64,000 nucleotides of DNA. It comes from Natrialba asiatica DSM 12278 (GTDB taxonomy: Archaea; Halobacteriota; Halobacteria; Halobacteriales; Natrialbaceae). A program made the position numbers and the translations under genes. Positions 1-64,000 of this stretch are shown piece after piece (the stretch's first letter is position 1; each line of letters begins with the position of its first letter). The notes beneath the pieces were generated by a model. The model was given only the letters and a program-made list of their open reading frames with translations. It did not search any database and was not told the DNA's origin. The stretch spans positions 50,430 through 114,429 of the forward strand of contig NZ_AOIO01000021.1 in assembly GCF_000337555.1 (NCBI RefSeq). Direction: 5' to 3'.

Positions 1-813
1 ATCGTCCTCGATGCTCGTATCGCGGATGATGTGGCGGTAGGCGAGCAGGGCGGCCTTGCGGACCATGCCGGGGAACGGCGTGTGGAACGGCGCAAAGGTG
101 ATGTCCTCGGGATGGACGTCGCCCGCAGCGCTCTCGTAGTCTTCCAGGGCTTCGCGCATCCGGGCGAGGTACACCTGCACCGAGCGCTTGCCGTCGACGG
201 AGGGGAACTGCTGGTTCGGCTTGAGGAAGTCGGTTTCGTCGGCCGAGCCGTAGCCCTGCTCGGCGGAGAGTTCGGTCAGATCCGGGTCCTCGTCGATGTA
301 CATCGCGATCGCCCCTGCACCCTGGGTCGCCTCCCCGGCGTCGCCGCGGGCGTACAGCGCGGTGTCCGTCGCGATGACGAGCGCGCCGCGGCCGCGGTTT
401 CGACCTGCGCGGATCCAGTTGTACGCGTCGTCTAAACTCTGGGTTCCCGCGATACAGGCGAACTTCCGCTCGCCCTTGTTGGCGTGGTGGAAATCGCCGT
501 CGTAGACGTCTTCGAGACAGCCAGCGACGTACGTCGAAACCGGCTTCGAGTTGTCGAACGAACTCTCGGTTGCAACGTCTATCCGGCCGATATCGTCGGG
601 TTCGAGGCCCTTGCGTTCCATCAGGCGATGGGCTGCGTTCGCGCCCATCGTGACGATGTCCTCGTAACTATCGGGAAACGAACTCGCGTTCAGACCGAGT
701 CCCTTCGTATACTTCTCGGGGTCTTCGCCCTTCTCCGGCGCAAACGTCCCGGGTAAATCGAGTTTGAGATTCCCGGTCCAGATCTCGACGGCGTCGATAC
801 CGACTGCTGTCAT
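1..813 (-). CDS. Hydroxymethylglutaryl-CoA synthase, N-terminal part (cut by window edge)
   Basis: Condenses acetyl-CoA with acetoacetyl-CoA to HMG-CoA, the entry to the mevalonate route for archaeal isoprenoid lipids. The frame opens at 813 with MTAVGIDAVEIWTGNLKLDL and runs off the left edge after about 271 residues. Thiolase-fold landmarks are visible: the general base in ATESS (Glu83) and the nucleophilic Cys120 in KFACIAGTQ, followed by the VIATDTALYARGD strand typical of archaeal HMG-CoA synthases. A TATA-like CTATATGG (835-842) lies about 25 bp upstream, which suggests a leaderless or very short-leader message. The C-terminal third lies outside the window. Confidence 0.95.
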   Translation of the reverse strand, partial: MTAVGIDAVEIWTGNLKLDLPGTFAPEKGEDPEKYTKGLGLNASSFPDSYEDIVTMGANAAHRLMERKGLEPDDIGRIDVATESSFDNSKPVSTYVAGCLEDVYDGDFHHANKGERKFACIAGTQSLDDAYNWIRAGRNRGRGALVIATDTALYARGDAGEATQGAGAIAMYIDEDPDLTELSAEQGYGSADETDFLKPNQQFPSVDGKRSVQVYLARMREALEDYESAAGDVHPEDITFAPFHTPFPGMVRKAALLAYRHIIRDTSIEDD

Positions 814-1025
814 ACACCCACACTATACAGCGAGCTATATGGTATTGTCGTTCCAAGATTCGACAATTGACGGACTCGCGGCCAGTGTTGACGCGCGAGT
901 GCAGTCGGACAAGAGCTGGTGCGGGCGAAAGAGCAAGCGAGGGACGGCAGCCGACGGACGATCGTCTCGCCGAACTGAACTCGGTCGCCGACGGCCGAAA
1001 ACACGCGCTCGCACCTGAGTTGGCG

Positions 1026-1604
1026 TTACTCGTCCTCTTCGACGACTTCGGGATCGCTCATCGCGCTCTGGAGGCTGTCGAGGCCGTTGATCCACTCGGT
1101 GACGAGGCCGTACTCGAGGTCCTCCGCGACGGTCATGTCGAGTTCGGCGTCGTCGATGATGAGGGTGCCGGCCTGGGCGGCGTAGCCGAGCGCGGCGTCT
1201 AAGTCTTCTTCGGCTTCGGCGTCGGCAGCAGCGCCGAGGTAGTCGCCGACGCTACCGTCTTCGGCGGGGCCGTTTGCGATGTACTCTTCGGCGGCGAAGA
1301 AGACGCAGACGAGGCTCGTCTGGACGCCGTCGACGAGGATTAGTTTCTCCTCGTCTTCGATGTCGACCTCGCTCAGGACGATTTCGCGGACGTCGTTGAT
1401 CTCCTCGAGAGCTTCCTCCTCTCCGAGGTCCCCGTCGTCGTAGGCGGCGACGATCTTCGCGACTGCGATTGCCGTATCGTCCTGTAGATTAAGAAGGAGT
1501 CGCGCCGACGACTCGTCCTCGGGATCGATCTCTTCGTCTTTGATGCGATCGATCCAGTTCTGCCAGCGTTCCTCCGAGTAGTACTCGGTCGGGGGATTGC
1601 TCAT
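1026..1604 (-). CDS. DUF2150 family protein
   Basis: A conserved haloarchaeal protein of 192 residues and unknown function, recognised from the N-terminal YYSEERWQNWIDRI signature and overall acidic helical composition. There is no signal peptide, membrane span or catalytic motif, so it is probably cytosolic. The first Met is used; the reading frame is tight and ends in VVEEDE. It is transcribed in the same direction as the TatD-like gene upstream (start-to-stop gap about 75 bp), so the two could share a message. Confidence 0.8.
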   Translation of the reverse strand: MSNPPTEYYSEERWQNWIDRIKDEEIDPEDESSARLLLNLQDDTAIAVAKIVAAYDDGDLGEEEALEEINDVREIVLSEVDIEDEEKLILVDGVQTSLVCVFFAAEEYIANGPAEDGSVGDYLGAAADAEAEEDLDAALGYAAQAGTLIIDDAELDMTVAEDLEYGLVTEWINGLDSLQSAMSDPEVVEEDE

Positions 1605-1680
1605 ACAGACACCTACACCGGCCGCTTGAAATGCCTTTCTCTACCTGTACGTCGTCGCGACAGAACCGCTGCAGCGGCGT

Positions 1681-2553
1681 TTATGCCCGCTCGAGCGTTC
1701 CTTCCGTATCGATCCCGTAAACGAGTGCAGGTGTGTCGACGTGTGCCGTGTGCACCGCTTGCTCGTGACCCGATTCGAGTAGCCATCGGACGCGGCGAGG
1801 GACGGTCTTCGGTCCGAGGACGGCTCCGGGACGGTCGGGGTCGTCGACGTAGTCCGTTTCCATCAGGAACGGCGCGTCGTGCTCGACTGCGCGCTCGGCC
1901 GCGCGCTCGAGCCGGTCCTTGTCGCTCATGACGCTCGGCGTCGGTCCGTTCAACCGACCGGCGGCGTAGTGTTTGACGACCTTGTGCGCGGGTAGCCCGC
2001 GGTCTTCGGCCCATTCCGCGACCGCGGTCATGTCCTCGGTCGCCTCCGCGTGGAGCTGGACTGCACAGCCGAGTTCACTGCCGTGCTCGAAGGCGTGACA
2101 CGTGACGGCGTTCGAGGCGTCCCAGACGGCTTCGGAGACGTCGTAGTGTGGCCGTCCGGATTTCAGCGCGAGGGCCTCACCGCGCGCGACGAACTCGGCG
2201 GCGACGTCGAGCCCCCCTTGCATGATCTCGCGGGCCTCGTCCGGACTGTAGCCGCGGTCGTCGACCAGTCGTGAGATCAGACCGGGGTGAACGCCGAGGA
2301 CGGGCCAGGCGCGACCGGGGAGTTCAGCCGTGGCGTCCGAGACGATGTCGATGGTGCGCTCGAAGACGGGGCGAAAGTCCTCGCCGGTGTCGGCCTCGAC
2401 GCCCAGGTGCCAGGAGGGTTTGTTCACCACGAGGAGGTGCGTGCCGCCGAGTCGAGCGAAGTCTCGGACGGCGTCGATGCCGCGGTGGGCGTCCGGATCG
2501 AGGTGGAGGTGGTTGTCGAGAACCGGCCGCTCGTCGTTCTCGTCGTCGATCAT
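1681..2553 (-). CDS. TatD-like metal-dependent hydrolase
   Basis: Amidohydrolase-superfamily protein of 290 residues related to TatD DNases. The metal-binding HxH is near the N terminus (NHLHLD, His15 and His17). Later candidate metal ligands are HAEATED in the middle and METDYVDDPDRPGAV near the C terminus, the latter matching the ETD/Y region of archaeal TatD-related hydrolases. This branch lacks experimental substrates; nuclease or deaminase-like chemistry is possible. No export signal is seen. It lies divergent from the Cdc48 operon. Confidence 0.8.
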   Translation of the reverse strand: MIDDENDERPVLDNHLHLDPDAHRGIDAVRDFARLGGTHLLVVNKPSWHLGVEADTGEDFRPVFERTIDIVSDATAELPGRAWPVLGVHPGLISRLVDDRGYSPDEAREIMQGGLDVAAEFVARGEALALKSGRPHYDVSEAVWDASNAVTCHAFEHGSELGCAVQLHAEATEDMTAVAEWAEDRGLPAHKVVKHYAAGRLNGPTPSVMSDKDRLERAAERAVEHDAPFLMETDYVDDPDRPGAVLGPKTVPRRVRWLLESGHEQAVHTAHVDTPALVYGIDTEGTLERA

Positions 2554-2680
2554 ACGGAGATCTGCGAGTGCGAAGCGGGAAAAGTCACCGGGTTCCTCGC
2601 GCGGGTCGAACTGGTGTGAACTACGAACAACGGTCTTTCCGTAATCACCCTCACGTCCCCGGGTTTGTTGGAGTAACTCT

Positions 2681-2686
2681 TTTATA
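2681..2686 (+). promoter_or_regulatory. TATA box of the Hsp20-like/cdc48 operon
   Basis: TTTATA lies 32-37 bp before the ATG at 2718 and is preceded by an AT-poor segment. This spacing places the start site about 10 nt before the coding region, so the leader should be very short. The element is inferred from the haloarchaeal consensus. Confidence 0.6.
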
Positions 2687-2717
2687 GAAGTAGCGATTAC
2701 GTTGGGTTAGTCAACGA

Positions 2718-2966
2718 ATGAACCTCGACCAATTTACCAACAGCGAAAAGCAGGTCGCCCGTCGATACGAATACGACGACGCCGTGGTCTTTGCCGTCGA
2801 CTTCGGGGCGGCGTCGGCAGACGCCGCGGTCGACGTCGTCGATGCCACGGTCATGGTCGTCATCGACGGCGAACAGTACGAGATGGACCTCCCCGACGGT
2901 GCAGACGACGCGCATACGTTTATCAAAAACGGGGTACTCACTATCGAAGTGGAGGGCGACCGATGA
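2718..2966 (+). CDS. Small Hsp20-like protein (DUF7127 type) coupled to cdc48
   Basis: Acidic 82-residue protein. The segment [13 protein letters not shown] followed by [18 protein letters not shown] and the closing [13 protein letters not shown] resembles the beta-strand pattern of the alpha-crystallin/CS fold; the NGVLT motif also occurs in GvpH of this window. It has no Cys, signal peptide or membrane span. Its stop codon overlaps the cdc48 start in an ATGA arrangement (2963-2966), so the two proteins are expected to be made together from one message. A chaperone or Cdc48-adaptor role is inferred from the fold and the coupling and is not established. Confidence 0.8.
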
Positions 2967-5227
2967 AACTCACTGTCAAACCACTCAAGCAGAAGGATGC
3001 AGGGCGCGGGCTGGCCGCTATCGACCGCGTCTCGATGCGCGAACTGGACCTCGAGAACGGGGATTACATCCTCATCGAGGGAAGCGACGATAGTCAAGCC
3101 GTCGCTCGCGTCTGGCCGGGCTATCCCGAAGACGAGGGCCGGGGCATCGTCCGAATCGACGGCCGCCTTCGACAGGAGGCCGATGTCGGTATCGACGACC
3201 GAGTCTCGGTCGAACCCGCCGACGTTAATCCCGCAACTTCCGTCACCGTTGCGCTCCCGCAGAACCTCCGCATCCGCGGTGACATCGGCCCGCTCGTCCG
3301 CGATAAACTGAGCGGCCAGGCCGTCACCGAGGGACAGACGGTCCCCTTCTCGCTCTCGTTCGGGCCGATGGCCAGTTCCGGCCAGTCGGTCCCGCTCAAG
3401 ATCGCGAGCACCTCGCCCTCGGGCACCGTCGTCATCACCGACTCGACGACCATCGACATCTCCGAGACGCCGGCCGAACAGGTCAGCTCCGGCGGCGAAC
3501 CCGGTGCCGAGGGCATCCCGAACGTCACCTACGAGGACATCGGCGGCCTGGACGACGAACTCGACCAGGTCCGGGAGATGATCGAACTGCCGATGCGCCA
3601 CCCCGAGCTGTTCCAGCAACTCGGCATCGAACCGCCGAAGGGCGTCCTGCTCCACGGCCCGCCAGGCACCGGCAAGACGCTCATGGCCAAAGCCGTCGCC
3701 AACGAAATCGACGCCCACTTCCAGACCATCTCCGGCCCGGAGATCATGTCGAAGTACTACGGCGAGTCCGAGGAGCAACTCCGCGAGGTCTTCGAAGACG
3801 CGGAGGAGAACGCCCCCGCCATCATCTTCATCGACGAACTCGACTCCATCGCCGCCAAACGCGAGGAAGCCGGCGGCGACGTCGAGCGGCGCGTGGTCGC
3901 ACAGCTCCTCTCGCTCATGGACGGCCTCGAAGAGCGCGGCCGGGTCACCGTCATCGCGGCGACCAACCGGCTCGACGACATCGATCCCGCGCTCCGACGC
4001 GGCGGGCGCTTCGACCGCGAGATCGAAATCGGCGTCCCGGACAAGGACGGCCGCAAGGAAATCCTGCAGGTCCACACCCGCGGGATGCCCCTCGAAGACG
4101 AGATCGATCTCGACCGCTACGCCGAGAACACCCACGGGTTCGTCGGTGCCGACATCGAGTCGCTCACCCGCGAGAGCGCGATGAACGCGCTTCGGCGCAT
4201 CCGACCGGACCTCGATCTCGAAGAACAGGAAATCGACGCCGAAGTCCTCGAGACGCTCCAGGTCACCGAAGATGACCTCAAGGAGGCGCTCAAGGGCATC
4301 CAGCCCTCGGCGATGCGCGAGGTCTTCGTCGAAGTCCCCGACGTAAGCTGGAACGACGTCGGCGGACTCGAAAACACCAAAGAGCGCCTGCGCGAGACGA
4401 TCCAGTGGCCCCTCGACTACCCGCAGGTCTTCGAGCAGATGGACATGCAGGCCGCGAAGGGCGTCCTCATGTACGGCCCGCCCGGCACCGGGAAAACCCT
4501 GCTCGCAAAGGCCGTCGCCAACGAGGCCCAGTCGAACTTCATCTCGATCAAAGGCCCCGAACTCCTGAACAAGTACGTCGGCGAATCCGAGCGGGGCGTC
4601 CGCGAGATCTTCGAGAAAGCCCGGTCGAACGCTCCGACCGTAATCTTCTTCGACGAAATCGACTCCATCGCCGGCCAACGCGGCCAGCGACAGGGCGACT
4701 CCGGCGTCGGCGAACGCGTTGTCTCCCAACTGCTGACCGAACTCGACGGCCTCGAAGAACTCGAAGACGTCGTCGTCATCGCAACGACGAACCGACCGGA
4801 CCTCATCGACACCGCCCTGCTGCGGCCGGGCCGGCTGGACCGGCACGTCCACGTCCCCGTCCCCGATGAAGCGGCCCGCGAGCGCATCTTCGAGGTCCAC
4901 ACGCGAGACAAGCCGCTCGCCGACGCCGTTGAACTCGACTGGCTCGCCGAAGAGACGGAGGGCTACGTCGGTGCCGACATCGAAGCCGTCTGTCGCGAGG
5001 CCTCGATGGCCGCCAGCCGCGAGTTCATCAACTCGGTCGACCCGGATGATATCGACGATTCGGTTGGAAACGTTCGTATCAGCAAGGAGCACTTCGAGCA
5101 CGCGCTCGATGAAGTCCAGCCGAGCGTGACGCCCGAAACGCGCGAGCGCTACGAGGATATCGAACAGCAGTTCCAGCAGGCGGAACCGGGTCAGGAAGAG
5201 GAGCAACTGGGACGGACGTTCCAGTAA
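2963..5227 (+). CDS. cdc48: CDC48/VCP family AAA+ ATPase
   Basis: A 754-residue double-AAA unfoldase that extracts and unfolds protein substrates, probably feeding the archaeal proteasome. Domain order: an N domain (residues 1 to about 185, double-psi barrel type), then D1 with Walker A GPPGTGKT (232-239), [11 protein letters not shown] and the VTVIAATNR sensor, then D2 with Walker A GPPGTGKT (about 505-512) and [14 protein letters not shown]. Length matches archaeal VAT/Cdc48. The C-terminal tail is acidic and Gln-rich ([14 protein letters not shown]). It overlaps the Hsp20-like gene by 4 nt. Confidence 0.97.
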
Positions 5228-5333
5228 CGCGACCCGACCGCCACCGCCGCCGCGGATTTTCACTGCGACGACCAGTGCAGGTAGTACGGTCGCCGTCGAG
5301 GACACGTTGGTAGCCGTACCCGGTGCGGGTGCG

Positions 5334-5687
5334 TTAGTGACCGTCGGTCGAGCGTGAGACGGCCTCGAGCATGGCTGGGATATCCGCGTCGAATGACTCG
5401 ACCGTGTCGACACGGCCTCGGTCCGAGTCGTAGGTGACGCAGCCGGCCGCTGCCAGTTTCGGGATGTACTTGTGATACAGCGTGACGTGGATCTGTTTCG
5501 TGTCGTCCGCTGGAATGTCGGCCGGTCTTGTCCCGTGTTCTCGGATGGCTACCTCGGTAGCCAGCTCAGCGAGCGAAATCGGCGTCTCGTGCTCGGTAAG
5601 ACACCGGAGAACGTACCGACACCGGTCGTCTGCGAGCATCGTAAACACCGTTTCAACGTCTCCGTGATCGGATCGGAGTTCGCTCAT
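5334..5687 (-). CDS. DUF7344-type winged-helix protein
   Basis: Compact 117-residue predicted DNA-binding protein. The N-terminal VFTMLADDRCRYVLRCLTE and the following helices ISLAELATEVAIRE read as a winged-helix domain of the haloarchaeal DUF7344 family. The HVTLYHKYIPKLAAAGCVTYD segment forms the recognition helix and wing, as in ArsR-like regulators. It is expected to be a cytosolic transcription factor; the target is unknown. The gene is convergent with cdc48 and lies just downstream of another regulator on the same strand. Confidence 0.8.
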   Translation of the reverse strand: MSELRSDHGDVETVFTMLADDRCRYVLRCLTEHETPISLAELATEVAIREHGTRPADIPADDTKQIHVTLYHKYIPKLAAAGCVTYDSDRGRVDTVESFDADIPAMLEAVSRSTDGH

Positions 5688-5754
5688 ATTACGTGTTCAT
5701 ATTTGGCTTAGCGAAAAGAGTGGCGGGGTTGTATATATCGCCGTTTAAGTAGAG

Positions 5755-6435
5755 TTACTCGGAATTGGCATCGTCACCCTCGCCGACCTGTCCGACCGTC
5801 AAGACGTTTCCGATGAGGTTCTTCTTCGCGTGATGGAGTCGCTTGGACAGCGCCTGCTGTGTGATCTCTAACTGCTCCGCCAGTTCGATCATGGTCGTCT
5901 GTTGTGGAACGTCGAAGAGTCCCTCCTCGTAGGCGGTGACGAGCGTTTTCCGCTGTACCGGCGTTAAGCCGTACTGCGAACTCGCCATCGGCTGATTCTG
6001 TTCGTAGAGTCGGTCGAGTTCGAACTCAACACCGTTCTCTCGGCAGAACTCGTGAAATTCCGAGACCGTCTTTTCGTCGTCGAAGCGCATCGTCAGGTCC
6101 CAGGATTCGTTCGTCCCCGTCGCTTCGAGGATCGTCGCGCCGATCTCGACGTACGCGTAGATAATCGTCTCGATGTTCTCCGTCCATTCCGCGCGGTAGA
6201 GGACGGCATCGTCGACGCGATCGACCCTCATCGCGTGCCTGATAGTCGGGTCGTCACTGAACGCCCGTTCGAACCGCTCTTGCTCCTCGCCGGTGACCCA
6301 GAAGTACGGCATGAGCCGGTGCTGCGTCGTGGCGACGAGGCGTTCGATCTCGACGACGATGCTCGGCGCAGACGACAGCGCGTGATGAAGCGCAAAATCG
6401 GTAGAATCGACGGTGAACTCGCCCATCACACTCAT
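5755..6435 (-). CDS. Bat-type (HTH_10) transcriptional regulator
   Basis: Bacterio-opsin-activator-like regulator of 226 residues. I start at the ATG at 6435 (MSVMGEFTVDSTDFALHHAL) because this is the conserved beginning of the family; the open frame upstream carries unrelated sequence. The N-terminal 150 residues form the ligand-sensing-like part. The C-terminal HTH_10 domain (about 165-215) contains LTPVQRKTLVTAYEEGLFDVP and IELAEQLEITQQALSKRLHHA. The role is probably a transcriptional response to light, redox or metabolites. No partner gene is adjacent that would identify the regulon. Confidence 0.85.
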   Translation of the reverse strand: MSVMGEFTVDSTDFALHHALSSAPSIVVEIERLVATTQHRLMPYFWVTGEEQERFERAFSDDPTIRHAMRVDRVDDAVLYRAEWTENIETIIYAYVEIGATILEATGTNESWDLTMRFDDEKTVSEFHEFCRENGVEFELDRLYEQNQPMASSQYGLTPVQRKTLVTAYEEGLFDVPQQTTMIELAEQLEITQQALSKRLHHAKKNLIGNVLTVGQVGEGDDANSE

Positions 6436-6630
6436 ACGAGCACCTTCATCCCGCGGTGGATAAGTGTGCGGCCAGAGAGTGAGTGCTCCGCGCGAGAAAG
6501 TGACAACGAGTGAGCGATAGAGGGCGGGCACGTAACGGGCCCCGCTCTCGTACGCCGCGGCCATAGTAGCCACTGAAAGTCAGTGCACACCTGACCGCCC
6601 GATAGCTGTGCGAGCAGCGTGTAAACCGTT

Positions 6631-7095
6631 TCAGTCGGTACTACAGATATCCTCGAGTACCGTCTCGGCGTGTCCGTCCGGACTCACGTTCTCGTAAACC
6701 GCCTCGATCGTCCCGCCAGGCCCGACGACGTACGTATTCCGAAAGACGCCATCGAACGTGTTGCCGAACATTTGCTTCTCGCCATAAGAGTCGTATTGCG
6801 TCGCGACCGCGCCGTCCTCATCCGAGAGGAGATCGAACGAAAGATCGTGCTCGTCCGCGAAGGCGGCCAGATCCGAAACCGGGTCGTCGCTGATACCGAC
6901 CACCGCAACGTCGCGGTCGTCGAACGTCGACAGCGCATCGTTGAACTCGCGGGCTTCGGTGGTACAGCCCTCGGTATTCGCGCGTGGATAGAAGTACACG
7001 ACGAGTCGCTGGCCATCGAAATCCGACCGCTTGACGGACTCACCGGACTGATTGGACAGTTCGAACGCGGGAGCGTCTTCGCCAACGTCGAGCAT
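6631..7095 (-). CDS. Bcp/PrxQ-type peroxiredoxin
   Basis: Thiol peroxidase of 154 residues that reduces hydrogen and organic peroxides. The ATG at 7095 (MLDVGEDAPAFELSNQSG) gives the standard AhpC/TSA start. The peroxidatic Cys44 sits in YPRANTEGCTTEAREF, with the conserved Arg-containing core downstream. In typical Bcp proteins the resolving Cys is five residues after the peroxidatic one; that position is Arg49 here. The only other Cys is in the C-terminal EDICSTD. The enzyme is therefore 1-Cys or uses an unusual distal resolving residue. Cytosolic. Confidence 0.9.
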   Translation of the reverse strand: MLDVGEDAPAFELSNQSGESVKRSDFDGQRLVVYFYPRANTEGCTTEAREFNDALSTFDDRDVAVVGISDDPVSDLAAFADEHDLSFDLLSDEDGAVATQYDSYGEKQMFGNTFDGVFRNTYVVGPGGTIEAVYENVSPDGHAETVLEDICSTD

Positions 7096-7242
7096 AGAGA
7101 CGAGTTCGGCACAGCTACCGTAGGCGTTGTGGTTCACGCCGGTTCAAACGGTCTGCTGGAGCGATTTCCTGGCACAACCGTAGACGGGGGTCGCGACTGC
7201 GCCGGAACTGACTGTTAGCAGTCCGTATCAGTCCGGGACAAT

Positions 7243-7395
7243 TCACACGACGGCTTCGACCCAGGTCGCGGTGACGAACTTGTGACGACAGCCTTCGCAG
7301 AGATCGACCTCGACGACCTCGTCGGTCGCAAGATAGACGTGATACCGTCGCACAGGGAGAGTGTCCGCGCCGCAGTTTGCACACGTACCGGACAT
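7243..7395 (-). CDS. Small zinc-ribbon protein
   Basis: Fifty residues with two CxxC knuckles (Cys5/Cys8 and Cys33/Cys36) separated by 24 residues, the pattern of a zinc ribbon. The start at 7395 is chosen because it lies just before the first knuckle; the longer open frame upstream lacks family features. Function is unknown; many such mini-proteins in haloarchaea are regulatory or adaptor molecules. It is transcribed in the same direction as the peroxiredoxin gene, 148 bp away. Confidence 0.65.
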   Translation of the reverse strand: MSGTCANCGADTLPVRRYHVYLATDEVVEVDLCEGCRHKFVTATWVEAVV

Positions 7396-7531
7396 TGCTG
7401 GCCACTCGACTCCGGCTACATCGGTGAGCGGTATAATTGCTGGCCCGTCGTTCCTGGCGATGCTCGGAGACGAACGGACAGCCGTGACTCCGCGACGGAA
7501 TAGCGGCAGTATCACGCCTATCTATCATATT

Positions 7532-7539
7532 TTTATATA
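7532..7539 (+). promoter_or_regulatory. TATA box of the alcohol dehydrogenase gene
   Basis: TTTATATA centred about 25 bp before the ATG at 7561. This places transcription start on or next to the first codon, predicting a leaderless mRNA, which is common in haloarchaea. No Shine-Dalgarno-like sequence precedes the ATG. Confidence 0.6.
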
Positions 7540-7560
7540 CTCGTCAGAAAACTCCGAACC

Positions 7561-8622
7561 ATGCGAGCTGCCGTACTCGAAACGCACGGTGAACCGCTCG
7601 AGATCGAGGACGTTCCGGTGCCGGAGCCGGAGCCCGATCAGGCTATCGTCGAGACCGAAGCCTGCGGCATCTGCCGCAGCGACTGGCACGCCTGGCAGGG
7701 CGACTGGAGTTGGGTCGGCGCATCGGTTCCGGAGGGGCAGATCCTCGGACACGAGCCCGCGGGGACCGTCTCGGCCGTCGGCGAGAACGTCGAGACGCTC
7801 CAAGAGGGTGACCGGGTCGCCGTTCCCTTCCACCTCGGCGACGGAACCTGCTCTCACTGCCGCGAGGGGCGGGCGAACAACTGCGAAACCGTCGTCCCGC
7901 TCGGACTTTCTGGCGCCGCACCGGGTGCGTTCGCCGAAGCCTTCCCCGTTCGAGAGGCCGACTTCAACTGCGTGAAACTCCCCGACAGCGTCGAGTTCAC
8001 CGAGATGGCCGGGCTCGGCTGTCGGTTCATGACCGCCTACCACGCGCTCGCCGACCGCGCGGGGCTCCGACCCGGCGACCGGGTCGCCGTCCACGGCTGC
8101 GGCGGCGTCGGCCTCTCGGCGATCCACATCGCCGACGCGCTCGGCGCGCATCCGATCGCGGTCGACGTTCGCGACGACAAACTCGAGCGCGCCCGCGAAC
8201 TCGGCGCGGCCGCGACGGTGAACTCGACCGAGGTGAAGCATCCAGCGCGGGAGGTCAGATCGCTCGCCGACGGCGGTGCCGACGTCTCGATCGACGCGCT
8301 CGGCATCGCCGAAACCTGCCGGAACTCCGTCGCCAGTTTGGGAACGAGGGGGACCCACGTCCAAGTCGGTCTGACGACCGGCGAGGAGGAGGGTGAGATC
8401 GAACTGCCCGTCGATGCGATAACGATGAAAGAACTCGACGTCCACGGCTCACACGGCATGCCGCTCGTTCGCTACCAGGAACTGTTCAAACTGATCGGCG
8501 AGGGAACGCTCGACCCGAGCAAGATTATCGGCGAGACGCTGTCGCTCGAGGAGGTACCCGACACGCTCGTGTCGATGGACGACTACGAGACGGTCGGCAT
8601 TCCGGTCATTACGGAGTTCTAA
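7561..8622 (+). CDS. Zinc-dependent alcohol dehydrogenase family protein
   Basis: Medium-chain dehydrogenase/reductase of 353 residues: a GroES-like domain with catalytic zinc ligands in ACGICRSDWH (Cys38) and GHE (His64), then a Rossmann fold with VHGCGGVGLSA (about residues 178-188). The structural-zinc loop reads GDGTCSHCREGRANNC: three Cys of the usual four remain and the first position appears to be Asp. Substrate and cofactor specificity cannot be read from the sequence. It is monocistronic with its own TATA box. Confidence 0.9.
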   Translation: MRAAVLETHGEPLEIEDVPVPEPEPDQAIVETEACGICRSDWHAWQGDWSWVGASVPEGQILGHEPAGTVSAVGENVETLQEGDRVAVPFHLGDGTCSHCREGRANNCETVVPLGLSGAAPGAFAEAFPVREADFNCVKLPDSVEFTEMAGLGCRFMTAYHALADRAGLRPGDRVAVHGCGGVGLSAIHIADALGAHPIAVDVRDDKLERARELGAAATVNSTEVKHPAREVRSLADGGADVSIDALGIAETCRNSVASLGTRGTHVQVGLTTGEEEGEIELPVDAITMKELDVHGSHGMPLVRYQELFKLIGEGTLDPSKIIGETLSLEEVPDTLVSMDDYETVGIPVITEF

Positions 8623-9064
8623 GCGGCAGGTCGAAGACAGGGAAATGGGGTGAGACACACCCACACATAACCTGGGCGGGGGCGGGAGCCCACCCTGGTG
8701 TGAGAGACATGAGCTAACTCGAAGCGGGGGCGAGTCCACTTCCGAGCGATCCGGGCACGAACGCACGCAATCGGCGGTCAGCGCGTCGTGTCTGGGCCAA
8801 GCGCGTACCCGGCGGGGCGTGTATCCCCGCACGTAGAACAATTGCAGGTGTCCCCCTTTGTTATGGACCGAATTGCCCGCCCGTAGTGTCGTCAAACCAG
8901 CGACAGGATGGCGCTACTGCGGACGTACTGGCGTACTACGCAGCCGCCGTTCGAGCCCACGAGCGCGAACCCGTACTAGTTATCACTGCCTACGATCGTC
9001 TAGGCGAGCACTTACGATCGCCAGCGCCGTCAAAGACATGCCTCCGCGTCTCGTCCCTCGTTCC
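8623..9064. other. Intergenic region without recognised gene
   Basis: About 440 bp between the alcohol dehydrogenase and the oxidoreductase. The left part is very G-rich (8645-8705) and contains a short hairpin, GGGTG with CACCC around 8645-8660. The right part has two copies of TACGATCG (8992-8999 and 9013-9020). I found no convincing coding frame, tRNA, SRP RNA or RNase P RNA signature. Confidence 0.4.
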
Positions 9065-10120
9065 ATGTGTGCTCACGCGTCGGCCCCGAACTCGGACACG
9101 CCGATCCGCATCGGCATCGTCGGTCTCGGCTACATCGGCACGACCGTCGGCGGACAGTTCCACCGACACGCGGATGCCGCCGTCCACGCGGTCTGTGATC
9201 TGGACACGGACCGCCTCGCGACGGTCGGCACCGAGTTCGGCGTTCCACCCGCTACCAGATACACCGAGTACGAGACGATGCTCGACGATCCCGACTGTGA
9301 ACTCGACGCCGTCCTCGTCGGGACGCCGCATACGCTTCACTACGACCAGGTCGTCGCCGCACTCGATCGCGACCTGCACGTCTACTGCGACAAGCCGCTC
9401 ACGACCGACCTGAACCGCGCACGCGAACTCGTAGCCAGGGCCGACCGAACGGATCAAACGCTGATGGTCGGCTATCAGCGCCACCTCCAGACCGCGTTTC
9501 AGCGGGCGCGAGAGCGGTTCGCGACCGATCCGCCGCGGTGGGTTACGGCATCGATCACGCAGGACTGGATCGCGGATTCGGCTGGAACGTGGCGGCTCGA
9601 TCCCGATCTGTCGGGCGGCGGGTTTCTCTTCGATACCGGCAGTCACCTGCTCGATGGCGTTCTCTGGACGACCGGGCTCGAACCCGAGTCCGTCGCGGCG
9701 AGTATGGACTTCCACGACGACGAGCAGCGGGTCGACCGGCGTGCGCACCTCGACGTTCGGTTCGAGAACGGTGCGACTGGAACCGTCTCGCTCCACGGTA
9801 ACCTGCCGTCGACCCGCGAGCACATCCACTGCTGGGACGATCGAGGAGCCCTCTATCTCGAGGGAACGCAGTGGGGTTCCCGCGAGGTCTTCGAGATCGA
9901 TACGGACGCAAGCGAACACGTTCCATACATCGATCACCGACAGGAACGGACCCGCGCAGGTGCCTTCGTCGAAAGCGTTCGCGACGGAACCGAGCCCCCT
10001 GCGACGGCTCGCGATGCCCTCCGCGTGACGGCACTGACCGACGCGGCGTACGAGGCTGCTCGCACCGGTGATCGAATCCCAACCGAACTCGAGTCCGACA
10101 GCAGCCAGACGCGACCGTGA
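9065..10120 (+). CDS. Gfo/Idh/MocA family oxidoreductase
   Basis: NAD(P)-dependent dehydrogenase of about 351 residues, acting on sugar or inositol-like substrates in this family. The Rossmann motif GIVGLGYIGTTVGG lies near the N terminus. The active-site strand ends in CDKPLTTD (the EKP motif with Asp for Glu). The C-terminal alpha/beta domain contains GSHLLDGVLW, the family GxHxxD element. I start at the ATG at 9065, 14 residues before the dinucleotide-binding strand; an in-frame ATG at 9038 is an alternative. It is the first of two such enzymes in the window; substrate unknown. Confidence 0.88.
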   Translation: MCAHASAPNSDTPIRIGIVGLGYIGTTVGGQFHRHADAAVHAVCDLDTDRLATVGTEFGVPPATRYTEYETMLDDPDCELDAVLVGTPHTLHYDQVVAALDRDLHVYCDKPLTTDLNRARELVARADRTDQTLMVGYQRHLQTAFQRARERFATDPPRWVTASITQDWIADSAGTWRLDPDLSGGGFLFDTGSHLLDGVLWTTGLEPESVAASMDFHDDEQRVDRRAHLDVRFENGATGTVSLHGNLPSTREHIHCWDDRGALYLEGTQWGSREVFEIDTDASEHVPYIDHRQERTRAGAFVESVRDGTEPPATARDALRVTALTDAAYEAARTGDRIPTELESDSSQTRP

Positions 10121-10522
10121 ACGAACCGTCCGATCACAATCCCGGCCCCGCGAAACGAAATACTACATTCCACTACGCTCGGCGATCCCCCTGATGACTG
10201 TGACTCCTCTCCGGCTCGGTTCGAGCGCTCTCGCTCCCGACGCTCTCCGTCGGAGAAGACGGTGAATAACAGTTCGATACCGGTGACTAACCGATCGTTT
10301 TTCGATGGTTACATCACCTCAGTTATTTCCCGCTGAACTCGGTCCAGTCGTGCGGTTATGCCCGGTTTACGATGGTTTCTTCTCGGTCGCCGTCTCGCAC
10401 GGCTGCACCGACAGCGACACACTCGCGGTCATCGTCCGCCACGGGAGTAAGAAACCGATAGCTCACCGTGGCAAGCGGTTACAAGCCGGATAACTACAAC
10501 CGGTGCACGTGACCCGACGGAC
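10121..10522. other. Intergenic region with one doubtful short frame
   Basis: About 400 bp. A 62-codon frame at 10305-10493 begins MVTSPQLFPAELGPV. It lacks the acidic composition and third-position GC of neighbouring genes and resembles nothing I know. The stretch otherwise shows no clear promoter, repeat or RNA gene. Confidence 0.35.
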
Positions 10523-10738
10523 ATGATCACCTGTACAAACTGTGAGACCCCACAGTTCTTGCAGATCACCCAGAGCCGCGTCTACTTCGAGGACGGGAAG
10601 ATGATCAACGAACTCTCCGAGACGTACGAGTGTACGCTCTGTGGATCGACCGGACAGTACGTTTACGACGAGGAATGCGACGAAGAAACCGTCTCGGGGG
10701 ACGTCGAACTCACGACCGAACGCCCGAAGTTTGCCTGA
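10523..10738 (+). CDS. Small CxxC zinc-binding-type protein
   Basis: Seventy-one residues with two CxxC pairs (Cys4/Cys7 and Cys37/Cys40) flanking a short beta-rich segment, then an acidic tail DEECDEETVSGDVE. The pairs suggest a zinc ribbon. Function unknown. It is convergent with gvpM at the distal end of the gas vesicle cluster, but nothing ties it to vesicle formation. Confidence 0.65.
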   Translation: MITCTNCETPQFLQITQSRVYFEDGKMINELSETYECTLCGSTGQYVYDEECDEETVSGDVELTTERPKFA

Positions 10739-10879
10739 CCGGTCGCCCCACGAGGGGCGACGGATGGAGACCGTCGGTAGTACTCGGGCGATACACTCCG
10801 AAACGACCGTTTACGTGCGGTTTCGACGCGGACGCTATCTCTTGTGCCTTCGTCCCAGCCCGGTGCCAGCGCTGAACTC

Positions 10880-11224
10880 TCAACCGGAACCATCGCCATC
10901 CGGCGTCTCCCTATTGCTCGCACCCTCGATTCGTCCGTCTATCGTTGCGCTGGGTCGTGGCCCGGGTACTGAGGGGATGGCCCCGTCCGCGCCGTCGATT
11001 CCGGTGTTGTCTTCCGTCGCCCGTAGCCGATGTCTCGCGTCCCACTCCTCGAAGAGGCCGTACTCGGTCATCGTCTCCATCCCGGCGAGCGCCGCCGTGA
11101 GTTTGAGTCCGACGAGGGGGATCTCCGCGACCGAGATGATGACGTCGGCACGCAAGATCACGCCGTCTCTGAGAATCACGTCGAGGAGATCAACCAGCGC
11201 TTCGTCGTCCTTTTGCGGCTTCAT
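10880..11224 (-). CDS. gvpM: Gas vesicle protein GvpM
   Basis: GvpA-like accessory protein of 114 residues needed for nucleation of gas vesicles in halobacteria. The core LVDLLDVILRDGVILRADVI, then VAEIPLVGLKLTAALAGMETM and the motif MTEYGLFEEWDA, match GvpM, in which the GvpA fold is followed by a short tail. Here the tail is longer than usual (about 35 residues, Gly/Pro/Asp-rich). The ATG at 11224 overlaps the stop of a 15-codon bridge ORF. It is the last gene of the leftward gvp operon. Confidence 0.92.
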   Translation of the reverse strand: MKPQKDDEALVDLLDVILRDGVILRADVIISVAEIPLVGLKLTAALAGMETMTEYGLFEEWDARHRLRATEDNTGIDGADGAIPSVPGPRPSATIDGRIEGASNRETPDGDGSG

Positions 11225-11268
11225 ACGCGTGTCACCCCTCGAATCGGTGCGTACTGCAATGCGATCAT
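11221..11268 (-). CDS. 15-codon bridge ORF between gvpL and gvpM
   Basis: The frame encodes [15 protein letters not shown]. Its ATG overlaps the gvpL stop (ATGA) and its TGA overlaps the gvpM ATG (again ATGA). It may only pass ribosomes from gvpL to gvpM by termination-reinitiation rather than produce a functional peptide. No homology is recognised. Confidence 0.4.
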   Translation of the reverse strand: MIALQYAPIRGVTRV

Positions 11269-12188
11269 AGCGGGTCCGTATCGGTTCCGGCGCCGGTTGG
11301 ATCACCGTTCTGACCGTCCGGGTCGGTGCCCAGCTCCGGTGCAAACGTATACGGCGGCCACGGTCCGGTAAACCTGACTTCGAGTCCGTCCTCGGCCGCA
11401 ACGCCATCGAGTATCGATCCGACCGCATCCTCGTCGTCCTCGTGTGCGAGTACCGTGAGCCGACAGAGCGTTTCTGCGTCGTCGCCGTCTTCGGTCTCGT
11501 CCTCGGCTCTCGCGACGTCCGCAATATCCGATGCCGGCGATCGATCGAGCGTATGCACCTCGCGAACCGTCTCCGCCAGATCCGCCTCCAACTCGGCCGC
11601 CATCGTTTCACGACGCGCCGTTCGCAACTCCGTCAATCGCTGTTCGAACTGCTTTTCGAGCAAGAACGCCTGCCCCTCGCTCGCGTCGGCGATCCGTTCG
11701 TCGAGTTCAGCCAGGCGGTCGTCCCGTTCGACCAGCGTTCGGTCGTCCGGCGCGTCGAACTCGACGACTTCGATTCGGTACTCCCAGTGGTCGGCGAGTT
11801 CGGATAGCACGGGCCGCAGCGTTTCCGACTCCTCGCGGAGCCACTCGCGCAGGCGGGTGTCGTCGCCGCGGAGGATGGTGTCGAACTGGAACGGGACCGG
11901 CGTGCCGAACGCCTGACCGGCCGCGTCGACGACGGTCTGGTGGCGGACGAGCCAGTGTTGGATCTGCGTGAGGTCGGCCGAATCGTAGAGGCTGTCGCAG
12001 TCGTGGACGACGGCACCGATGCCGTCTTCGGCGACGACCGAGACGGATTCGCCGTCGATCCCGGTCGTTTCGAGTGTGGCGTCGTCGTCGGTCTGGACGA
12101 CGCAGTAGAGGTAGCGACCCGTTTCGATGTCGGGCGATGCGTCGGTCGCGTTCGTCGGCGCGTCGCGGGGTCGCTCGTCCGTCGTCAC
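11265..12188 (-). CDS. gvpL: Gas vesicle protein GvpL
   Basis: GvpF/GvpL-family protein of 307 residues, a minor vesicle component that in halobacteria contacts GvpA and several accessory Gvps. The family opening GRYLYCVVQ is followed by [10 protein letters not shown], the histidine-containing [12 protein letters not shown] segment and the C-terminal [11 protein letters not shown] long coiled-coil-like middle ([20 protein letters not shown] onward) separates the two domains. It starts with GTG at 12188, overlapping the gvpK stop (GTGA). The acidic tail is longer than in GvpF of this cluster. Confidence 0.95.
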
Positions 12189-12529
12189 GAGTTCTCACCG
12201 CCGAATACGGAGTAGCCGGGAGCGTGGCGCGGCGTCGAGTCGGCATCGAGTTGCTCGATCGCGTCGGAAACGAGCCCGTCCAGATCGCCGCGCAGGTCGT
12301 CGACGCCGTCCTCGATTCCCTCGTCCGCTTTGAGCTGTTCGATCTCGGCTTCGATCGTCGCGAGTTGCTGTCCGAGACGGTCGATTTCCTCGTCGGAGAG
12401 GTTGCCGGATTCCATGCGCCTGACCGCCTCGCGTTCGAGCGCGTCGATCAGGAGTTCGACGACGGTGATGACGAGCGTGATCAGTCCCTGGCGCGCGTCG
12501 TCGCCGTCGCCGACGTCGATCGTGCTCAT
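12185..12529 (-). CDS. gvpK: Gas vesicle protein GvpK
   Basis: Accessory gas vesicle protein of 114 residues. It has the diagnostic [25 protein letters not shown] helix and [15 protein letters not shown] motif of GvpK. It acts in the cytosol during vesicle assembly; the exact role is not known. Start and stop overlap neighbours (ATGA with gvpJ, GTGA with gvpL), consistent with translational coupling and fixed stoichiometry. Confidence 0.95.
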
Positions 12530-13014
12530 GCCGAATCGTCCTCCGTCTCGGCGGGTGCCGTTTCGCTCTCGCTCGCCTCGGCTTTCGCCGCCTCGGCGTC
12601 GGTGTCCGCGTCCGGTGCTTCGTCGGCGTTGGCCTCGTTCTCATCCTCGCTCCCGTTCTCGTCCCCGTCCCCGTCCTCGTCATCGCCCTCGCTCTCGGCG
12701 GTCACGTTGACGCCGCGAGTCGGATCGATCGCCGGGTTCGGTCGCTCCTGGTCCATCGACGCGAGTTCGGGATCGTCGACCGCCTCGGCGACGCGTTGCA
12801 TGTCGGTCCCCTCGGGGAACTCGAGGCCGTACTTCGCCGCGGTTTCGAAGGAGGCGATCGCGGCCCGGAGTTGGATCCCGAGTAGTTGCGTGTCGCCGAT
12901 CGAGACGGCGATGTCGGCGTTGATGACGATGCCCTTGTCGAGGAGCATCTCGATGACTTCGGCGAGGTCGGTTTGCTGGCGGCTCGGCTGGACGCTATCG
13001 ACCATCCGACTCAC
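12526..13014 (-). CDS. gvpJ: Gas vesicle protein GvpJ
   Basis: GvpA-related accessory protein of 162 residues. The core [20 protein letters not shown], then [20 protein letters not shown] and KYGLEFPEG, is the GvpJ signature. A roughly 60-residue C-terminal extension made almost entirely of Asp, Glu, Ala and Ser ([20 protein letters not shown]) goes beyond most GvpJ proteins. The frame begins with GTG at 13014; an ATG three codons in (13005) is an alternative. It overlaps a short basic frame upstream and gvpK downstream. Confidence 0.93.
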
Positions 13015-13225
13015 CTCCGAGCGCGCGTCGCCAGCGTCCGTCCAACTCGCGCTGTTGCCGGCGGGTCGAGGCTGGTGTCTGGTTCTGGTTCTGGTTCATG
13101 GTAGGTTCGATCAGTGGCAGTCTCATCGTGAATCGTTCGCGGGCTCGTTTTTCGATTGGAGCCCGTCTCTCCATCCGAGGTCCGCTATCGACCGCTGTTA
13201 CCGCTGCCCGATCAGTCTTCGCCAT
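12995..13225 (-). CDS. Short basic ORF between the GvpI-like gene and gvpJ
   Basis: A 76-codon Arg-rich frame whose ATG (13225) lies inside the end of the 311-codon gene and whose TAG lies about 20 nt inside gvpJ. An internal ATG at 13099 gives 34 residues (MNQNQNQTPASTRRQQREL onward) with more typical codon use; upstream codons are not GC3-rich. Halobacterial GvpI is described as a small basic protein, so this could be a gvpI remnant or a minimal gvpI. It could also be a chance frame in the only non-overlapping gap of the operon. Confidence 0.35.
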   Translation of the reverse strand: MAKTDRAAVTAVDSGPRMERRAPIEKRARERFTMRLPLIEPTMNQNQNQTPASTRRQQRELDGRWRRALGGESDGR

Positions 13226-14147
13226 CACCTTCGGTCTCCTGCCGGCGTTTCTCGTATTCGCGCTCGAATCGGTTCCCGTAGATCCGCTTTCGGCTCGGAG
13301 CCGTCGAGAGTCGAACCTGCTGTGGCACCGTCGAGTGCTTGACGCCGCTTGCGACATCCGCGCGCGTCGCCGGCATCGTCGACGCCGCCGTCGGGTTTCG
13401 CGAGTTCACACTCGTGTCCTGGCGGCGCATCTTCTCGCGGTTGAACTCGTGGAGCTTCGCGAGTTTGGCGCGGGTTTCGAGCAGGGCCTCGCGAAAGCTA
13501 TCGATACCCTCCATCGTGGTTTGCTGAATCGCGACCTGGTAGGCCTCGGGGTCGTCCATCACGTCGATATCGCCGAGCAATTCCGCTGGATCGGCGTCGA
13601 CGTCGAGGAGATCGTCACCACCGCCGTCATCGCCGCCCAGGTCCAGTCCATCGAGGAGGGTATCGTCACCGTCGCCGCCATCGTCGGTCAACTCCTCGAG
13701 CTCGCGTTTCGTCTCCCAGATTTCGCCGATGTCCGTCGCGTCCCAGGCGTCGAGCAGGTCGATCGCCCGGAAGAGGTGGCCGAAATCGACGACATCGCCG
13801 ACACCGGTGTCGTCGTCGGCCAGAGCGGTTGGAATCTCGCCCGCGTCGATCGCCGCGATGACCTCGTTGGCGTCGATGGCCTCCGGGAGGGCCGACAGGT
13901 CGAGCGTTTCGAGGAGATCCGCGACCTCGGTCGCGAGTTTGCTGAGCGTCTCGACATTGTCAGCGAGTGCGGACAGCGTTTCGTCGTCGAGGTCGTCGAG
14001 GTCGTCAAGGCCGGAGAGGCCGGTGTCGCCGTCTCCCCCTTCCTCTCCGTCGCCGGCCCCCAGCGTGTGCTCGAGTTCATCGAGCGCGTCTTCGGCGTCG
14101 TCGAGTATCGTGCCGAGGTCGAAGTCGGCGGGAGCGTCGTCGCTCAT
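13212..14147 (-). CDS. gvpI: Gas vesicle cluster protein, GvpI position
   Basis: A 311-residue protein encoded between gvpH and gvpJ, where gvpI lies in other halobacterial clusters. It is bipartite. The first 180 residues are Asp/Leu/Gly-rich and strongly acidic (LDDLDDLDDETLSALADNVE, LDGLDLGGDDGGGDDLLDVD). Residues about 195-245 form a helical segment (IQQTTMEGIDSFREALLETR). The last 65 residues are basic (KHSTVPQQVRLSTAPSRKRI, YGNRFEREYEKRR). The basic tail may correspond to GvpI, with the acidic part an extension. Assignment is by position and composition. It overlaps gvpH by ATGA. Confidence 0.6.
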   Translation of the reverse strand: MSDDAPADFDLGTILDDAEDALDELEHTLGAGDGEEGGDGDTGLSGLDDLDDLDDETLSALADNVETLSKLATEVADLLETLDLSALPEAIDANEVIAAIDAGEIPTALADDDTGVGDVVDFGHLFRAIDLLDAWDATDIGEIWETKRELEELTDDGGDGDDTLLDGLDLGGDDGGGDDLLDVDADPAELLGDIDVMDDPEAYQVAIQQTTMEGIDSFREALLETRAKLAKLHEFNREKMRRQDTSVNSRNPTAASTMPATRADVASGVKHSTVPQQVRLSTAPSRKRIYGNRFEREYEKRRQETEGDGED

Positions 14148-14929
14148 CGATCACCCTCGGGGTCCGTCTCAGTCTCTGTATCGCCGTCCGAACCCGTCTC
14201 GGTTGCGTCTTCCGGAGGGTCCACAGGCTGAACTCGAACGGTCAAGACGCCGTTGTTGATCGCTGCTTGTCCGGTTCGGTCGGACCAGGGGACGTCGATG
14301 CGGTCGAGTTCGGTGCCGGCGACGACGATGACCAGCGTGGTATCGCTGAAGCCGACGGTGACATCGTCCGCGTCGATGTCGGCGTCGGCACCGGAGACGT
14401 CGGCGATGACGAGGAGTTCGTCGTCGTGCGTACGGGTGGTGATGTGGTGGGAGTCGGCCCGCGACGGAGTGTCCGCCGAGGACGAGTGGGCTGACGGCGT
14501 CGCCGACGGGTTCGATGGCGGCCCCGTCGAAGATGACGACCGACTTCGCCGTGTTCGCGGACGGCCCGATCGATCGTGGTCCCGATCACGGTCCCACGTC
14601 CGATCCGAATCCGTCTCACCGGGTTCGTCTTGCCGAAGTCTGTCGACCCACTCGTCGGCGAAGGATTCCCCAAACCGGGAGTCGTCGAGCAGGTCGTCAC
14701 CCGTCCGAATCGAGATACTGTAGTCGAATACGGACCGATTGCGCCCGCCTCGTCTGGCGGGTGACAGCGTGTTCGAGTTCGGATTCCGATCCAGACGATC
14801 GAGCAGTGCCCGTACCGTCGCGAGCCACCCCGTTTCCCGAGCCCGCCGCTCAGTCGGGTCGTCGTCTCCGTCGTTGCGATCGGTTCTGTCGTGCGGATCG
14901 TTCCTATCGTGTGGGTCGTCTCGGGCCAT
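14144..14929 (-). CDS. gvpH: Gas vesicle protein GvpH (Hsp20-like)
   Basis: Accessory protein of 261 residues. The N terminus carries a charged repeat (DDPHDRNDPHDRTDRND), and a long Arg/Ser-rich linker leads to a C-terminal alpha-crystallin-like domain. That domain contains HDDELLVIADVSGADADI, TTLVIVVAGTELDRIDVPW and INNGVLTVRVQP. In halobacteria GvpH is thought to act as a chaperone-like factor for other Gvps. The ATG overlaps the gvpG TGA and the stop overlaps the next start. Confidence 0.88.
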   Translation of the reverse strand: MARDDPHDRNDPHDRTDRNDGDDDPTERRARETGWLATVRALLDRLDRNPNSNTLSPARRGGRNRSVFDYSISIRTGDDLLDDSRFGESFADEWVDRLRQDEPGETDSDRTWDRDRDHDRSGRPRTRRSRSSSSTGPPSNPSATPSAHSSSADTPSRADSHHITTRTHDDELLVIADVSGADADIDADDVTVGFSDTTLVIVVAGTELDRIDVPWSDRTGQAAINNGVLTVRVQPVDPPEDATETGSDGDTETETDPEGDR

Positions 14930-15183
14930 CAGCGTTTCACCTCGACACGGCCGCTCGCGAATTGTTCGTGGACCTCTCGGGCGAGTTCGAGTTCAGCCTC
15001 GATCGTTTCCTTTCGGTCCAGGTATTCCGCTTCGGATCGTTCGCCGAGTTCGTACAGCAGCCGGTTTTCCTTGCGCTCGTCCTCGAGTGCCTCCACGTCG
15101 TACAGTTCCTGCAGCGCGAGCGAGTGCAGTGTGTCAACGATGCCGATGAGCGGCCGGAACAGAAGGTCGTCGAGAACGAACAT
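14929..15183 (-). CDS. gvpG: Gas vesicle protein GvpG
   Basis: Eighty-four residues starting MFVLDDLLFRPLIGIVDTLH. The hydrophobic N-terminal helix followed by a long charged coiled coil (ELYDVEALEDERKENRLLYE) is the GvpG pattern. The protein is one of the small essential accessory Gvps. The ATG at 15183 lies 4 nt after the gvpF stop; an upstream in-frame extension is ignored because it overlaps gvpF. Confidence 0.93.
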   Translation of the reverse strand: MFVLDDLLFRPLIGIVDTLHSLALQELYDVEALEDERKENRLLYELGERSEAEYLDRKETIEAELELAREVHEQFASGRVEVKR

Positions 15184-15187
15184 GTGA

Positions 15188-15832
15188 TCACTGGGATTGG
15201 GCCCCGATTTCGACGTTGACGAAGCTATACGGTGCGTACGGGCCGGTGTATTGGACGAGAAGGTCGTCGCCGTAGCGATCCTCGAGTCGGGCAACCGCCT
15301 CGTCGAAGGACTCGCGTTCGTCCTCGTCGACGAGGTACGACCGGTTCAACACGAGACGATCGCTGAAGCGATCGTTCTGGACCGCTTGGGCCGCGATCGG
15401 GTCGAGTTCATCGCTGACGGCGTCCTCGACCTCGTCGCGGTCGATCGAGCCGTCCTCCTGGGTGACGAGTTTGAGCCCGAGTTCGATCCGGCCCTCGATG
15501 TCGCTCATCGCTCGCCGAAACGCCGGGCGAGCGCCGCGGAGGACGTTCTTCAGCGTGCGGTCGTTCTCGAAGGCCATGCCGAACTGCATCGGGACGATGG
15601 TTTTGCCGCCGTCGTGGTCCATGATCTCCCGAAGGACGTCGTCGTGGATCTGGGCGTCCTCGTCGGTCTCTTCGGGGTCCGTGGTGTCGATGTTCGAGAC
15701 GACGGCCCCGAGCCGTCGGTGACTGACGGTGTAGACGCGGTCGGCACCGGCGACGGCGTCAGTTTCGAACTCGATGTCTCCCGTGTCGGCGGTGTTGACG
15801 ATGCCGTAGACGTACCGGTTGCTGTTGCTCAT
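15188..15832 (-). CDS. gvpF: Gas vesicle protein GvpF
   Basis: GvpF/GvpL family, 214 residues, the first gene of the leftward operon. Visible landmarks are NRYVYGIVNTADTGDIEF, the HDGGKTIVPMQFGMAFENDR segment and the terminal VQYTGPYAPYSFVNVEIG. In halobacteria GvpF binds GvpA and is needed for vesicle formation. It is shorter than GvpL because it lacks the acidic C-terminal tail. The message presumably starts within the 226-bp gap shared with gvpA. Confidence 0.95.
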   Translation of the reverse strand: MSNSNRYVYGIVNTADTGDIEFETDAVAGADRVYTVSHRRLGAVVSNIDTTDPEETDEDAQIHDDVLREIMDHDGGKTIVPMQFGMAFENDRTLKNVLRGARPAFRRAMSDIEGRIELGLKLVTQEDGSIDRDEVEDAVSDELDPIAAQAVQNDRFSDRLVLNRSYLVDEDERESFDEAVARLEDRYGDDLLVQYTGPYAPYSFVNVEIGAQSQ

Positions 15833-16058
15833 TCCTGGGTCACTCCGGCTGTAGGGCGGTCGTGGATCGGTGATCGGTCGGTAGCACGGGTTTCATGGAG
15901 AACGTAATCGTCACGGGTAGTTCGACAGCCGCTCGCCTTACCGTGGTGCTTGCAATCGCAGCGTCCGTGTCACCTGAACTCGGGAGCCGGATCAGCCGAG
16001 TCGGCTTGCAGTCGCAAAGCAAGCCGTGTTAGGAAATCGGAGTGAACCCGGAGACGTA
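15833..16058. promoter_or_regulatory. Divergent gvpF/gvpA control region
   Basis: 226 bp between the two gvp operons. It contains two copies of GCTTGCARTCGCA (15948-15960 and 16004-16016) and an 8-bp inverted repeat, CGGCTTGC/GCAAGCCG (16002-16009 and 16019-16026), overlapping the second copy. GGAG at 16050-16053 is a ribosome-binding site 5 nt before the gvpA ATG. No canonical TTTATA box is evident on either strand. Binding sites for the usual GvpE activator cannot be assigned, and no gvpE gene is present. Confidence 0.6.
15948..16016. repeat. Paired 13-bp direct repeats upstream of gvpA
   Basis: GCTTGCAATCGCA at 15948-15960 and GCTTGCAGTCGCA at 16004-16016, with 12 of 13 positions identical and a start-to-start distance of 56 bp. 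The second copy forms the left arm of the inverted repeat at 16002-16026. They look like operator sites of an unidentified regulator. Confidence 0.6.
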
Positions 16059-16346
16059 ATGGCACAACCACAACAGCGGCCTAACTCCTCAAGTCTCGCA
16101 GAGGTACTAGACCGCGTTCTCGACAAGGGCGTCGTCATCGACGTCTGGGCGCGCGTCTCCGTCGTCGGGATCGAACTCCTCACCGTCGAGGCCCGCGTCG
16201 TCGTCGCCTCCGTCGACACGTTCCTCCACTACGCGGAGGAGATCGCAAAAATTGAGCAAGCGACCGCGGACGGCGATCTCGAGGATCTCGAAGAACTCGA
16301 GGTCGAGCCGCGGCCCGAATCGTCGCCGCAATCGGCCACCGAATAA
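16059..16346 (+). CDS. gvpA: Gas vesicle structural protein GvpA
   Basis: The major shell protein that forms the ribs of the gas vesicle. The core [40 protein letters not shown] and [15 protein letters not shown] is the invariant GvpA fold. The acidic tail ([20 protein letters not shown]) makes 95 residues, longer than the usual 75-80. The start at 16059 has a GGAG ribosome-binding site. gvpN follows after 6 nt; no gvpC lies between, so the scaffolding protein on the outside of the vesicle is missing from the cluster. Confidence 0.97.
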
Positions 16347-16352
16347 TCGACG

Positions 16353-17534
16353 ATGGCCGAGGACACCTCGCGAAAGCGCAAGGTCCGCGGCAGGAAGATT
16401 CGCGGCGATCGAGAACAGAAAAAGCGACGGCGAGCGCGAAAGGAACTGGCTCGGAACGCGTCGCGAAACGGCAACCACGACGAGGCCGGCACATCCGCGA
16501 CGAACGCGTCGACCGGGGACGAGGGCGGTCATCTCGAGTCCCCAGAAGCCGTCGCTCCAGAGCCGTTCGTCGAAACCGACGCCGTCGAATCGCTTCGCGA
16601 ACGGATCACCGGCTGGCTCGCCGCCGATCAACCCGTACACCTGATCGGGCCGACGGGCTGTGGAAAGACCGCACTCGCACTTTCGGCAGCCGCAGCACGC
16701 GGCCGACCGGTCGTGCATATCAACGGCGACGAGGCCGTCGACACGGCAACACTCGTCGGAACCTACGCCGGCGGCGAACGCTACGAGGAACGCGACGAGT
16801 TCGTCAGCGGCGTGAGCAAGAAGACGCAGATCGTTCGCGACCGCTGGGTCGACAACCCGCTCTCGGCGGCGGTACGTGAGGGTGCCACGCTCGTCTACAA
16901 CGAGTTCTCCCGAAGCGATCCCGCCGCCCACAACGTCTTGCTCTCGGTGTTCGAGGAAGGCGTCCTGGAACGGCCGGGGAAGCGCGGGCGGGATAGAACG
17001 ATCGACGTGCATCCCGAGTTCCGGGCCATCCTCACGTCGAACGACGCGGAGTACGCCGGCGTCCACCGCCAGCAGGATGCGCTGCTCGACCGCGTCGTCG
17101 GGGTCCACGTCGGCCACTACGACGCGGAAACCGAGCGCGAGATCGTCCGCACTCACGTGGACGTGGACGTGGATGTGGATACCCGCGACGGCGACAGTGA
17201 CGACGGCAAGAGCAAGCGCGCGGCCGGTAACGACGAGCGCGGCGCACTCGATCCGGAAGCGATCGGGGCCGTCGTCGAGACGACGCGCACGTTGCGCGAG
17301 GAACTGCCGTTCGTCGTCGGGACGCGAGCAGCGATTACGGCGGCCAAAGGGATCGCTGTCTTCGGGTCCCAGGCTGGCGCTGAGTCGGCACAGCAACAGA
17401 CGGATGGCGGGCAGGCCACCCTCGACGACGAGTTGCTGGCAGACGTCTTCACGGACGTTCTCGGCTCGAAGCTCGCCGGCACGGAGATCGACGACGTGCA
17501 AGCGCTCCGAGAACGGATTACCGACACACTCTGA
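16353..17534 (+). CDS. gvpN: Gas vesicle protein GvpN (MoxR-type AAA+ ATPase)
   Basis: A 393-residue ATPase that promotes vesicle enlargement. A basic Arg/Lys-rich N terminus (SRKRKVRGRKIRGDREQKKR) leads to the AAA+ core with Walker A GPTGCGKT (about residues 99-106). The Walker B region is TLVYNEFSRSDPAAHNVLLS and the sensor segment is FRAILTSNDAEYAGVH. An acidic insertion (VDVDVDVDTRDGDSDDGKSK) lies before the C-terminal lid. It sits between gvpA and gvpO with gaps of 6 and 5 nt. Confidence 0.95.
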   Translation: MAEDTSRKRKVRGRKIRGDREQKKRRRARKELARNASRNGNHDEAGTSATNASTGDEGGHLESPEAVAPEPFVETDAVESLRERITGWLAADQPVHLIGPTGCGKTALALSAAAARGRPVVHINGDEAVDTATLVGTYAGGERYEERDEFVSGVSKKTQIVRDRWVDNPLSAAVREGATLVYNEFSRSDPAAHNVLLSVFEEGVLERPGKRGRDRTIDVHPEFRAILTSNDAEYAGVHRQQDALLDRVVGVHVGHYDAETEREIVRTHVDVDVDVDTRDGDSDDGKSKRAAGNDERGALDPEAIGAVVETTRTLREELPFVVGTRAAITAAKGIAVFGSQAGAESAQQQTDGGQATLDDELLADVFTDVLGSKLAGTEIDDVQALRERITDTL

Positions 17535-17539
17535 GACCA

Positions 17540-18220
17540 ATGGCCAACGCCGAGACAGCGAACGCGACGACACGGTGCAAGGCGCTCACCGCGGACGGCG
17601 AGCGCTGCTCGCGGCCAGCCCAGGACGACGGCTTTTGCTTCCAGCACGACGAGAGCGATCCCACCGTGAGCGAGGCCGACGACGCAGCCGAGGAACAGGA
17701 CGCCGACCAAGAGCCGGCTCAAGACCAAGAGCAGGATCAGGAGCAGGAGCAGGAACCGGCTCAAAACCAGGAGCAGAAAGAACCACAGGAGGAAACCCAG
17801 GCCCAGGAGCAAGAACAGGAACACGAACAAGAACAACCGCATCAAACCGACACCTCACAACCCACCTCTGAGATGGCCAGCGACGAAACAACCGACCCCG
17901 ACGCCGTCGATACCGACGAACTCGACGCCGATACCGAATCGGACGTCGACACCGACCAAATCGAGGGCGTCCTCGCGATCCGCCGAACCGTCGTCTCGAC
18001 CGCCGGTGAACTCATCGGTCACGAGTTCGACGGCGTCAGCGAAATATCGCCGACCGACGAAGGCTGGTGTGCCGTCGTCGAAGTCGTCGAGCGCTCGGCG
18101 GTCCCGGACACGCAGGACGTGCTCGGTCGGTACGAGATCGACCTCAATACGGACGGCGTCGTTCAGGGCTATCGACGCCTCGACCGATACCGGCGGGGCG
18201 ATACGACCGTATTCGAGTGA
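17540..18220 (+). CDS. gvpO: Gas vesicle protein GvpO with N-terminal zinc-finger-like extension
   Basis: The C-terminal 90 residues are GvpO: GVLAIRRTVVSTAGELIGHE, FDGVSEISPTDEGWCAVVEV, and VLGRYEIDLNTDGVVQGYRR ending in YRRGDTTVFE. Ahead of this are an acidic linker, a low-complexity Gln/Glu/Pro region (about residues 53-112, for example DQEQDQEQEQEPAQNQEQ) and an N-terminal C-x9-C-x9-C-x2-H motif (Cys13, Cys23, Cys33, His36; CKALTADGERCSRPAQ). The last resembles the small DUF5763-type zinc-binding element. Total length 226 is well above ordinary GvpO. It is the last gene of the rightward operon. Confidence 0.92.
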   Translation: MANAETANATTRCKALTADGERCSRPAQDDGFCFQHDESDPTVSEADDAAEEQDADQEPAQDQEQDQEQEQEPAQNQEQKEPQEETQAQEQEQEHEQEQPHQTDTSQPTSEMASDETTDPDAVDTDELDADTESDVDTDQIEGVLAIRRTVVSTAGELIGHEFDGVSEISPTDEGWCAVVEVVERSAVPDTQDVLGRYEIDLNTDGVVQGYRRLDRYRRGDTTVFE

Positions 18221-18465
18221 TCCCCGGCAGTCGGGAGCCGATGCCAACCCGGTGCCCGACGGCTGTCCAGGCTGCCGAGTAGCGGCTGCCACGCCACACT
18301 CGCCTCCGACCATCCGAACCCGAAAACCGCGGAGCGCCAAGACTCAGAATCCCCGACGTACCCGGACTCACCGTTCCTGCCCTCGAATCCGACTCCCGGA
18401 CGCCGCTCCCGGACCTACGAACCAGAACCCCAAAGTACTCCCCGGCCGTTCGCCCGGCTGAACTC

Positions 18466-18825
18466 GTGCCTTCGCTCCCCGTTCGCGGCGTCGACGTCGG
18501 TCCCGAAACGCGGTGCGGGCACTACCGCACCGACCGAGATATCGTCTCGTTCCGATTCGACTGCTGTGACGCGTACTATCCCTGTTTTCGGTGCCACGCG
18601 GCCGTCGAAGATCACGAGGCGATCCCCTGGCCACGGAACCGGTTCGACGAGCCGTCCGTCCGCTGTGGGGCCTGTGACTCCGCGTTCACCGTCCCAACGT
18701 ACCTCGCGTGTGCGTATCGCTGTCCGAACTGTGACGCCCCCTTCAATCCCGGCTGTGCGGCGCACGCGGATCGGTACTTCGAGACGGCGAACGGGGAGGA
18801 CGATACCGGGGACGCAGACGGCTGA
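18466..18825 (+). CDS. CHY zinc finger protein
   Basis: A 119-residue protein with a CHY-type zinc cluster. The diagnostic CGHYRTDRDIVSFRFDCCDA (Cys-His-Tyr) is followed by YYPCFRCH, RCGACDSAF, YRCPNCDAPFNPGCAAH, giving enough Cys/His for three zinc sites. CHY domains occur in eukaryotic ubiquitin ligases and in stand-alone prokaryotic proteins of unknown role. It lies 245 bp after gvpO on the same strand; a link with gas vesicles is possible but unproven. Confidence 0.85.
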   Translation: MPSLPVRGVDVGPETRCGHYRTDRDIVSFRFDCCDAYYPCFRCHAAVEDHEAIPWPRNRFDEPSVRCGACDSAFTVPTYLACAYRCPNCDAPFNPGCAAHADRYFETANGEDDTGDADG

Positions 18826-18869
18826 CCGCTGCGACGACGGTCCGCCGGCGTCAGCGAACTCGCCCTGGA

Positions 18870-20657
18870 TCAGTCGTCCGCGGGCGAGCGCGCCGACCGA
18901 TCCGTCTCGCCCGACCGTGATCGCTCCGATTCGGTGAGCGTCGCCTCGACGTCGGCCGCCAGGCGGTTCACGACCGCCCGCCCATCCCGTTCGCGGACGA
19001 TCAACTCGTCCGCTTCGAGTGCCGACAGGTGATGCGAGACGGTGCTCGGATCGCACTCGAGTTCATCTGCGAGTCGGCCGTTGTTCGCCTGCCCGATGGC
19101 GGCGAGTGTTTCGAGTACGTCGCGCTTGGCCGGTTCCGCCAGCGCGGCCTGCAGTTCGACCCGCGGGGAGTCGGCTGCGAGCGTCCCGTCGGCACCGGCT
19201 TCACGATCGTCAGGGTTCGTTGCCGCGTGCTCGGTGCCGGTCGCAGCCGCTTCGAGGTACAACCGGCGTTTGCCCCCGATTTTCGCGGACGAAACCAACC
19301 CTTCCTCTTCGAGGATGCGAAGGTGGTGTCGAACCGTCGACAGCGAGAGTTCGTTTCGGTCGCGGACCTGCGAGAGGTAACAGCCGGGGTCGGCTCGAAT
19401 CGTCTCGTAGACGGTCCGTCGGCGATCGTTTTCGAGCGGATCGGAGTCGTCGTAGCGGCTGTACCGAAAGATCGAGACGAGTTGCCAGGGGAGCCGAGAC
19501 GCGAGGCGGTGTAGCCGCTGGAACAGCTCGATCTGACGGACCCACGTCGTGATCGCATTGGCGACGGTCGTGACGATGCCGGTCCCGGCGGCGCTCGAAC
19601 TTGCGCCAGCACTGGCCCCGACGCCGGCTCCGGTCCCAGTCCCGAGACCGGCACCGAGTCCCGCAGTCCCCGCTGTCACCCCTGAGGCCGTGATCACCCC
19701 GAGCAGACCGATGAGTGCAGTCTCCGTCGTCGACGAGGGCAGCCTCGGCGACGCCGTCTCTGAATCGGCTGTCTCACTTCCATCGCCACGCTCACCATCG
19801 GCCGATTCGCCCGCCGTCTCGTTTCCATCACTGCCGTCCCCGAACGTGACGACGCCACCCGACGCGAGCGACGACTCCCCCTCGATCCTCGCCGCGAGGG
19901 GAAGCGCCTCGCGAGACGGCTCGGCTCTCTCGGAGCCGACGGCAGTCACCGGGTCGGTGACAGTGCCGGCACCGAACTCGAGTTCACCAGTCGCCGGGAG
20001 GTCGGTGTCTCCGCCGATCGTAGCTTCGAGTTCGGCGTGCGAGTCGAGCGCGTCCGTCTCGTCCGCGAGACGGTGCGTTTCGGTCGCCGCTGCATCTACG
20101 ACGGTCTCCGACGCCGGGACTCGGGGTGTCTCTGTCGCCGTCTTTGTCTCCGAAGCCGCCCCCTCGTCGAACGTACCGTCTCGTCGCTCACCACCGGCCG
20201 TGTCCGCTTCCGAGCGATCACCGCTCTCCGGATCGATACCGGCTGTGTCCGGACTGATGATCCCCGAACCGGCCGTTAGCGCCCCTTCACTGTCCGATTC
20301 GTACTCGCCCTCGGTCACGTCTTCGGCCGCAGCCTCCCTCTCGGACGCGGTTGCGGCGGTCGCTTCCCCCGACGCGTTGGTGCGGCCGTCCGCCGAGTTG
20401 ATATGGCGCGTTTCCGTCTCCGTAGCCACGCTATCGTTCGAGCCGTCGGACGCCGGTTCCGTCTCGTCGACCGCCGCAGTGCCGTCGGAACCGACTTCTT
20501 GCCCGTTGTCTGCCCCGGAGAGCGTCTCGGCACTCGAGGCCGTTCCTGCAGCAACACCGGCGATGCCAGCGACGCCGCTACAGAGGATTACCGCCGTGAC
20601 GACGCACACGACCGCTTGCGTCGACGGTCGCACCGGTACCGGTGCGCTCGAGGTCAT
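18870..20657 (-). CDS. Membrane-anchored protein with two winged-helix domains
   Basis: Predicted membrane-tethered regulator of 595 residues. An N-terminal hydrophobic segment (about 13-40, a signal peptide or anchor) precedes roughly 270 residues rich in Ser, Thr, Glu and Ala, likely extracytoplasmic. A second hydrophobic Gly-rich segment begins at TETALIGLLGVITASGVTAG (about 311-345). Two cytosolic winged-helix domains follow. The first (about 405-470) includes LSQVRDRNELSLSTVRHHLR; the second (about 500-570) includes LADELECDPSTVSHHLSALE. This topology suggests signal transfer from outside the cell to DNA. It is divergent from mutS. Confidence 0.82.
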   Translation of the reverse strand: MTSSAPVPVRPSTQAVVCVVTAVILCSGVAGIAGVAAGTASSAETLSGADNGQEVGSDGTAAVDETEPASDGSNDSVATETETRHINSADGRTNASGEATAATASEREAAAEDVTEGEYESDSEGALTAGSGIISPDTAGIDPESGDRSEADTAGGERRDGTFDEGAASETKTATETPRVPASETVVDAAATETHRLADETDALDSHAELEATIGGDTDLPATGELEFGAGTVTDPVTAVGSERAEPSREALPLAARIEGESSLASGGVVTFGDGSDGNETAGESADGERGDGSETADSETASPRLPSSTTETALIGLLGVITASGVTAGTAGLGAGLGTGTGAGVGASAGASSSAAGTGIVTTVANAITTWVRQIELFQRLHRLASRLPWQLVSIFRYSRYDDSDPLENDRRRTVYETIRADPGCYLSQVRDRNELSLSTVRHHLRILEEEGLVSSAKIGGKRRLYLEAAATGTEHAATNPDDREAGADGTLAADSPRVELQAALAEPAKRDVLETLAAIGQANNGRLADELECDPSTVSHHLSALEADELIVRERDGRAVVNRLAADVEATLTESERSRSGETDRSARSPADD

Positions 20658-20705
20658 GATCTGGGGTCCACTCGGTGAGCGTTCCGTATACGTTTTGTTG
20701 CACTT

Positions 20706-20729
20706 GACAATCAGAATATATTGATTGTC
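20706..20729. promoter_or_regulatory. Palindromic promoter/operator between membrane regulator and mutS
   Basis: Perfect 8-bp arms GACAATCA (20706-20713) and TGATTGTC (20722-20729) flank the AT-rich core GAATATAT. The core can serve as a TATA element in either direction: about 25 bp before the GTG at 20744 for mutS and about 60 bp before the ATG of the membrane regulator. A dyad on a TATA box is an obvious repression site. Confidence 0.55.
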
Positions 20730-20809
20730 GTTGATGACTGGGTGTGTCAGACGACAGTGTCCGACCCGTCCAGCAAGCTATTTCAGCGTCCGGCGGCCGA
20801 CCACACAGT

Positions 20810-23515
<2,706 letters not shown>

Positions 23516-23539
23516 GCGACAGTCTATCCTCCGACCCAC

Positions 23540-24067
23540 CTATCCGCTCTCGACGAGTTCTTTTCGATAGACGAGGAGATCGACTCCGTCGTCGAACTGC
23601 TCGATCGGTTCGCGATGGACGAGTTCGAATCCTTGCGTCTCGTACGGTCCTTGCGCGGCGGACTGGATCGACAGCGTATCGAGGACGACGTGCGTCGCTC
23701 CGCGCGTTCGCGCTCGGCGCTCGAGTGCAGCGGTGAGCCGCCGCCCATAGCCGCGCCGCTGGTGTTCGGGCGCGACTCGCAGCCGGGTCAGTTCGACCGT
23801 CGAGTCCGGCGGCGTGGCGCTGTATTTCGCGGCGACGGTCGTCTCCGAGACGGGGCGCAAGGCACCGGTGGCGACGATCCGTTCGTCAACCGTGCCGACG
23901 AGAAAGGTCCCCGTCGTGTCGAGGTACGTCTCCGGTATCGTCTCGAGGTCGTCATCCGGAACGCCCTCGACGTACGCGCCGGCACGTCGCATGGCCGCCT
24001 CGTGGACGGCCTGAACTCGCGGTCCGTCACCGGGCTGGTAGCGGCGAATCGTCAGCGTCGGCTCCAC
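23540..24067 (-). CDS. GNAT family N-acetyltransferase
   Basis: Acetyl-CoA-dependent acetyltransferase of 175 residues. The acetyl-CoA binding motif is VELTRLRVAPEHQRRGYGRR (Q/R-x-x-G-x-G/A), preceded by the strand RIVATGALRPVS and followed by HVVLDTLSIQSAAQGPYETQ. The substrate is not evident from the sequence. It is convergent with mutS with a 24-bp gap. Confidence 0.9.
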   Translation of the reverse strand: MEPTLTIRRYQPGDGPRVQAVHEAAMRRAGAYVEGVPDDDLETIPETYLDTTGTFLVGTVDERIVATGALRPVSETTVAAKYSATPPDSTVELTRLRVAPEHQRRGYGRRLTAALERRARTRGATHVVLDTLSIQSAAQGPYETQGFELVHREPIEQFDDGVDLLVYRKELVESG

Positions 24068-24155
24068 GGGAAAGCGGCGGTTCCGTCATTCCAAAAGCGC
24101 TTGCAAAATCACCACGACGGTTCGACGCTCCGCTCCGGAGCGCGGGTCGAATCGA

Positions 24156-24629
24156 TCAGGCGTCGGTAGCGGTATCGCGACGACCGAACTTGAGGAACGC
24201 AAGCGCCGCCCCGAACAGCGCCGTATTTTTGAGGAAGTGGATCAGTTGCTGTTGTTTCTCCTCGGGGTCGTCGAGGTTCCAGAAGTCGTGCATCACCGGC
24301 GTGACGCTGACCAGAAACCCGGCGACCAGCGCCGCGGCCGCGGACGGGCGTCGCCACAGCACGATGCCGATGCCGCCGAGGAGCAACCCGCCGCTCGTCG
24401 CCGGAACCGTGTACTCGGGCATCGGCGTGTTCTTGGCCTCCGCGTAGGCGATCCGTTCGTCCAGATTCCAGAGGTTATCGAGCGCGTTGAACGCGAGAAT
24501 GCCGCCGAAGAGCGCGCGTCCGAGGCGAAACACCCAACTCGTCTCGGCTGCCGATTCGGCTTCGACGGGCTCGGTGAGGGCCTTCCGGTCGCCGTCACTG
24601 CTCGATTGGAACCACGCCTGAAGATCCAT
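24156..24629 (-). CDS. DoxX family membrane protein
   Basis: Integral membrane protein of 157 residues with four hydrophobic segments: LGRALFGGILAFNALDNLWN, SGGLLLGGIGIVLW, AAAALVAGFLVSVTPVMHDF and ALFGAALAFLKFG. The start at 24629 (MDLQAWFQSS) places a short cytosolic head before the first span; an upstream extension of the frame has shadow-like composition. The pattern HDFWNLDDPEEKQQQLIHFL is typical of DoxX proteins, whose role in haloarchaea is unknown. Confidence 0.82.
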   Translation of the reverse strand: MDLQAWFQSSSDGDRKALTEPVEAESAAETSWVFRLGRALFGGILAFNALDNLWNLDERIAYAEAKNTPMPEYTVPATSGGLLLGGIGIVLWRRPSAAAALVAGFLVSVTPVMHDFWNLDDPEEKQQQLIHFLKNTALFGAALAFLKFGRRDTATDA

Positions 24630-24798
24630 ATGTCGAACGGACGGGTGCGAACGATTAGAACTCGACGTAGCAATGGCAGGCGACCGCTCCCGCCGTCGTC
24701 CGTCCCGTCGTTCCGCCAACCGCCCCTGTAACGTTCTTCCCGGACGCCGTCGAAGGACCGCCCACGGGCCTGCACACGCGAGGCAGGCGCTGATCAGG

Positions 24799-25257
24799 AT
24801 GACAACGCTCACGCTTACGAGTTCAGCGTTCGGGGACGGCGATCGGATCCCCGACCGGTACGGCTACGGCGAATCGAACGTCAACCCGCCGCTTAAGTTC
24901 GGCGGCGTTCCCGACGAAGCAGACGCCCTCGCGCTCGTCGTGGACGATCCGGACGCGGTCGACCCCGTGGGCAAGGTCTGGGAGCACTGGATCGTCTGGA
25001 ATATCTCGTCCGATCGAGAGGAGATTCCGGAGGATTGGGACCCCGACGCCGATGTCGGAGAGGGAACGAACGACTTCGGTGAGCGCGGCTACGGTGGCCC
25101 GAACCCGCCCGACCGGGAGCACACCTACCGGTTCAGGCTCTTCGCGCTGGAGTCGTCGCTCGACCTCGGGTCGGAGGCGGACGCCGACGACCTCGAATCC
25201 GCGGCGGAGGGTCGCGTCATCGAGACGACGACGCTCGAAGGGACGTACCCGGTCTGA
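24799..25257 (+). CDS. YbhB/YbcL-like PEBP family protein
   Basis: Phosphatidylethanolamine-binding-protein fold, 152 residues from the ATG at 24799. Characteristic motifs are NVNPPLKFGGVPDEADALAL, the ligand-site DDPDAVDPVGKVWEHWIVWN, and GYGGPNPPDREHTYRFRLFA with the conserved P-P-x-x-x-H-x-Y. There is no signal sequence, so it is cytosolic. Bacterial YbhB has no firm function. It is divergent from the DoxX gene and convergent with nucS. Confidence 0.92.
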   Translation: MTTLTLTSSAFGDGDRIPDRYGYGESNVNPPLKFGGVPDEADALALVVDDPDAVDPVGKVWEHWIVWNISSDREEIPEDWDPDADVGEGTNDFGERGYGGPNPPDREHTYRFRLFALESSLDLGSEADADDLESAAEGRVIETTTLEGTYPV

Positions 25258-25339
25258 ACCGCTTCCCGTGGAAGTCAAGACGGCGGATTACGCGTCCGGG
25301 ACGCGGGGCACGAGCCCGAGTCACGGTAGGGCCGTGGCA

Positions 25340-26182
25340 CTACGTGGCGGTCGGCTCCAGCGAGATGAACTCGAGTCCGTGCTCGGTCAGCAGCCGCTTG
25401 GCGCGGTCGGTAACCGACGGGGCGACGAGAATGCCGCGGACGGTGGCGTCGGCGTGGAGGTCTCGGCCTAGCGCGTCAACGTACCGTCGGAGTTGGCTCA
25501 CCGCATCGGGGCCGACGCGGCGGCGCTTGAGTTCGACGACGACCGTGCGGCCCGCGTCGTCCTCGCCGTAGATGTCGATCGCGCCGGCAGCCGTATCGCG
25601 CTCGGTCGCGAGCGGCGTGAACCCGGGCTCGAGGAGGTCGGGCTCGTCGAGGAGCCGCTGGCGGAGATCCTCTTCCGTCCCGGAGAGGGCGAGTTCGGTT
25701 TCGTCGGTGCCCGAAAACGCGGACACCTGCAGGACGTTCCGAAAGCGCACGAGGAGGCGTTCGTCGGGCGTGGAACGGACGCTTTCGAGGGTGAGCGTCT
25801 CCGTTGTCCCCGTCGTCTCTGTCTCCGTTTCCGTCCCCGTCCCTCCCGCATTCTCGGCGGCGTCGCTTCGGTCAGCATCGGCGTCTCGCCGCTCGCAGGA
25901 GACCTCGTGGTCGCAGCCCGGCGGCTGCCAGTTGACCGGCTGTTGGCCCTCGTCGGTGTGGACGAGCGCCGCGCCGTCGGGTTTGAGCATGACGTGGCGG
26001 TCGCCGGCGTCGAGCGTGCTCGAGGCCCGGCCGTCGTATTCGACGGTACAGCGGCCAAAAACGGTCACGAGCGCCCCGCGGTCGATTCCGTCTGCGACGG
26101 CGTCGCGGGCGTCGACGATCGAGGGCCGTTCGAGCGTCACAGCGTGAAACTCCTGCTCTTGCTCCTGCTGGCTGCGGGTCAC
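25340..26182 (-). CDS. nucS: Endonuclease NucS (EndoMS-type)
   Basis: A 280-residue endonuclease of the family that cuts both strands at mismatches in archaea and actinobacteria. The N-terminal beta domain (VTVFGRCTVEYDGRASSTLD, GDRHVMLKPDGAALVHTDEG, PVNWQPPG) binds DNA. The C-terminal RecB-like nuclease has D-x(n)-E-x-K, with Glu217 and Lys219 in VVVELKRRRVGPDAVSQLRR. The linker is unusually long and Thr/Glu-rich (GTGTETETETTGTTETLTLE). Translation appears to begin with GTG at 26182. Confidence 0.92.
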   Translation of the reverse strand: MTRSQQEQEQEFHAVTLERPSIVDARDAVADGIDRGALVTVFGRCTVEYDGRASSTLDAGDRHVMLKPDGAALVHTDEGQQPVNWQPPGCDHEVSCERRDADADRSDAAENAGGTGTETETETTGTTETLTLESVRSTPDERLLVRFRNVLQVSAFSGTDETELALSGTEEDLRQRLLDEPDLLEPGFTPLATERDTAAGAIDIYGEDDAGRTVVVELKRRRVGPDAVSQLRRYVDALGRDLHADATVRGILVAPSVTDRAKRLLTEHGLEFISLEPTAT

Positions 26183-26324
26183 TGCCGATAGCTAGTCAAG
26201 CGGCGGATAAAAGCGCCGCGACCGACTTCGAGGCGAGTGCCGAGTGCAGTTCACCCGGGCGGCACCCGCACGACGCCAGCGCGGTTGCGAGGGGTTCTTC
26301 CGTTCGGTCGCCGATGACTGACTC

Positions 26325-26984
26325 GTGACCGATTTCACAACGCGGCGCCGCGTCCTGCAACTGTCCGGCGTCGGCGCGACGACATCGCTCGCGGGCTGTA
26401 GCCAGTTCGATATGCTACAAAACGAGTCCGACGGCGGCGACGAGTTCGAACTCGAAACCGGCGTGGAACCTGCTATCGATCCGGCCGACGGAATCACCGC
26501 CTCCGTTCAGCCCGCCCGAGAGGACCTCGTCGCGCTCGAGCAGGAGGTCAGGGACGAAGCCGGCGAGGACGCGACCCGACAGGAGATGGCGACGATGTAC
26601 GAAGAGCGACGGATCGAACTGTTTCAGGAACGCGCCGCCGAGTTCGAGTCGGCGATGCTCGAAGACGACGCCGTCTCGCTCGAGGCGGCCGTCGCCGAAC
26701 AGGGCGCGTTCCTCATCGACGGGCCCGACGACCGCCTCGTCGAGTTGCTCCGCGACGAGGAGGTAGACGCGCTGCTTCCCGGCTCGGAATACGAACTCGT
26801 CCTCCAGCAGGCCCAGGGTCAGGGCGCGAACGGGAACGGGAACGAGTCCGCGCCCGATGGCGAATCGGACGGCGAGGGCGGGAACGACAGTGAGAGCGGC
26901 GGCGAGAACGAATCGACGACGGACGCAGAATCAGAGACGGACGAGGGGTCCGAATCGGACGGCGGGACGAACTCGAGCGAGTAA
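26325..26984 (+). CDS. Tat-exported lipoprotein of unknown function
   Basis: A 219-residue protein starting with GTG at 26325. The N terminus has a twin-arginine motif and lipobox (TTRRRVLQLSGV, then LAGC with Cys25), so it is predicted to be a surface lipoprotein. The middle (residues 50-165) is Glu/Ala-rich and helical. The tail is a low-complexity Gly/Asn/Ser/Glu region (GNGNESAPDGESDGEGGN onward) that may act as a wall spacer. No enzyme motif is visible. It is convergent with the next gene (6-bp gap). Confidence 0.75.
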   Translation: MTDFTTRRRVLQLSGVGATTSLAGCSQFDMLQNESDGGDEFELETGVEPAIDPADGITASVQPAREDLVALEQEVRDEAGEDATRQEMATMYEERRIELFQERAAEFESAMLEDDAVSLEAAVAEQGAFLIDGPDDRLVELLRDEEVDALLPGSEYELVLQQAQGQGANGNGNESAPDGESDGEGGNDSESGGENESTTDAESETDEGSESDGGTNSSE

Positions 26985-26990
26985 GTCGCC

Positions 26991-27473
26991 TCACTCGACG
27001 CGAAACGGACTGTCGCGTTCGGTCCAGTCCCAGCCCGGGAGTCGCTCCTGAAAGCCGGCAGCGAGCGCGGCATCGAGGTCGTCGAGACCTGCGTTCTGGT
27101 CCGGGTCGCCCTGGACGCGAACGTCCGCGTAGTGAAAGGTCGCCTCGCCGAGCGTCCGCAAGGGCTGCGTGCCGGCGATGGTTGCAGCGAGTTCGCGACC
27201 GAGGAGTTCGTCGACGACGAAGCCGGGATAGTCGTCCTGGACGTCGAGTTCACGGAGCAGTGCGACCATGGCGGCGACGTTGACGGCGAGGTCGCCGTCC
27301 GCGAAGACGGTGTCGACGGCCTGCTGGTACTGGGCCGGCGTGACGTGATCGACGTGGGTGTCGAACTGCGTGCCGAGGTCGTCGCGGATGTCGTTGATGA
27401 GCGGGACGATGGTATCGGCGCGGGTGCGAATCCAGTCTCGTTCGTCGGCGACGCGGGCCGGTGTCAGGTGCAT
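26991..27473 (-). CDS. Conserved haloarchaeal hypothetical protein
   Basis: A 160-residue acidic protein starting at 27473 (MHLTPARVADERDWIRTRAD). Two features fix this start: a TATA element (27514-27521) lies 41-48 bp upstream inside the longer open frame, and the extension has low-complexity shadow composition. The sequence is mostly helical (VDTVFADGDLAVNVAAMVAL, PGFVVDELLGRELAATIAGT) and has no membrane span or metal motif. Function unknown. Confidence 0.7.
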   Translation of the reverse strand: MHLTPARVADERDWIRTRADTIVPLINDIRDDLGTQFDTHVDHVTPAQYQQAVDTVFADGDLAVNVAAMVALLRELDVQDDYPGFVVDELLGRELAATIAGTQPLRTLGEATFHYADVRVQGDPDQNAGLDDLDAALAAGFQERLPGWDWTERDSPFRVE

Positions 27474-27854
27474 ACGCCCACTACGGGTGGCGTCCTCCTG
27501 GATTTTGCGAAGGCTTTTATACCACGCAAAGAATAGCCTCGGGTAAGCGGGTTCTCCCTGGAATCTTCCCGCAGTGACCAGGATAACCGACCTGGGAGTA
27601 TGTTCGTCATGGGACGATGTCACAGCGAATGATCCGAGATACGACGCAGACTGCGTTGTCTCACGGGAGCGGACCGTGGTGTCGGTATCGGCGGCGGTGT
27701 CGGCGGTTCCGTCGTCGGCGTCTCTGTCGGTATCGGTCTCAACACTCAGCCACACGAGTTCGACAGTGGCGTGAGGTGGATCGGACGGTTGTGACAGCGG
27801 CTTCCCGGTTCATGTTCTCGGGCGGCGAGTTCACGCAAGCCACATCTGGCGATT
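27474..27854. other. Divergent intergenic region upstream of aCPSF1
   Basis: About 380 bp. The left end carries the minus-strand TATA box (CTTTTATA read on +, 27514-27521) of the hypothetical gene. The middle (27680-27750) is a low-complexity run of GTCGGTATCGG-type repeats with no convincing frame. No strong TATA is visible just before aCPSF1. Confidence 0.45.
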
Positions 27855-29789
27855 ATGAGTACTGTAGAGCAGCAACTCGACGATTTGCAAGCAGAGATCA
27901 CGAGCGAGTTACCGAGTGATATCTCGGTCTCCTCGGTGAAGTACGAAGGACCGGAACTGGTCGTCTATACGCGCGATCCGAAGGAGTTCGCCCAACAGGG
28001 TGACCTCATCCGGAAGCTTGCGAGTAAGCTTCGCAAGCGGATCACCGTTCGACCGGACCCGAGCGTCCTCTCGCGGCCGAACGAGGCCCGCGAGGAGATC
28101 ATGCAGGTTATCCCGGAGGACGCGGGCGTCACGGACCTCGACTTCCACGCCGATACCGGCGAGGTCGTCATCGAGGCCGAAAAGCCGGGGATGGTGATCG
28201 GCCGTCACGGGTCGACGCTCCGCGACATTACGAAGAACGTCGGTTGGACGCCCGAGGTCGTTCGGACGCCGCCGATCGAGTCCTCGACGGTCTCGAACGT
28301 TCGAAGCTTCCTCAAGCAGGAACGCGACGAGCGCCGGGACATCTTAGAGAAGGTCGGCCGGCAGATCCACCGCGAGGAGATGTCCGACGACGAGTACGTT
28401 CGCATCTCGACGCTTGGCTGCTGTCGCGAGGTCGGTCGTGCGTCCTTTATCCTCTCGACGCCGGAGACGCGCATCCTCGTCGACTGCGGTGACAAGCCGG
28501 GTGCGGAAGGCGAGGTACCGTACCTGCACGCGCCCGAGGCGTTCGGCGCTGGCCCGGAGACGATCGACGCGGTCGTGCTCACGCACGCCCACCTCGACCA
28601 CTCCGCGTTTATCCCGCTGTTGTTCAAGTACGGCTACGACGGCCCGATCTACTGTACCGAACCCACGCGGGACATGATGGGGCTGCTCACGCTCGACTAC
28701 CTCGACGTCGCCGCAAAGGAGGGGCGCACGCCGCCGTACGACTCCGAGAGGGTCCGCGAGGCGATCAAACACTGCATCCCCCTCGAATACGGGGACGTGA
28801 CGGACATCGCGCCGGACGTCAAGCTCACGCTCCACAACGCCGGTCACATTCTCGGTTCTGCCGTCTCGCACTTCCACATCGGCGACGGACTGTACAACGT
28901 CGCGTTCTCCGGCGACATTCACTACGAGGATACCCGCCTGTTCAACGGCGCAGTCAACGACTTCCCGCGCGTCGAAACGCTCGTCCTCGAGTCGACCTAC
29001 GGCGGTCGAAACGATTACCAGACCGACCAGGCGGACTCCGAGGAGAAACTCAAGGAAGTCATCAACGAGACCTACGAGCAGGGCGGCAAGGTCGTCATCC
29101 CCGCCTTCGCAGTGGGCCGATCCCAGGAACTTATGCTCGTCCTCGAAGAGGCCATGCGCGAGGGCGACATTCCCTCCATGCCGGTCCACCTCGACGGCAT
29201 GATCTGGGAGGCGACGGCGATCCATACAACCTACCCCGAATACCTGCGAGACGATCTCCGGGACCGCATCTTCCACGACGACGAGAACCCCTTCCTCGCC
29301 GACGAGTTCAACCACATCGACGGCGGCGAGGAGGAGCGCCAGGACGTCGCCGACGGCGACTCCTGTATCATCCTCTCGACGTCGGGGATGGTCACCGGCG
29401 GCCCGATCATGTCCTGGCTCGGCCACATCGGTCCCGACCCGGATTCGACGCTCGTCTTCGTCGGCTACCAGGCGCAGGGAACGCTCGGCCGACGCATCCA
29501 GAACGGCTGGGACGAGATTCCGACCAGCGAAGTCGGGGCGATGGGGTCCGACAACAGCCGCGGGACGCTCACGCTGAACATGGACGTCGACACCGTCGAC
29601 GGGTTCTCCGGCCACGCCGACCGCGCGGGGCTCGAGAACTTCGTCAAGACGATGAATCCGCGCCCCGAGAAGGTGCTGTGCGTCCACGGCGACGAACGAT
29701 CGGCACAGGACCTCTCCTCGGCGCTCTACCACGACTACAACATGCGGACCTTCGCACCGAAGAATCTGGAGACGTTCCGGTTCCTCTGA
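27855..29789 (+). CDS. Beta-CASP ribonuclease aCPSF1
   Basis: Archaeal homologue of CPSF73, 644 residues, which cleaves the 3' ends of transcripts and drives transcription termination. Two N-terminal KH domains (residues 1 to about 145; KPGMVIGRHGSTLRDITKNV) precede the metallo-beta-lactamase part. That part contains TLGCCREVGRASFIL and HAHLDHS (about 244-250). The beta-CASP domain follows (VIPAFAVGRSQELMLVLEEA, and GFSGHADRAGLENFV near the end). All catalytic His/Asp motifs are intact. Monocistronic. Confidence 0.96.
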   Translation: MSTVEQQLDDLQAEITSELPSDISVSSVKYEGPELVVYTRDPKEFAQQGDLIRKLASKLRKRITVRPDPSVLSRPNEAREEIMQVIPEDAGVTDLDFHADTGEVVIEAEKPGMVIGRHGSTLRDITKNVGWTPEVVRTPPIESSTVSNVRSFLKQERDERRDILEKVGRQIHREEMSDDEYVRISTLGCCREVGRASFILSTPETRILVDCGDKPGAEGEVPYLHAPEAFGAGPETIDAVVLTHAHLDHSAFIPLLFKYGYDGPIYCTEPTRDMMGLLTLDYLDVAAKEGRTPPYDSERVREAIKHCIPLEYGDVTDIAPDVKLTLHNAGHILGSAVSHFHIGDGLYNVAFSGDIHYEDTRLFNGAVNDFPRVETLVLESTYGGRNDYQTDQADSEEKLKEVINETYEQGGKVVIPAFAVGRSQELMLVLEEAMREGDIPSMPVHLDGMIWEATAIHTTYPEYLRDDLRDRIFHDDENPFLADEFNHIDGGEEERQDVADGDSCIILSTSGMVTGGPIMSWLGHIGPDPDSTLVFVGYQAQGTLGRRIQNGWDEIPTSEVGAMGSDNSRGTLTLNMDVDTVDGFSGHADRAGLENFVKTMNPRPEKVLCVHGDERSAQDLSSALYHDYNMRTFAPKNLETFRFL

Positions 29790-29825
29790 TCGGACTCCGA
29801 TCGGGCTCTGGTCACTCTCTCATCG

Positions 29826-29862
29826 GCTCCAACTGAACTCGTCGCTTCTGGTGAGTTGGAGC
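29826..29862 (+). terminator. Inverted repeat downstream of aCPSF1
   Basis: Nine-bp arms GCTCCAACT (29826-29834) and AGTTGGAGC (29854-29862) with a 19-nt loop, 37 nt after the aCPSF1 stop. No T-run follows. It could mark the 3' end of the message or bind a protein; archaeal termination normally depends on U-tracts rather than hairpins. Confidence 0.35.
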
Positions 29863-30002
29863 GGAAAGAACGGGATGGAAACGGAACCGCAAGGTCGCCG
29901 GTTCGACGCCGTCGTTCACGAGCGATTTTCTAACGCAGTGGTAGCTCGGTCGATCCGAACGGTTCGCACGCTTCTATTTGGGTTCGCCACGTAGCATCAC
30001 CG

Positions 30003-31133
30003 ATGGACGAGTTCGCGTCTCAGTACCATCGAGCGCTCGGGATCGGCGAAGCCGCCTTCGAGGGCCTCGAACCGCACCTCGAGCGCCGAAATTACGACGG
30101 ATGCGAGTACCGCCATCTCCCGGATGCCCGTCGCGGGATCGAACGCGGGACCGTGCTGATCGATGGCGAAGTCGTTCGCGGGTTTCCGAAGGTGCCACGA
30201 ACGCTCGTCCTCTCGACCGGGGTCCCGACGCAGTTCGACGAGTACGGTCGGATCGCAGTCGAAGAGAAGTTAAACGGCTATAACGTCCGCGTCGCACGAA
30301 TCGACGGCGACGCGCTCGCGTTCTCCAGGAGCGGGATGGTCTGTCCGTTCACGACGCGAATGCTCGATCGGCTGGTTGATCTCGCCGAACTGTTCGATTC
30401 CTACCCGATGGCGATGGTCTGTGGCGAGATGATCGGCCCCGAAAACCCCTACACCGCACACGACTACCCGGGCGTCGACTCCATCGCGTTTCGTGCGTTC
30501 GACTGGCGCGACCGCGAAACGGGTGACCCACTGCCGGTCCAGGAACGGCGGGCGCGCTACGAGCGCTTCGAAATCCCGCAGACGCCATTGTTCGAGTTCG
30601 TCGCGGTCGACGATGCGCCTGAGACGGTCGATGCCTGCATCCGCGACCTGGACGCACAGCACCGCGAGGGCGTCGTGATGAAATCGCCCGACGGGCGGAC
30701 CCAGTTGAAGTACACGACCTCGGCGTCGACGAAATCGGACCTCGCGTACGCGTTCTCGCTGCCGTTCGATTACGGGCGGCCGTTCATGTTCCGACGACTC
30801 ATCCGAGAGGGGTTTCAGACCGTCGAGTGGGACGAGTCGGATGAGGCCGCCCGGCAGCGCGCTCATGAACTCGGGGAGGCCATACTGCTGTCGATGCGAG
30901 AGACCATCACGACGATCGATGCGGGCGGGACGGTGGGCGAGCGCCACACAGTTCGTGCCAGTACCGAGACGATCGACGTCCTTCTCACCCACCTTCGCGG
31001 CCAGGGACTCGAGATAGACATCGAGGACGACCGTCGCGAGGACGGCGATCGAGTACTGACGTTTCGCAAGCGAACGCCCGCGACGAACGACACGACTCGG
31101 AACTATCTCGAGGGCCACGCCGTCACGGAGTAA
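30003..31133 (+). CDS. ATP-dependent RNA ligase, Rnl3 (Pab1020) type
   Basis: A 376-residue nucleotidyltransferase that joins or circularises RNA in characterised archaeal relatives. Motif I with the adenylated lysine is VEEKLNGYNVR (Lys89). Motif III/IIIa is MVCGEMIGPENPY and IAFRAFDW, and motif IV-V is EGVVMKSPDG...QLKYTT. Length and the C-terminal helical dimerisation region (AHELGEAILLSMRETITTID) fit the Pyrococcus and Methanothermobacter Rnl3 family. Physiological substrates in haloarchaea are unknown. Confidence 0.9.
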   Translation: MDEFASQYHRALGIGEAAFEGLEPHLERRNYDGCEYRHLPDARRGIERGTVLIDGEVVRGFPKVPRTLVLSTGVPTQFDEYGRIAVEEKLNGYNVRVARIDGDALAFSRSGMVCPFTTRMLDRLVDLAELFDSYPMAMVCGEMIGPENPYTAHDYPGVDSIAFRAFDWRDRETGDPLPVQERRARYERFEIPQTPLFEFVAVDDAPETVDACIRDLDAQHREGVVMKSPDGRTQLKYTTSASTKSDLAYAFSLPFDYGRPFMFRRLIREGFQTVEWDESDEAARQRAHELGEAILLSMRETITTIDAGGTVGERHTVRASTETIDVLLTHLRGQGLEIDIEDDRREDGDRVLTFRKRTPATNDTTRNYLEGHAVTE

Positions 31134-31163
31134 CGAGTGCAGCGCCGTGGAAGCGACTACTGA

Positions 31164-31847
31164 CTACTCGCGCGCCGCGCCTGCGATTTCTCGAATGCGT
31201 TCGGCACCCTGTTCGACGTAGCCGCCGTGGTAGCAAAGCGTCCGCTCGATTTCGAGTGTTCCGAGTTCAGCGACCGACTCGAGCGCCCGGTCCATGTCGG
31301 CCGTGAACCGCGGTTTGGGCCCCGAAAGGGGAGCCTCGCGGTCTGCGACGAGGGCGTCACCGGCAACGAGCAATGCGCTTTCGGGGAAGTAAAGCGAGAT
31401 GTGGCCGGGCGTGTGACCTGGCGTCTCGAGCACGTCCATCGGCCCGGCGAGCGTCGGGATCCGGACGCCGGCCGAGAGCGCGATGTCGACCGCAACCGGC
31501 GGATACCGGTCGCCGCTGCTCTTGATCGGAGCCCGATCACCGGTGACGTACGGAACTTCCTCCCGGTGGGCCGCAACGACCGCATCGGTCCGGTCGAGCA
31601 ACGTCGCGAGCGCGCCGGCGTGGTCCCCGTCGTGGTGCGTGAGGACGACCAGCCAGATATCCGCCAGATCGTACTCGAGCGACCGCAAATGCGTTTCGAG
31701 CGCGTCCACAGCCCCGGAATCGGCAGGACCGACATCGAATAGGACCAGTCCACGGTCGGTCTCGACGACCGCGGGGCTAATCGTCAGTTCGCGTCCGCCG
31801 AACTCGACCGTGATCGGAAGCGCATGCAATCCGGGATCGTTCGCCAT
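31164..31847 (-). CDS. MBL-fold metallo-hydrolase
   Basis: Metallo-beta-lactamase-fold protein of 227 residues starting at 31847 (MANDPGLHALPITVEFGGRE). The metal motif is LTHHDGDHAG, a THHDxDH variant, followed by the distal ligands ETPGHTPGHISLY and VAGDALVAD, and CYHGGYV near the C terminus. The family includes glyoxalase II-like thioesterases and lactonases; the substrate is unknown. It is divergent from the terpene-synthase-like gene. Confidence 0.9.
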   Translation of the reverse strand: MANDPGLHALPITVEFGGRELTISPAVVETDRGLVLFDVGPADSGAVDALETHLRSLEYDLADIWLVVLTHHDGDHAGALATLLDRTDAVVAAHREEVPYVTGDRAPIKSSGDRYPPVAVDIALSAGVRIPTLAGPMDVLETPGHTPGHISLYFPESALLVAGDALVADREAPLSGPKPRFTADMDRALESVAELGTLEIERTLCYHGGYVEQGAERIREIAGAARE

Positions 31848-31952
31848 CGTTCGCGGAACTACTCGTCCCCGAAAGATATGGGTACGGGGTCGGTGTGGCG
31901 GACGAAACGACAGAAACATAACCAATTTACGGCCATTTCTACTGGAAACACC

Positions 31953-32999
31953 ATGGGCGATCAGGACGGCGAGCGCTACACACCTGCCATCGGAACCAAA
32001 CCCGACCGTGACGACGACCACGAGTTCCCGACACTCGATATCGAAACTGACCCCATCGACGTCGCTCGGCAGTCGCCTCCCGACTCCCTTTCCGAGTTAC
32101 TCGAGCGATACGACGACGTCGTCGCAGATCGCGACCGGACGCAGTGGGACTGGCTCTACAACGCCTTCCCGGCCTTTCGGCTCTCCTGTGTCGACACCGA
32201 GCGGGCGCGACAGGTCCGGGTCGCAAAACTCCTCTCGACGCTGTTCATCACCGTTGCGGACGACGTCGCCGAACGCCACGGCGATCGCGAAACGTTCGCC
32301 GAACTGGCGAACGTCCCCTTCGATCACCAGCACGCCGACCCGTCCCATCCCGACGTCGACGGGGAAATCGTCCGGTTCGGGATCGACGTCTGGAGTTGCT
32401 TTCGGGGGCTATACGATGACAGTCCCCGCGCACACGAGTTCAGCGAGCAACTCCGTTTCGACGTGCGTCAGGTCCTCGCTGCGATCGAGTACTCCGCCCT
32501 CGCAAACCACAGCCCTGAACTCGTTTCGGAGCACGAACTCTGGCGATACGACGCCTACAACATGATGGTGTTCGTCCACGCCGACACCGATCTTGCGAAC
32601 GCGCCGGCGTTCGATGTCCAGGAGTTGTCCGCGCTTCGGCAGGCCCTCGACAGAACCCAGCGGATGGCTCGGATCGGCAACTGGCTCGCCACCTGGAAAC
32701 GCGAACTCGGCGAGGGCGACTACAGCTCCGGTGTCGTCGTTCGCGCCGTCGAGACGAACGTGATTTCAGCCGCGAGGCTGCGGGGCTTCCAGTCACCCCC
32801 GGTATCCGACGCAGTCGAGGAGGTCGTTCGCGCAATCGAGAACTCGACCGTTGAAGACTACTTCTTGGATTGCTGGCGCGTGGAGTACGCCGACGCAGCG
32901 CGGTTCGGGGAGTCGATAGAAAGCGTCGATCTGGCGGCCTATCTCGACGGGTTCGAGACGATCCTGCGGTCGCATATCGCGACGCGAAACGCGACCTGA
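31953..32999 (+). CDS. Class I terpenoid-synthase-like protein
   Basis: An all-helical protein of 348 residues. Two segments resemble terpene cyclase metal sites. One is an Asp-rich helix end, LLSTLFITVADDVAERHGD. The other is RIGNWLATWKRELGEGDYSS, matching the N-D-x-x-S-x-x-x-E motif except that Asp is Trp. Their order and the helix pattern fit a class I isoprenoid synthase fold. The first Asp motif is short, so this could be a catalytically altered member. It starts at 31953 after an acidic-free leader. Moderately sure of the fold, unsure of activity. Confidence 0.55.
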   Translation: MGDQDGERYTPAIGTKPDRDDDHEFPTLDIETDPIDVARQSPPDSLSELLERYDDVVADRDRTQWDWLYNAFPAFRLSCVDTERARQVRVAKLLSTLFITVADDVAERHGDRETFAELANVPFDHQHADPSHPDVDGEIVRFGIDVWSCFRGLYDDSPRAHEFSEQLRFDVRQVLAAIEYSALANHSPELVSEHELWRYDAYNMMVFVHADTDLANAPAFDVQELSALRQALDRTQRMARIGNWLATWKRELGEGDYSSGVVVRAVETNVISAARLRGFQSPPVSDAVEEVVRAIENSTVEDYFLDCWRVEYADAARFGESIESVDLAAYLDGFETILRSHIATRNAT

Positions 33000-33013
33000 G
33001 TCGGACCGCGAGT

Positions 33014-34183
33014 TTATCGGAGCGCCGACTCGATCGCCTGGTCGAGATCGGCGATCAGATCGTCGACGTGTTCGATTCCGACCGAAACGCGGACGAGTCC
33101 GTCGGTGAGCCCGGCCTCGATGCGCTCCTCGCGCGGAATCGTGGCGTGGGTCATCGGGGCGGGCTGTTCGATCAGGCTCTCGACGCCGCCCAGACTCTCC
33201 GCGAGCGTGAACACCTCGGTGTTCGAGACGACTTCGCTCGTCTCCTCTAAGCTCGCGTCGAGTTCGAAGCTCAGCATGCCGCCGAAGTCGCGCATCTGTT
33301 CGCTGGCGATTTCGTGGCCGGGATGGGATTCGAGACCCGGGTAGTAGACGCGCTCGACAGCCGGCTGCTCGTCGAGCCACTCGGCAACGGCACGGGCGTT
33401 CTCGCAGTGGCGTTCCATCCGAACGGGGAGCGTCTTGGTCCCTCGGAGGACGAGGAACGATTCGAAGGGGCCGGGCGTCGCGCCCACGGAGTTCTGGTAG
33501 AAGCCGAAGCGCTCGTCGAGTTCTTCGTCGTCGGTCAGCAGCGCGCCGCCGACCACGTCCGAGTGGCCGCCGAGGTACTTGGTCAGCGAGTGCGAGACGA
33601 TATCCGCCCCGAGGTCGAGGGGCTGCTGGAGGTACGGCGTGGCGAAGGTGTTATCGATCGCACAGAGCGCGTCGTGATCGTGGGCGATCTCGGCCGCGCC
33701 CTCGATGTCGACGATCGACAGCAGCGGGTTCGTCGGCGTCTCGAGCCACAGCAGTTCCGTGTCGTCCCGGAACGCAGCGTCGATCGCGTCCAGGTCAGTC
33801 ATATCGACGAAGCTGAACTCGATGTCGTAGTCCTCGTACACCTGCGTGAAGATGCGGTGAGTGCCGCCGTAGACGTCGTTGCCGGTCACGACGTGGTCGC
33901 CCGCCGAAAGCAGGTTGAGGACGGTGTTGATCGAGGCCATTCCGCTCGCGAACGCGCGGCCGAACGCGGCGTTTTCGAGGCTCGCGAGGTTGGCTTCGAG
34001 ATCGGTTCGCGTCGGATTGCCGGTCCGGGAGTACTCGTACCCCCGGTGGTCGCCGGGCGCGTCCTGCTCGTACGTCGAGTTCGCGTGGATGGGCGTCATC
34101 AGCGCGCCCGTCTCTCCGTCGGGGTCTTGGCCGGCGTGAATCGACCGCGTTTCGATCCGGAACTGATCGTCGTCGGTATCCAT
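33014..34183 (-). CDS. Cystathionine gamma-synthase/lyase-type PLP enzyme
   Basis: Trans-sulfuration enzyme of 389 residues in methionine/cysteine metabolism. The PLP lysine is in [20 protein letters not shown]. Other family motifs are [20 protein letters not shown] near the N terminus, [12 protein letters not shown], and [20 protein letters not shown] near the C terminus. Synthase and lyase activity cannot be separated by eye. The start at 34183 removes an unrelated upstream extension. It is convergent with the terpene-synthase-like gene (14-bp gap) and divergent from rpl21e. Confidence 0.92.
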
Positions 34184-34300
34184 ACTGCGGTACGTGTTGC
34201 CTGCGCGGATTATTGTTGCGGACCCGCGTCGGTGCCGACCGATCCGTGCCCCCTCGATGGTCCGTGTCAGTGGCGACCGACCGGAGCGGAAGACGTGCGT

Positions 34301-34307
34301 TTTATAA
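34301..34307 (+). promoter_or_regulatory. TATA box of the rpl21e-rpoF operon
   Basis: TTTATAA, 30-36 bp before the rpl21e ATG at 34337. The expected start site lies within about 8 nt of the ATG, so translation is leaderless or nearly so. Confidence 0.65.
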
Positions 34308-34336
34308 CCATCACCGGTCAAGACGGTCGTACGACT

Positions 34337-34645
34337 ATGCCCAAATCTAATGGCCCTCGTCAGGGAACCCGGAACAAATTATCCAATGATCCGCGAGACC
34401 GCGGTGCATCACCGCCACAGCGAGCGATTCAGGACTACGAGGTCGGCGAAAAAGTCCACCTGAAGATCGACCCGAGCATCCACAAGGGTCGCTTCCACCC
34501 GCGCTTCGACGGTCACACCGGCGAAGTCGTCGGGACGCAGGGCGACGCCTTCAAGGTCGAGATCAACGACGGTGGCAAGAACAAGACGCTCATCGTCACC
34601 GCAGCGCACATGCGCGCCCAGGATCGCTCCGAAGAGCGCGTCTGA
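34337..34645 (+). CDS. rpl21e: 50S ribosomal protein L21e
   Basis: Ribosomal protein of 102 residues, first gene of a conserved archaeal run. The start at 34337 ([20 protein letters not shown]) is the standard N terminus; the longer open frame is shadow. The KOW-like core is [20 protein letters not shown] and [20 protein letters not shown], with the conserved [17 protein letters not shown] end. rpoF follows after 25 bp. Confidence 0.97.
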
Positions 34646-34670
34646 ACCGTCGGTACAACGTACACGTACA

Positions 34671-35027
34671 ATGACGATCTTCAAAGAGATCGTCGACGAG
34701 GAGTTCCTGACGGTTTCGGAAACGAAGGAACTGCTCGCCGACATCGAAGCCGACCGCGCACTGGACGAGGACCGTGAACTGCCCTACGAACTCGCTCGGG
34801 CGATCGACCACGTCAACCAGTTCACCGTTCTCGAGCCCGAGGAGGCACAGACCCTCGTCGACGACCTCCAGGACCTGGAGAAAGTCGACGAAGCCACGGC
34901 GTACAAAATCGCCAACCTCCTCCCGCGCAACCGGGACGAACTCCGATCGGTGTACGCACAGCAACGGTACTCGCTGTCCGGAGACGAACTCGACGACATT
35001 CTGAATGTCGTCGCACAATACGCCTGA
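34671..35027 (+). CDS. rpoF: RNA polymerase subunit F (Rpb4-like)
   Basis: Rpo4, 118 residues, forms the stalk of archaeal RNA polymerase with Rpo7. The start is at 34671 (MTIFKEIVDEEFLTVSETKE). The HRDC-like C-terminal half reads VDEATAYKIANLLPRNRDEL and YSLSGDELDDILNVVAQYA. Its position between rpl21e and the DUF655 gene is the standard archaeal order. Confidence 0.95.
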   Translation: MTIFKEIVDEEFLTVSETKELLADIEADRALDEDRELPYELARAIDHVNQFTVLEPEEAQTLVDDLQDLEKVDEATAYKIANLLPRNRDELRSVYAQQRYSLSGDELDDILNVVAQYA

Positions 35028-35066
35028 AAGCGGGCCGACTCTTTAAGTACGCCGTCCCCGTATCAC

Positions 35067-35669
35067 ATGACAATGAGCGAAGTCGATAGCGACGGGACGG
35101 ACGTTCGGCGCGCAGTCGTGTTGGACTACCTCGCACACGGGCTCTCCGATGACGGCCGACCGCAGTACGCGAAGTCACCCGCCGGGTACGCACTCGACAC
35201 TACTGACTTTCGCCTCTACGAAGTCGCATTCGACGAGGACGAACGTCTCACCATCGGCAGCGAAGTCGCCATCGAACCCGCAGCCGAACGCGATATCGTC
35301 ACCGAAGCCAACCGCGTCGAGTACGATGCCCTCTCCTCCGGAGCACAGTCCGAACTCGAGTACGTCGTCGCCGACCTCGTCGAGGAAGACGAACGGCGCT
35401 TCGTCGATTTCTACAACGACGCCCAACCGATTACGCTCCGACTCCACCAACTCAACCTATTGCCCGGGATCGGGAAGAAACTCCGCAACGGCATCCTCGA
35501 CGAGCGAAAGCGAAAACCCTTCGAGAGCTTCGAGGAACTTTCAGAACGCGTCTCCGGCCTCCACGACCCCGACGAGATCATCGTCGAACGTATCATTCAG
35601 GAACTGCGCGACGAGGATCTCAAATACCAGACGTTCGTCGGACGCCACGAACAGGAGCAGAACCATTGA
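35067..35669 (+). CDS. DUF655 family RNA-binding-type protein
   Basis: A 200-residue protein conserved in archaea next to rpoF. The N-terminal part is an S1/OB-like beta domain (YLAHGLSDDGRPQYAKSPAG). The C-terminal part contains a helix-hairpin-helix: LNLLPGIGKKLRNGILDERK and PFESFEELSERV. This pairing suggests nucleic-acid binding, but no function is established. The ATG at 35067 or 35073 can both serve. Confidence 0.9.
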   Translation: MTMSEVDSDGTDVRRAVVLDYLAHGLSDDGRPQYAKSPAGYALDTTDFRLYEVAFDEDERLTIGSEVAIEPAAERDIVTEANRVEYDALSSGAQSELEYVVADLVEEDERRFVDFYNDAQPITLRLHQLNLLPGIGKKLRNGILDERKRKPFESFEELSERVSGLHDPDEIIVERIIQELRDEDLKYQTFVGRHEQEQNH

Positions 35670-35731
35670 CGGACCAGTGACGACTTCCCCGCCTTCTCCC
35701 TCACCCTAAAACGGCCTCTCGGTACGTCAGC

Positions 35732-36193
35732 TCACTCCTGCTCCTGCGGCGGCGTCGTCTGCTGTACGATCGTCAGCCAGAAGTTCTCGACCGACTGAAC
35801 GAATTCGATGAAGTCGTCCGACTCGACCGGCTTCTGGAGATAGTGTTCCGCGTCGATATCGTGTGACTTGACGATCTTCTCCCCCACATCTGAACTCGTC
35901 AGAACGACGACCGGAATGTCGCACAACGCCTCCTCGTTTTTCAGTTCGGATAACACATCGAACCCGCTCGTCCCCGGTAACTGCGGCTCGAGGAGAATGA
36001 GATCGGGTTGTGGTTTGTCACTGTAGGCATTGCGCTGGTGAACGAAATCCAGCGCCTCTTCCCCGTCCGAAACCGTATGCACGCTGTTCGTAAGGCTTGC
36101 GTCCTGGAACGATTCCGTGAAGAGCCGAGTGTCACCAGGACTGGGCTCAACAAGCAAGATTTCGATCGGCTCATCCTCCACATCCAAACTCAT
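35732..36193 (-). CDS. Receiver-domain protein with Glu at the phosphoacceptor site
   Basis: Stand-alone response-regulator receiver of 153 residues, starting at 36193 (MSLDVEDEPIEILLVEPSPG). Fold landmarks are intact: the VVVLTSSD switch Thr99 and HYLQKPVES with Lys121. The phosphoacceptor position, usually Asp in LLDLNLP, is Glu69 (PDLILLEPQLPG). The acidic pair E-D is E-P (Glu16, Pro17). It may therefore be locked in an active-like state or signal without phosphorylation. It lies in opposite orientation inside the rpl21e-ksgA run, with no histidine kinase nearby. Confidence 0.9.
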   Translation of the reverse strand: MSLDVEDEPIEILLVEPSPGDTRLFTESFQDASLTNSVHTVSDGEEALDFVHQRNAYSDKPQPDLILLEPQLPGTSGFDVLSELKNEEALCDIPVVVLTSSDVGEKIVKSHDIDAEHYLQKPVESDDFIEFVQSVENFWLTIVQQTTPPQEQE

Positions 36194-36320
36194 ACACCTA
36201 CATTTGCGCGGGAGGGTAAAACAACGAGGATTCACGCCCATTGCCGATCACACCGACGAGCGGAAACCGGCCCGGACTCGAGACGGTGCGTTTACACCAT
36301 CTCTTCCCATAGCGCCAGCA

Positions 36321-37247
36321 ATGAGAGATCCAGACGGACTGATCGCCCGCGCAGGGGTCCGCGGCGATCCCGACCGCGATCAACACTTTCTCGTCGACGA
36401 CCGCGTCCTCGACCGACTGCCAACCTATCTAACGGACTGTGATCCCGCGAGAACCACCGGTACCGAAGCCACCACAACCCCCGCTGAAACCGCGACCGAG
36501 ACCGAGACCGCTCCCGACACCATCGATACCAGCCACCTCCTCGAAATCGGCGGCGGCACCGGCGCACTCACCGATCGCCTCCTCGAACTCGGCACCGAAA
36601 CCGACCGGGTTACCGTCGTCGAACGCGACAGCGAACTCGCATCCTTCCTCCGCACCGAGTTCAGCGACGAGATCGATGCCGGGCGACTGACCGTGATCGA
36701 GGGCGACGCGCTCGAAGTCGACCTCCCCGAGTTCACGGCGTCGGTGTCGAACCTTCCCTACGGCGTCTCGAGCGAGATCACGTTTCGCTTGCTTCCGGAG
36801 GGACGGCCGCTCGTCTTGATGTTCCAACAGGAGTTCGCCGAGCGGATGGTGGCCGAGCCCGGCACGTCCGAGTACGGCCGGCTCTCGGTATCGACTCAGC
36901 ACTACGCCGACGCCGAACTCGTCGAGTCGATTCCGAAGGAGGCGTTCTCGCCGTCGCCGGCGGTCCAAAGTGCGGTCGTGCGATTGTGTCCCCGTGAGCC
37001 CGACTACGAGGTCGACGACGAGGACTTCTTCCTCCGGTTCGTCAAGGCGCTGTTCACCCAGCGCCGGAAGACGATTCGAAACGCGATCCGGAACACGGCC
37101 CACATCTCCGGACTCGACGCTCCCGAGTCGGTCGTCGATGCGGCCGACGAGGACCTGCTCCAAAAACGCGCCGACGCGATGGCACCCGCCGAGTTCGCGG
37201 CGCTCGCCGAACTCGCGAGCGACGTTGGCGCGCCTGCGGACGGGTGA
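36321..37247 (+). CDS. ksgA: 16S rRNA dimethyladenosine transferase KsgA/RsmA
   Basis: SAM-dependent methyltransferase of 308 residues that dimethylates two adjacent adenosines near the 3' end of 16S rRNA during small-subunit maturation. It starts at 36321 (MRDPDGLIARAGVRGDPDRD). Motifs are QHFLVDDRVLDR, LEIGGGTGALTDRLLE and the catalytic SNLPYGVSSEITF (NLPY). An inserted Thr/Glu-rich loop (ATTTPAETATETETAPDTID) lies before the SAM motif. Confidence 0.95.
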   Translation: MRDPDGLIARAGVRGDPDRDQHFLVDDRVLDRLPTYLTDCDPARTTGTEATTTPAETATETETAPDTIDTSHLLEIGGGTGALTDRLLELGTETDRVTVVERDSELASFLRTEFSDEIDAGRLTVIEGDALEVDLPEFTASVSNLPYGVSSEITFRLLPEGRPLVLMFQQEFAERMVAEPGTSEYGRLSVSTQHYADAELVESIPKEAFSPSPAVQSAVVRLCPREPDYEVDDEDFFLRFVKALFTQRRKTIRNAIRNTAHISGLDAPESVVDAADEDLLQKRADAMAPAEFAALAELASDVGAPADG

Positions 37248-37358
37248 GGAGAAATAAGATCGTACACAATCACGAGTTGTGACCAAATCGGGCGCGAAAC
37301 GAACTGACCGACGGATACTCAAACCTTCAGTGACGAGAGGGTCAGAGACGAACATCCT

Positions 37359-38552
37359 ATGGTTGTAGATGCGGGGCTTCTCGGAACCGAAGCAGGGCCC
37401 GGATTCGACTGGCTCGCGGAGACGTTCGAGGCGACGCAACTCAAGGTCGTCATCACGGTCGCCGCAGCCGGTCTCTTGCTGGCCGTGTTGCTCTCCTACC
37501 AGCGGCTCCAGCGGTGGATCTGCGAGCGGAGTCGGCCGCTCTACGGGGATATCGCGTCGACAATCGTCCTGACGGTAACTTGCGTGTTCTCTCTCGCGGT
37601 CGTCCTCGGGGTCTGGGGGCAGACGAGCGAGGTCCACAGACTCTACGGTGAACTCGATATCGGCGGTCCCGTCGTCGCACAGGTTATCATCTCGTTTATC
37701 CTCCTCGTCAGCACGTTCATCGTCATCCGGTTCATCAGACGCGTCCTGGAGGAGGTTCTCGACTCCGCCTCGGCCGTTACCGATCATCAGCGGGAGATCA
37801 CCCGCCGGCTCACGCAGGTCATCGTCTGGTCGATCGCGCTCATCGTGATCCTCGGCGTCTGGGTCGACGACCTCGGCAGCCTCCTCGTCGGGGCCGGCTT
37901 CCTCGGCATCGTCGTCGGTATGGCCGCGAAGCAGACCCTCGGAACCGTCCTGGCCGGATTCGTCCTGATGTTCGCCCGCCCGTTCGAGATCGGGGACTGG
38001 ATCGAAGTCGAGGACGAAGAGGGGATCGTCACCGACATCTCCATCGTCAACACCCGAATTCGGTCGTTCGACGGCGAGTACATCATGATCCCCAACGACG
38101 TCATCTCCGCGGGGACGGTGACGAACCGCTCGCGACGCGGCCGCCTCCGCATCGAGGTCGAGGTCGGCGTCGACTACGAAACCGACATCGAACGCGCCAC
38201 CGAACTCGCCGAATCGACCGTCGACGAACTCGAGTTGACGCTCTCTGCACCCGGCCCGCAGGTCGTCACCAAGCGATTCGGCGACTCGTCGATCGTCCTC
38301 GGCGTTCGCTTCTGGATCGACAAGCCGAGTGCCAGACGTCGCTGGAAGGCACAGACGGCCGCAATCAACGCCATCAAGCAAGCCTTCGACGACGAAGACA
38401 TCGGGATTCCGTACCCCCAGCGTGAACTCTCGAGTCGGGAGCAGACCGCCGTTCGGATCGGCGAAGGCGATGGGCCAGCAGGCGGCGATAACACGGCGAA
38501 TACGACCGATACGGCATCGCGAGAGTATCAGATGACCTCACCGGAGGAGTAG
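37359..38552 (+). CDS. MscS-family mechanosensitive channel
   Basis: Osmotic safety-valve channel of 397 residues with five predicted spans at about 27-47, 66-88, 103-126, 146-165 and 172-200. The pore-lining helix reads GFLGIVVGMAAKQTLGTVLA. The beta domain follows with FEIGDWIEVEDEEGIVTDIS and FDGEYIMIPNDV, then the alpha/beta C-terminal domain. An acidic/Thr-rich tail ends the protein. It is transcribed with the methyltransferase gene that starts next to its stop. Confidence 0.92.
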   Translation: MVVDAGLLGTEAGPGFDWLAETFEATQLKVVITVAAAGLLLAVLLSYQRLQRWICERSRPLYGDIASTIVLTVTCVFSLAVVLGVWGQTSEVHRLYGELDIGGPVVAQVIISFILLVSTFIVIRFIRRVLEEVLDSASAVTDHQREITRRLTQVIVWSIALIVILGVWVDDLGSLLVGAGFLGIVVGMAAKQTLGTVLAGFVLMFARPFEIGDWIEVEDEEGIVTDISIVNTRIRSFDGEYIMIPNDVISAGTVTNRSRRGRLRIEVEVGVDYETDIERATELAESTVDELELTLSAPGPQVVTKRFGDSSIVLGVRFWIDKPSARRRWKAQTAAINAIKQAFDDEDIGIPYPQRELSSREQTAVRIGEGDGPAGGDNTANTTDTASREYQMTSPEE

Positions 38553-38557
38553 TGACC

Positions 38558-39148
38558 ATGGATTTGAAAGACCAACGAGACGTCGAAACTGACGTCTATC
38601 AGCCCGCCGAGGACTCCGAACTCCTCGCTGAATCGGTGTGTGACCACCTCGGGAAGCGGGCGCGGGATCGACCTGGCTCGACCGTGCTCGAGGTCGGCAC
38701 TGGCTCGGGATACGTTGCCAGCCGCGTCGCTGACGAGACAAACGCGCGTGTAATCGCATCGGATCTGAACCCACACGCCGTGCGACAGGCGCGACGCGAG
38801 GGCGTCGAGGCGGTCCGAGCCGACCTCGTCTCGCCGTTCGCCGACGGCGCGTTCGACGCCGTGTTGTTCAACCCGCCGTACTTGCCGACGGACCCGGACA
38901 ACGAGTGGGACGACTGGATGGAACACGCCCTCTCGGGCGGGGAGGACGGCCGGGCCGTCATCGACCCGTTCCTCGCATCGGTCAGACGGGTACTCGACCC
39001 GGACGGTGTCGTCTACCTGCTCGTCAGCAGCCTCACCGGCGTCGACGAGGTGGTCGAGCACGCGGGCGAAGCGGGATTCAGCGCCGTTGCGATCGCCGAC
39101 GAGTCGTTCCCCTTCGAGACGCTGACCGTGCTCGAACTCCTCCGATAA
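38558..39148 (+). CDS. HemK2/MTQ2-type protein methyltransferase
   Basis: SAM-dependent methyltransferase of 196 residues, related to the enzyme that methylates the GGQ glutamine of peptide-chain release factor. Motif I is LEVGTGSGYVASRVA; the catalytic N-P-P-Y is FNPPYLPTDP. The N-terminal DVYQPAEDSELLAESV is typical. The ATG at 38558 is chosen; a GTG at 38552 overlapping the mscS stop is possible. Confidence 0.92.
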   Translation: MDLKDQRDVETDVYQPAEDSELLAESVCDHLGKRARDRPGSTVLEVGTGSGYVASRVADETNARVIASDLNPHAVRQARREGVEAVRADLVSPFADGAFDAVLFNPPYLPTDPDNEWDDWMEHALSGGEDGRAVIDPFLASVRRVLDPDGVVYLLVSSLTGVDEVVEHAGEAGFSAVAIADESFPFETLTVLELLR

Positions 39149-39188
39149 CGTCAACAGACGAGCTCGAACGGACTTTTCAAGCGGCTGA

Positions 39189-39740
39189 AAATACGTCAAA
39201 AATGTACTTCACCGACGAGCCGCGCTGGCGAGCGTCGCCGCCGGATGCATCGAAATTGCGGGTTGTTCGACGTACGCGCGGTCGTCCTCGTCCGACGATC
39301 CGCCGCCGTCGGGAGTCGACGAACCGCCGGACCCTGACAAGCACGTCTTCGGCGCGAACGGAAGCCGGTCCGGCTTCGGTTGCAACGCGTCCAACACCCG
39401 TTCGGTCGCCGACGGGAAAGTGCCCACGGGATTGGCGACTTGCGACACACCGCACCAGCGTACGGGCGCGATACAATCTTCGTCGGGGACGACCGACTGT
39501 GGGCGCTCGACCCGACGCCGGGAGATAGTCCGGCCGGCGGTCCAGCAGTTCGGTTCGGGCACGAGTTCGCCGGTCGGGTTGGGCCGGGTCCGATCCACGA
39601 CGACGGCACGCTCTACGCGGTCGCACAAGTCGACGCCGGGCGGACGCGCTGCTGGCGCTCGAGTGACGATCGATTTCGATCGGCGGCGGACGTGCGGGAC
39701 GGCTCCCCCAAAAACCCGCATGAATTACTGCAGTGTATGA
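39189..39740 (+). pseudogene. Decayed PQQ-propeller (beta-propeller repeat) Tat lipoprotein
   Basis: No intact frame, but fragments join into a recognisable protein. Frame 1 (39189-39460) reads VLHRRAALASVAAGC, a twin-arginine lipoprotein signal without a start codon, then a Ser/Asp/Pro linker and the propeller entry GCNASNTRSVADGKVPTG. After a frameshift, a second frame (about 39435-39700) continues with APAYGRDTIFVGDDRLWALD and AGRVGPGPIHDDGTLYAVAQ, typical PQQ-repeat strands. Only about two blades remain of the six to eight expected. It lies between hemK2 and the methionine synthase genes. Confidence 0.65.
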
Positions 39741-39788
39741 GATACGATGGAAAATATTAAGCGTCGGTATAGCCTATCCGGAACCACG

Positions 39789-40793
39789 ATGACTGAGTAC
39801 GTTTCGACCACACCGGGGCTCTTTCCGCTCCCGGATTGGGCGAAAGACGACCTCTCGGGTCTCAAGGGCCACCAGAAACACGACCTCATCAGCGGCGACG
39901 AAAGCGGCGAAATCGCCGCCGCCTACGAGGAGGCCCGGAAGAACGTAATCGACGCCCAGCAGGAGACCGACCTCGACCATACCGTCGAGGGCCAACTCCG
40001 CTGGGACGACATGCTCGCCCACCCCCTCGCCGTCCACGACGCCGTCGAAACCCGCGGCATCGTCCGCTACTACGACAACAACAACTTCTACCGCGAACCC
40101 GTCGTCACCGACGACCTGGACTTCTCCGGCGACGTGGCAACCGAACTCGAAACGGCCGGTGAACTTGCGGACGGCGACGACCTGCAGGCCGTCCTCCCCG
40201 GCCCCTACTCGCTCGCCGACCTGGCGACCGACGAACACTACGGCGACGAGGCCGCGTTCCTCGATGCGATTGCGGACTTCCTCGAAGCCGAGGCGGACGC
40301 CTTCCCCGAGCACGAGACGCTGTTTCTGCTCGAGCCCTCGCTGGTCGAAAACGCGCCCGAAGACGGAGTCGACGAGCGCGCGAGCCGGGCGATCGATCAG
40401 GTTGCCGGGGCGGTCGACGCCGATGTCGTCGTCCACCCTTACTGGGGCGCACTCGAGGAGAAGGTCTACGCCCACCTCCTCGACGCCGACATCGATGCGG
40501 TCGGCTTCGACTTCGTCGCGAACCAGGAGGACAACCTGTACAACATCCAGGAGTACGGCGCGACCGACGACATTTCGCTCGGTCTCGCCGACGGCCAGAA
40601 CACGCTCGTCGAGGACCCCGAAGCGATCCGCGAGCGCGTCGACTGGATCTACGACCAACTGCCCGTCTCCGCGTTCGAGACTGTCTATCTGACGACGAAC
40701 ACCGAGACGTTCTACCTGCCCTACGCCAAATTCGAGGAGAAACTCGCCGCCCTTGCCGAAGCCGCCGAACTCGCGGAGGTGAAAGCCGCATGA
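39789..40793 (+). CDS. MetE-type protein, N-terminal-domain homologue
   Basis: A 334-residue TIM-barrel protein of the cobalamin-independent methionine synthase superfamily, encoded just before the catalytic half. It starts at 39789 (MTEYVSTTPGLFPLPDWAKD). Family segments include RYYDNNNFYREPVV and the barrel strands LQAVLPGPYSLADLA and VVHPYWGALEEKVYAHLLDA. It lacks an obvious H-x-C zinc site, so it probably assists the following protein. The stop overlaps the next ATG (ATGA, 40790-40793). Confidence 0.88.
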   Translation: MTEYVSTTPGLFPLPDWAKDDLSGLKGHQKHDLISGDESGEIAAAYEEARKNVIDAQQETDLDHTVEGQLRWDDMLAHPLAVHDAVETRGIVRYYDNNNFYREPVVTDDLDFSGDVATELETAGELADGDDLQAVLPGPYSLADLATDEHYGDEAAFLDAIADFLEAEADAFPEHETLFLLEPSLVENAPEDGVDERASRAIDQVAGAVDADVVVHPYWGALEEKVYAHLLDADIDAVGFDFVANQEDNLYNIQEYGATDDISLGLADGQNTLVEDPEAIRERVDWIYDQLPVSAFETVYLTTNTETFYLPYAKFEEKLAALAEAAELAEVKAA

Positions 40794-41878
40794 GCCCAGA
40801 CACACCCGTCAACGAAAACAAAGACCAGTTCCGACCCGACGACCACGACAACGACCACTTCCTGCTGACGACCGTCGTCGGCAGCTATCCGAAGCCCAAG
40901 TGGCTCAACCGCGCGAAGGAACTCTACCAGGACGACGATCACGAGTTCGACGCCGAGGACTGGCAGGAGGCCACGGACGACGCCGCCCAACTCATCACCG
41001 CCGAACACGAACGCGCGGGTCTCGACGCCGTCGTCGACGGCGAGATGCGCCGGAACGAGATGGTCGAGTTCTTCGCCCACCGGATCGAGGGCTACGAGTT
41101 CAACGGCCCGGTCAAGGTCTGGGGACACAACTACTTCGATAAGCCCTCCGTCGTCTCGGAAGTCGAGTACGACGATTCCTGGCTGGTCGACGAGTACGAG
41201 TTCACCGCGGCGGCCAGCGACCGCCCGGTGAAGGTTCCGATCACCGGTCCGTACACCCTCGCCAACTGGTCGTTCAACGAGGCCTACGACGACGACGAGG
41301 AACTCGCCTACGACCTCGCCGATCTCGTCAACGAGGAGATCGAAAAGCTCGTCGAAGCCGGCGCACGCTACATCCAGATCGACGAACCGGCGCTCGCGAC
41401 GACGCCGGACGATCACGCCATCGTCGGCGAAGCTCTAGAGCGCATCGTCGCCGACATCCCGGAGGAGGTCCGTATCGGCCTGCACGTCTGTTACGGCGAT
41501 TACTCGCGCATTTACCCCGAAATTCTCGAGTTCCCCGTCGACGAGTTCGACCTCGAACTCGCGAACGGTGATTACGAACAGCTCGACGTCTTCAAGGACC
41601 CCGCGTTCACGAAAGACCTCGCACTCGGCGTCACCGACGCCCACGTCGCCGAGGTGGAGTCGGTCGAGCAGATCGAGGAGAATATCGAGAAGGGACTGGA
41701 GGTCGTCCCGCCGGAACAACTGGTCGTCTCGCCGGACTGCGGCGTGAAACTGCTACCCCGCGAGATCGCCTACGGCAAGATGGCGAACATGGTCGAGGCC
41801 GCGCGCAACGTCGAAGCCGCCCTCGACGCGGGTGAACTCGACGTCGAGCGCGGCGCGCCGACGCCCGCCGACGACTGA
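40790..41878 (+). CDS. metE: Methionine synthase, cobalamin-independent (MetE catalytic domain)
   Basis: Methylates homocysteine to methionine. This 362-residue TIM barrel matches the C-terminal half of bacterial MetE. VVGSYPKPKWLNRAKEL opens the barrel. Putative zinc ligands are in GLHVCYGDYS (His, Cys) and VVSPDCGVKLLP (Cys). DGEMRRNEMVEFFAHRI and QIDEPALATTPDD bind homocysteine in the family. The methyl donor in haloarchaea is not certain. It is translationally coupled to the N-terminal-domain protein. Confidence 0.93.
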   Translation: MSPDTPVNENKDQFRPDDHDNDHFLLTTVVGSYPKPKWLNRAKELYQDDDHEFDAEDWQEATDDAAQLITAEHERAGLDAVVDGEMRRNEMVEFFAHRIEGYEFNGPVKVWGHNYFDKPSVVSEVEYDDSWLVDEYEFTAAASDRPVKVPITGPYTLANWSFNEAYDDDEELAYDLADLVNEEIEKLVEAGARYIQIDEPALATTPDDHAIVGEALERIVADIPEEVRIGLHVCYGDYSRIYPEILEFPVDEFDLELANGDYEQLDVFKDPAFTKDLALGVTDAHVAEVESVEQIEENIEKGLEVVPPEQLVVSPDCGVKLLPREIAYGKMANMVEAARNVEAALDAGELDVERGAPTPADD

Positions 41879-41966
41879 GCCGGCGTTTTCTCAGCGGTCT
41901 CTTGGCGTTTTCTCGACGGGCTCGCGCGGACTCAGCGCGACGCGAATCCGCCGTGTGCGCGACTCG

Positions 41967-43037
41967 TCAGCCGTGGGTTTCGATGTGCCGACCGACTCGC
42001 TCCAGTCCCGCCTCGAGTTCGTCGGTGTGGAGGCCGAAGCCGATCCGGAATCGGCCGGGGTAGCCGAAGACGTCGCCGGGGGCGAGGACGACGCGCTCGG
42101 CCTCGAACAGCGACCGACAGAACTCGGTTCCGTTCTCGAATCCGTCCGGAACGGTCGGGAAGCCGTTGACGCCCGTCGGTTCGAACCACTCCAGGTCGTA
42201 GCGGGAGACGAACTCGGCAACGCGGTCTCGATTCGCTTTCGCGTGGGAGCGGTTCGCACCGAGGATGTCGTCCTCCGCCGTGCCGAGCGCCTGCTGAGCG
42301 ATGTGCTGTCCCAGAATCGGGGGCGAGATCGTCGTGTAATCCTTCCACTTTCGGACCGCGTCCGCGAGTTCAGCGTTCGCGACGACCCAGCCGAGACGCG
42401 CGCCGGCGAGGCCGTAGGATTTCGAGACGCCGGCGGTCGAGATCGCTCGCGGCCCGAGCGCCGCGGCCGGGGGGTGCGGATCGTCGGCGAGCATCCGGTA
42501 CACCTCGTCGACCAGGAGATGTGCGTCGTTTTCCTCGACGAGGTCGTACAGCGCCTGCAGCGTCTCCGGTCCGAGGTATTTGCCGGTCGGGTTGCTCGGA
42601 TTCGTGAGGACGACGAGCCGGGTATCGGGGACCATTGCGTCCGCGACCGCGTCGACGGAGAGGTCCCAGTTCGGCGGCTCGGTTCGGACCTCGGTCACGT
42701 CGCCGACGGCGGCCGGGACGCTCGCGAGCGACTGGTAGGTCGGCGAGACGACGACGCTGTGATCCCCCTCGTCCAAGAGCGCCATGAACGTGAGGTAGTC
42801 CGCCTCCTGCGTGCCGCAGGTGAGGACGACTTCCTCGGCGTCGCGTCCGTAGCGCTCGGCGATCTCGGCACGGAATGCCGGCGATCCGTCAGTCGGGATG
42901 ACGTAACCGAGTTCGCCGACGTCGAGGTCGAACCGGTCGGCGGGAAGGCTTCGAACGCCGCTTTCGGCGAGCATCACGTCGGCATCGGACTCGTATTCGT
43001 CGAGCCATCGTTCCAGTTCGAAGGGAGGTAACTCCAT
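41967..43037 (-). CDS. Class I/II PLP aminotransferase
   Basis: Aspartate-aminotransferase-fold enzyme of 356 residues, starting at 43037 (MELPPFELERWLDEYESDAD). PLP-binding motifs are VVLTNPSNPTGKYL and LLVDEVYRML. The Schiff-base lysine is in ISTAGVSKSYGLAGARLGWV, and the C-terminal Arg in PGRFRIGFGL binds the carboxylate. The amino donor is unknown. A TATA-like element lies 21-28 bp upstream (43058-43065), implying a leaderless message. Confidence 0.92.
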   Translation of the reverse strand: MELPPFELERWLDEYESDADVMLAESGVRSLPADRFDLDVGELGYVIPTDGSPAFRAEIAERYGRDAEEVVLTCGTQEADYLTFMALLDEGDHSVVVSPTYQSLASVPAAVGDVTEVRTEPPNWDLSVDAVADAMVPDTRLVVLTNPSNPTGKYLGPETLQALYDLVEENDAHLLVDEVYRMLADDPHPPAAALGPRAISTAGVSKSYGLAGARLGWVVANAELADAVRKWKDYTTISPPILGQHIAQQALGTAEDDILGANRSHAKANRDRVAEFVSRYDLEWFEPTGVNGFPTVPDGFENGTEFCRSLFEAERVVLAPGDVFGYPGRFRIGFGLHTDELEAGLERVGRHIETHG

Positions 43038-43163
43038 ACGGAGTACAGCCGGAGATGAATTATATGCGTTTGCCGGGTGGTGGAACGCGACAACAACACC
43101 ACGTATGTGCCATGAAACCACGAACCGACGACACGGTCGTCACCTGGTAACCCGTATATCAGG

Positions 43164-43172
43164 AAATATATA
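43164..43172 (+). promoter_or_regulatory. TATA box of the nitroreductase-family gene
   Basis: AAATATATA, 28-36 bp before the ATG at 43200. A short dyad, GACGAC-ACG-GTCGTC (43127-43141), sits just upstream, between this promoter and the opposite aminotransferase promoter. Confidence 0.55.
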
Positions 43173-43199
43173 CATGTGCGGCGTTCCAAGGTCGGGTCG

Positions 43200-43817
43200 A
43201 TGCAAGAGTCTCTTTCAGTCTCTCACGAACTCGACGACGAAGTCGCCGAATACCGCGATCCCGACCACGAGATCGACCCGCTGTTCGTCAACCGCTGGTC
43301 GCCGCGCGCGATGACCGGCGAGTCGCTCGACGAATCGGAGTTCCTCCCGCTGTTCGAGGCCGCCCGCTGGGCCCCCTCCGCGTACAACAACCAGCACTGG
43401 CGGTTCGTCTACGCCACCCGCGAGGACGACGAGTGGGACACGTTCGTCGACCTGCTGAGCGAGGGCAACCGAGCCTGGGCAAGCGACGCCGCCGTTCTCG
43501 CCGTCATCGTCTCGAAGACGACCTTCGACCACAACGGCGAACCCGCGCCGGTCCACTCCTTCGACACCGGTGCCGCCTGGCAGAACCTCGCGCTCGAAGG
43601 CGCGCGCCGCGACCTCGCCGTCCACGGCATGGCCGGCTTCGACTACGAACGCGCCGCGACTGAACTCGACGTGCCCGACGAGTTCGCCGTCGAAGCGATG
43701 TTCGCCGTCGGCGAGCGGGCACCGGTCGAGACGCTTCCCGAGGACTACCAGGAGCGCGAACAGCCGAGCGACCGCAAGTCGGTCGACGAGATCGCCTTCC
43801 GCGGCGAGTTCGAGTAA
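43200..43817 (+). CDS. Nitroreductase family protein
   Basis: FMN-dependent oxidoreductase fold, 205 residues from the ATG at 43200. The family opening is FVNRWSPRAMTGESLDESEF, followed by FEAARWAPSAYNNQHWRFVY, which contacts FMN. The C-terminal segment includes DTGAAWQNLALEGARRDLAV and FAVGERAPVETLPEDYQE. Electron donor and substrate are unknown. Confidence 0.92.
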   Translation: MQESLSVSHELDDEVAEYRDPDHEIDPLFVNRWSPRAMTGESLDESEFLPLFEAARWAPSAYNNQHWRFVYATREDDEWDTFVDLLSEGNRAWASDAAVLAVIVSKTTFDHNGEPAPVHSFDTGAAWQNLALEGARRDLAVHGMAGFDYERAATELDVPDEFAVEAMFAVGERAPVETLPEDYQEREQPSDRKSVDEIAFRGEFE

Positions 43818-44083
43818 GTCGAGCCGACCGCTGAACTCGCACGGGAGTCGAAACGCGGACGAGTACGCAGATGGGTACCGGGTGCCAGGTGCCGCGTGTC
43901 GTCCGTTCCGTTTTCTTCGATTGTAACTGGTATCGACCCGTCGGTGTTCGACTGGTAGCCCAGACGGCGCTTTAGTTAGGTTCGGTAATTCCCATAATAC
44001 GTTGCTATTGCTCGAAGAACGCCGCTGATACAGCGCCGATAGTCCGGAAATAGTTATTCGGGAGAGAGTTGCCGTCTCTGAGC

Positions 44084-46582
44084 ATGCCACCGGAACGATC
44101 ACTCGATCGGGGCAGCAGTGGTGCATCACGACGAACGTTCGTTAAGGCGACCAGCGCGATGGCAATCGGAACTGGCGCGAACGGTGCCGTGGTCGGTGCG
44201 GGTGAGTCGAAGGCGGACGCCGATCCGGAGACGACGGTCGATATCGAACGCCTTCTCGAGTCGATGACGGTCCGACAGAAGGTCGGACAGATGACCCAGG
44301 TTGCACTCGGCGAAGCGGGCGAGGGCTTCGACCCGGACGATCCGTTCGAAACGCACGACGAACCCGAGACGGTCGGCGCCCTGTTTACGGACCTGCACGT
44401 CGGGTCGATCCTCAACGGCGGCGCGTCGGGGCCGACGTTCGACGGCGAGGAGTTCGTCGCGGGACTGAACGGGTTACAGCGGTACGCCATCGAGCAGACG
44501 GACCACGGCGTTCCGTTCCTCTGGGGCGGCGATGCGCTCCACGGGAACGGCCTGCTCGACGGCTGTACGAGTTTTCCCCAGCGGCTCAACATGGGTGCGA
44601 CGCGCGACATCGACCTGGTCGAAGCGGCGGCGGTCCAGACCGGGTCGGAGATCGCGGCGATGGGCGGTCACTGGAACTTCGGCCCGACGGTCGACATCCT
44701 GCGGGACATGCGCTGGGGCCGGTACTTCGAGGGCCACAGCGAGGACCCAATGCTCCTCGGGAAGATGGCCAAGGCCCGTGCGCGCGGGTTCGAACGAAAC
44801 GGTCGCGTCGCGGCGACGGTCAAGCACTTCGCCGGCTACGGAACGCCGAACACAGGCAGTGATCGTGCGCACGCTCGTACGTCGATGCGAGACCTCCGGA
44901 CCAGGCAGTTACCGGCGTACGCGCGGGCGCTCGAGGAAGCCAAGACGGTGATGGTCAACAGCGGCGCGGTCAACGGGAAACCGGCGCACGTCTCCGAGTG
45001 GCTCCTGACGACGGTGTTGCGCGATCGATACGACTTCGACGGCGTGATCGTCAGCGACTGGGACGATTTCCTGCGCCTGCTCACCAATCACGAGTACCGC
45101 CCGAACACGGACGAGGGGTGGCGATGGGCGGTCAAGGAGGGCATCACGGCCGGCGTGGACATGCACATGTGCGGCGGCGAGGTGTCGCCGGCCGAGTTCA
45201 TCGAGACGGCGGTCGACCTCGTCGAGAGCGGCGAGATCCCCGAGGACCGTATCGACGAGTCGGTGCGTCGCATCCTCGAACTCAAGCGGGAGCTCGGACT
45301 GTTCGAGCGGCCGCTCGTTCCGGAGGACCGGATCGGCTCCCTCGTCGGCGGCGCACGGGACGTGTCGGCCCGACTGGCGAAGGAATCGCTGGTGCTCCTC
45401 AAGAACGAGGACGACGTACTGCCGCTCGAGGGGACCGAACGGGTGTTACTAACCGGCCCGGGAATCGAGGACGGAACGCCGAACCGGTTCCTCATGCAAC
45501 ACGGCGGCTGGACGCTCGGCTGGCAGGGCGTCGAGGACGGCGATCTGACCGAGGACGGCCCGCGTCCGCGCCAGACCACTATCGAGGGTGCGATGAAAGA
45601 GCGACTCGGCGACCGACTGACGCACGTCCCGACCGAGTTCGAGGCCGCGCCGTACGAGAGCATCTACGAGAACTTCGATAACGGCTTTTTCGACGTGACC
45701 GACGCGCAAGAGCGCGCGATCCGCAAGGCGGCACCCGCCGCGGACGCGGTCGTCGTCGTCCTCGGCGAAGGACCGCACAACGAGGGCTTCGGCGACCGCG
45801 ACAAGATGCGCTTCCCCGAAGCCCAGCGCGAACTCGTAACCCTCCTCGAGGCAGCTACCGGCGACGACGTCTCGCTCATCGGCGTCGTCCTCGCCGGCAG
45901 TCCGCGCGGAACCGCGGAGACGTTTGACCGCCTCGACGGCGTCCTGTTCGCCGGCCAGCCCGGAAGCGACGCGGGCGTCGCGATCGCCGACACGCTGTTC
46001 GGCGACTCCAATCCGTCGGGACGACTCCCGTTCACGTGGGAGGCCAACGTCGGCCACGTCCCCCAGTGTTACGACGACTATCCGCCCCGACAGTCCGTCG
46101 ACGCGGGCGCACAGACGGTCCAGTTCGAGTTCGGCCACGGGCTCTCCTATACCGACTGGTCGTACGCTGCCCTGACACTGTCGTCGTCGACTATCGAGAA
46201 CCCCGCATCAAATCCGACGATTACAGCTCAGGTCACCGTCGAAAACGCGGGCGAGATGGACGGCGAGCACATCGTCGAGGTGTACAACACCAAATCCTAC
46301 GGGTCGGTCCTCCAGCCCCGCCGCCGGCTGCTCGGCTTCGAACGAGTTCGCGTCGCGGCCGGCGAGAGCAAAACCGTCGTCGTTGAACTCGATCTCTCGA
46401 CGCTCGAGGTCGTTCCCGACGACGTGCCCGGCTGGAAGCCGACGGTCGTCGAGGCCGGCGAGTACGAACTCTCGGTCGGCGAGGAGACGGCGGCGTTGAC
46501 GATCGAGAAGACGGCGTCGCTCACCGATCCGAAGCCGGCCCCCGGCCGGGGCGGTTCCGCCGGCAGTCGCTGTGACGACTGA
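44084..46582 (+). CDS. Tat-exported glycoside hydrolase family 3 protein
   Basis: Beta-glucosidase/xylosidase-type enzyme of 832 residues from the ATG at 44084. The twin-arginine signal SRRTFVKATSAMAIGTG directs folded export. The GH3 N-terminal barrel contains GGDALHGNG, KHFAGYG and the nucleophile Asp325 in DGVIVSDWDDF. The second domain has ESLVLLKNEDDVLPLEGTER and VVVLGEGPHNEGFGDRD; a C-terminal fibronectin-III-like domain starts near PTITAQVTVENAGEMDGEHI. It is probably extracellular and acts on beta-linked oligosaccharides. A sugar-type oxidoreductase follows. Confidence 0.93.
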   Translation: MPPERSLDRGSSGASRRTFVKATSAMAIGTGANGAVVGAGESKADADPETTVDIERLLESMTVRQKVGQMTQVALGEAGEGFDPDDPFETHDEPETVGALFTDLHVGSILNGGASGPTFDGEEFVAGLNGLQRYAIEQTDHGVPFLWGGDALHGNGLLDGCTSFPQRLNMGATRDIDLVEAAAVQTGSEIAAMGGHWNFGPTVDILRDMRWGRYFEGHSEDPMLLGKMAKARARGFERNGRVAATVKHFAGYGTPNTGSDRAHARTSMRDLRTRQLPAYARALEEAKTVMVNSGAVNGKPAHVSEWLLTTVLRDRYDFDGVIVSDWDDFLRLLTNHEYRPNTDEGWRWAVKEGITAGVDMHMCGGEVSPAEFIETAVDLVESGEIPEDRIDESVRRILELKRELGLFERPLVPEDRIGSLVGGARDVSARLAKESLVLLKNEDDVLPLEGTERVLLTGPGIEDGTPNRFLMQHGGWTLGWQGVEDGDLTEDGPRPRQTTIEGAMKERLGDRLTHVPTEFEAAPYESIYENFDNGFFDVTDAQERAIRKAAPAADAVVVVLGEGPHNEGFGDRDKMRFPEAQRELVTLLEAATGDDVSLIGVVLAGSPRGTAETFDRLDGVLFAGQPGSDAGVAIADTLFGDSNPSGRLPFTWEANVGHVPQCYDDYPPRQSVDAGAQTVQFEFGHGLSYTDWSYAALTLSSSTIENPASNPTITAQVTVENAGEMDGEHIVEVYNTKSYGSVLQPRRRLLGFERVRVAAGESKTVVVELDLSTLEVVPDDVPGWKPTVVEAGEYELSVGEETAALTIEKTASLTDPKPAPGRGGSAGSRCDD

Positions 46583-46706
46583 ACCGGTGAGATCCGGGTC
46601 TATCGGCGAGTCACCGTCCGCGAGCGCGACGTGGCGATCCGCCTCGGTCCGCTGGCACGCTTCTGCGATACAAACATCTAACCCGGATACTGCTGAAAGG
46701 GTAACC

Positions 46707-47834
46707 ATGACCCTCGACGTCGGCGTTCTCGGCTATCGATTCATGGGCAAAGCACACGCAAACGCCATGGCGCGGCTGCCGATGTTCTTCTCGGACGCGC
46801 CGGCAATCGAGCGCTCCGTCCTGGTCGGCCGCAACGAAGAGACGCTGCGCGAGGCCGCCGACCGACTCGGGTTCGACTCGATCTCGACGGACTGGGAAGC
46901 CGTCGTCGACGACGTCGACGTCTTCTACAATCTCGGCCCGAATCACGTCCACCCCGAGCCCTCGATCGCCGCGCTCGAAGCCGGCACGCCCGTCTTCTGC
47001 GAGAAACCCCTCGCGCCGACGCTCGAGGAGGCAGAACGGATGGCCGAGGCGGCGGCCGACGCCGGTGACGACGTGCCCGCCGGCTCCGCCTTCAACTACC
47101 GGTTCGTGCCCGCCATCCAGTACGCGAAGGGCCTGCTCGACGCGGGTGAACTCGGCGAAATCCGTCACGTCCGCGGGCGCTACCTCCAGGACTGGCTCGT
47201 CGATCCCGAGGCCCCCTGGTCGTGGCGCAACGACGCCGACCTCGCCGGTGCCGGCGCGCTCGGCGACCTCGGCTCCCACACGGTCGACCTCGTCCGCTTT
47301 CTCGTCGGCGGCGTCGACCTCGCCGGCGACATCGAACGTATCAGCGGCCACCTGCAGACGTTCGTCGACGAGCGCCCCGTCGACGGCGACAGTGACGAAA
47401 CGAGACCCGTCACCGTCGACGACGCCTACTCCGCCCAACTCGAGTTCGAAAACGGCGCGATGGGGACCCTCGAAGCCACCCGGTACGCGACGGGACACAA
47501 GAACGACCACACGATCGAGATTCACGGCTCCGAGGGGAGCCTGCGTTTCTCCCTCGAACGGTTGAACGAACTCGAGGTCCTGCGCGACGGCGATCGGGGC
47601 TACGAAACGATTCTCGTGACCGACGAGGACGATCCGTACCTCGACCACTGGTGGCCGCCGGGCCACGTCCTCGGTTGGGAGCACACCTTCGTTCACGAGA
47701 ACTACGAGTTCCTGAGCGCGGTCGAAGACGGGCGATCGTTCGAGCCGAACTTCGACGACGGACTGGCCGCCCAGCGCGTCCTGGCGGCGATCGAGGAGAG
47801 CGACGAGCGCGGCGAGTGGGTATCCCTCGAGTAA
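46707..47834 (+). CDS. Gfo/Idh/MocA family oxidoreductase
   Basis: NAD(P)-dependent sugar dehydrogenase-type enzyme of 375 residues from the ATG at 46707. The Rossmann segment is VGVLGYRFMGKAHANAM. The catalytic motif is FCEKPLAPTLEEAERMA, and the substrate-domain motif is LGDLGSHTVDLVRFL. A Trp-rich C-terminal stretch (DPYLDHWWPPGHVLGWEHTF) is characteristic of this subgroup. It follows the GH3 gene on the same strand by 124 bp, suggesting the two act on the same carbohydrate. Confidence 0.92.
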   Translation: MTLDVGVLGYRFMGKAHANAMARLPMFFSDAPAIERSVLVGRNEETLREAADRLGFDSISTDWEAVVDDVDVFYNLGPNHVHPEPSIAALEAGTPVFCEKPLAPTLEEAERMAEAAADAGDDVPAGSAFNYRFVPAIQYAKGLLDAGELGEIRHVRGRYLQDWLVDPEAPWSWRNDADLAGAGALGDLGSHTVDLVRFLVGGVDLAGDIERISGHLQTFVDERPVDGDSDETRPVTVDDAYSAQLEFENGAMGTLEATRYATGHKNDHTIEIHGSEGSLRFSLERLNELEVLRDGDRGYETILVTDEDDPYLDHWWPPGHVLGWEHTFVHENYEFLSAVEDGRSFEPNFDDGLAAQRVLAAIEESDERGEWVSLE

Positions 47835-47897
47835 TCGAGTCCCTGTGCCCGCGACGGGCGACGGGGCGTTCAGAGCGAGCGAACGGAACGCGTGGTC

Positions 47898-49109
47898 TCA
47901 CTGAGAGCGCGGGCTCTCGGAAGACCGCACTCGCGGCTCCGAACTCGTAACCAGGAATGCGCCGATTCCGAGGAGGAGCATGGCGATTCCAGAGAGAGCG
48001 AGGAGTGCGGCGTAACTGGCGAGAACCGTCAACCCGGTGTAGACGACGGGGCCGGCGGAGCGACCGAGGAAGGTTGTTGCGTTTCGAATGCTTAGCGCGC
48101 CGGCCCGGTATTCCGGGAGGGCGATCCGGCCGATCGCGGCGTCGATCGACGGGAGCGCCAGTCCGAACCCCACGCCGACGATGACGGCACCGACGGTGAG
48201 CACGGGTACCGACTGTCCCGCCCAGACGACGAGCAACCCGATACCGTAACAGAGGAAGCTACACGCCACCAGCCGGTGGTTCGACCAGCGTTTGGCGAGG
48301 TCGCCGTTCTTCAGCGCGACGGCGGCCGACGCGATCGTTTGGATCGTCAGCACGGCACCGATGACGACCGACGATGCGTCGAAGTCGGCCGTTAGGACGA
48401 ACGGGAGCGCGGTCAAAATCGTCCCGAACGCGACCGCTTCGAGCAGGAAGGTCGCGCCGTAGAGAGCGCTCGCCTCGCCGGCGGGCAAGGCGTCGACTGC
48501 CCCGCGAAGGTATCGCAGGCCGGTCCTCGGCTCGCCGGTCGGCGGCTCTTCGAGCGCCCGCATCGCGAAGAGACCGGCCGGAATCGCGACCGCGTAGACC
48601 AGGAACGGGACGTGCCAGTCGATCGAGCCGAGCGCACCGCCGACGAACGGATAGATCGCCGCGCCGGCAAACAACGCGGCGGCGTTGACGCCGAGGACGG
48701 CGTTTCGCCGGACGCCGTCGAAGACGTCGCTGATGAACGTCACCGTCAGGATGAACACGCCGGCCGAGGCGGTCCCCTGCAGCAAGCGAAGTGCGAGCAC
48801 GATCGAAAACGAGTTCACGAGCGCGGCGAGGACGCCCGTGACGCCGAACGCGAGCAGGCTCGGGACCATGACTCGCTTGCGACCGACTTGGTCGGCGAGC
48901 ATGCCGATGACGGGCGACAGCACGATTCCCGGCACGAAGTACGCCGTGATGAGGAGACTCGTCCGAGCGTCCGTAATCCCGAACGAGTCTCGGATGGCGG
49001 GGAGCACTGGACTGAGCAGCGGGACGCCGAGCGGAAGGACGAGCGTACTGACGAGAATCGCCTGTAACGTGGGCGAACGCCACGGAATCGTCGTTTCGTC
49101 GGCCGACAT
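47898..49109 (-). CDS. MFS transporter
   Basis: Major facilitator of 403 residues with 12 predicted membrane helices. The loop 2-3 motif GMLADQVGRKRVMVPSLLAF is present, as is the repeat-symmetric NGDLAKRWSNHRLVACSFLC. Cytosolic loops are Arg/Asp-rich. The substrate cannot be read from the sequence; sugar or drug efflux are both possible. It is convergent with the oxidoreductase, so it is probably not in the same operon. Confidence 0.92.
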   Translation of the reverse strand: MSADETTIPWRSPTLQAILVSTLVLPLGVPLLSPVLPAIRDSFGITDARTSLLITAYFVPGIVLSPVIGMLADQVGRKRVMVPSLLAFGVTGVLAALVNSFSIVLALRLLQGTASAGVFILTVTFISDVFDGVRRNAVLGVNAAALFAGAAIYPFVGGALGSIDWHVPFLVYAVAIPAGLFAMRALEEPPTGEPRTGLRYLRGAVDALPAGEASALYGATFLLEAVAFGTILTALPFVLTADFDASSVVIGAVLTIQTIASAAVALKNGDLAKRWSNHRLVACSFLCYGIGLLVVWAGQSVPVLTVGAVIVGVGFGLALPSIDAAIGRIALPEYRAGALSIRNATTFLGRSAGPVVYTGLTVLASYAALLALSGIAMLLLGIGAFLVTSSEPRVRSSESPRSQ

Positions 49110-49165
49110 ACGGATTCACACGGCCCGAAGAACGAAAGTGCTGTTCGGTACTCCGTCGACCCCGT

Positions 49166-49396
49166 CTATTCGAGAACGATGCAGGTTCGCGTTCGCCCCA
49201 CGTTCTCGCCGGACTGAATCTGCTCCGTGACTAACGACAGTAGTTCCTGATTCGAGTCAGCTTCGACCTCGGCGATGATATCGAACTCGCCGGCGATGAT
49301 ACTCGCCCGAGTGACCGCATCGAGTTCCCGAAGCGAATCGAGAACGGGGCGGGCGGTTCCGGCGGCGGTCATGAGCAGGACGTACGCTTCTACCAT
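49166..49396 (-). CDS. Stand-alone Lrp/AsnC ligand-binding (RAM) domain protein
   Basis: A 76-residue protein, essentially one RAM domain. The core is VEAYVLLMTAAGTARPVLDS, GEFDIIAEVEADSNQELLSL and GRTRTCIVLE. It lacks a DNA-binding helix-turn-helix, as do other single-domain archaeal RAM proteins that sense amino acids or join full Lrp proteins. It starts at 49396 and reads in the same direction as the MFS gene, 56 bp upstream. Confidence 0.85.
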   Translation of the reverse strand: MVEAYVLLMTAAGTARPVLDSLRELDAVTRASIIAGEFDIIAEVEADSNQELLSLVTEQIQSGENVGRTRTCIVLE

Positions 49397-49510
49397 GGAG
49401 TTCACCAACAGTTGAGAGAAGGTGCTACGGGCGGATATAGCTCTATACAGCCAGTAGAGACGGTTCGGATAGTGAGAGAATCGTCACGGACGATGCTGGG
49501 AGCGCGTCGA

Positions 49511-49840
49511 TCAGGTATCAGTGTCAGTATCAGAGTCAGTATCAGTACCAGTATCAGTGGAAGTCCCAGCGTCGATCTCGGTTTCAGCCTCAGTCCCAAT
49601 CTCGATCCTGATCACGGTCCGAATCTGATCGTACCGGGGACTTCCCTCACCGGGCGACCGACCGTCGAGTTCGAGATAGCCGGGTTCGATGCCGGTCACC
49701 TCGCCCGTGACCGAGACGTCATCAGCCCCTGTTCGATCAGCCTCTCGAACTTCGACGGTGTCACCGACCGTAACGTGCTCCTCGACGAGTCGAGACGCTT
49801 CGCCGGTGCTGGCGTCCCGCGGAATCGTAAGTTCGGTCAT
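49511..49840 (-). CDS. Hypothetical acidic protein with Thr/Asp repeat tail
   Basis: A 109-residue protein starting at 49840 (MTELTIPRDASTGEASRLVE). A small beta-rich domain (VEEHVTVGDTVEVREADRTG, VTGIEPGYLELDGR) is followed by a tail of alternating Thr and Asp (STDTGTDTDSDTDTDT). The longer open frame upstream contains unrelated composition. No family is recognised. Confidence 0.6.
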   Translation of the reverse strand: MTELTIPRDASTGEASRLVEEHVTVGDTVEVREADRTGADDVSVTGEVTGIEPGYLELDGRSPGEGSPRYDQIRTVIRIEIGTEAETEIDAGTSTDTGTDTDSDTDTDT

Positions 49841-49999
49841 GAATGGGTGTGAATACTCCGGCGGCGAGACGGGTAAACGCACGCGCGTCAAGCGACGGGA
49901 TCTTTTGTACTCGTGTTGATCGAGTTCGCTCTCGCAGGCCGCGACGTGTCGGTGAGAATCGTTATATTCGAGGGCGCGAGTCGGTACAGTACTGTCGCC

Positions 50000-50299
50000 A
50001 TGACGGGGCCACAAAACGGAGCGGGCGAACGGGATCGGACGGGTACACAACGGGGTTCGACAATCGAACTCGCGGGCGGGTTCAGCGTTCACGACTACCG
50101 GACGAAACTGAAGCTCCTGAAGGACTCCGGCACGACGCGAACGCTCGAAAACCGCGAGGGGTTGCTGTGTCCGGCCTGCGAACGCGAGTTCGATCGACTG
50201 TTCGTCACCGAGGAGCAAACGACGTCCTTCGAGACGCCGGCAGAGCGTCCGTTCTGTCTCGCCCGAACCGACGAGAAACTGTTGCTGTGTACGCATTGA
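50000..50299 (+). CDS. DUF7385-type small zinc-binding-like protein
   Basis: A 99-residue haloarchaeal protein. After a charged head the core reads FSVHDYRTKLKLLKDSGTTR and LENREGLLCPACEREFDRLF, with one CxxC pair, then FCLARTDEKLLLCTH with Cys and His. The family is sometimes annotated as a flagella cluster protein, but nothing here relates to archaella. Function unknown. Confidence 0.75.
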   Translation: MTGPQNGAGERDRTGTQRGSTIELAGGFSVHDYRTKLKLLKDSGTTRTLENREGLLCPACEREFDRLFVTEEQTTSFETPAERPFCLARTDEKLLLCTH

Positions 50300-50515
50300 G
50301 AGTCCCTTCCGAGGGGTAGTTGGAGCCTCGTCGGAGGAGGTTGCACGACAACCATGATGAACGATCGTGCCGTGCCCGTCCGATTTGTCGCTGTCTTTCG
50401 TGTGTCCGGAACGGCCGAAATTTGTCTCTCGGCGCGACACTCAGCGGTAGCCGGTAGCTGCTTTATCTCCGTGTGAGACGTACGAGAGGACAACACGTGC
50501 ACGGTGAACCACACG

Positions 50516-51073
50516 ATGACTACACGCTCGACTCGATCTCCGTCCGGTGATGCGGCTTCCGGGAGCGGCGATCAGAAACCTGTGGGACAGGGTCGTGACC
50601 ATCGAGTTCAGGACTACATCCAACCGCTCGCGTTTCCCGCCGGTGCGATCGTGCTTGCACTCGCCCTGAGTATCGTCTGGAACATGGCCCCCGTCGACGC
50701 GTTCTTGCTCTCGTTTCTGGTCGTCACGGTCGGGCTCCAGGGGATCTGGGCGTTTCTCGGCCACTACTTCAAAGCCGACATGGTCGCTGCTCTCATCGGC
50801 TGGCCGGCCGGGAATCCGTTCCAGACCGAAATCGCGTTCGCAAACCTCGCGTTCGGTATTCTCGGTCTCCTCTGCGTGTTCTACCGCGGCGAGTTCTGGA
50901 TTGCAACCGCGATCGGCATCTCGGTCTTCCTGCTCGGTGCCGCTTCCGTCCACATCCGCGATATCCGCGAGCGGGGGAATCTCAATCCCGCGAACGCGGG
51001 CGGGATTCTCGTCACCGATATCCTCACCCCGATCGCGTTGCTCGGACTCCTCGCGCTTCGATACCTCCTGTAG
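50516..51073 (+). CDS. DUF6790-type integral membrane protein
   Basis: A 185-residue membrane protein with about five spans: AFPAGAIVLALALSIVW, FLLSFLVVTVGLQGIWAFLG, NLAFGILGLLCVFYRG, FWIATAIGISVFLLGAASV and DILTPIALLGLLALRYLL. A hydrophilic head (DQKPVGQGRDHRVQDYIQPL) comes first. ATG at 50516 or GTG at 50504 can start it. No transport motif is recognised; function unknown. Confidence 0.72.
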   Translation: MTTRSTRSPSGDAASGSGDQKPVGQGRDHRVQDYIQPLAFPAGAIVLALALSIVWNMAPVDAFLLSFLVVTVGLQGIWAFLGHYFKADMVAALIGWPAGNPFQTEIAFANLAFGILGLLCVFYRGEFWIATAIGISVFLLGAASVHIRDIRERGNLNPANAGGILVTDILTPIALLGLLALRYLL

Positions 51074-51186
51074 GAACCACCCGCTGTAATCCGCTTCGAC
51101 ACCCCGTACGCGGCCCTCACGCCCGTTTCAGTCCTACTTTCCGATTGTCGCGACAGTTTTTCTACCATAGCGCCGGAATGACAGCT

Positions 51187-52425
51187 ATGAAGATCATCAA
51201 GGACAGCGTCCACGATCACATCGCCGTGGACGGCGTCGCCCGCGATCTCCTCGATACGCCGGCAGTACAACGACTGCGGCGCATCTCCCAACTCGGCACC
51301 GTCTCGCTCGTCTACCCGTCCGCGAACCACACTCGCTTCGAGCACAGCCTCGGCGTCTACCACATCGCCTGCGAAGCCCTCGACCGCCTCGGCATCGAGG
51401 GCGCACAGAGCCAACGCGTCCAGGCTGCGGCCCTCCTCCACGACGTCGGCCACGGCCCGTTCAGCCACAACCTCGAATCGCTGACCCACCGCCGTACCGG
51501 CCGCTACCACGACGACGTTCACGGCCTCCTCACCGACGGCGCAGTCGGCGACGTACTCCGCGACCACGACCTCGACCCGGACGCGATCGCCGACCTCGTC
51601 GCCGGCGACGGCCGCTTCGGCCAACTCGTCTCCGGCGAACTCGATGTCGATCGCATGGACTACCTCGTGCGCGACGCCCACCACACCGGCGTCCCTTACG
51701 GCACCATCGATCACGGCCGGCTGATCCGCGAACTCGTCTTCGTCGACGACGAACTCGTGCTCGACGAGGGCAACGTCCAGACCGCAGAGAGCCTGCTCGT
51801 CGCCCGTGCACTGATGAATCCGACCGTCTACAGCCACAGCGTCGCCCGGATCGGCAAGGCGATGCTTCGTCGCGCGGCCGAACGGTTGCTCGACACTCCA
51901 GCGACGGACACGGACGCCACGGCGCTCCAGCGCATGGACGACTACGACCTGATCGTCGCCCTGCGCTCGTGTGCAGCCACCAGCGAGTTCTCCCGCCGAC
52001 TCGACGAGCGCGACCTGTTCAAGCGGGCCGTCTGGGCGGAGATCGACGACGTTCCCGGCGGCGTCATCGAGGCGGATCACGAGTCGATCCGCGAGTTCGA
52101 GCGAGAGATCGCCGACCGAGCGGGTGTCGATCCGGAACGCGTGATCCTCGACGTGCCGAGTCGGCCGTCGATGACCGAGTCCTCCTCGCGCGTAATGGTA
52201 AACGGGGATATGCGGCGGCTCGAGCAGCAGTCGCCGCTGGTCGAGGCGCTGCGCGGTGCCCAGTACTCCCAGTGGCGACTCGGCGTGTACTCGCCGTCGC
52301 CGGTTCGGGAGGCGGTCGGCCACGCGGCGGTTTCGGTCCTCGGGCTGGATATCGACGGCGCGCTGGTCAGCGAGGTTCGAAACGGGTTCGACACGACGCT
52401 CGATCAATTTACGGACCGGGCGTAG
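51187..52425 (+). CDS. HD-domain phosphohydrolase
   Basis: Metal-dependent HD hydrolase of about 412 residues, related to the dNTPase/SAMHD1-like group. The start MKIIKDSVHDHIAVDGVARD is typical. Metal motifs are H...HD...D: HTRFEHSLGVYHIA, LLHDVGHGPFSHNLE and VDRMDYLVRDAHHTG. Substrate dNTPs or related nucleotides are inferred from the family. An ATG nine bases upstream (51178) is an alternative start. Confidence 0.9.
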   Translation: MKIIKDSVHDHIAVDGVARDLLDTPAVQRLRRISQLGTVSLVYPSANHTRFEHSLGVYHIACEALDRLGIEGAQSQRVQAAALLHDVGHGPFSHNLESLTHRRTGRYHDDVHGLLTDGAVGDVLRDHDLDPDAIADLVAGDGRFGQLVSGELDVDRMDYLVRDAHHTGVPYGTIDHGRLIRELVFVDDELVLDEGNVQTAESLLVARALMNPTVYSHSVARIGKAMLRRAAERLLDTPATDTDATALQRMDDYDLIVALRSCAATSEFSRRLDERDLFKRAVWAEIDDVPGGVIEADHESIREFEREIADRAGVDPERVILDVPSRPSMTESSSRVMVNGDMRRLEQQSPLVEALRGAQYSQWRLGVYSPSPVREAVGHAAVSVLGLDIDGALVSEVRNGFDTTLDQFTDRA

Positions 52426-52474
52426 TGGCGAAGCGAGACGAACCGTTGATGGAACTGCCCGCGAACACACGCGT

Positions 52475-53521
52475 ATGGAACGCACAGGGATTATCCTTCG
52501 CGGCCGCGAGTTCACTCCGGTCGAGGGGCGTATCGTCGTCGACGAGGAGGGACGGATCGAGGCGATCGAGGAGGAGTCGATCGACGCCGAAAACGCGGAC
52601 ATCATCCTCCCGGCGTTCGTCAACGCCCACACCCACATCGGCGACTCGATCGCCAAGGAGGCCGGCGGCGGCCTCTCGCTCGAAGAACTCGTCGCGCCGC
52701 CGGACGGGCTGAAACACCGATTGCTTCGGGCCGCCTCGCGGGACGAACTCGTCGCGGCGATGGCGACCTCGCTCGAGTTCATGCATCGGAGCGGCACCGC
52801 GGCCTGTCTCGACTTCCGCGAGGGCGACGTTGCCGGCGTGGAGATGCTCGAGGAAGCTGTCGCCGCCGCAGACGGTGCCGTCGACGCGCTCGCGTTCGCC
52901 CGCGGCTCCGTCGACGCGATGGACGCGGGCGACGGCTTCGGTGCGAGCGGGGCCAACGACGCCGAGTTCGGCGAGGAACGCCAGGCGACTCGCGAGGCGG
53001 GCAAACCCTTCGGCATCCACGCCGGCGAGGTCGACGCGAGCGACATCGACCCCGCGCTCGACCTCGAACCCGATTTCCTCGTTCACATGGTCCATCCCGA
53101 ACCGGACCACCTGGAGCGCATCGACGACCGGAACGTCCCCGTCGCGGTCTGCCCGCGCTCGAACCTCGTCACCGGCGTCGGACTCTCCCCCTACGCCGAA
53201 CTCGCCGAGCGAACGACGCTCGCGCTCGGCACCGACAACGTCATGCTGAACTCGCCGTCGATGTTCCGGGAGATGGAGTTTCTGGCCAAACTCTCGGAGC
53301 TCTCCGCGACCGAGATCCTTCGGATGGCGACGATCAACGGAGCCGAACTCGCCGGCCTCGACTACGGCGTGATCGAACCGGGACGGGAGGCCCGGCTGCT
53401 CGTTCTCGATGGCGAATCGGCCAATCTCGACGGCGCGCGCGAACTCGTCCGGGCCGTCGTTCGGCGGGCGGGCGTCGACGACGTCCGCGAAGTCATCGCG
53501 GCTCCGGAACCTGACGGGTGA
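52475..53521 (+). CDS. Amidohydrolase family protein (MTA/SAH deaminase-like)
   Basis: Zinc-dependent amidohydrolase of 348 residues, starting at 52475. The first metal motif is NAHTHIGDS. Further ligands are FGIHAGEVD and HMVHPEPDHLE. Then come PRSNLVTGVG and the catalytic Asp in LGTDNVMLNS. The pattern fits deaminases of nucleosides or chlorohydrolase-like enzymes. It lies 49 bp after the HD gene on the same strand, so both may work on nucleotide-related substrates. Confidence 0.9.
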   Translation: MERTGIILRGREFTPVEGRIVVDEEGRIEAIEEESIDAENADIILPAFVNAHTHIGDSIAKEAGGGLSLEELVAPPDGLKHRLLRAASRDELVAAMATSLEFMHRSGTAACLDFREGDVAGVEMLEEAVAAADGAVDALAFARGSVDAMDAGDGFGASGANDAEFGEERQATREAGKPFGIHAGEVDASDIDPALDLEPDFLVHMVHPEPDHLERIDDRNVPVAVCPRSNLVTGVGLSPYAELAERTTLALGTDNVMLNSPSMFREMEFLAKLSELSATEILRMATINGAELAGLDYGVIEPGREARLLVLDGESANLDGARELVRAVVRRAGVDDVREVIAAPEPDG

Positions 53522-53549
53522 TTCCTGTATCGACGTAAGACGAATTGAC

Positions 53550-53604
53550 GGTCACGATGGTCACGAAAACGTTCTTATAGCACGCGTGCCATTGTGTAAC
53601 ACAA
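53550..53604 (+). promoter_or_regulatory. Promoter and dyads upstream of the universal stress protein gene
   Basis: From left to right: the direct repeat GGTCACGA (53550-53557 and 53559-53566); a TATA-like TTCTTATAG (53572-53580); the 10-bp palindrome GCACGCGTGC (53580-53589); and the 13-bp perfect dyad TTGTGTAACACAA (53592-53604), ending 3 bp before the ATG. The last two lie at or just after the expected start site, where a repressor could act. Confidence 0.5.
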
Positions 53605-53607
53605 CCA

Positions 53608-54084
53608 ATGTACGACTGCATCCTCGTTCCGACCGACGGCTCGCCCGAGGTCGAGCGCGCGCTCGAGTACGCGTTCGACCTCGCACGCACTCACGATGCG
53701 TCGATCAGAGCGCTCTACGTCGTCAACATCAGCGGCTACGGGGGGCTGCCGATGGAAACCGCCTGGGAAGGGATCAACAACGCGCTGCGCGGCGAGGGAG
53801 AGACCGCCGTCGATCGCGTCGAAGAACTCGCGCCCGACGATATCGAGGTCGAAACGGCGATCTTCGAGGGATCGCCGAGTCGCGTCATCGTCGAACAGGC
53901 GGCAACCGAGGATTGCGACCTGATCGTGATGGGAACCCACGGACGCGGCGGTATTGACCGGCTACTGCTCGGTAGCGTCACCGAACGCGTCGTCCGGCAG
54001 GCCCCGGTCCCCGTGCTGACGGTACAGGTCGACCCGTCCGACGTTCCGGAGCAACCGAACGAATCGCGCGCTATCGTCGAGTAA
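53608..54084 (+). CDS. Universal stress protein (UspA family)
   Basis: A 158-residue single-domain Usp. The N-terminal LVPTDGSPEVERAL and the C-terminal ATP-binding motif GTHGRGGIDRLLLGSVTERV (G-x2-G-x9-G-S) identify the family. Cytosolic dimer, likely nucleotide-binding. It is convergent with birA, 15 bp away. The control region holds several palindromes and repeats. Confidence 0.93.
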   Translation: MYDCILVPTDGSPEVERALEYAFDLARTHDASIRALYVVNISGYGGLPMETAWEGINNALRGEGETAVDRVEELAPDDIEVETAIFEGSPSRVIVEQAATEDCDLIVMGTHGRGGIDRLLLGSVTERVVRQAPVPVLTVQVDPSDVPEQPNESRAIVE

Positions 54085-54099
54085 CGAGGAGCCGATACC

Positions 54100-55050
54100 C
54101 TAGACGGGACGGAGGTGCTCGCAGTCGCCCGCCGAGACCGTCACCGTCGTCCGTTCTTCTCCGGCGTCCGTTTCGATGACGAGCGCCCCCGCCGCCGTGA
54201 TGTCGACCGCTTCACCGACGACTGCCCCCGCCGGACGGTCGACCCGCACGCGCTGGCCGAGCGTCAGCGCGAGTTCGCGCCAGGCCGGCACGACCGCTTC
54301 GAGATCGGTTCGGGCGTCGTCGAACGCTTCCAGGAGTCGCTGGACGAACCGCCGTCGATCCACGTCGGCAGCCTCGTCGCGAACCGTCGTGGCTCCCTCC
54401 GGGAGGGCGTTAGCGTCTATGTTCGCGTTGACGCCGATGCCGACGGCGAGCCACGCGACGCGGTCCGTCTCGCCCTCCATCTCGGTGAGGACGCCCGCGA
54501 GCTTTCGGTAGCCGCCGTTCTCCCCGGCGGGGACGACGACGTCGTTCGGCCACTTGATCCGCGCGTCGACGCCGGCCTCGCGGGCCGTTCGAGCCGTTGC
54601 AACCGACGCGGCAAGCGTATAGAGCGGGGCGCGAGCCGGTGTGATCGCCGGGCGGGTGAGGACACTCAGCCAGATGCCGCCCGGCGGCGAGGACCACTCG
54701 CGGTCCAGACGACCGCGGCCGCCGGTCTGTTCGTCCGCGAGGACGACCAGGTCCGACGCGCCGTCGGTCGCCCGCTCGCGCGCCACCGCGTTCGTGCTCT
54801 CGACCGCGTCGTGGAACTCGACGGTGAACGGCGCGTCGAGACCGAACTCGACGGCCGGGCCGCTGTAGGCGTCGGCGTCGACGAGTTCGTATCCGGACGG
54901 GCCGCTCTCGATGTCGAAGCCGGCCTCGCGGAGGGCGTCGACGTGCTTCCAGACGGCGGCCCGCGAGACGGCGAGCGAGTCCGCCAGTTCGGGACCGGAG
55001 ACGGGGCCGTCGGCGAGGGCGTCGACGATCGCGCGTCGCGTCTCGTTCAT
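54100..55050 (-). CDS. birA: Bifunctional biotin ligase/repressor BirA
   Basis: Biotin--protein ligase of 316 residues. The N-terminal HTH_11 domain (residues 1-60; LADSLAVSRAAVWKHVDALR) can bind DNA, and the central catalytic domain has GGRGRLDREWSSPPGGIWLS and IKWPNDVVV. A C-terminal SH3-like domain follows (LGQRVRVDRPAGAVVGEAVD). It attaches biotin to carboxylase carrier proteins and probably represses biotin genes. The start at 55050 (MNETRRAIVDALADGP) is 10 codons inside the longer frame. Confidence 0.94.
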   Translation of the reverse strand: MNETRRAIVDALADGPVSGPELADSLAVSRAAVWKHVDALREAGFDIESGPSGYELVDADAYSGPAVEFGLDAPFTVEFHDAVESTNAVARERATDGASDLVVLADEQTGGRGRLDREWSSPPGGIWLSVLTRPAITPARAPLYTLAASVATARTAREAGVDARIKWPNDVVVPAGENGGYRKLAGVLTEMEGETDRVAWLAVGIGVNANIDANALPEGATTVRDEAADVDRRRFVQRLLEAFDDARTDLEAVVPAWRELALTLGQRVRVDRPAGAVVGEAVDITAAGALVIETDAGEERTTVTVSAGDCEHLRPV

Positions 55051-55123
55051 GGACGCAAGCGGGTGCCGCTCGTACTTCAATCGGCGGGATCGACCGCGGG
55101 TGCGCGCGAAACGCGTCGGAAGG

Positions 55124-56104
55124 TTAGGCCCGGAGCTCGCGAAGCTTCTCGCGGCCCGGCGCGATGAGTTCGTCGAGGTACGTCGCGAGCGTCCCCTTCG
55201 CGTCGGCGGGGTGGAGTTCTCCCGACTCGAGATCGGCGGCCAGCGACTCGTAGTCGTCGTAGGTCAGGTCGCCGCCGTACTCGTCGGGGCGCTCGACGAC
55301 GATTTCGTCGAACCGCGGGAAGACGTGGAACTCGAACAGTTCGAGCACGGGGTTTTCGAGGTCGCCCTCGGGATCGCGCGTGGGGGGACAGAACGCCGAG
55401 TTCACCTTCTCTTCGAGGTCGTCGGTCGAGTCCTCCATCGAGATGGTGACGCCCTCGCTCGAGGACATCTTCCCCTCGCCGCTGGTGAGGTCGGCGACGA
55501 TGGGGGTGTGCAGGGCCGGTCGCACGTCGTAGCCCAGTTCGGGGAGTTCCTCGCGGGCGAGCATGTGGACCTTCCGCTGGTCCAAGCCGCCGACCGCCAG
55601 GTCCAGATCGAGGTACTCGATGTCGAGCGTCTGCATCAGCGGGTAGACGACGTGGCTCACCTTCGCGGTCTCGTCACCCTGGATCTCGGCCATCGCGCGC
55701 TGGGAGCGGTTGAGCGTCGTCGAGAGTTCGAGTTCGTGCAGGTCGAGGGTGTACTCCTCGTCGAGTTGGAACGCGGAGCCGTAGACGAACTCGGTGTTGT
55801 CCTCGTCGAGCCCGTAGGCGACGAACTGGGCTTTCATTTGCTCCGCGGTCTCGCGGATCTCCTCGAAGGTACCCTTTCCGTTTAAGTAGGCGTGAACGTC
55901 GGCGAGGAGGATGACGACCTCCATGCCGGCCTCCTGGAGGTCGATGAGTTTGTTCGCGGTGAGCAGGTGCCCGAGGTGGAGCACGCCCGAGGGCTCGTAG
56001 CCGACGTAGGCGCGCTTTCCGTCCGGGTCTGCGGCGAGTTCGCGCACCTCCTCGTCGGTCACGACTTCCTCGGCGTTTCGCGTGATCAGATCGTACGTCT
56101 CCAT
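55124..56104 (-). CDS. tyrS: Tyrosyl-tRNA synthetase
   Basis: Class I aminoacyl-tRNA synthetase of 326 residues. The start at 56104 (METYDLITRNAEEVVTDEEV) fits the family. The HIGH-type motif is HLGH in SGVLHLGHLLTANKLIDLQ. The KMSKS-type motif is KMSSS in GEGKMSSSEGVTI. VGGLDQRKVHMLAREELPEL is the conserved tRNA/tyrosine-binding segment. Compact archaeal length without S4 domain. Confidence 0.96.
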   Translation of the reverse strand: METYDLITRNAEEVVTDEEVRELAADPDGKRAYVGYEPSGVLHLGHLLTANKLIDLQEAGMEVVILLADVHAYLNGKGTFEEIRETAEQMKAQFVAYGLDEDNTEFVYGSAFQLDEEYTLDLHELELSTTLNRSQRAMAEIQGDETAKVSHVVYPLMQTLDIEYLDLDLAVGGLDQRKVHMLAREELPELGYDVRPALHTPIVADLTSGEGKMSSSEGVTISMEDSTDDLEEKVNSAFCPPTRDPEGDLENPVLELFEFHVFPRFDEIVVERPDEYGGDLTYDDYESLAADLESGELHPADAKGTLATYLDELIAPGREKLRELRA

Positions 56105-56304
56105 GGCTTGTCTCAGTGGAATCAACGGACGGATTTATGCGTTCTTGAACGATGTTCGCACGGCGGTCGGTGCGCGGGGTGGATGGTGCGGAGTGTGAGG
56201 CGTGTGGGGCGGGGAAAGTGTAGGATACGGTGGGGAGATGGAATGCGGAGCAGACAGTACCGAAAAGAGCGCAGAACGCGGGTGCCTGTTCGGACGGGCA
56301 GTCG

Positions 56305-58248
56305 CTACTCCGGCTTCCCGCCTTTGTCGTCCTTCCCGCCCGCAGCGCCATTCCAGGGCCCCATCTCCACGAGCCCGACCGCCTGCCCGTTGCGGTTCGG
56401 ATCGGCCGCGCCCGTCAGGTCGTCGCTACCGGCGTCGATATCGATCGCCTGGACGTTCCCTAACATCTCGGACGAGTTCTCCCAGACCTGTCCCCAGTCC
56501 GCGGTCGTCTCGCGGACGTGGTCCGGCACGCCCGCGTCCCACGAGATGTCGAGACACTCGCCGGTGTAGATCGTCGGCTCGGTGATCGACTCGAGCGGGT
56601 CGAGCCCGTAGACGTAGCGGTGCAGGATCGTCTGCACCGTCGCGGAGACGATCGTCCACCCGCCCGGCGAGCCGACGGTGAACTCGGGGACGCCGTCGCG
56701 GACCACCATCGTCGGACTCATGCTGCTCAGCGGCCGCTTCCACGGCTCGACTTCGTTCGGGCCACCGGGGACGGCATCGAAGTCCGTCAGTTCGTTATTG
56801 AGCATGAAGCCCCGACCCGGCACCATCATCCCCGAGCCCATGAACTGCTCGATCGTCGACGTGTACGAGACGGCGTTTCCGTCCGCGTCGACGACCGAAA
56901 AGTGCGTCGTCGACCCCGGGAAGTAGGTCGAGGCGGGCGCGGCGGGCTGGTCTCCCGCCCCCGGCGGAACGCCGGGATCGACGCACTCGCCGGCCCCGTA
57001 ATCCGCGAGCGTCTCCCCGATCGACACCTGCGCGGCGCGCCCCGACAGGTAGTCGTCGTCGAGTAGTCCGTCGATCGGAACGTCGACGAACTCCGGATCG
57101 CCCATGTACTCGTTTCGATCGGCCCAGGTCAATCGTATCGCCTCGGCGACGAGATGGTACGCCTCGGGAGAGTCCCGATCGTACGCCCCGAGATCGAGCT
57201 CTTCGAGCAGTTTGAGTATCATGGTCACCGCGCTCGGTCCCGAACTCGGGAGGGGCTGACCGACGATCTCCACGTCGCCCCACTCCGCTCGCACCGGGTC
57301 CTCGACCACGGCGTCGTACGCGGCGAGGTCGTCCGTCGTCATACTCCCGCCCGCTTCCTGCACCGTCGCCGCGAGATCGGCCGCGACGGGTCCCTCGTAG
57401 AAGCCCGCCGCACCGAGGTACTTGATCCAGAGGAGCGTCTCCGCTAGATCCTTATTGACGTACGTGTCGCCCGCCGAAAGCGGCTCTCCGTTCTCGTCCG
57501 AGTAGGCCTCCCTCGCCGCGTCGTTGAACTTTTCCCAGTTCGACTCGATCTGCGCCGCCAGGAACTCGTCTATGGAAAACCCGTTCCACGCCAACTTGAT
57601 CGCGGGCGTGATCAGCCGCTGGCGCGGGCGCGAGCCGTGTCGTTCGCGCGCCGTCTCGAGACCCGACACGGTCCCCGGCACGCCGACCGCCTCTCCCATC
57701 TGAACCCGCGCGTCGAACGGGATCGGATCGCCGTCCTCGTCGAGGAACATGTCCGCCGTCGCGCCGTGTGGCGCGCGCTCGCGACTGTTGACGACGCTGA
57801 ACTCGTCGTCCGCCGCGTCGTAGATGACCATGAATCCGCCGCCGCCGATTCCAGACCCGTGTGGCTGCGTGACAGTCAGCACGTACTGCAGCGCGATGGC
57901 CGCGTCGATCGCGTTCCCGCCCTCCCGGAGGATCGTCGCTGCAACGCCCGAGGCGATCGGATCGACGCTCGAAACCATGCCGCCCGCCGCGGTGACCTGC
58001 CGTCCGCACCGAAAGTGACGCTTGTCGCAGCTGAATCCCGGAACGTCGGTGACATCCGTCGCGTCGGCAGCCGCCGGGATCGCCGCCGGACCGGCCGCGA
58101 GCGCCCCGGCAGCGATACCGGTCCGAGCCAGTAGCGACCGGCGGCTGAGCGAGCCGCGCCGCGTCGCCTGTCGGTCAATTTTGTCCGCTGTGGCGCTGTC
58201 TCGATCTTCGCCGGTCTCGACTCCACGTGAGGGCTGGTCGTTCGTCAT
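56305..58248 (-). CDS. ggt: Tat-exported gamma-glutamyltransferase
   Basis: Ntn-hydrolase precursor of 647 residues that transfers or hydrolyses gamma-glutamyl groups. The twin-arginine signal SLSRRSLLARTGIAAGALAA predicts export of the folded enzyme. After it come ASGVAATILREGGNAIDAAI, GSGIGGGGFMVIYDA and NSRERAP. Autocleavage occurs before Thr448 in GSTTHFSVVDADGNAVSYTS, which becomes the nucleophile of the small subunit. The C-terminal SMSPTMVVRDGVPEFTVGSP is conserved. Confidence 0.94.
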   Translation of the reverse strand: MTNDQPSRGVETGEDRDSATADKIDRQATRRGSLSRRSLLARTGIAAGALAAGPAAIPAAADATDVTDVPGFSCDKRHFRCGRQVTAAGGMVSSVDPIASGVAATILREGGNAIDAAIALQYVLTVTQPHGSGIGGGGFMVIYDAADDEFSVVNSRERAPHGATADMFLDEDGDPIPFDARVQMGEAVGVPGTVSGLETARERHGSRPRQRLITPAIKLAWNGFSIDEFLAAQIESNWEKFNDAAREAYSDENGEPLSAGDTYVNKDLAETLLWIKYLGAAGFYEGPVAADLAATVQEAGGSMTTDDLAAYDAVVEDPVRAEWGDVEIVGQPLPSSGPSAVTMILKLLEELDLGAYDRDSPEAYHLVAEAIRLTWADRNEYMGDPEFVDVPIDGLLDDDYLSGRAAQVSIGETLADYGAGECVDPGVPPGAGDQPAAPASTYFPGSTTHFSVVDADGNAVSYTSTIEQFMGSGMMVPGRGFMLNNELTDFDAVPGGPNEVEPWKRPLSSMSPTMVVRDGVPEFTVGSPGGWTIVSATVQTILHRYVYGLDPLESITEPTIYTGECLDISWDAGVPDHVRETTADWGQVWENSSEMLGNVQAIDIDAGSDDLTGAADPNRNGQAVGLVEMGPWNGAAGGKDDKGGKPE

Positions 58249-58386
58249 CGGTTGAATCCCAGAAACCGTTCATCATTTCCAATAATAATCGTTGTGGTGA
58301 ACGTCACCGATAGCGTCTCTCGTGATTCGCATGGTGAAGCCTGCTGGGCTCAGTACTGCCTCGACCAACAACCCCACGGAACCGGA

Positions 58387-58680
58387 TTACGATGTCGACT
58401 GCAGGATCGTCATTTTGCCGTTTTGCTGGACGTGAATCCGGTACCCCTGGTACGTGAACGTAATGTTCGCGTCGGCTTCTCCGGGTGGTGGTGATGAAAA
58501 GAGGTTTGCAATCAGGTCGTCGATACAGTTGTATATCGGTGGGAGTTCAGTCGGCCCGGTGTTTTCGAGTTCAGCAATCGCTACAACGATCTGGGTTGCG
58601 GGTGCGTCCTGCTCGGTGTCGAGTGTTCGTCTCGCGAGTATCTCGTCGGAGCTTCCGGGGGAACCGATAATTTCGCTCAT
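58387..58680 (-). CDS. HalOD1 output domain protein
   Basis: A 97-residue single HalOD1 domain, a haloarchaeal output module usually joined to signalling proteins. Core segments are TQIVVAIAELENTGPTELPP, IYNCIDDLIANLFS and the closing ITFTYQGYRIHVQQNGKMTI. Starts at 58680 (MSEIIGSPGS) or 58695 (MALVPMSE) are both possible. No kinase or receiver is adjacent. Confidence 0.82.
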   Translation of the reverse strand: MSEIIGSPGSSDEILARRTLDTEQDAPATQIVVAIAELENTGPTELPPIYNCIDDLIANLFSSPPPGEADANITFTYQGYRIHVQQNGKMTILQSTS

Positions 58681-58852
58681 CGGTACCAGTGCCATTTTTG
58701 GCTGCGACCGTAACCGTTTAACTGGCCATTGCATGTCCAGTTGAGACGACACTTTCGCGCTCTTCTCGCATTCGTGCAGTATCCGTCGTACTGCCGCTCG
58801 ATTCCGGTCTCGGAGACAACCAGCGCGGACCAGTCGAACCGGCGAGTCAGAG

Positions 58853-59629
58853 TCAGAGGCCGTTTCGAATGCGCGCTTCGGCGTCCTCAAGCACCTGTTC
58901 CCGATCGAACTCGTCGACGATCGACCGGAGTTCGGCCTCGTCAGCATCCGCCAGGTCACGCGCGTGCTCGGTCATGTTCGGCACGGCTCTGATGATGTTG
59001 TCGACGATCGGCACCGCCGCGACCTGCGGCGAGCGCGAGAGGGGATTGAGGTCGATCACGATCTCGGTTTTGTCCATCTCCTGCAGGGCTTCCGCGCGGT
59101 CGCCGTCTTCGAGGGGAACGAGAACCACGTCAGCAGCGTAGATACCGTCGGCGTCCACCTTCGCGCGCTGGTGATCGAGCTTCGGGATGCGAGCGTCCGC
59201 CGTCAGTCCTTTCACCTCGTCAGCCCCGTGCTCGCGCAGGTGCTCGGCGATGGCCTCGACTCGCTCTGGGGTTCGGTTGAAGAGGTTCACCTCGAGATCG
59301 GCACCGACCGCCGACGCGAGGTCGACCATCTCGCCGGGGACGAGCGCGGCGACGTTCCCGTTGATCGAGAGGACGGGCTGGTCGGCGAGCAGGAGGTGTG
59401 CGGCCGCCGCTCGCTCCGCTGTATCGGCGCTCGGAATCGTCTCCTCGCCGAGCAGGTAATCGAAGGCGCTCCCCCGACCCTCGGCGTGCATTCCCTGGAG
59501 GTGGGTGATGCCCTTCTCGATGCCGGTTTCGATCCGGTGGCGAGTGAGCAGATCCTGATATCGGGGATGGTCCGCCGGGATCTCCTCCTCGTGTTCGACA
59601 TCAGCCGAAACGGTATCGTAATCGCTCAC
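58853..59629 (-). CDS. 4-phosphopantoate--beta-alanine ligase
   Basis: Archaeal CoA biosynthesis enzyme of 258 residues, which joins 4-phosphopantoate and beta-alanine to give 4-phosphopantothenate. Recognised from HPRYQDLLTRHRIETGIEKG, DYLLGEETIPSADTAERAAA, the LLADQPVLSINGNVAALVPG strand and IVIDLNPLSRSPQ. Translation begins with GTG at 59629. It works with pantoate kinase, encoded at the right edge; a large membrane-protein gene separates the two. Confidence 0.92.
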   Translation of the reverse strand: MSDYDTVSADVEHEEEIPADHPRYQDLLTRHRIETGIEKGITHLQGMHAEGRGSAFDYLLGEETIPSADTAERAAAAHLLLADQPVLSINGNVAALVPGEMVDLASAVGADLEVNLFNRTPERVEAIAEHLREHGADEVKGLTADARIPKLDHQRAKVDADGIYAADVVLVPLEDGDRAEALQEMDKTEIVIDLNPLSRSPQVAAVPIVDNIIRAVPNMTEHARDLADADEAELRSIVDEFDREQVLEDAEARIRNGL

Positions 59630-59711
59630 GATCGACCATCCGATTGCATCGATAAAAAGCGGCCCGATCCGTTCGCATCGACCGATTCTCTCCCCCCGTC
59701 GCTCTCGCTCG

Positions 59712-62642
59712 CTACTCCGTGAAGGTGATCCAGCCCTCCGGGGCCTCCGCTTTCACGTCGTTCATCGCTTCGCGAGCGTCGGTCCGAGACTCGTAGGTCT
59801 GGGTGCTCTCGGCCATCGTCGACCCGAACTCGTCGACCAACCGCCAGACCCAGCCGTCCGTTTCTCCGTCTTCGTCGTCCGCCGTGTGCAACTCGAAGGA
59901 AACGCTGTCGATCTCGAGGATGCTCGCCGCCTCGATCAGCTCGCGCACGTTTTCGAGCGCCTCGCGCGCCGACTCGCTCGATTCGTGCATTTCGGAGCCG
60001 GTCGCAACCGTGCGCCCGTCCTCGTCGATCAGCCGCCACTGCCAGCGGTCGTCCTCGTCCGCGACGAGTTCGAACGACGCGACGTCGAAGTCGACGCGGC
60101 CGGCCATCGGTGCGAGCTGGCGAACCGTCTCGACCTGGGAGTAAAGCGCCTCCCGACTCGACGCGGTGTCGGTTGAACTCGCGAAGACGGTGCGCTCGCG
60201 GTCGACCAGCTCCCAGGACCAGCCGTCCTCGTCGGTGAGTCGGATCGCCGCGTCCTCGATCGTAAAGATCGGCGCATCGGCGGCGTTGGCCGTGAGCGTG
60301 TCGACGGTCGCAAGCACGGCCTCTCGCTTCGCGTAGGTACCCGTCGCGTCGGCGATTTCGTTGCGGTCGCGATCGAGCAGCCGGAAGCTCCAGTCGCCGT
60401 TCTCGTAGAGCTGGACCGTCACGTCGCCGATCGTGTAAGCCTGTGCGGATGCCGCCGACTCGCGAACGTCGGGAAGCGTGTCGACGAGTTCGTCTCGCGT
60501 CGCGGCGGTATCGCCGGCGACGGCGACGGTTTCGCCGGACGGAAGCACGAATCGCCAGTGCCAGTCCTCGGATGCGTAGGTCTGGAAGATGGCCTCGTCC
60601 ATCGTCCGCACGTCCGAATCGAGGTGTTCGAGCAGGCGGTTCATCGCCTCTCGGGCGGCGGCGCGAGTCGGGTGGGTCTCCGGGTCCTCGGCGACGAGTT
60701 TGCCGGCCTCGTCGATCAGCCGCCATCCCCACTCGTCGTCCTCGTTGACGAAGAGTTCGAACGCGGCGGTTTCGATCTCTAAGAGTTCGGCGTCGGGAGC
60801 CTGTTCTTTGAGCGTCATCATCGCCTCGGCGGCCTCGCCGCGCGAGGTGTGTTCCGCGCCGCTGTCGGCGAGCACGTTCCCGTCCTCGTCGATCAGCCGC
60901 CAGCGCCACTCGCCGGAGTCCGCTTCGTAGACCTGGAACGCCGCCTCGTCGAACTCGATGAGATCGGCTTCGCTCGCTTGATCGCGAACGCGCTCGATCG
61001 CCTCGGTCGCCGTTTCGGTGTCGTGGTGGCGTTCGGTGCTTGCGGCGATCACATCGCGATCCTCGGTGACGAGCCGCCAGTTCCAGTCCGGACCGTCGGT
61101 CGCGTCGGCGTCGGCCTCGCCGTCGGCTGTCGTCGTTCCGCCGTCCGTCGACACCAGCGTACTCCCCTCGCTCGCCGTCGCGGGCAGACTGTCGTCCTCG
61201 TCGTACGTGAGCTCGCGGTCGGGAGCGGGGTAAATTTCGTACTCCGCGTCGTCGATCTCGACGACGTCGGCGTCGCGGGCGTGTTCGCCGAACGTATCGG
61301 TCTCGTGTGCGGCGTCTGCCTCCGTCTCGGCGGCCGCCGGACTCTGTGCGACGATATGTTCGGCCTCGTCGACGAGCCGCCAGCGCCACTCCTCGCCCGT
61401 CTGATAGCGTTCGTAAGTCGGCTCGCCGGCCACCGTTACCGACGCCGAATCGAGCGTCGAAAGCAACGCACCGGCCGCCTCCTCCGCATCCCGCCGCGCG
61501 TCGAACTCGTCGGTACAGGCGGCCAGCGTCGTATCCTGGTCGTCGACGAACCGCCACGTCCAGTTGCCGTTTTGCTCGTAGAGTTCGGCGCCGACGTGTT
61601 CGATGTCGAGCAGTCGCGCTTGATCGAACTGCTCGGCGAACGTCCGTGCGGCCTGTTCGGCGCTCTCCTGGGTGCCGTAGCCGTCCTCGCCGGCGGCAAG
61701 CGGCACGCGCTCGTCATTAACCAGTTGCCAGTACCACTGATCGCGCTCTTGGGCGTAGGTAAACGCCGCCCCCTCGATCTCGATCACGTCCGCCTCCGGA
61801 CCGCGATCCTTGAGGAAACTCACCGACTCCTCGGCACCGTCGCGCTCGCTGAACTCGCCGGCGCAGGTGCCGACGACGCTGCCGTCGTCGCGAGCGAGCG
61901 TCCACTGCCAGGAGCCGTCGCGGTCCTCGTACAGTCGGAACGCGGAGGTCGTCAGTTCCATCAGCCCGGCCGAGCTGATCTGGGACTGGACGCGTTCGAT
62001 TCCTTCCGTTGCCTTGGGGCGTGTGACGGCGCTCTCGTTGCTCTCTGCCAGCGCTTCGAGGTGGAGCACGTGCCACTTCCAGTCGCCGTTTTCGTCCCGG
62101 AAGACGGCGAACTGTGCACCTTCGAGGGCGTCGCCGGTGAGTATCGGCGGTTCCTCCGTTTCGCCTTCCTCCGTGACGAACATCCCCTTGCGACCGGTCA
62201 GCACCGGGACGAGTGCGGTAACGCCCGCGATGATCCCGATACCGAGCGTGTAGACGAGAATAACCTGCACGCTGTAGTCGGTTCCGAGGTTCCGCCAGTT
62301 GTAGGGATACGCCCAGCCGAAGAATCCGACGCCGACGAACGCGATAACCAGTCCGATACCGCTCGCCTGAATCCCCCGTTTTCGAACGGGCAGCATCAGG
62401 ACAATACCGAAGAGACAGAGGGCAAGCCCCGTCGCGGCGATGACCCCGGAGGCGCGGATGATCCCATACGCATTGATCTCGGCCGCGTAGCCGGCGATAA
62501 ACGTCGTGACGCCCGCAATCGCGACGACGTATCCGACGATGAATACCCAGTAGCCGTACACATCCTTCGTCGAGTCGGGCTCCCCGACGTAGCGTTCGTA
62601 CAACCGATACAGTTTGTGGTGAAGGTCACTGATCGAAGACAT
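59712..62642 (-). CDS. Giant membrane protein with about 13 tandem DUF1508-like repeats
   Basis: A 976-residue protein starting at 62642 (MSSISDLHHKLYRLYERYVG). Four membrane spans lie at about 30-52, 60-86, 91-112 and 124-149. From about 175 to the end, some 13 degenerate units of about 60 residues follow, each with a strand plus W-x-W hairpin (SWQWTLARDDGS, EWRWRLIDEDGN, EWGWRLIDEAGK, DRWQWRLIDEDGRT). Each hairpin precedes a helix like EAAEAMMTLKEQAPDAELLE. The unit matches the YegP-like DUF1508 fold. The repeats are Asp/Glu-rich and probably lie on one membrane face. Function unknown. Confidence 0.88.
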   Translation of the reverse strand: MSSISDLHHKLYRLYERYVGEPDSTKDVYGYWVFIVGYVVAIAGVTTFIAGYAAEINAYGIIRASGVIAATGLALCLFGIVLMLPVRKRGIQASGIGLVIAFVGVGFFGWAYPYNWRNLGTDYSVQVILVYTLGIGIIAGVTALVPVLTGRKGMFVTEEGETEEPPILTGDALEGAQFAVFRDENGDWKWHVLHLEALAESNESAVTRPKATEGIERVQSQISSAGLMELTTSAFRLYEDRDGSWQWTLARDDGSVVGTCAGEFSERDGAEESVSFLKDRGPEADVIEIEGAAFTYAQERDQWYWQLVNDERVPLAAGEDGYGTQESAEQAARTFAEQFDQARLLDIEHVGAELYEQNGNWTWRFVDDQDTTLAACTDEFDARRDAEEAAGALLSTLDSASVTVAGEPTYERYQTGEEWRWRLVDEAEHIVAQSPAAAETEADAAHETDTFGEHARDADVVEIDDAEYEIYPAPDRELTYDEDDSLPATASEGSTLVSTDGGTTTADGEADADATDGPDWNWRLVTEDRDVIAASTERHHDTETATEAIERVRDQASEADLIEFDEAAFQVYEADSGEWRWRLIDEDGNVLADSGAEHTSRGEAAEAMMTLKEQAPDAELLEIETAAFELFVNEDDEWGWRLIDEAGKLVAEDPETHPTRAAAREAMNRLLEHLDSDVRTMDEAIFQTYASEDWHWRFVLPSGETVAVAGDTAATRDELVDTLPDVRESAASAQAYTIGDVTVQLYENGDWSFRLLDRDRNEIADATGTYAKREAVLATVDTLTANAADAPIFTIEDAAIRLTDEDGWSWELVDRERTVFASSTDTASSREALYSQVETVRQLAPMAGRVDFDVASFELVADEDDRWQWRLIDEDGRTVATGSEMHESSESAREALENVRELIEAASILEIDSVSFELHTADDEDGETDGWVWRLVDEFGSTMAESTQTYESRTDAREAMNDVKAEAPEGWITFTE

Positions 62643-63249
62643 TCGAAATGTGACCGGAACACGGAAACCCACCATAATAAACCTCTGGCCATCGGACACA
62701 CGACAGACATATAATTATACAGATAAACCGGCCGACAACGGTTTCAACTTTGATTTTTAGAAGAGACTGTCAGATCACCCACGATTGCTGCTTCCAGCCG
62801 TGTCTGTGATTCGAATGGGGCGCTTGAAACAGTATTACCCCAACTTGTTCGCGAACATATCACATCTTTTACCATGGTCGCCGCCCCAATCATGTCAACA
62901 CACCTTGTTTTTCGGGGCCAGGGACGGTACTACGGATCGTCTTCGCCCTGCGTCGATAGCACCACCTGTCCCTCCTTATTCCGACGGCGAACTCGCGGGC
63001 GTCGCTCTGCGATCTTCGGTCCGAAAGCGATCCGGAAGAAGCGCCGCGAGTTCAGGCACAACGACGAGTCCACCCAGTGCGGTTACGACGCCTCGCCCGC
63101 GTTCGGTTCATCCGATTACGGTCGGAGGATATCACCGCGTACTTTCAGGGAGAACGGAGACGGTCGACCGCTTCTCGATCCGTTTTGTCGACGAGTTCGA
63201 TTGCGCTCGGGCTGTCGTCATCGTCCGTCGCGCGTCGATGGCAGGTCCA
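62643..63249. other. Long intergenic region upstream of the DUF1508-repeat gene
   Basis: About 600 bp. A minus-strand TATA element (ATAATAAA on +, 62674-62681) lies 32-39 bp before the 62642 start. A perfect 12-bp dyad TGTTCGCGAACA is at 62846-62857. Short open frames on both strands (for example 62744-62893, minus) lack haloarchaeal composition. On the minus strand around 63000-63100, hydrophobic GVVTALGGLVVVPELAALL looks like a gene fragment without a start. Confidence 0.45.
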
Positions 63250-64000
63250 CTACTTCAGTAACGCACCCGCGGGATGGGTCGCACAGACCGACGGTTCGTA
63301 TCCCGCCGCCGAGAGTCCCGTCCCGAGCGCAAAGACCGTCTCGCCGAGCATCGCCATCGACGCCTGGCCGTTCTCGTCGGTCACGTCGCCAATCGCCTTT
63401 GCGACCTGGTCGGTCAGCAACTCCGCTTCGCGGGCGAACAGCCGCGAGGCGTACATAAACGAGAGGAGCGTCGGTTCCTCGACGACCCGCGAGAGCGCCT
63501 CCTTGCCCGCGGTCGTCAGTTGCTCCGTTTCGCCCGCGAGCACGTCCGCCGTCGAGAGTTCACCGAACGACACGTATTCGACGCGCGCTCGCGTGGGGAT
63601 GGCGTCGAGTTTGTTCTCCTGTGGGCTCCCCGGCTCGAGACGGATCGGAATGCCGCCGTGAGCCTGCGCGACGACATCGCCCAACCCGGTGCCGGCCTGG
63701 ACCTCTGCACCGTGGGCGACCGCTACGAGTTCGTTTCGCGAGAGCTTGCACTCGAAAACACGGTTTGCTGCGAGTGCGGTGCCGAGTGCCATCGCACCCG
63801 AGACGCCGAAGCCGGCACCCAGCGGGAGGTCGGATTCGGCCTCAACGCGGGCAACGACGCCGAGCGTCTCGAGCACGGTTTCGACCGGTTCGATGTCGAT
63901 CATTTCGCCGTCGAGAATGACGATCGACTCCGATGCCTCCTCGGAGACCGGTTCGACCGTCACCGTCACCCCGTCGGTCAGCGTCAATCCGGCACCGCGC
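63250..64000 (-). CDS. Pantoate kinase (GHMP family), N terminus beyond window
   Basis: Archaeal pantoate kinase, which phosphorylates pantoate in CoA biosynthesis. The frame is open to the right edge, beginning ...RGAGLTLTDGVTVTV. The GHMP phosphate loop is DLPLGAGFGVSGAMALGTAL. GAEVQAGTGLGDVVAQAHGG and FALGTGLSAAGYEPSVCATH are conserved C-terminal segments. The N-terminal 30 or so residues are outside. It forms the pathway pair with the 4-phosphopantoate ligase at 58853-59629. Confidence 0.92.
   Translation of the reverse strand, partial: RGAGLTLTDGVTVTVEPVSEEASESIVILDGEMIDIEPVETVLETLGVVARVEAESDLPLGAGFGVSGAMALGTALAANRVFECKLSRNELVAVAHGAEVQAGTGLGDVVAQAHGGIPIRLEPGSPQENKLDAIPTRARVEYVSFGELSTADVLAGETEQLTTAGKEALSRVVEEPTLLSFMYASRLFAREAELLTDQVAKAIGDVTDENGQASMAMLGETVFALGTGLSAAGYEPSVCATHPAGALLK

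Follow-up and report, generated by a model that had tools for sequence, protein, structure and literature searches.

Transmembrane transcription regulators (TTRs) are found in bacteria as well as in archaea, with about four of them per archaeal genome (PMC10269533). In Sulfolobus, ArnR and ArnR1 regulate the archaellum and pili (PMC6396743), and in the archaeal TrmB family, activators bind upstream of the BRE/TATA and repressors downstream of it (PMC4158304). HVO_0163 has one mention in the literature, as an ArsR-type protein that increases under oxidative stress (PMC10294847), and was judged too distant to guide functional assignment of the regulator described here. We analysed a stretch of 64,000 nucleotides from Natrialba asiatica DSM 12278 (hereafter the window), in which a regulator gene and mutS are divergent and separated by an intergenic gap of 152 bp. 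The features of this locus are:

18466..18825, plus strand: gene for a CHY zinc-finger protein
18870..20657, minus strand: gene for a haloarchaeal transmembrane one-component regulator (595 aa, ATG start)
20685..20692, minus strand: TATA-like box of the regulator core promoter, CGTATACG here and GCGTATTACG in most relatives, with a footprint in about 42 divergent loci
20705..20713, minus strand: conserved 9-bp element, TGATTGTCA on the regulator strand (consensus TGACWGTCA), which is the proximal dyad arm and lies directly upstream of the regulator BRE/TATA
20706..20729, no strand: 24-bp perfect dyad GACAATCA-8-TGATTGTC with core GAYART-N12-AYTRTC, a probable operator
20715..20721, no strand: AATATAT in the dyad spacer, with no conservation in relatives
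20769..20784, plus strand: mutS core promoter TCCAGCAAGCTATTTC
20810..23515, plus strand: mutS (901 aa, ATG at 20810; NF003810, 1018 bits), with no adjacent mutL

A gas-vesicle gene cluster adjoins the locus (window 14929-18220):

14929-15294, minus strand: GvpG
15188-15832, minus strand: GvpF/L
16026-16346, plus strand: GvpA-type protein
16353-17534, plus strand: AAA ATPase, likely GvpN
17540-18220, plus strand: GvpO with an N-terminal DUF5763 and a Q/E-rich stretch

An earlier, sequence-only reading of this DNA had described a membrane-anchored double winged-helix protein facing mutS across a 152-bp gap that holds a dyad with 8-bp arms; hydropathy, Pfam and AlphaFold agree with the first part of this description, and the dyad is indeed perfect. 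The predicted regulator is organised as follows:

residues 11-42: signal or anchor
residues 43-312: acidic segment rich in S/T/E/D, which make up 47% of its 270 residues
residues 313-334: second membrane segment (TM2), followed by a Gly/Ala-rich linker
residues 399-410: YSRYDDSDPLEN motif
residues 411-470: first winged helix (wHTH1)
residues 505-565: second winged helix (wHTH2)
C-terminus: PADD

The hydrophobic stretches at residues 11-42 and 313-334 were called as membrane segments by hydropathy, with no dedicated predictor, and the same two-segment pattern is common to most orthologs, while the YSRYDDSDPLEN motif and the terminal PADD are kept in homologs. Pfam placed the winged-helix domains at about 411-455 and 509-553, with matches to HTH_20 (E 1.7e-15), HTH_5 (E 2.8e-14) and HTH_HVO_0163_N (E 2.3e-10): both domains scored above the cut-offs for HTH_20/HTH_5, and wHTH1 also above that for HTH_HVO_0163_N. 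NF033788 was above its cut-off alongside HTH_5, which identifies an ArsR-type wHTH fold. AlphaFold models of 11 homologs (mean pLDDT 80) contained two canonical wHTH folds that resemble ArsR/SmtB structures, with CzrA (TMt 0.79) and SmtB among the good single-domain PDB matches, and the recognition helices are nearly invariant across orthologs. A Pfam search of the N-terminal segment found no sensory domain; this segment is presumably extracellular and would sense some signal. Apolipoprotein-like matches in one ortholog were taken as artefacts of low-complexity helices. One homolog (L079:2175-6776) is a reading frame of 1533 aa with about 1300 residues ahead of the winged helices.

Each of the two divergent genes has its own conserved core promoter. 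The TATA-like box of the regulator lies about 31 bp ahead of its ATG, which fits a short or absent leader, and the conserved block anchored on this gene reads, on the regulator strand, TGACTGTCAcgAAACGGAAAAAGCGTATTACG, then about 26 bp, then the ATG (TGATTGTCAAGTGCAACAAAACGTATACGG being the form of this promoter block in the window). On the mutS side, a TATTT is found about 28 bp before the ATG, as expected of a leaderless transcript, which is the commonest type in Haloferax with 72% of protein-coding transcripts (PMC4983044). When relatives were compared with mutS as the anchor, the region from about -42 to -24 (GATCCAGCAAGSTATTTC) was conserved and no conservation was found upstream of about -43; the promoter motif was present in 41 of the 42 genomes with an adjacent regulator and in all 20 genomes without it. 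A mutS start at GTG 20744 was considered and rejected, since the promoter block falls inside that extension and since relatives show a 1-bp indel there (CCAGCAAGC versus CCAGCAGC). The sequence-only reading had also proposed that the AATATAT at the centre of the dyad acts as a TATA box in both directions. The heptamer is present, but the dyad spacers of relatives are neither AT-rich nor conserved (TCCGGTAGCGCG, for example), and with nothing equivalent in relatives the AATATAT does not qualify as a conserved TATA box. Considering also that each gene carries a core promoter of its own, a shared bidirectional TATA box was rejected.

The conserved 9-bp element is locked in position to the regulator gene. 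In 25 genomes, which are related and thus not independent samples (as for all dyad and element counts given here), its distance is 59.3 ± 1.6 bp to the regulator ATG (range 55-62) and 23.8 ± 1.3 bp to the regulator TATA, while its distance to mutS varies from 66 to 1480 bp. Where the gap is expanded, to 1539 bp in Halopiger djelfimassiliensis and to 315 and 367 bp in two genomes of group g9, the element stays by the regulator. Exact matches to TGACWGTCANGAAACGG numbered seven in 125 family genomes and all seven were found at the promoter of this regulator, although they are not independent because all come from one genus group. Using the proximal arm as an anchor, we found a complementary distal arm (at least 5/6) at N=12 in 7 of 35 loci, compared with 0-2 loci at each other spacing from 2 to 30. 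Four of the N=12 pairs are perfect (GACAAT/ATTGTC, GACAGT/ACTGTC twice and GATAGT/ACTATC), and these differ on both arms yet retain symmetry. Such changes, specific to one spacing and preserving the pairing of the arms, support an inverted repeat that is bound by a protein. A TATA-anchored dyad scan over all regulators was noisier than this element-anchored test, and its perfect N=12 dyads include two unrelated sequences. Compared across relatives, then, the divergent pairing of the two genes (about 42 genomes) and the proximal arm hold up; the distal arm is recognisable only in about a fifth of the loci, being weak or absent in most others.

Altogether, these comparisons favour, with a probability of about 0.6, an arrangement in which the dyad would be the operator of the promoter of the transmembrane regulator itself and mutS would be expressed from a separate promoter. 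One winged-helix unit (or a pair of them) would occupy the proximal half-site (TGAYWRTCA), directly ahead of the BRE/TATA of the regulator, and a second unit would contact the distal arm. The most likely outcome of such binding would be autoregulation, and the element is indeed conserved at a set distance from the regulator promoter, as an autoregulatory operator should be. The operator position further hints at auto-activation, which would be favoured by analogy because a site immediately upstream of the BRE/TATA corresponds to the activator arrangement of the TrmB family. We infer both that the regulator is the protein that binds the operator and that it acts there as an activator. For mutS, transcription would start from a core promoter of its own, located 40 bp past the dyad and probably leaderless, and would be unaffected or only incidentally affected; a membrane protein bound at that distance may have a side effect on mutS.

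The most serious competitor, although itself unlikely, is that another, unlinked transcription factor binds the element and controls the regulator gene, the targets of the regulator lying elsewhere. The regulator promoters of Natronococcus, Halostagnicola and Halovivax lack the 9-bp element despite near-identical recognition helices in their regulators, which counts against the regulator as the binder and leaves room for a different one, and the pairing of protein and site was made by sequence comparison. However, the element is rare elsewhere, all of its exact long matches are at the regulator promoter, and the exact dyad is a single copy in the whole genome of the window, where GACART-N12-AYTGTC has no other occurrence either, weaker sites being outside this mapping. 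Having one strict site per genome is unusual for a transcription factor, and this also counts against binding by the regulator as the best explanation. A regulon search with GAYART-N12-AYTRTCANGAAA in 125 genomes returned one regulator promoter and one orthologous locus in three congeners without the regulator, a number of matches that is about that expected by chance. At this orthologous intergenic site (L230, L231 and L232, in congeners G006, G003 and G001), the operator pattern reads GATAGT-N12-ACTGTCACGAAA and has two genes nearby, one coiled-coil ATPase-like and one Mre11-like; it could reflect chance or a second binder.

Another possibility, which we consider improbable, is that the regulator sits at a shared dyad and controls both itself and mutS, for example as an activator or a roadblock in both directions. 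The conservation of the locus gives it some appeal. C-terminal profile matches were found in 71 of 125 family genomes, and 42 of the retrieved loci, all in Natrialbaceae, have the regulator and mutS in divergent orientation. In the regulator tree, the mutS-adjacent rows largely cluster in a single group of 53 rows (support 93/72), which also includes 11 non-adjacent ones; this pattern is consistent with an adjacency that arose once and was later abandoned in places. The order CHY-regulator-mutS recurs across genera. Moreover, a distance of 81 bp separates the dyad from the mutS ATG and one of about 40 bp separates it from the mutS promoter, and the genome has no second strict site. Against such dual control, the element is found at no fixed position relative to mutS (256, 308 and 1480 bp away in three genomes), and mutS shows no conservation beyond its own promoter block. 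Six other species of the genus lack the regulator, which is best read as a loss, and their mutS and its promoter are intact, with a CHY-like coding sequence directly before mutS where the upstream region was read. Conversely, five genomes of the Halovivax asiaticus genus group (G017 and G080-G083) gave only paralog-level MutS matches, so that the ortholog of the mutS in the window appears to be missing from them, and four of these five were seen with the regulator beside CHY. Control of mutS by the regulator, as suggested by the sequence-only reading, is thus left unsupported: the position of the element follows the regulator instead of mutS, and either gene is kept in genomes that lack the other.

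Still more doubtful is the idea that a membrane regulator responds to a signal from outside the cell or from the envelope and, through one operator, adjusts its own amount together with the expression of an unpartnered mutS, such that mismatch-repair capacity would track the environment. A second mutS, 43% identical, lies about 3 kb from mutL on contig C14 (39704-45557), and this mutL is the sole one detected in the genome. Loss of mutS/mutL results in a higher mutation rate in Haloferax volcanii and in no hypermutability in Halobacterium (PMC9997560). The link to mutation rate that had been proposed for this locus is further weakened, because the mutS in the window is not beside mutL and because mutS loss did not cause hypermutability in Halobacterium.

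Finally, that the dyad is a chance palindrome beside an ordinary divergent promoter is very improbable. Among 5000 dinucleotide-shuffled versions of the gap, 201 (4%) contain a perfect dyad with 8-bp arms and a spacer of at most 20 bp, so that the dyad alone is only mildly surprising, and the distal arm is weak in most relatives, but the significance of the dyad comes from conservation, with a proximal arm kept at a fixed position and a distal arm that recurs at a specific spacing with pairing-preserving changes.

For an uncharacterised haloarchaeal family of membrane regulators, the locus offers a conserved candidate operator that is open to testing, and very few regulators of this kind have been studied in archaea. 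Genes that share an intergenic region are readily assumed to share their control as well, an assumption that is corrected here: the comparative data give the operator to one gene, and the neighbouring repair gene mutS keeps its own promoter where the regulator is absent.

When compared with known systems, the regulator fits the TTR class (PMC10269533) on both sequence-defined features, a predicted membrane span and a DNA-binding domain in one protein. It differs from other TTRs by its long acidic low-complexity N-terminal segment with a signal or anchor and by its C-terminal tandem winged helices. Like the regulator, ArnR and ArnR1 (PMC6396743) are archaeal membrane-bound one-component proteins, and they bind inverted repeats upstream of the promoter; compared by architecture, they are unlike it, with an N-terminal HTH followed by putative HAMP and sensor domains and then a transmembrane anchor. 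The likeness to ArsR/SmtB-type proteins and to the N-terminal HTH of HVO_0163 (PF24266) is at the level of the wHTH domain, and in contrast to ArsR/SmtB proteins the regulator is membrane-anchored and carries a tandem pair of such domains. CsmR, a small 13-kDa winged-helix regulator (PMC13286277), was set aside as irrelevant. The TrmB family (PMC4158304) shares the palindromic site upstream of the BRE/TATA, the activator arrangement, but its members are cytoplasmic sugar sensors whose similarity to the regulator is limited to the wHTH domain. The protein class is therefore already known; what is new here is that a conserved putative operator has been found and attributed to the regulator.
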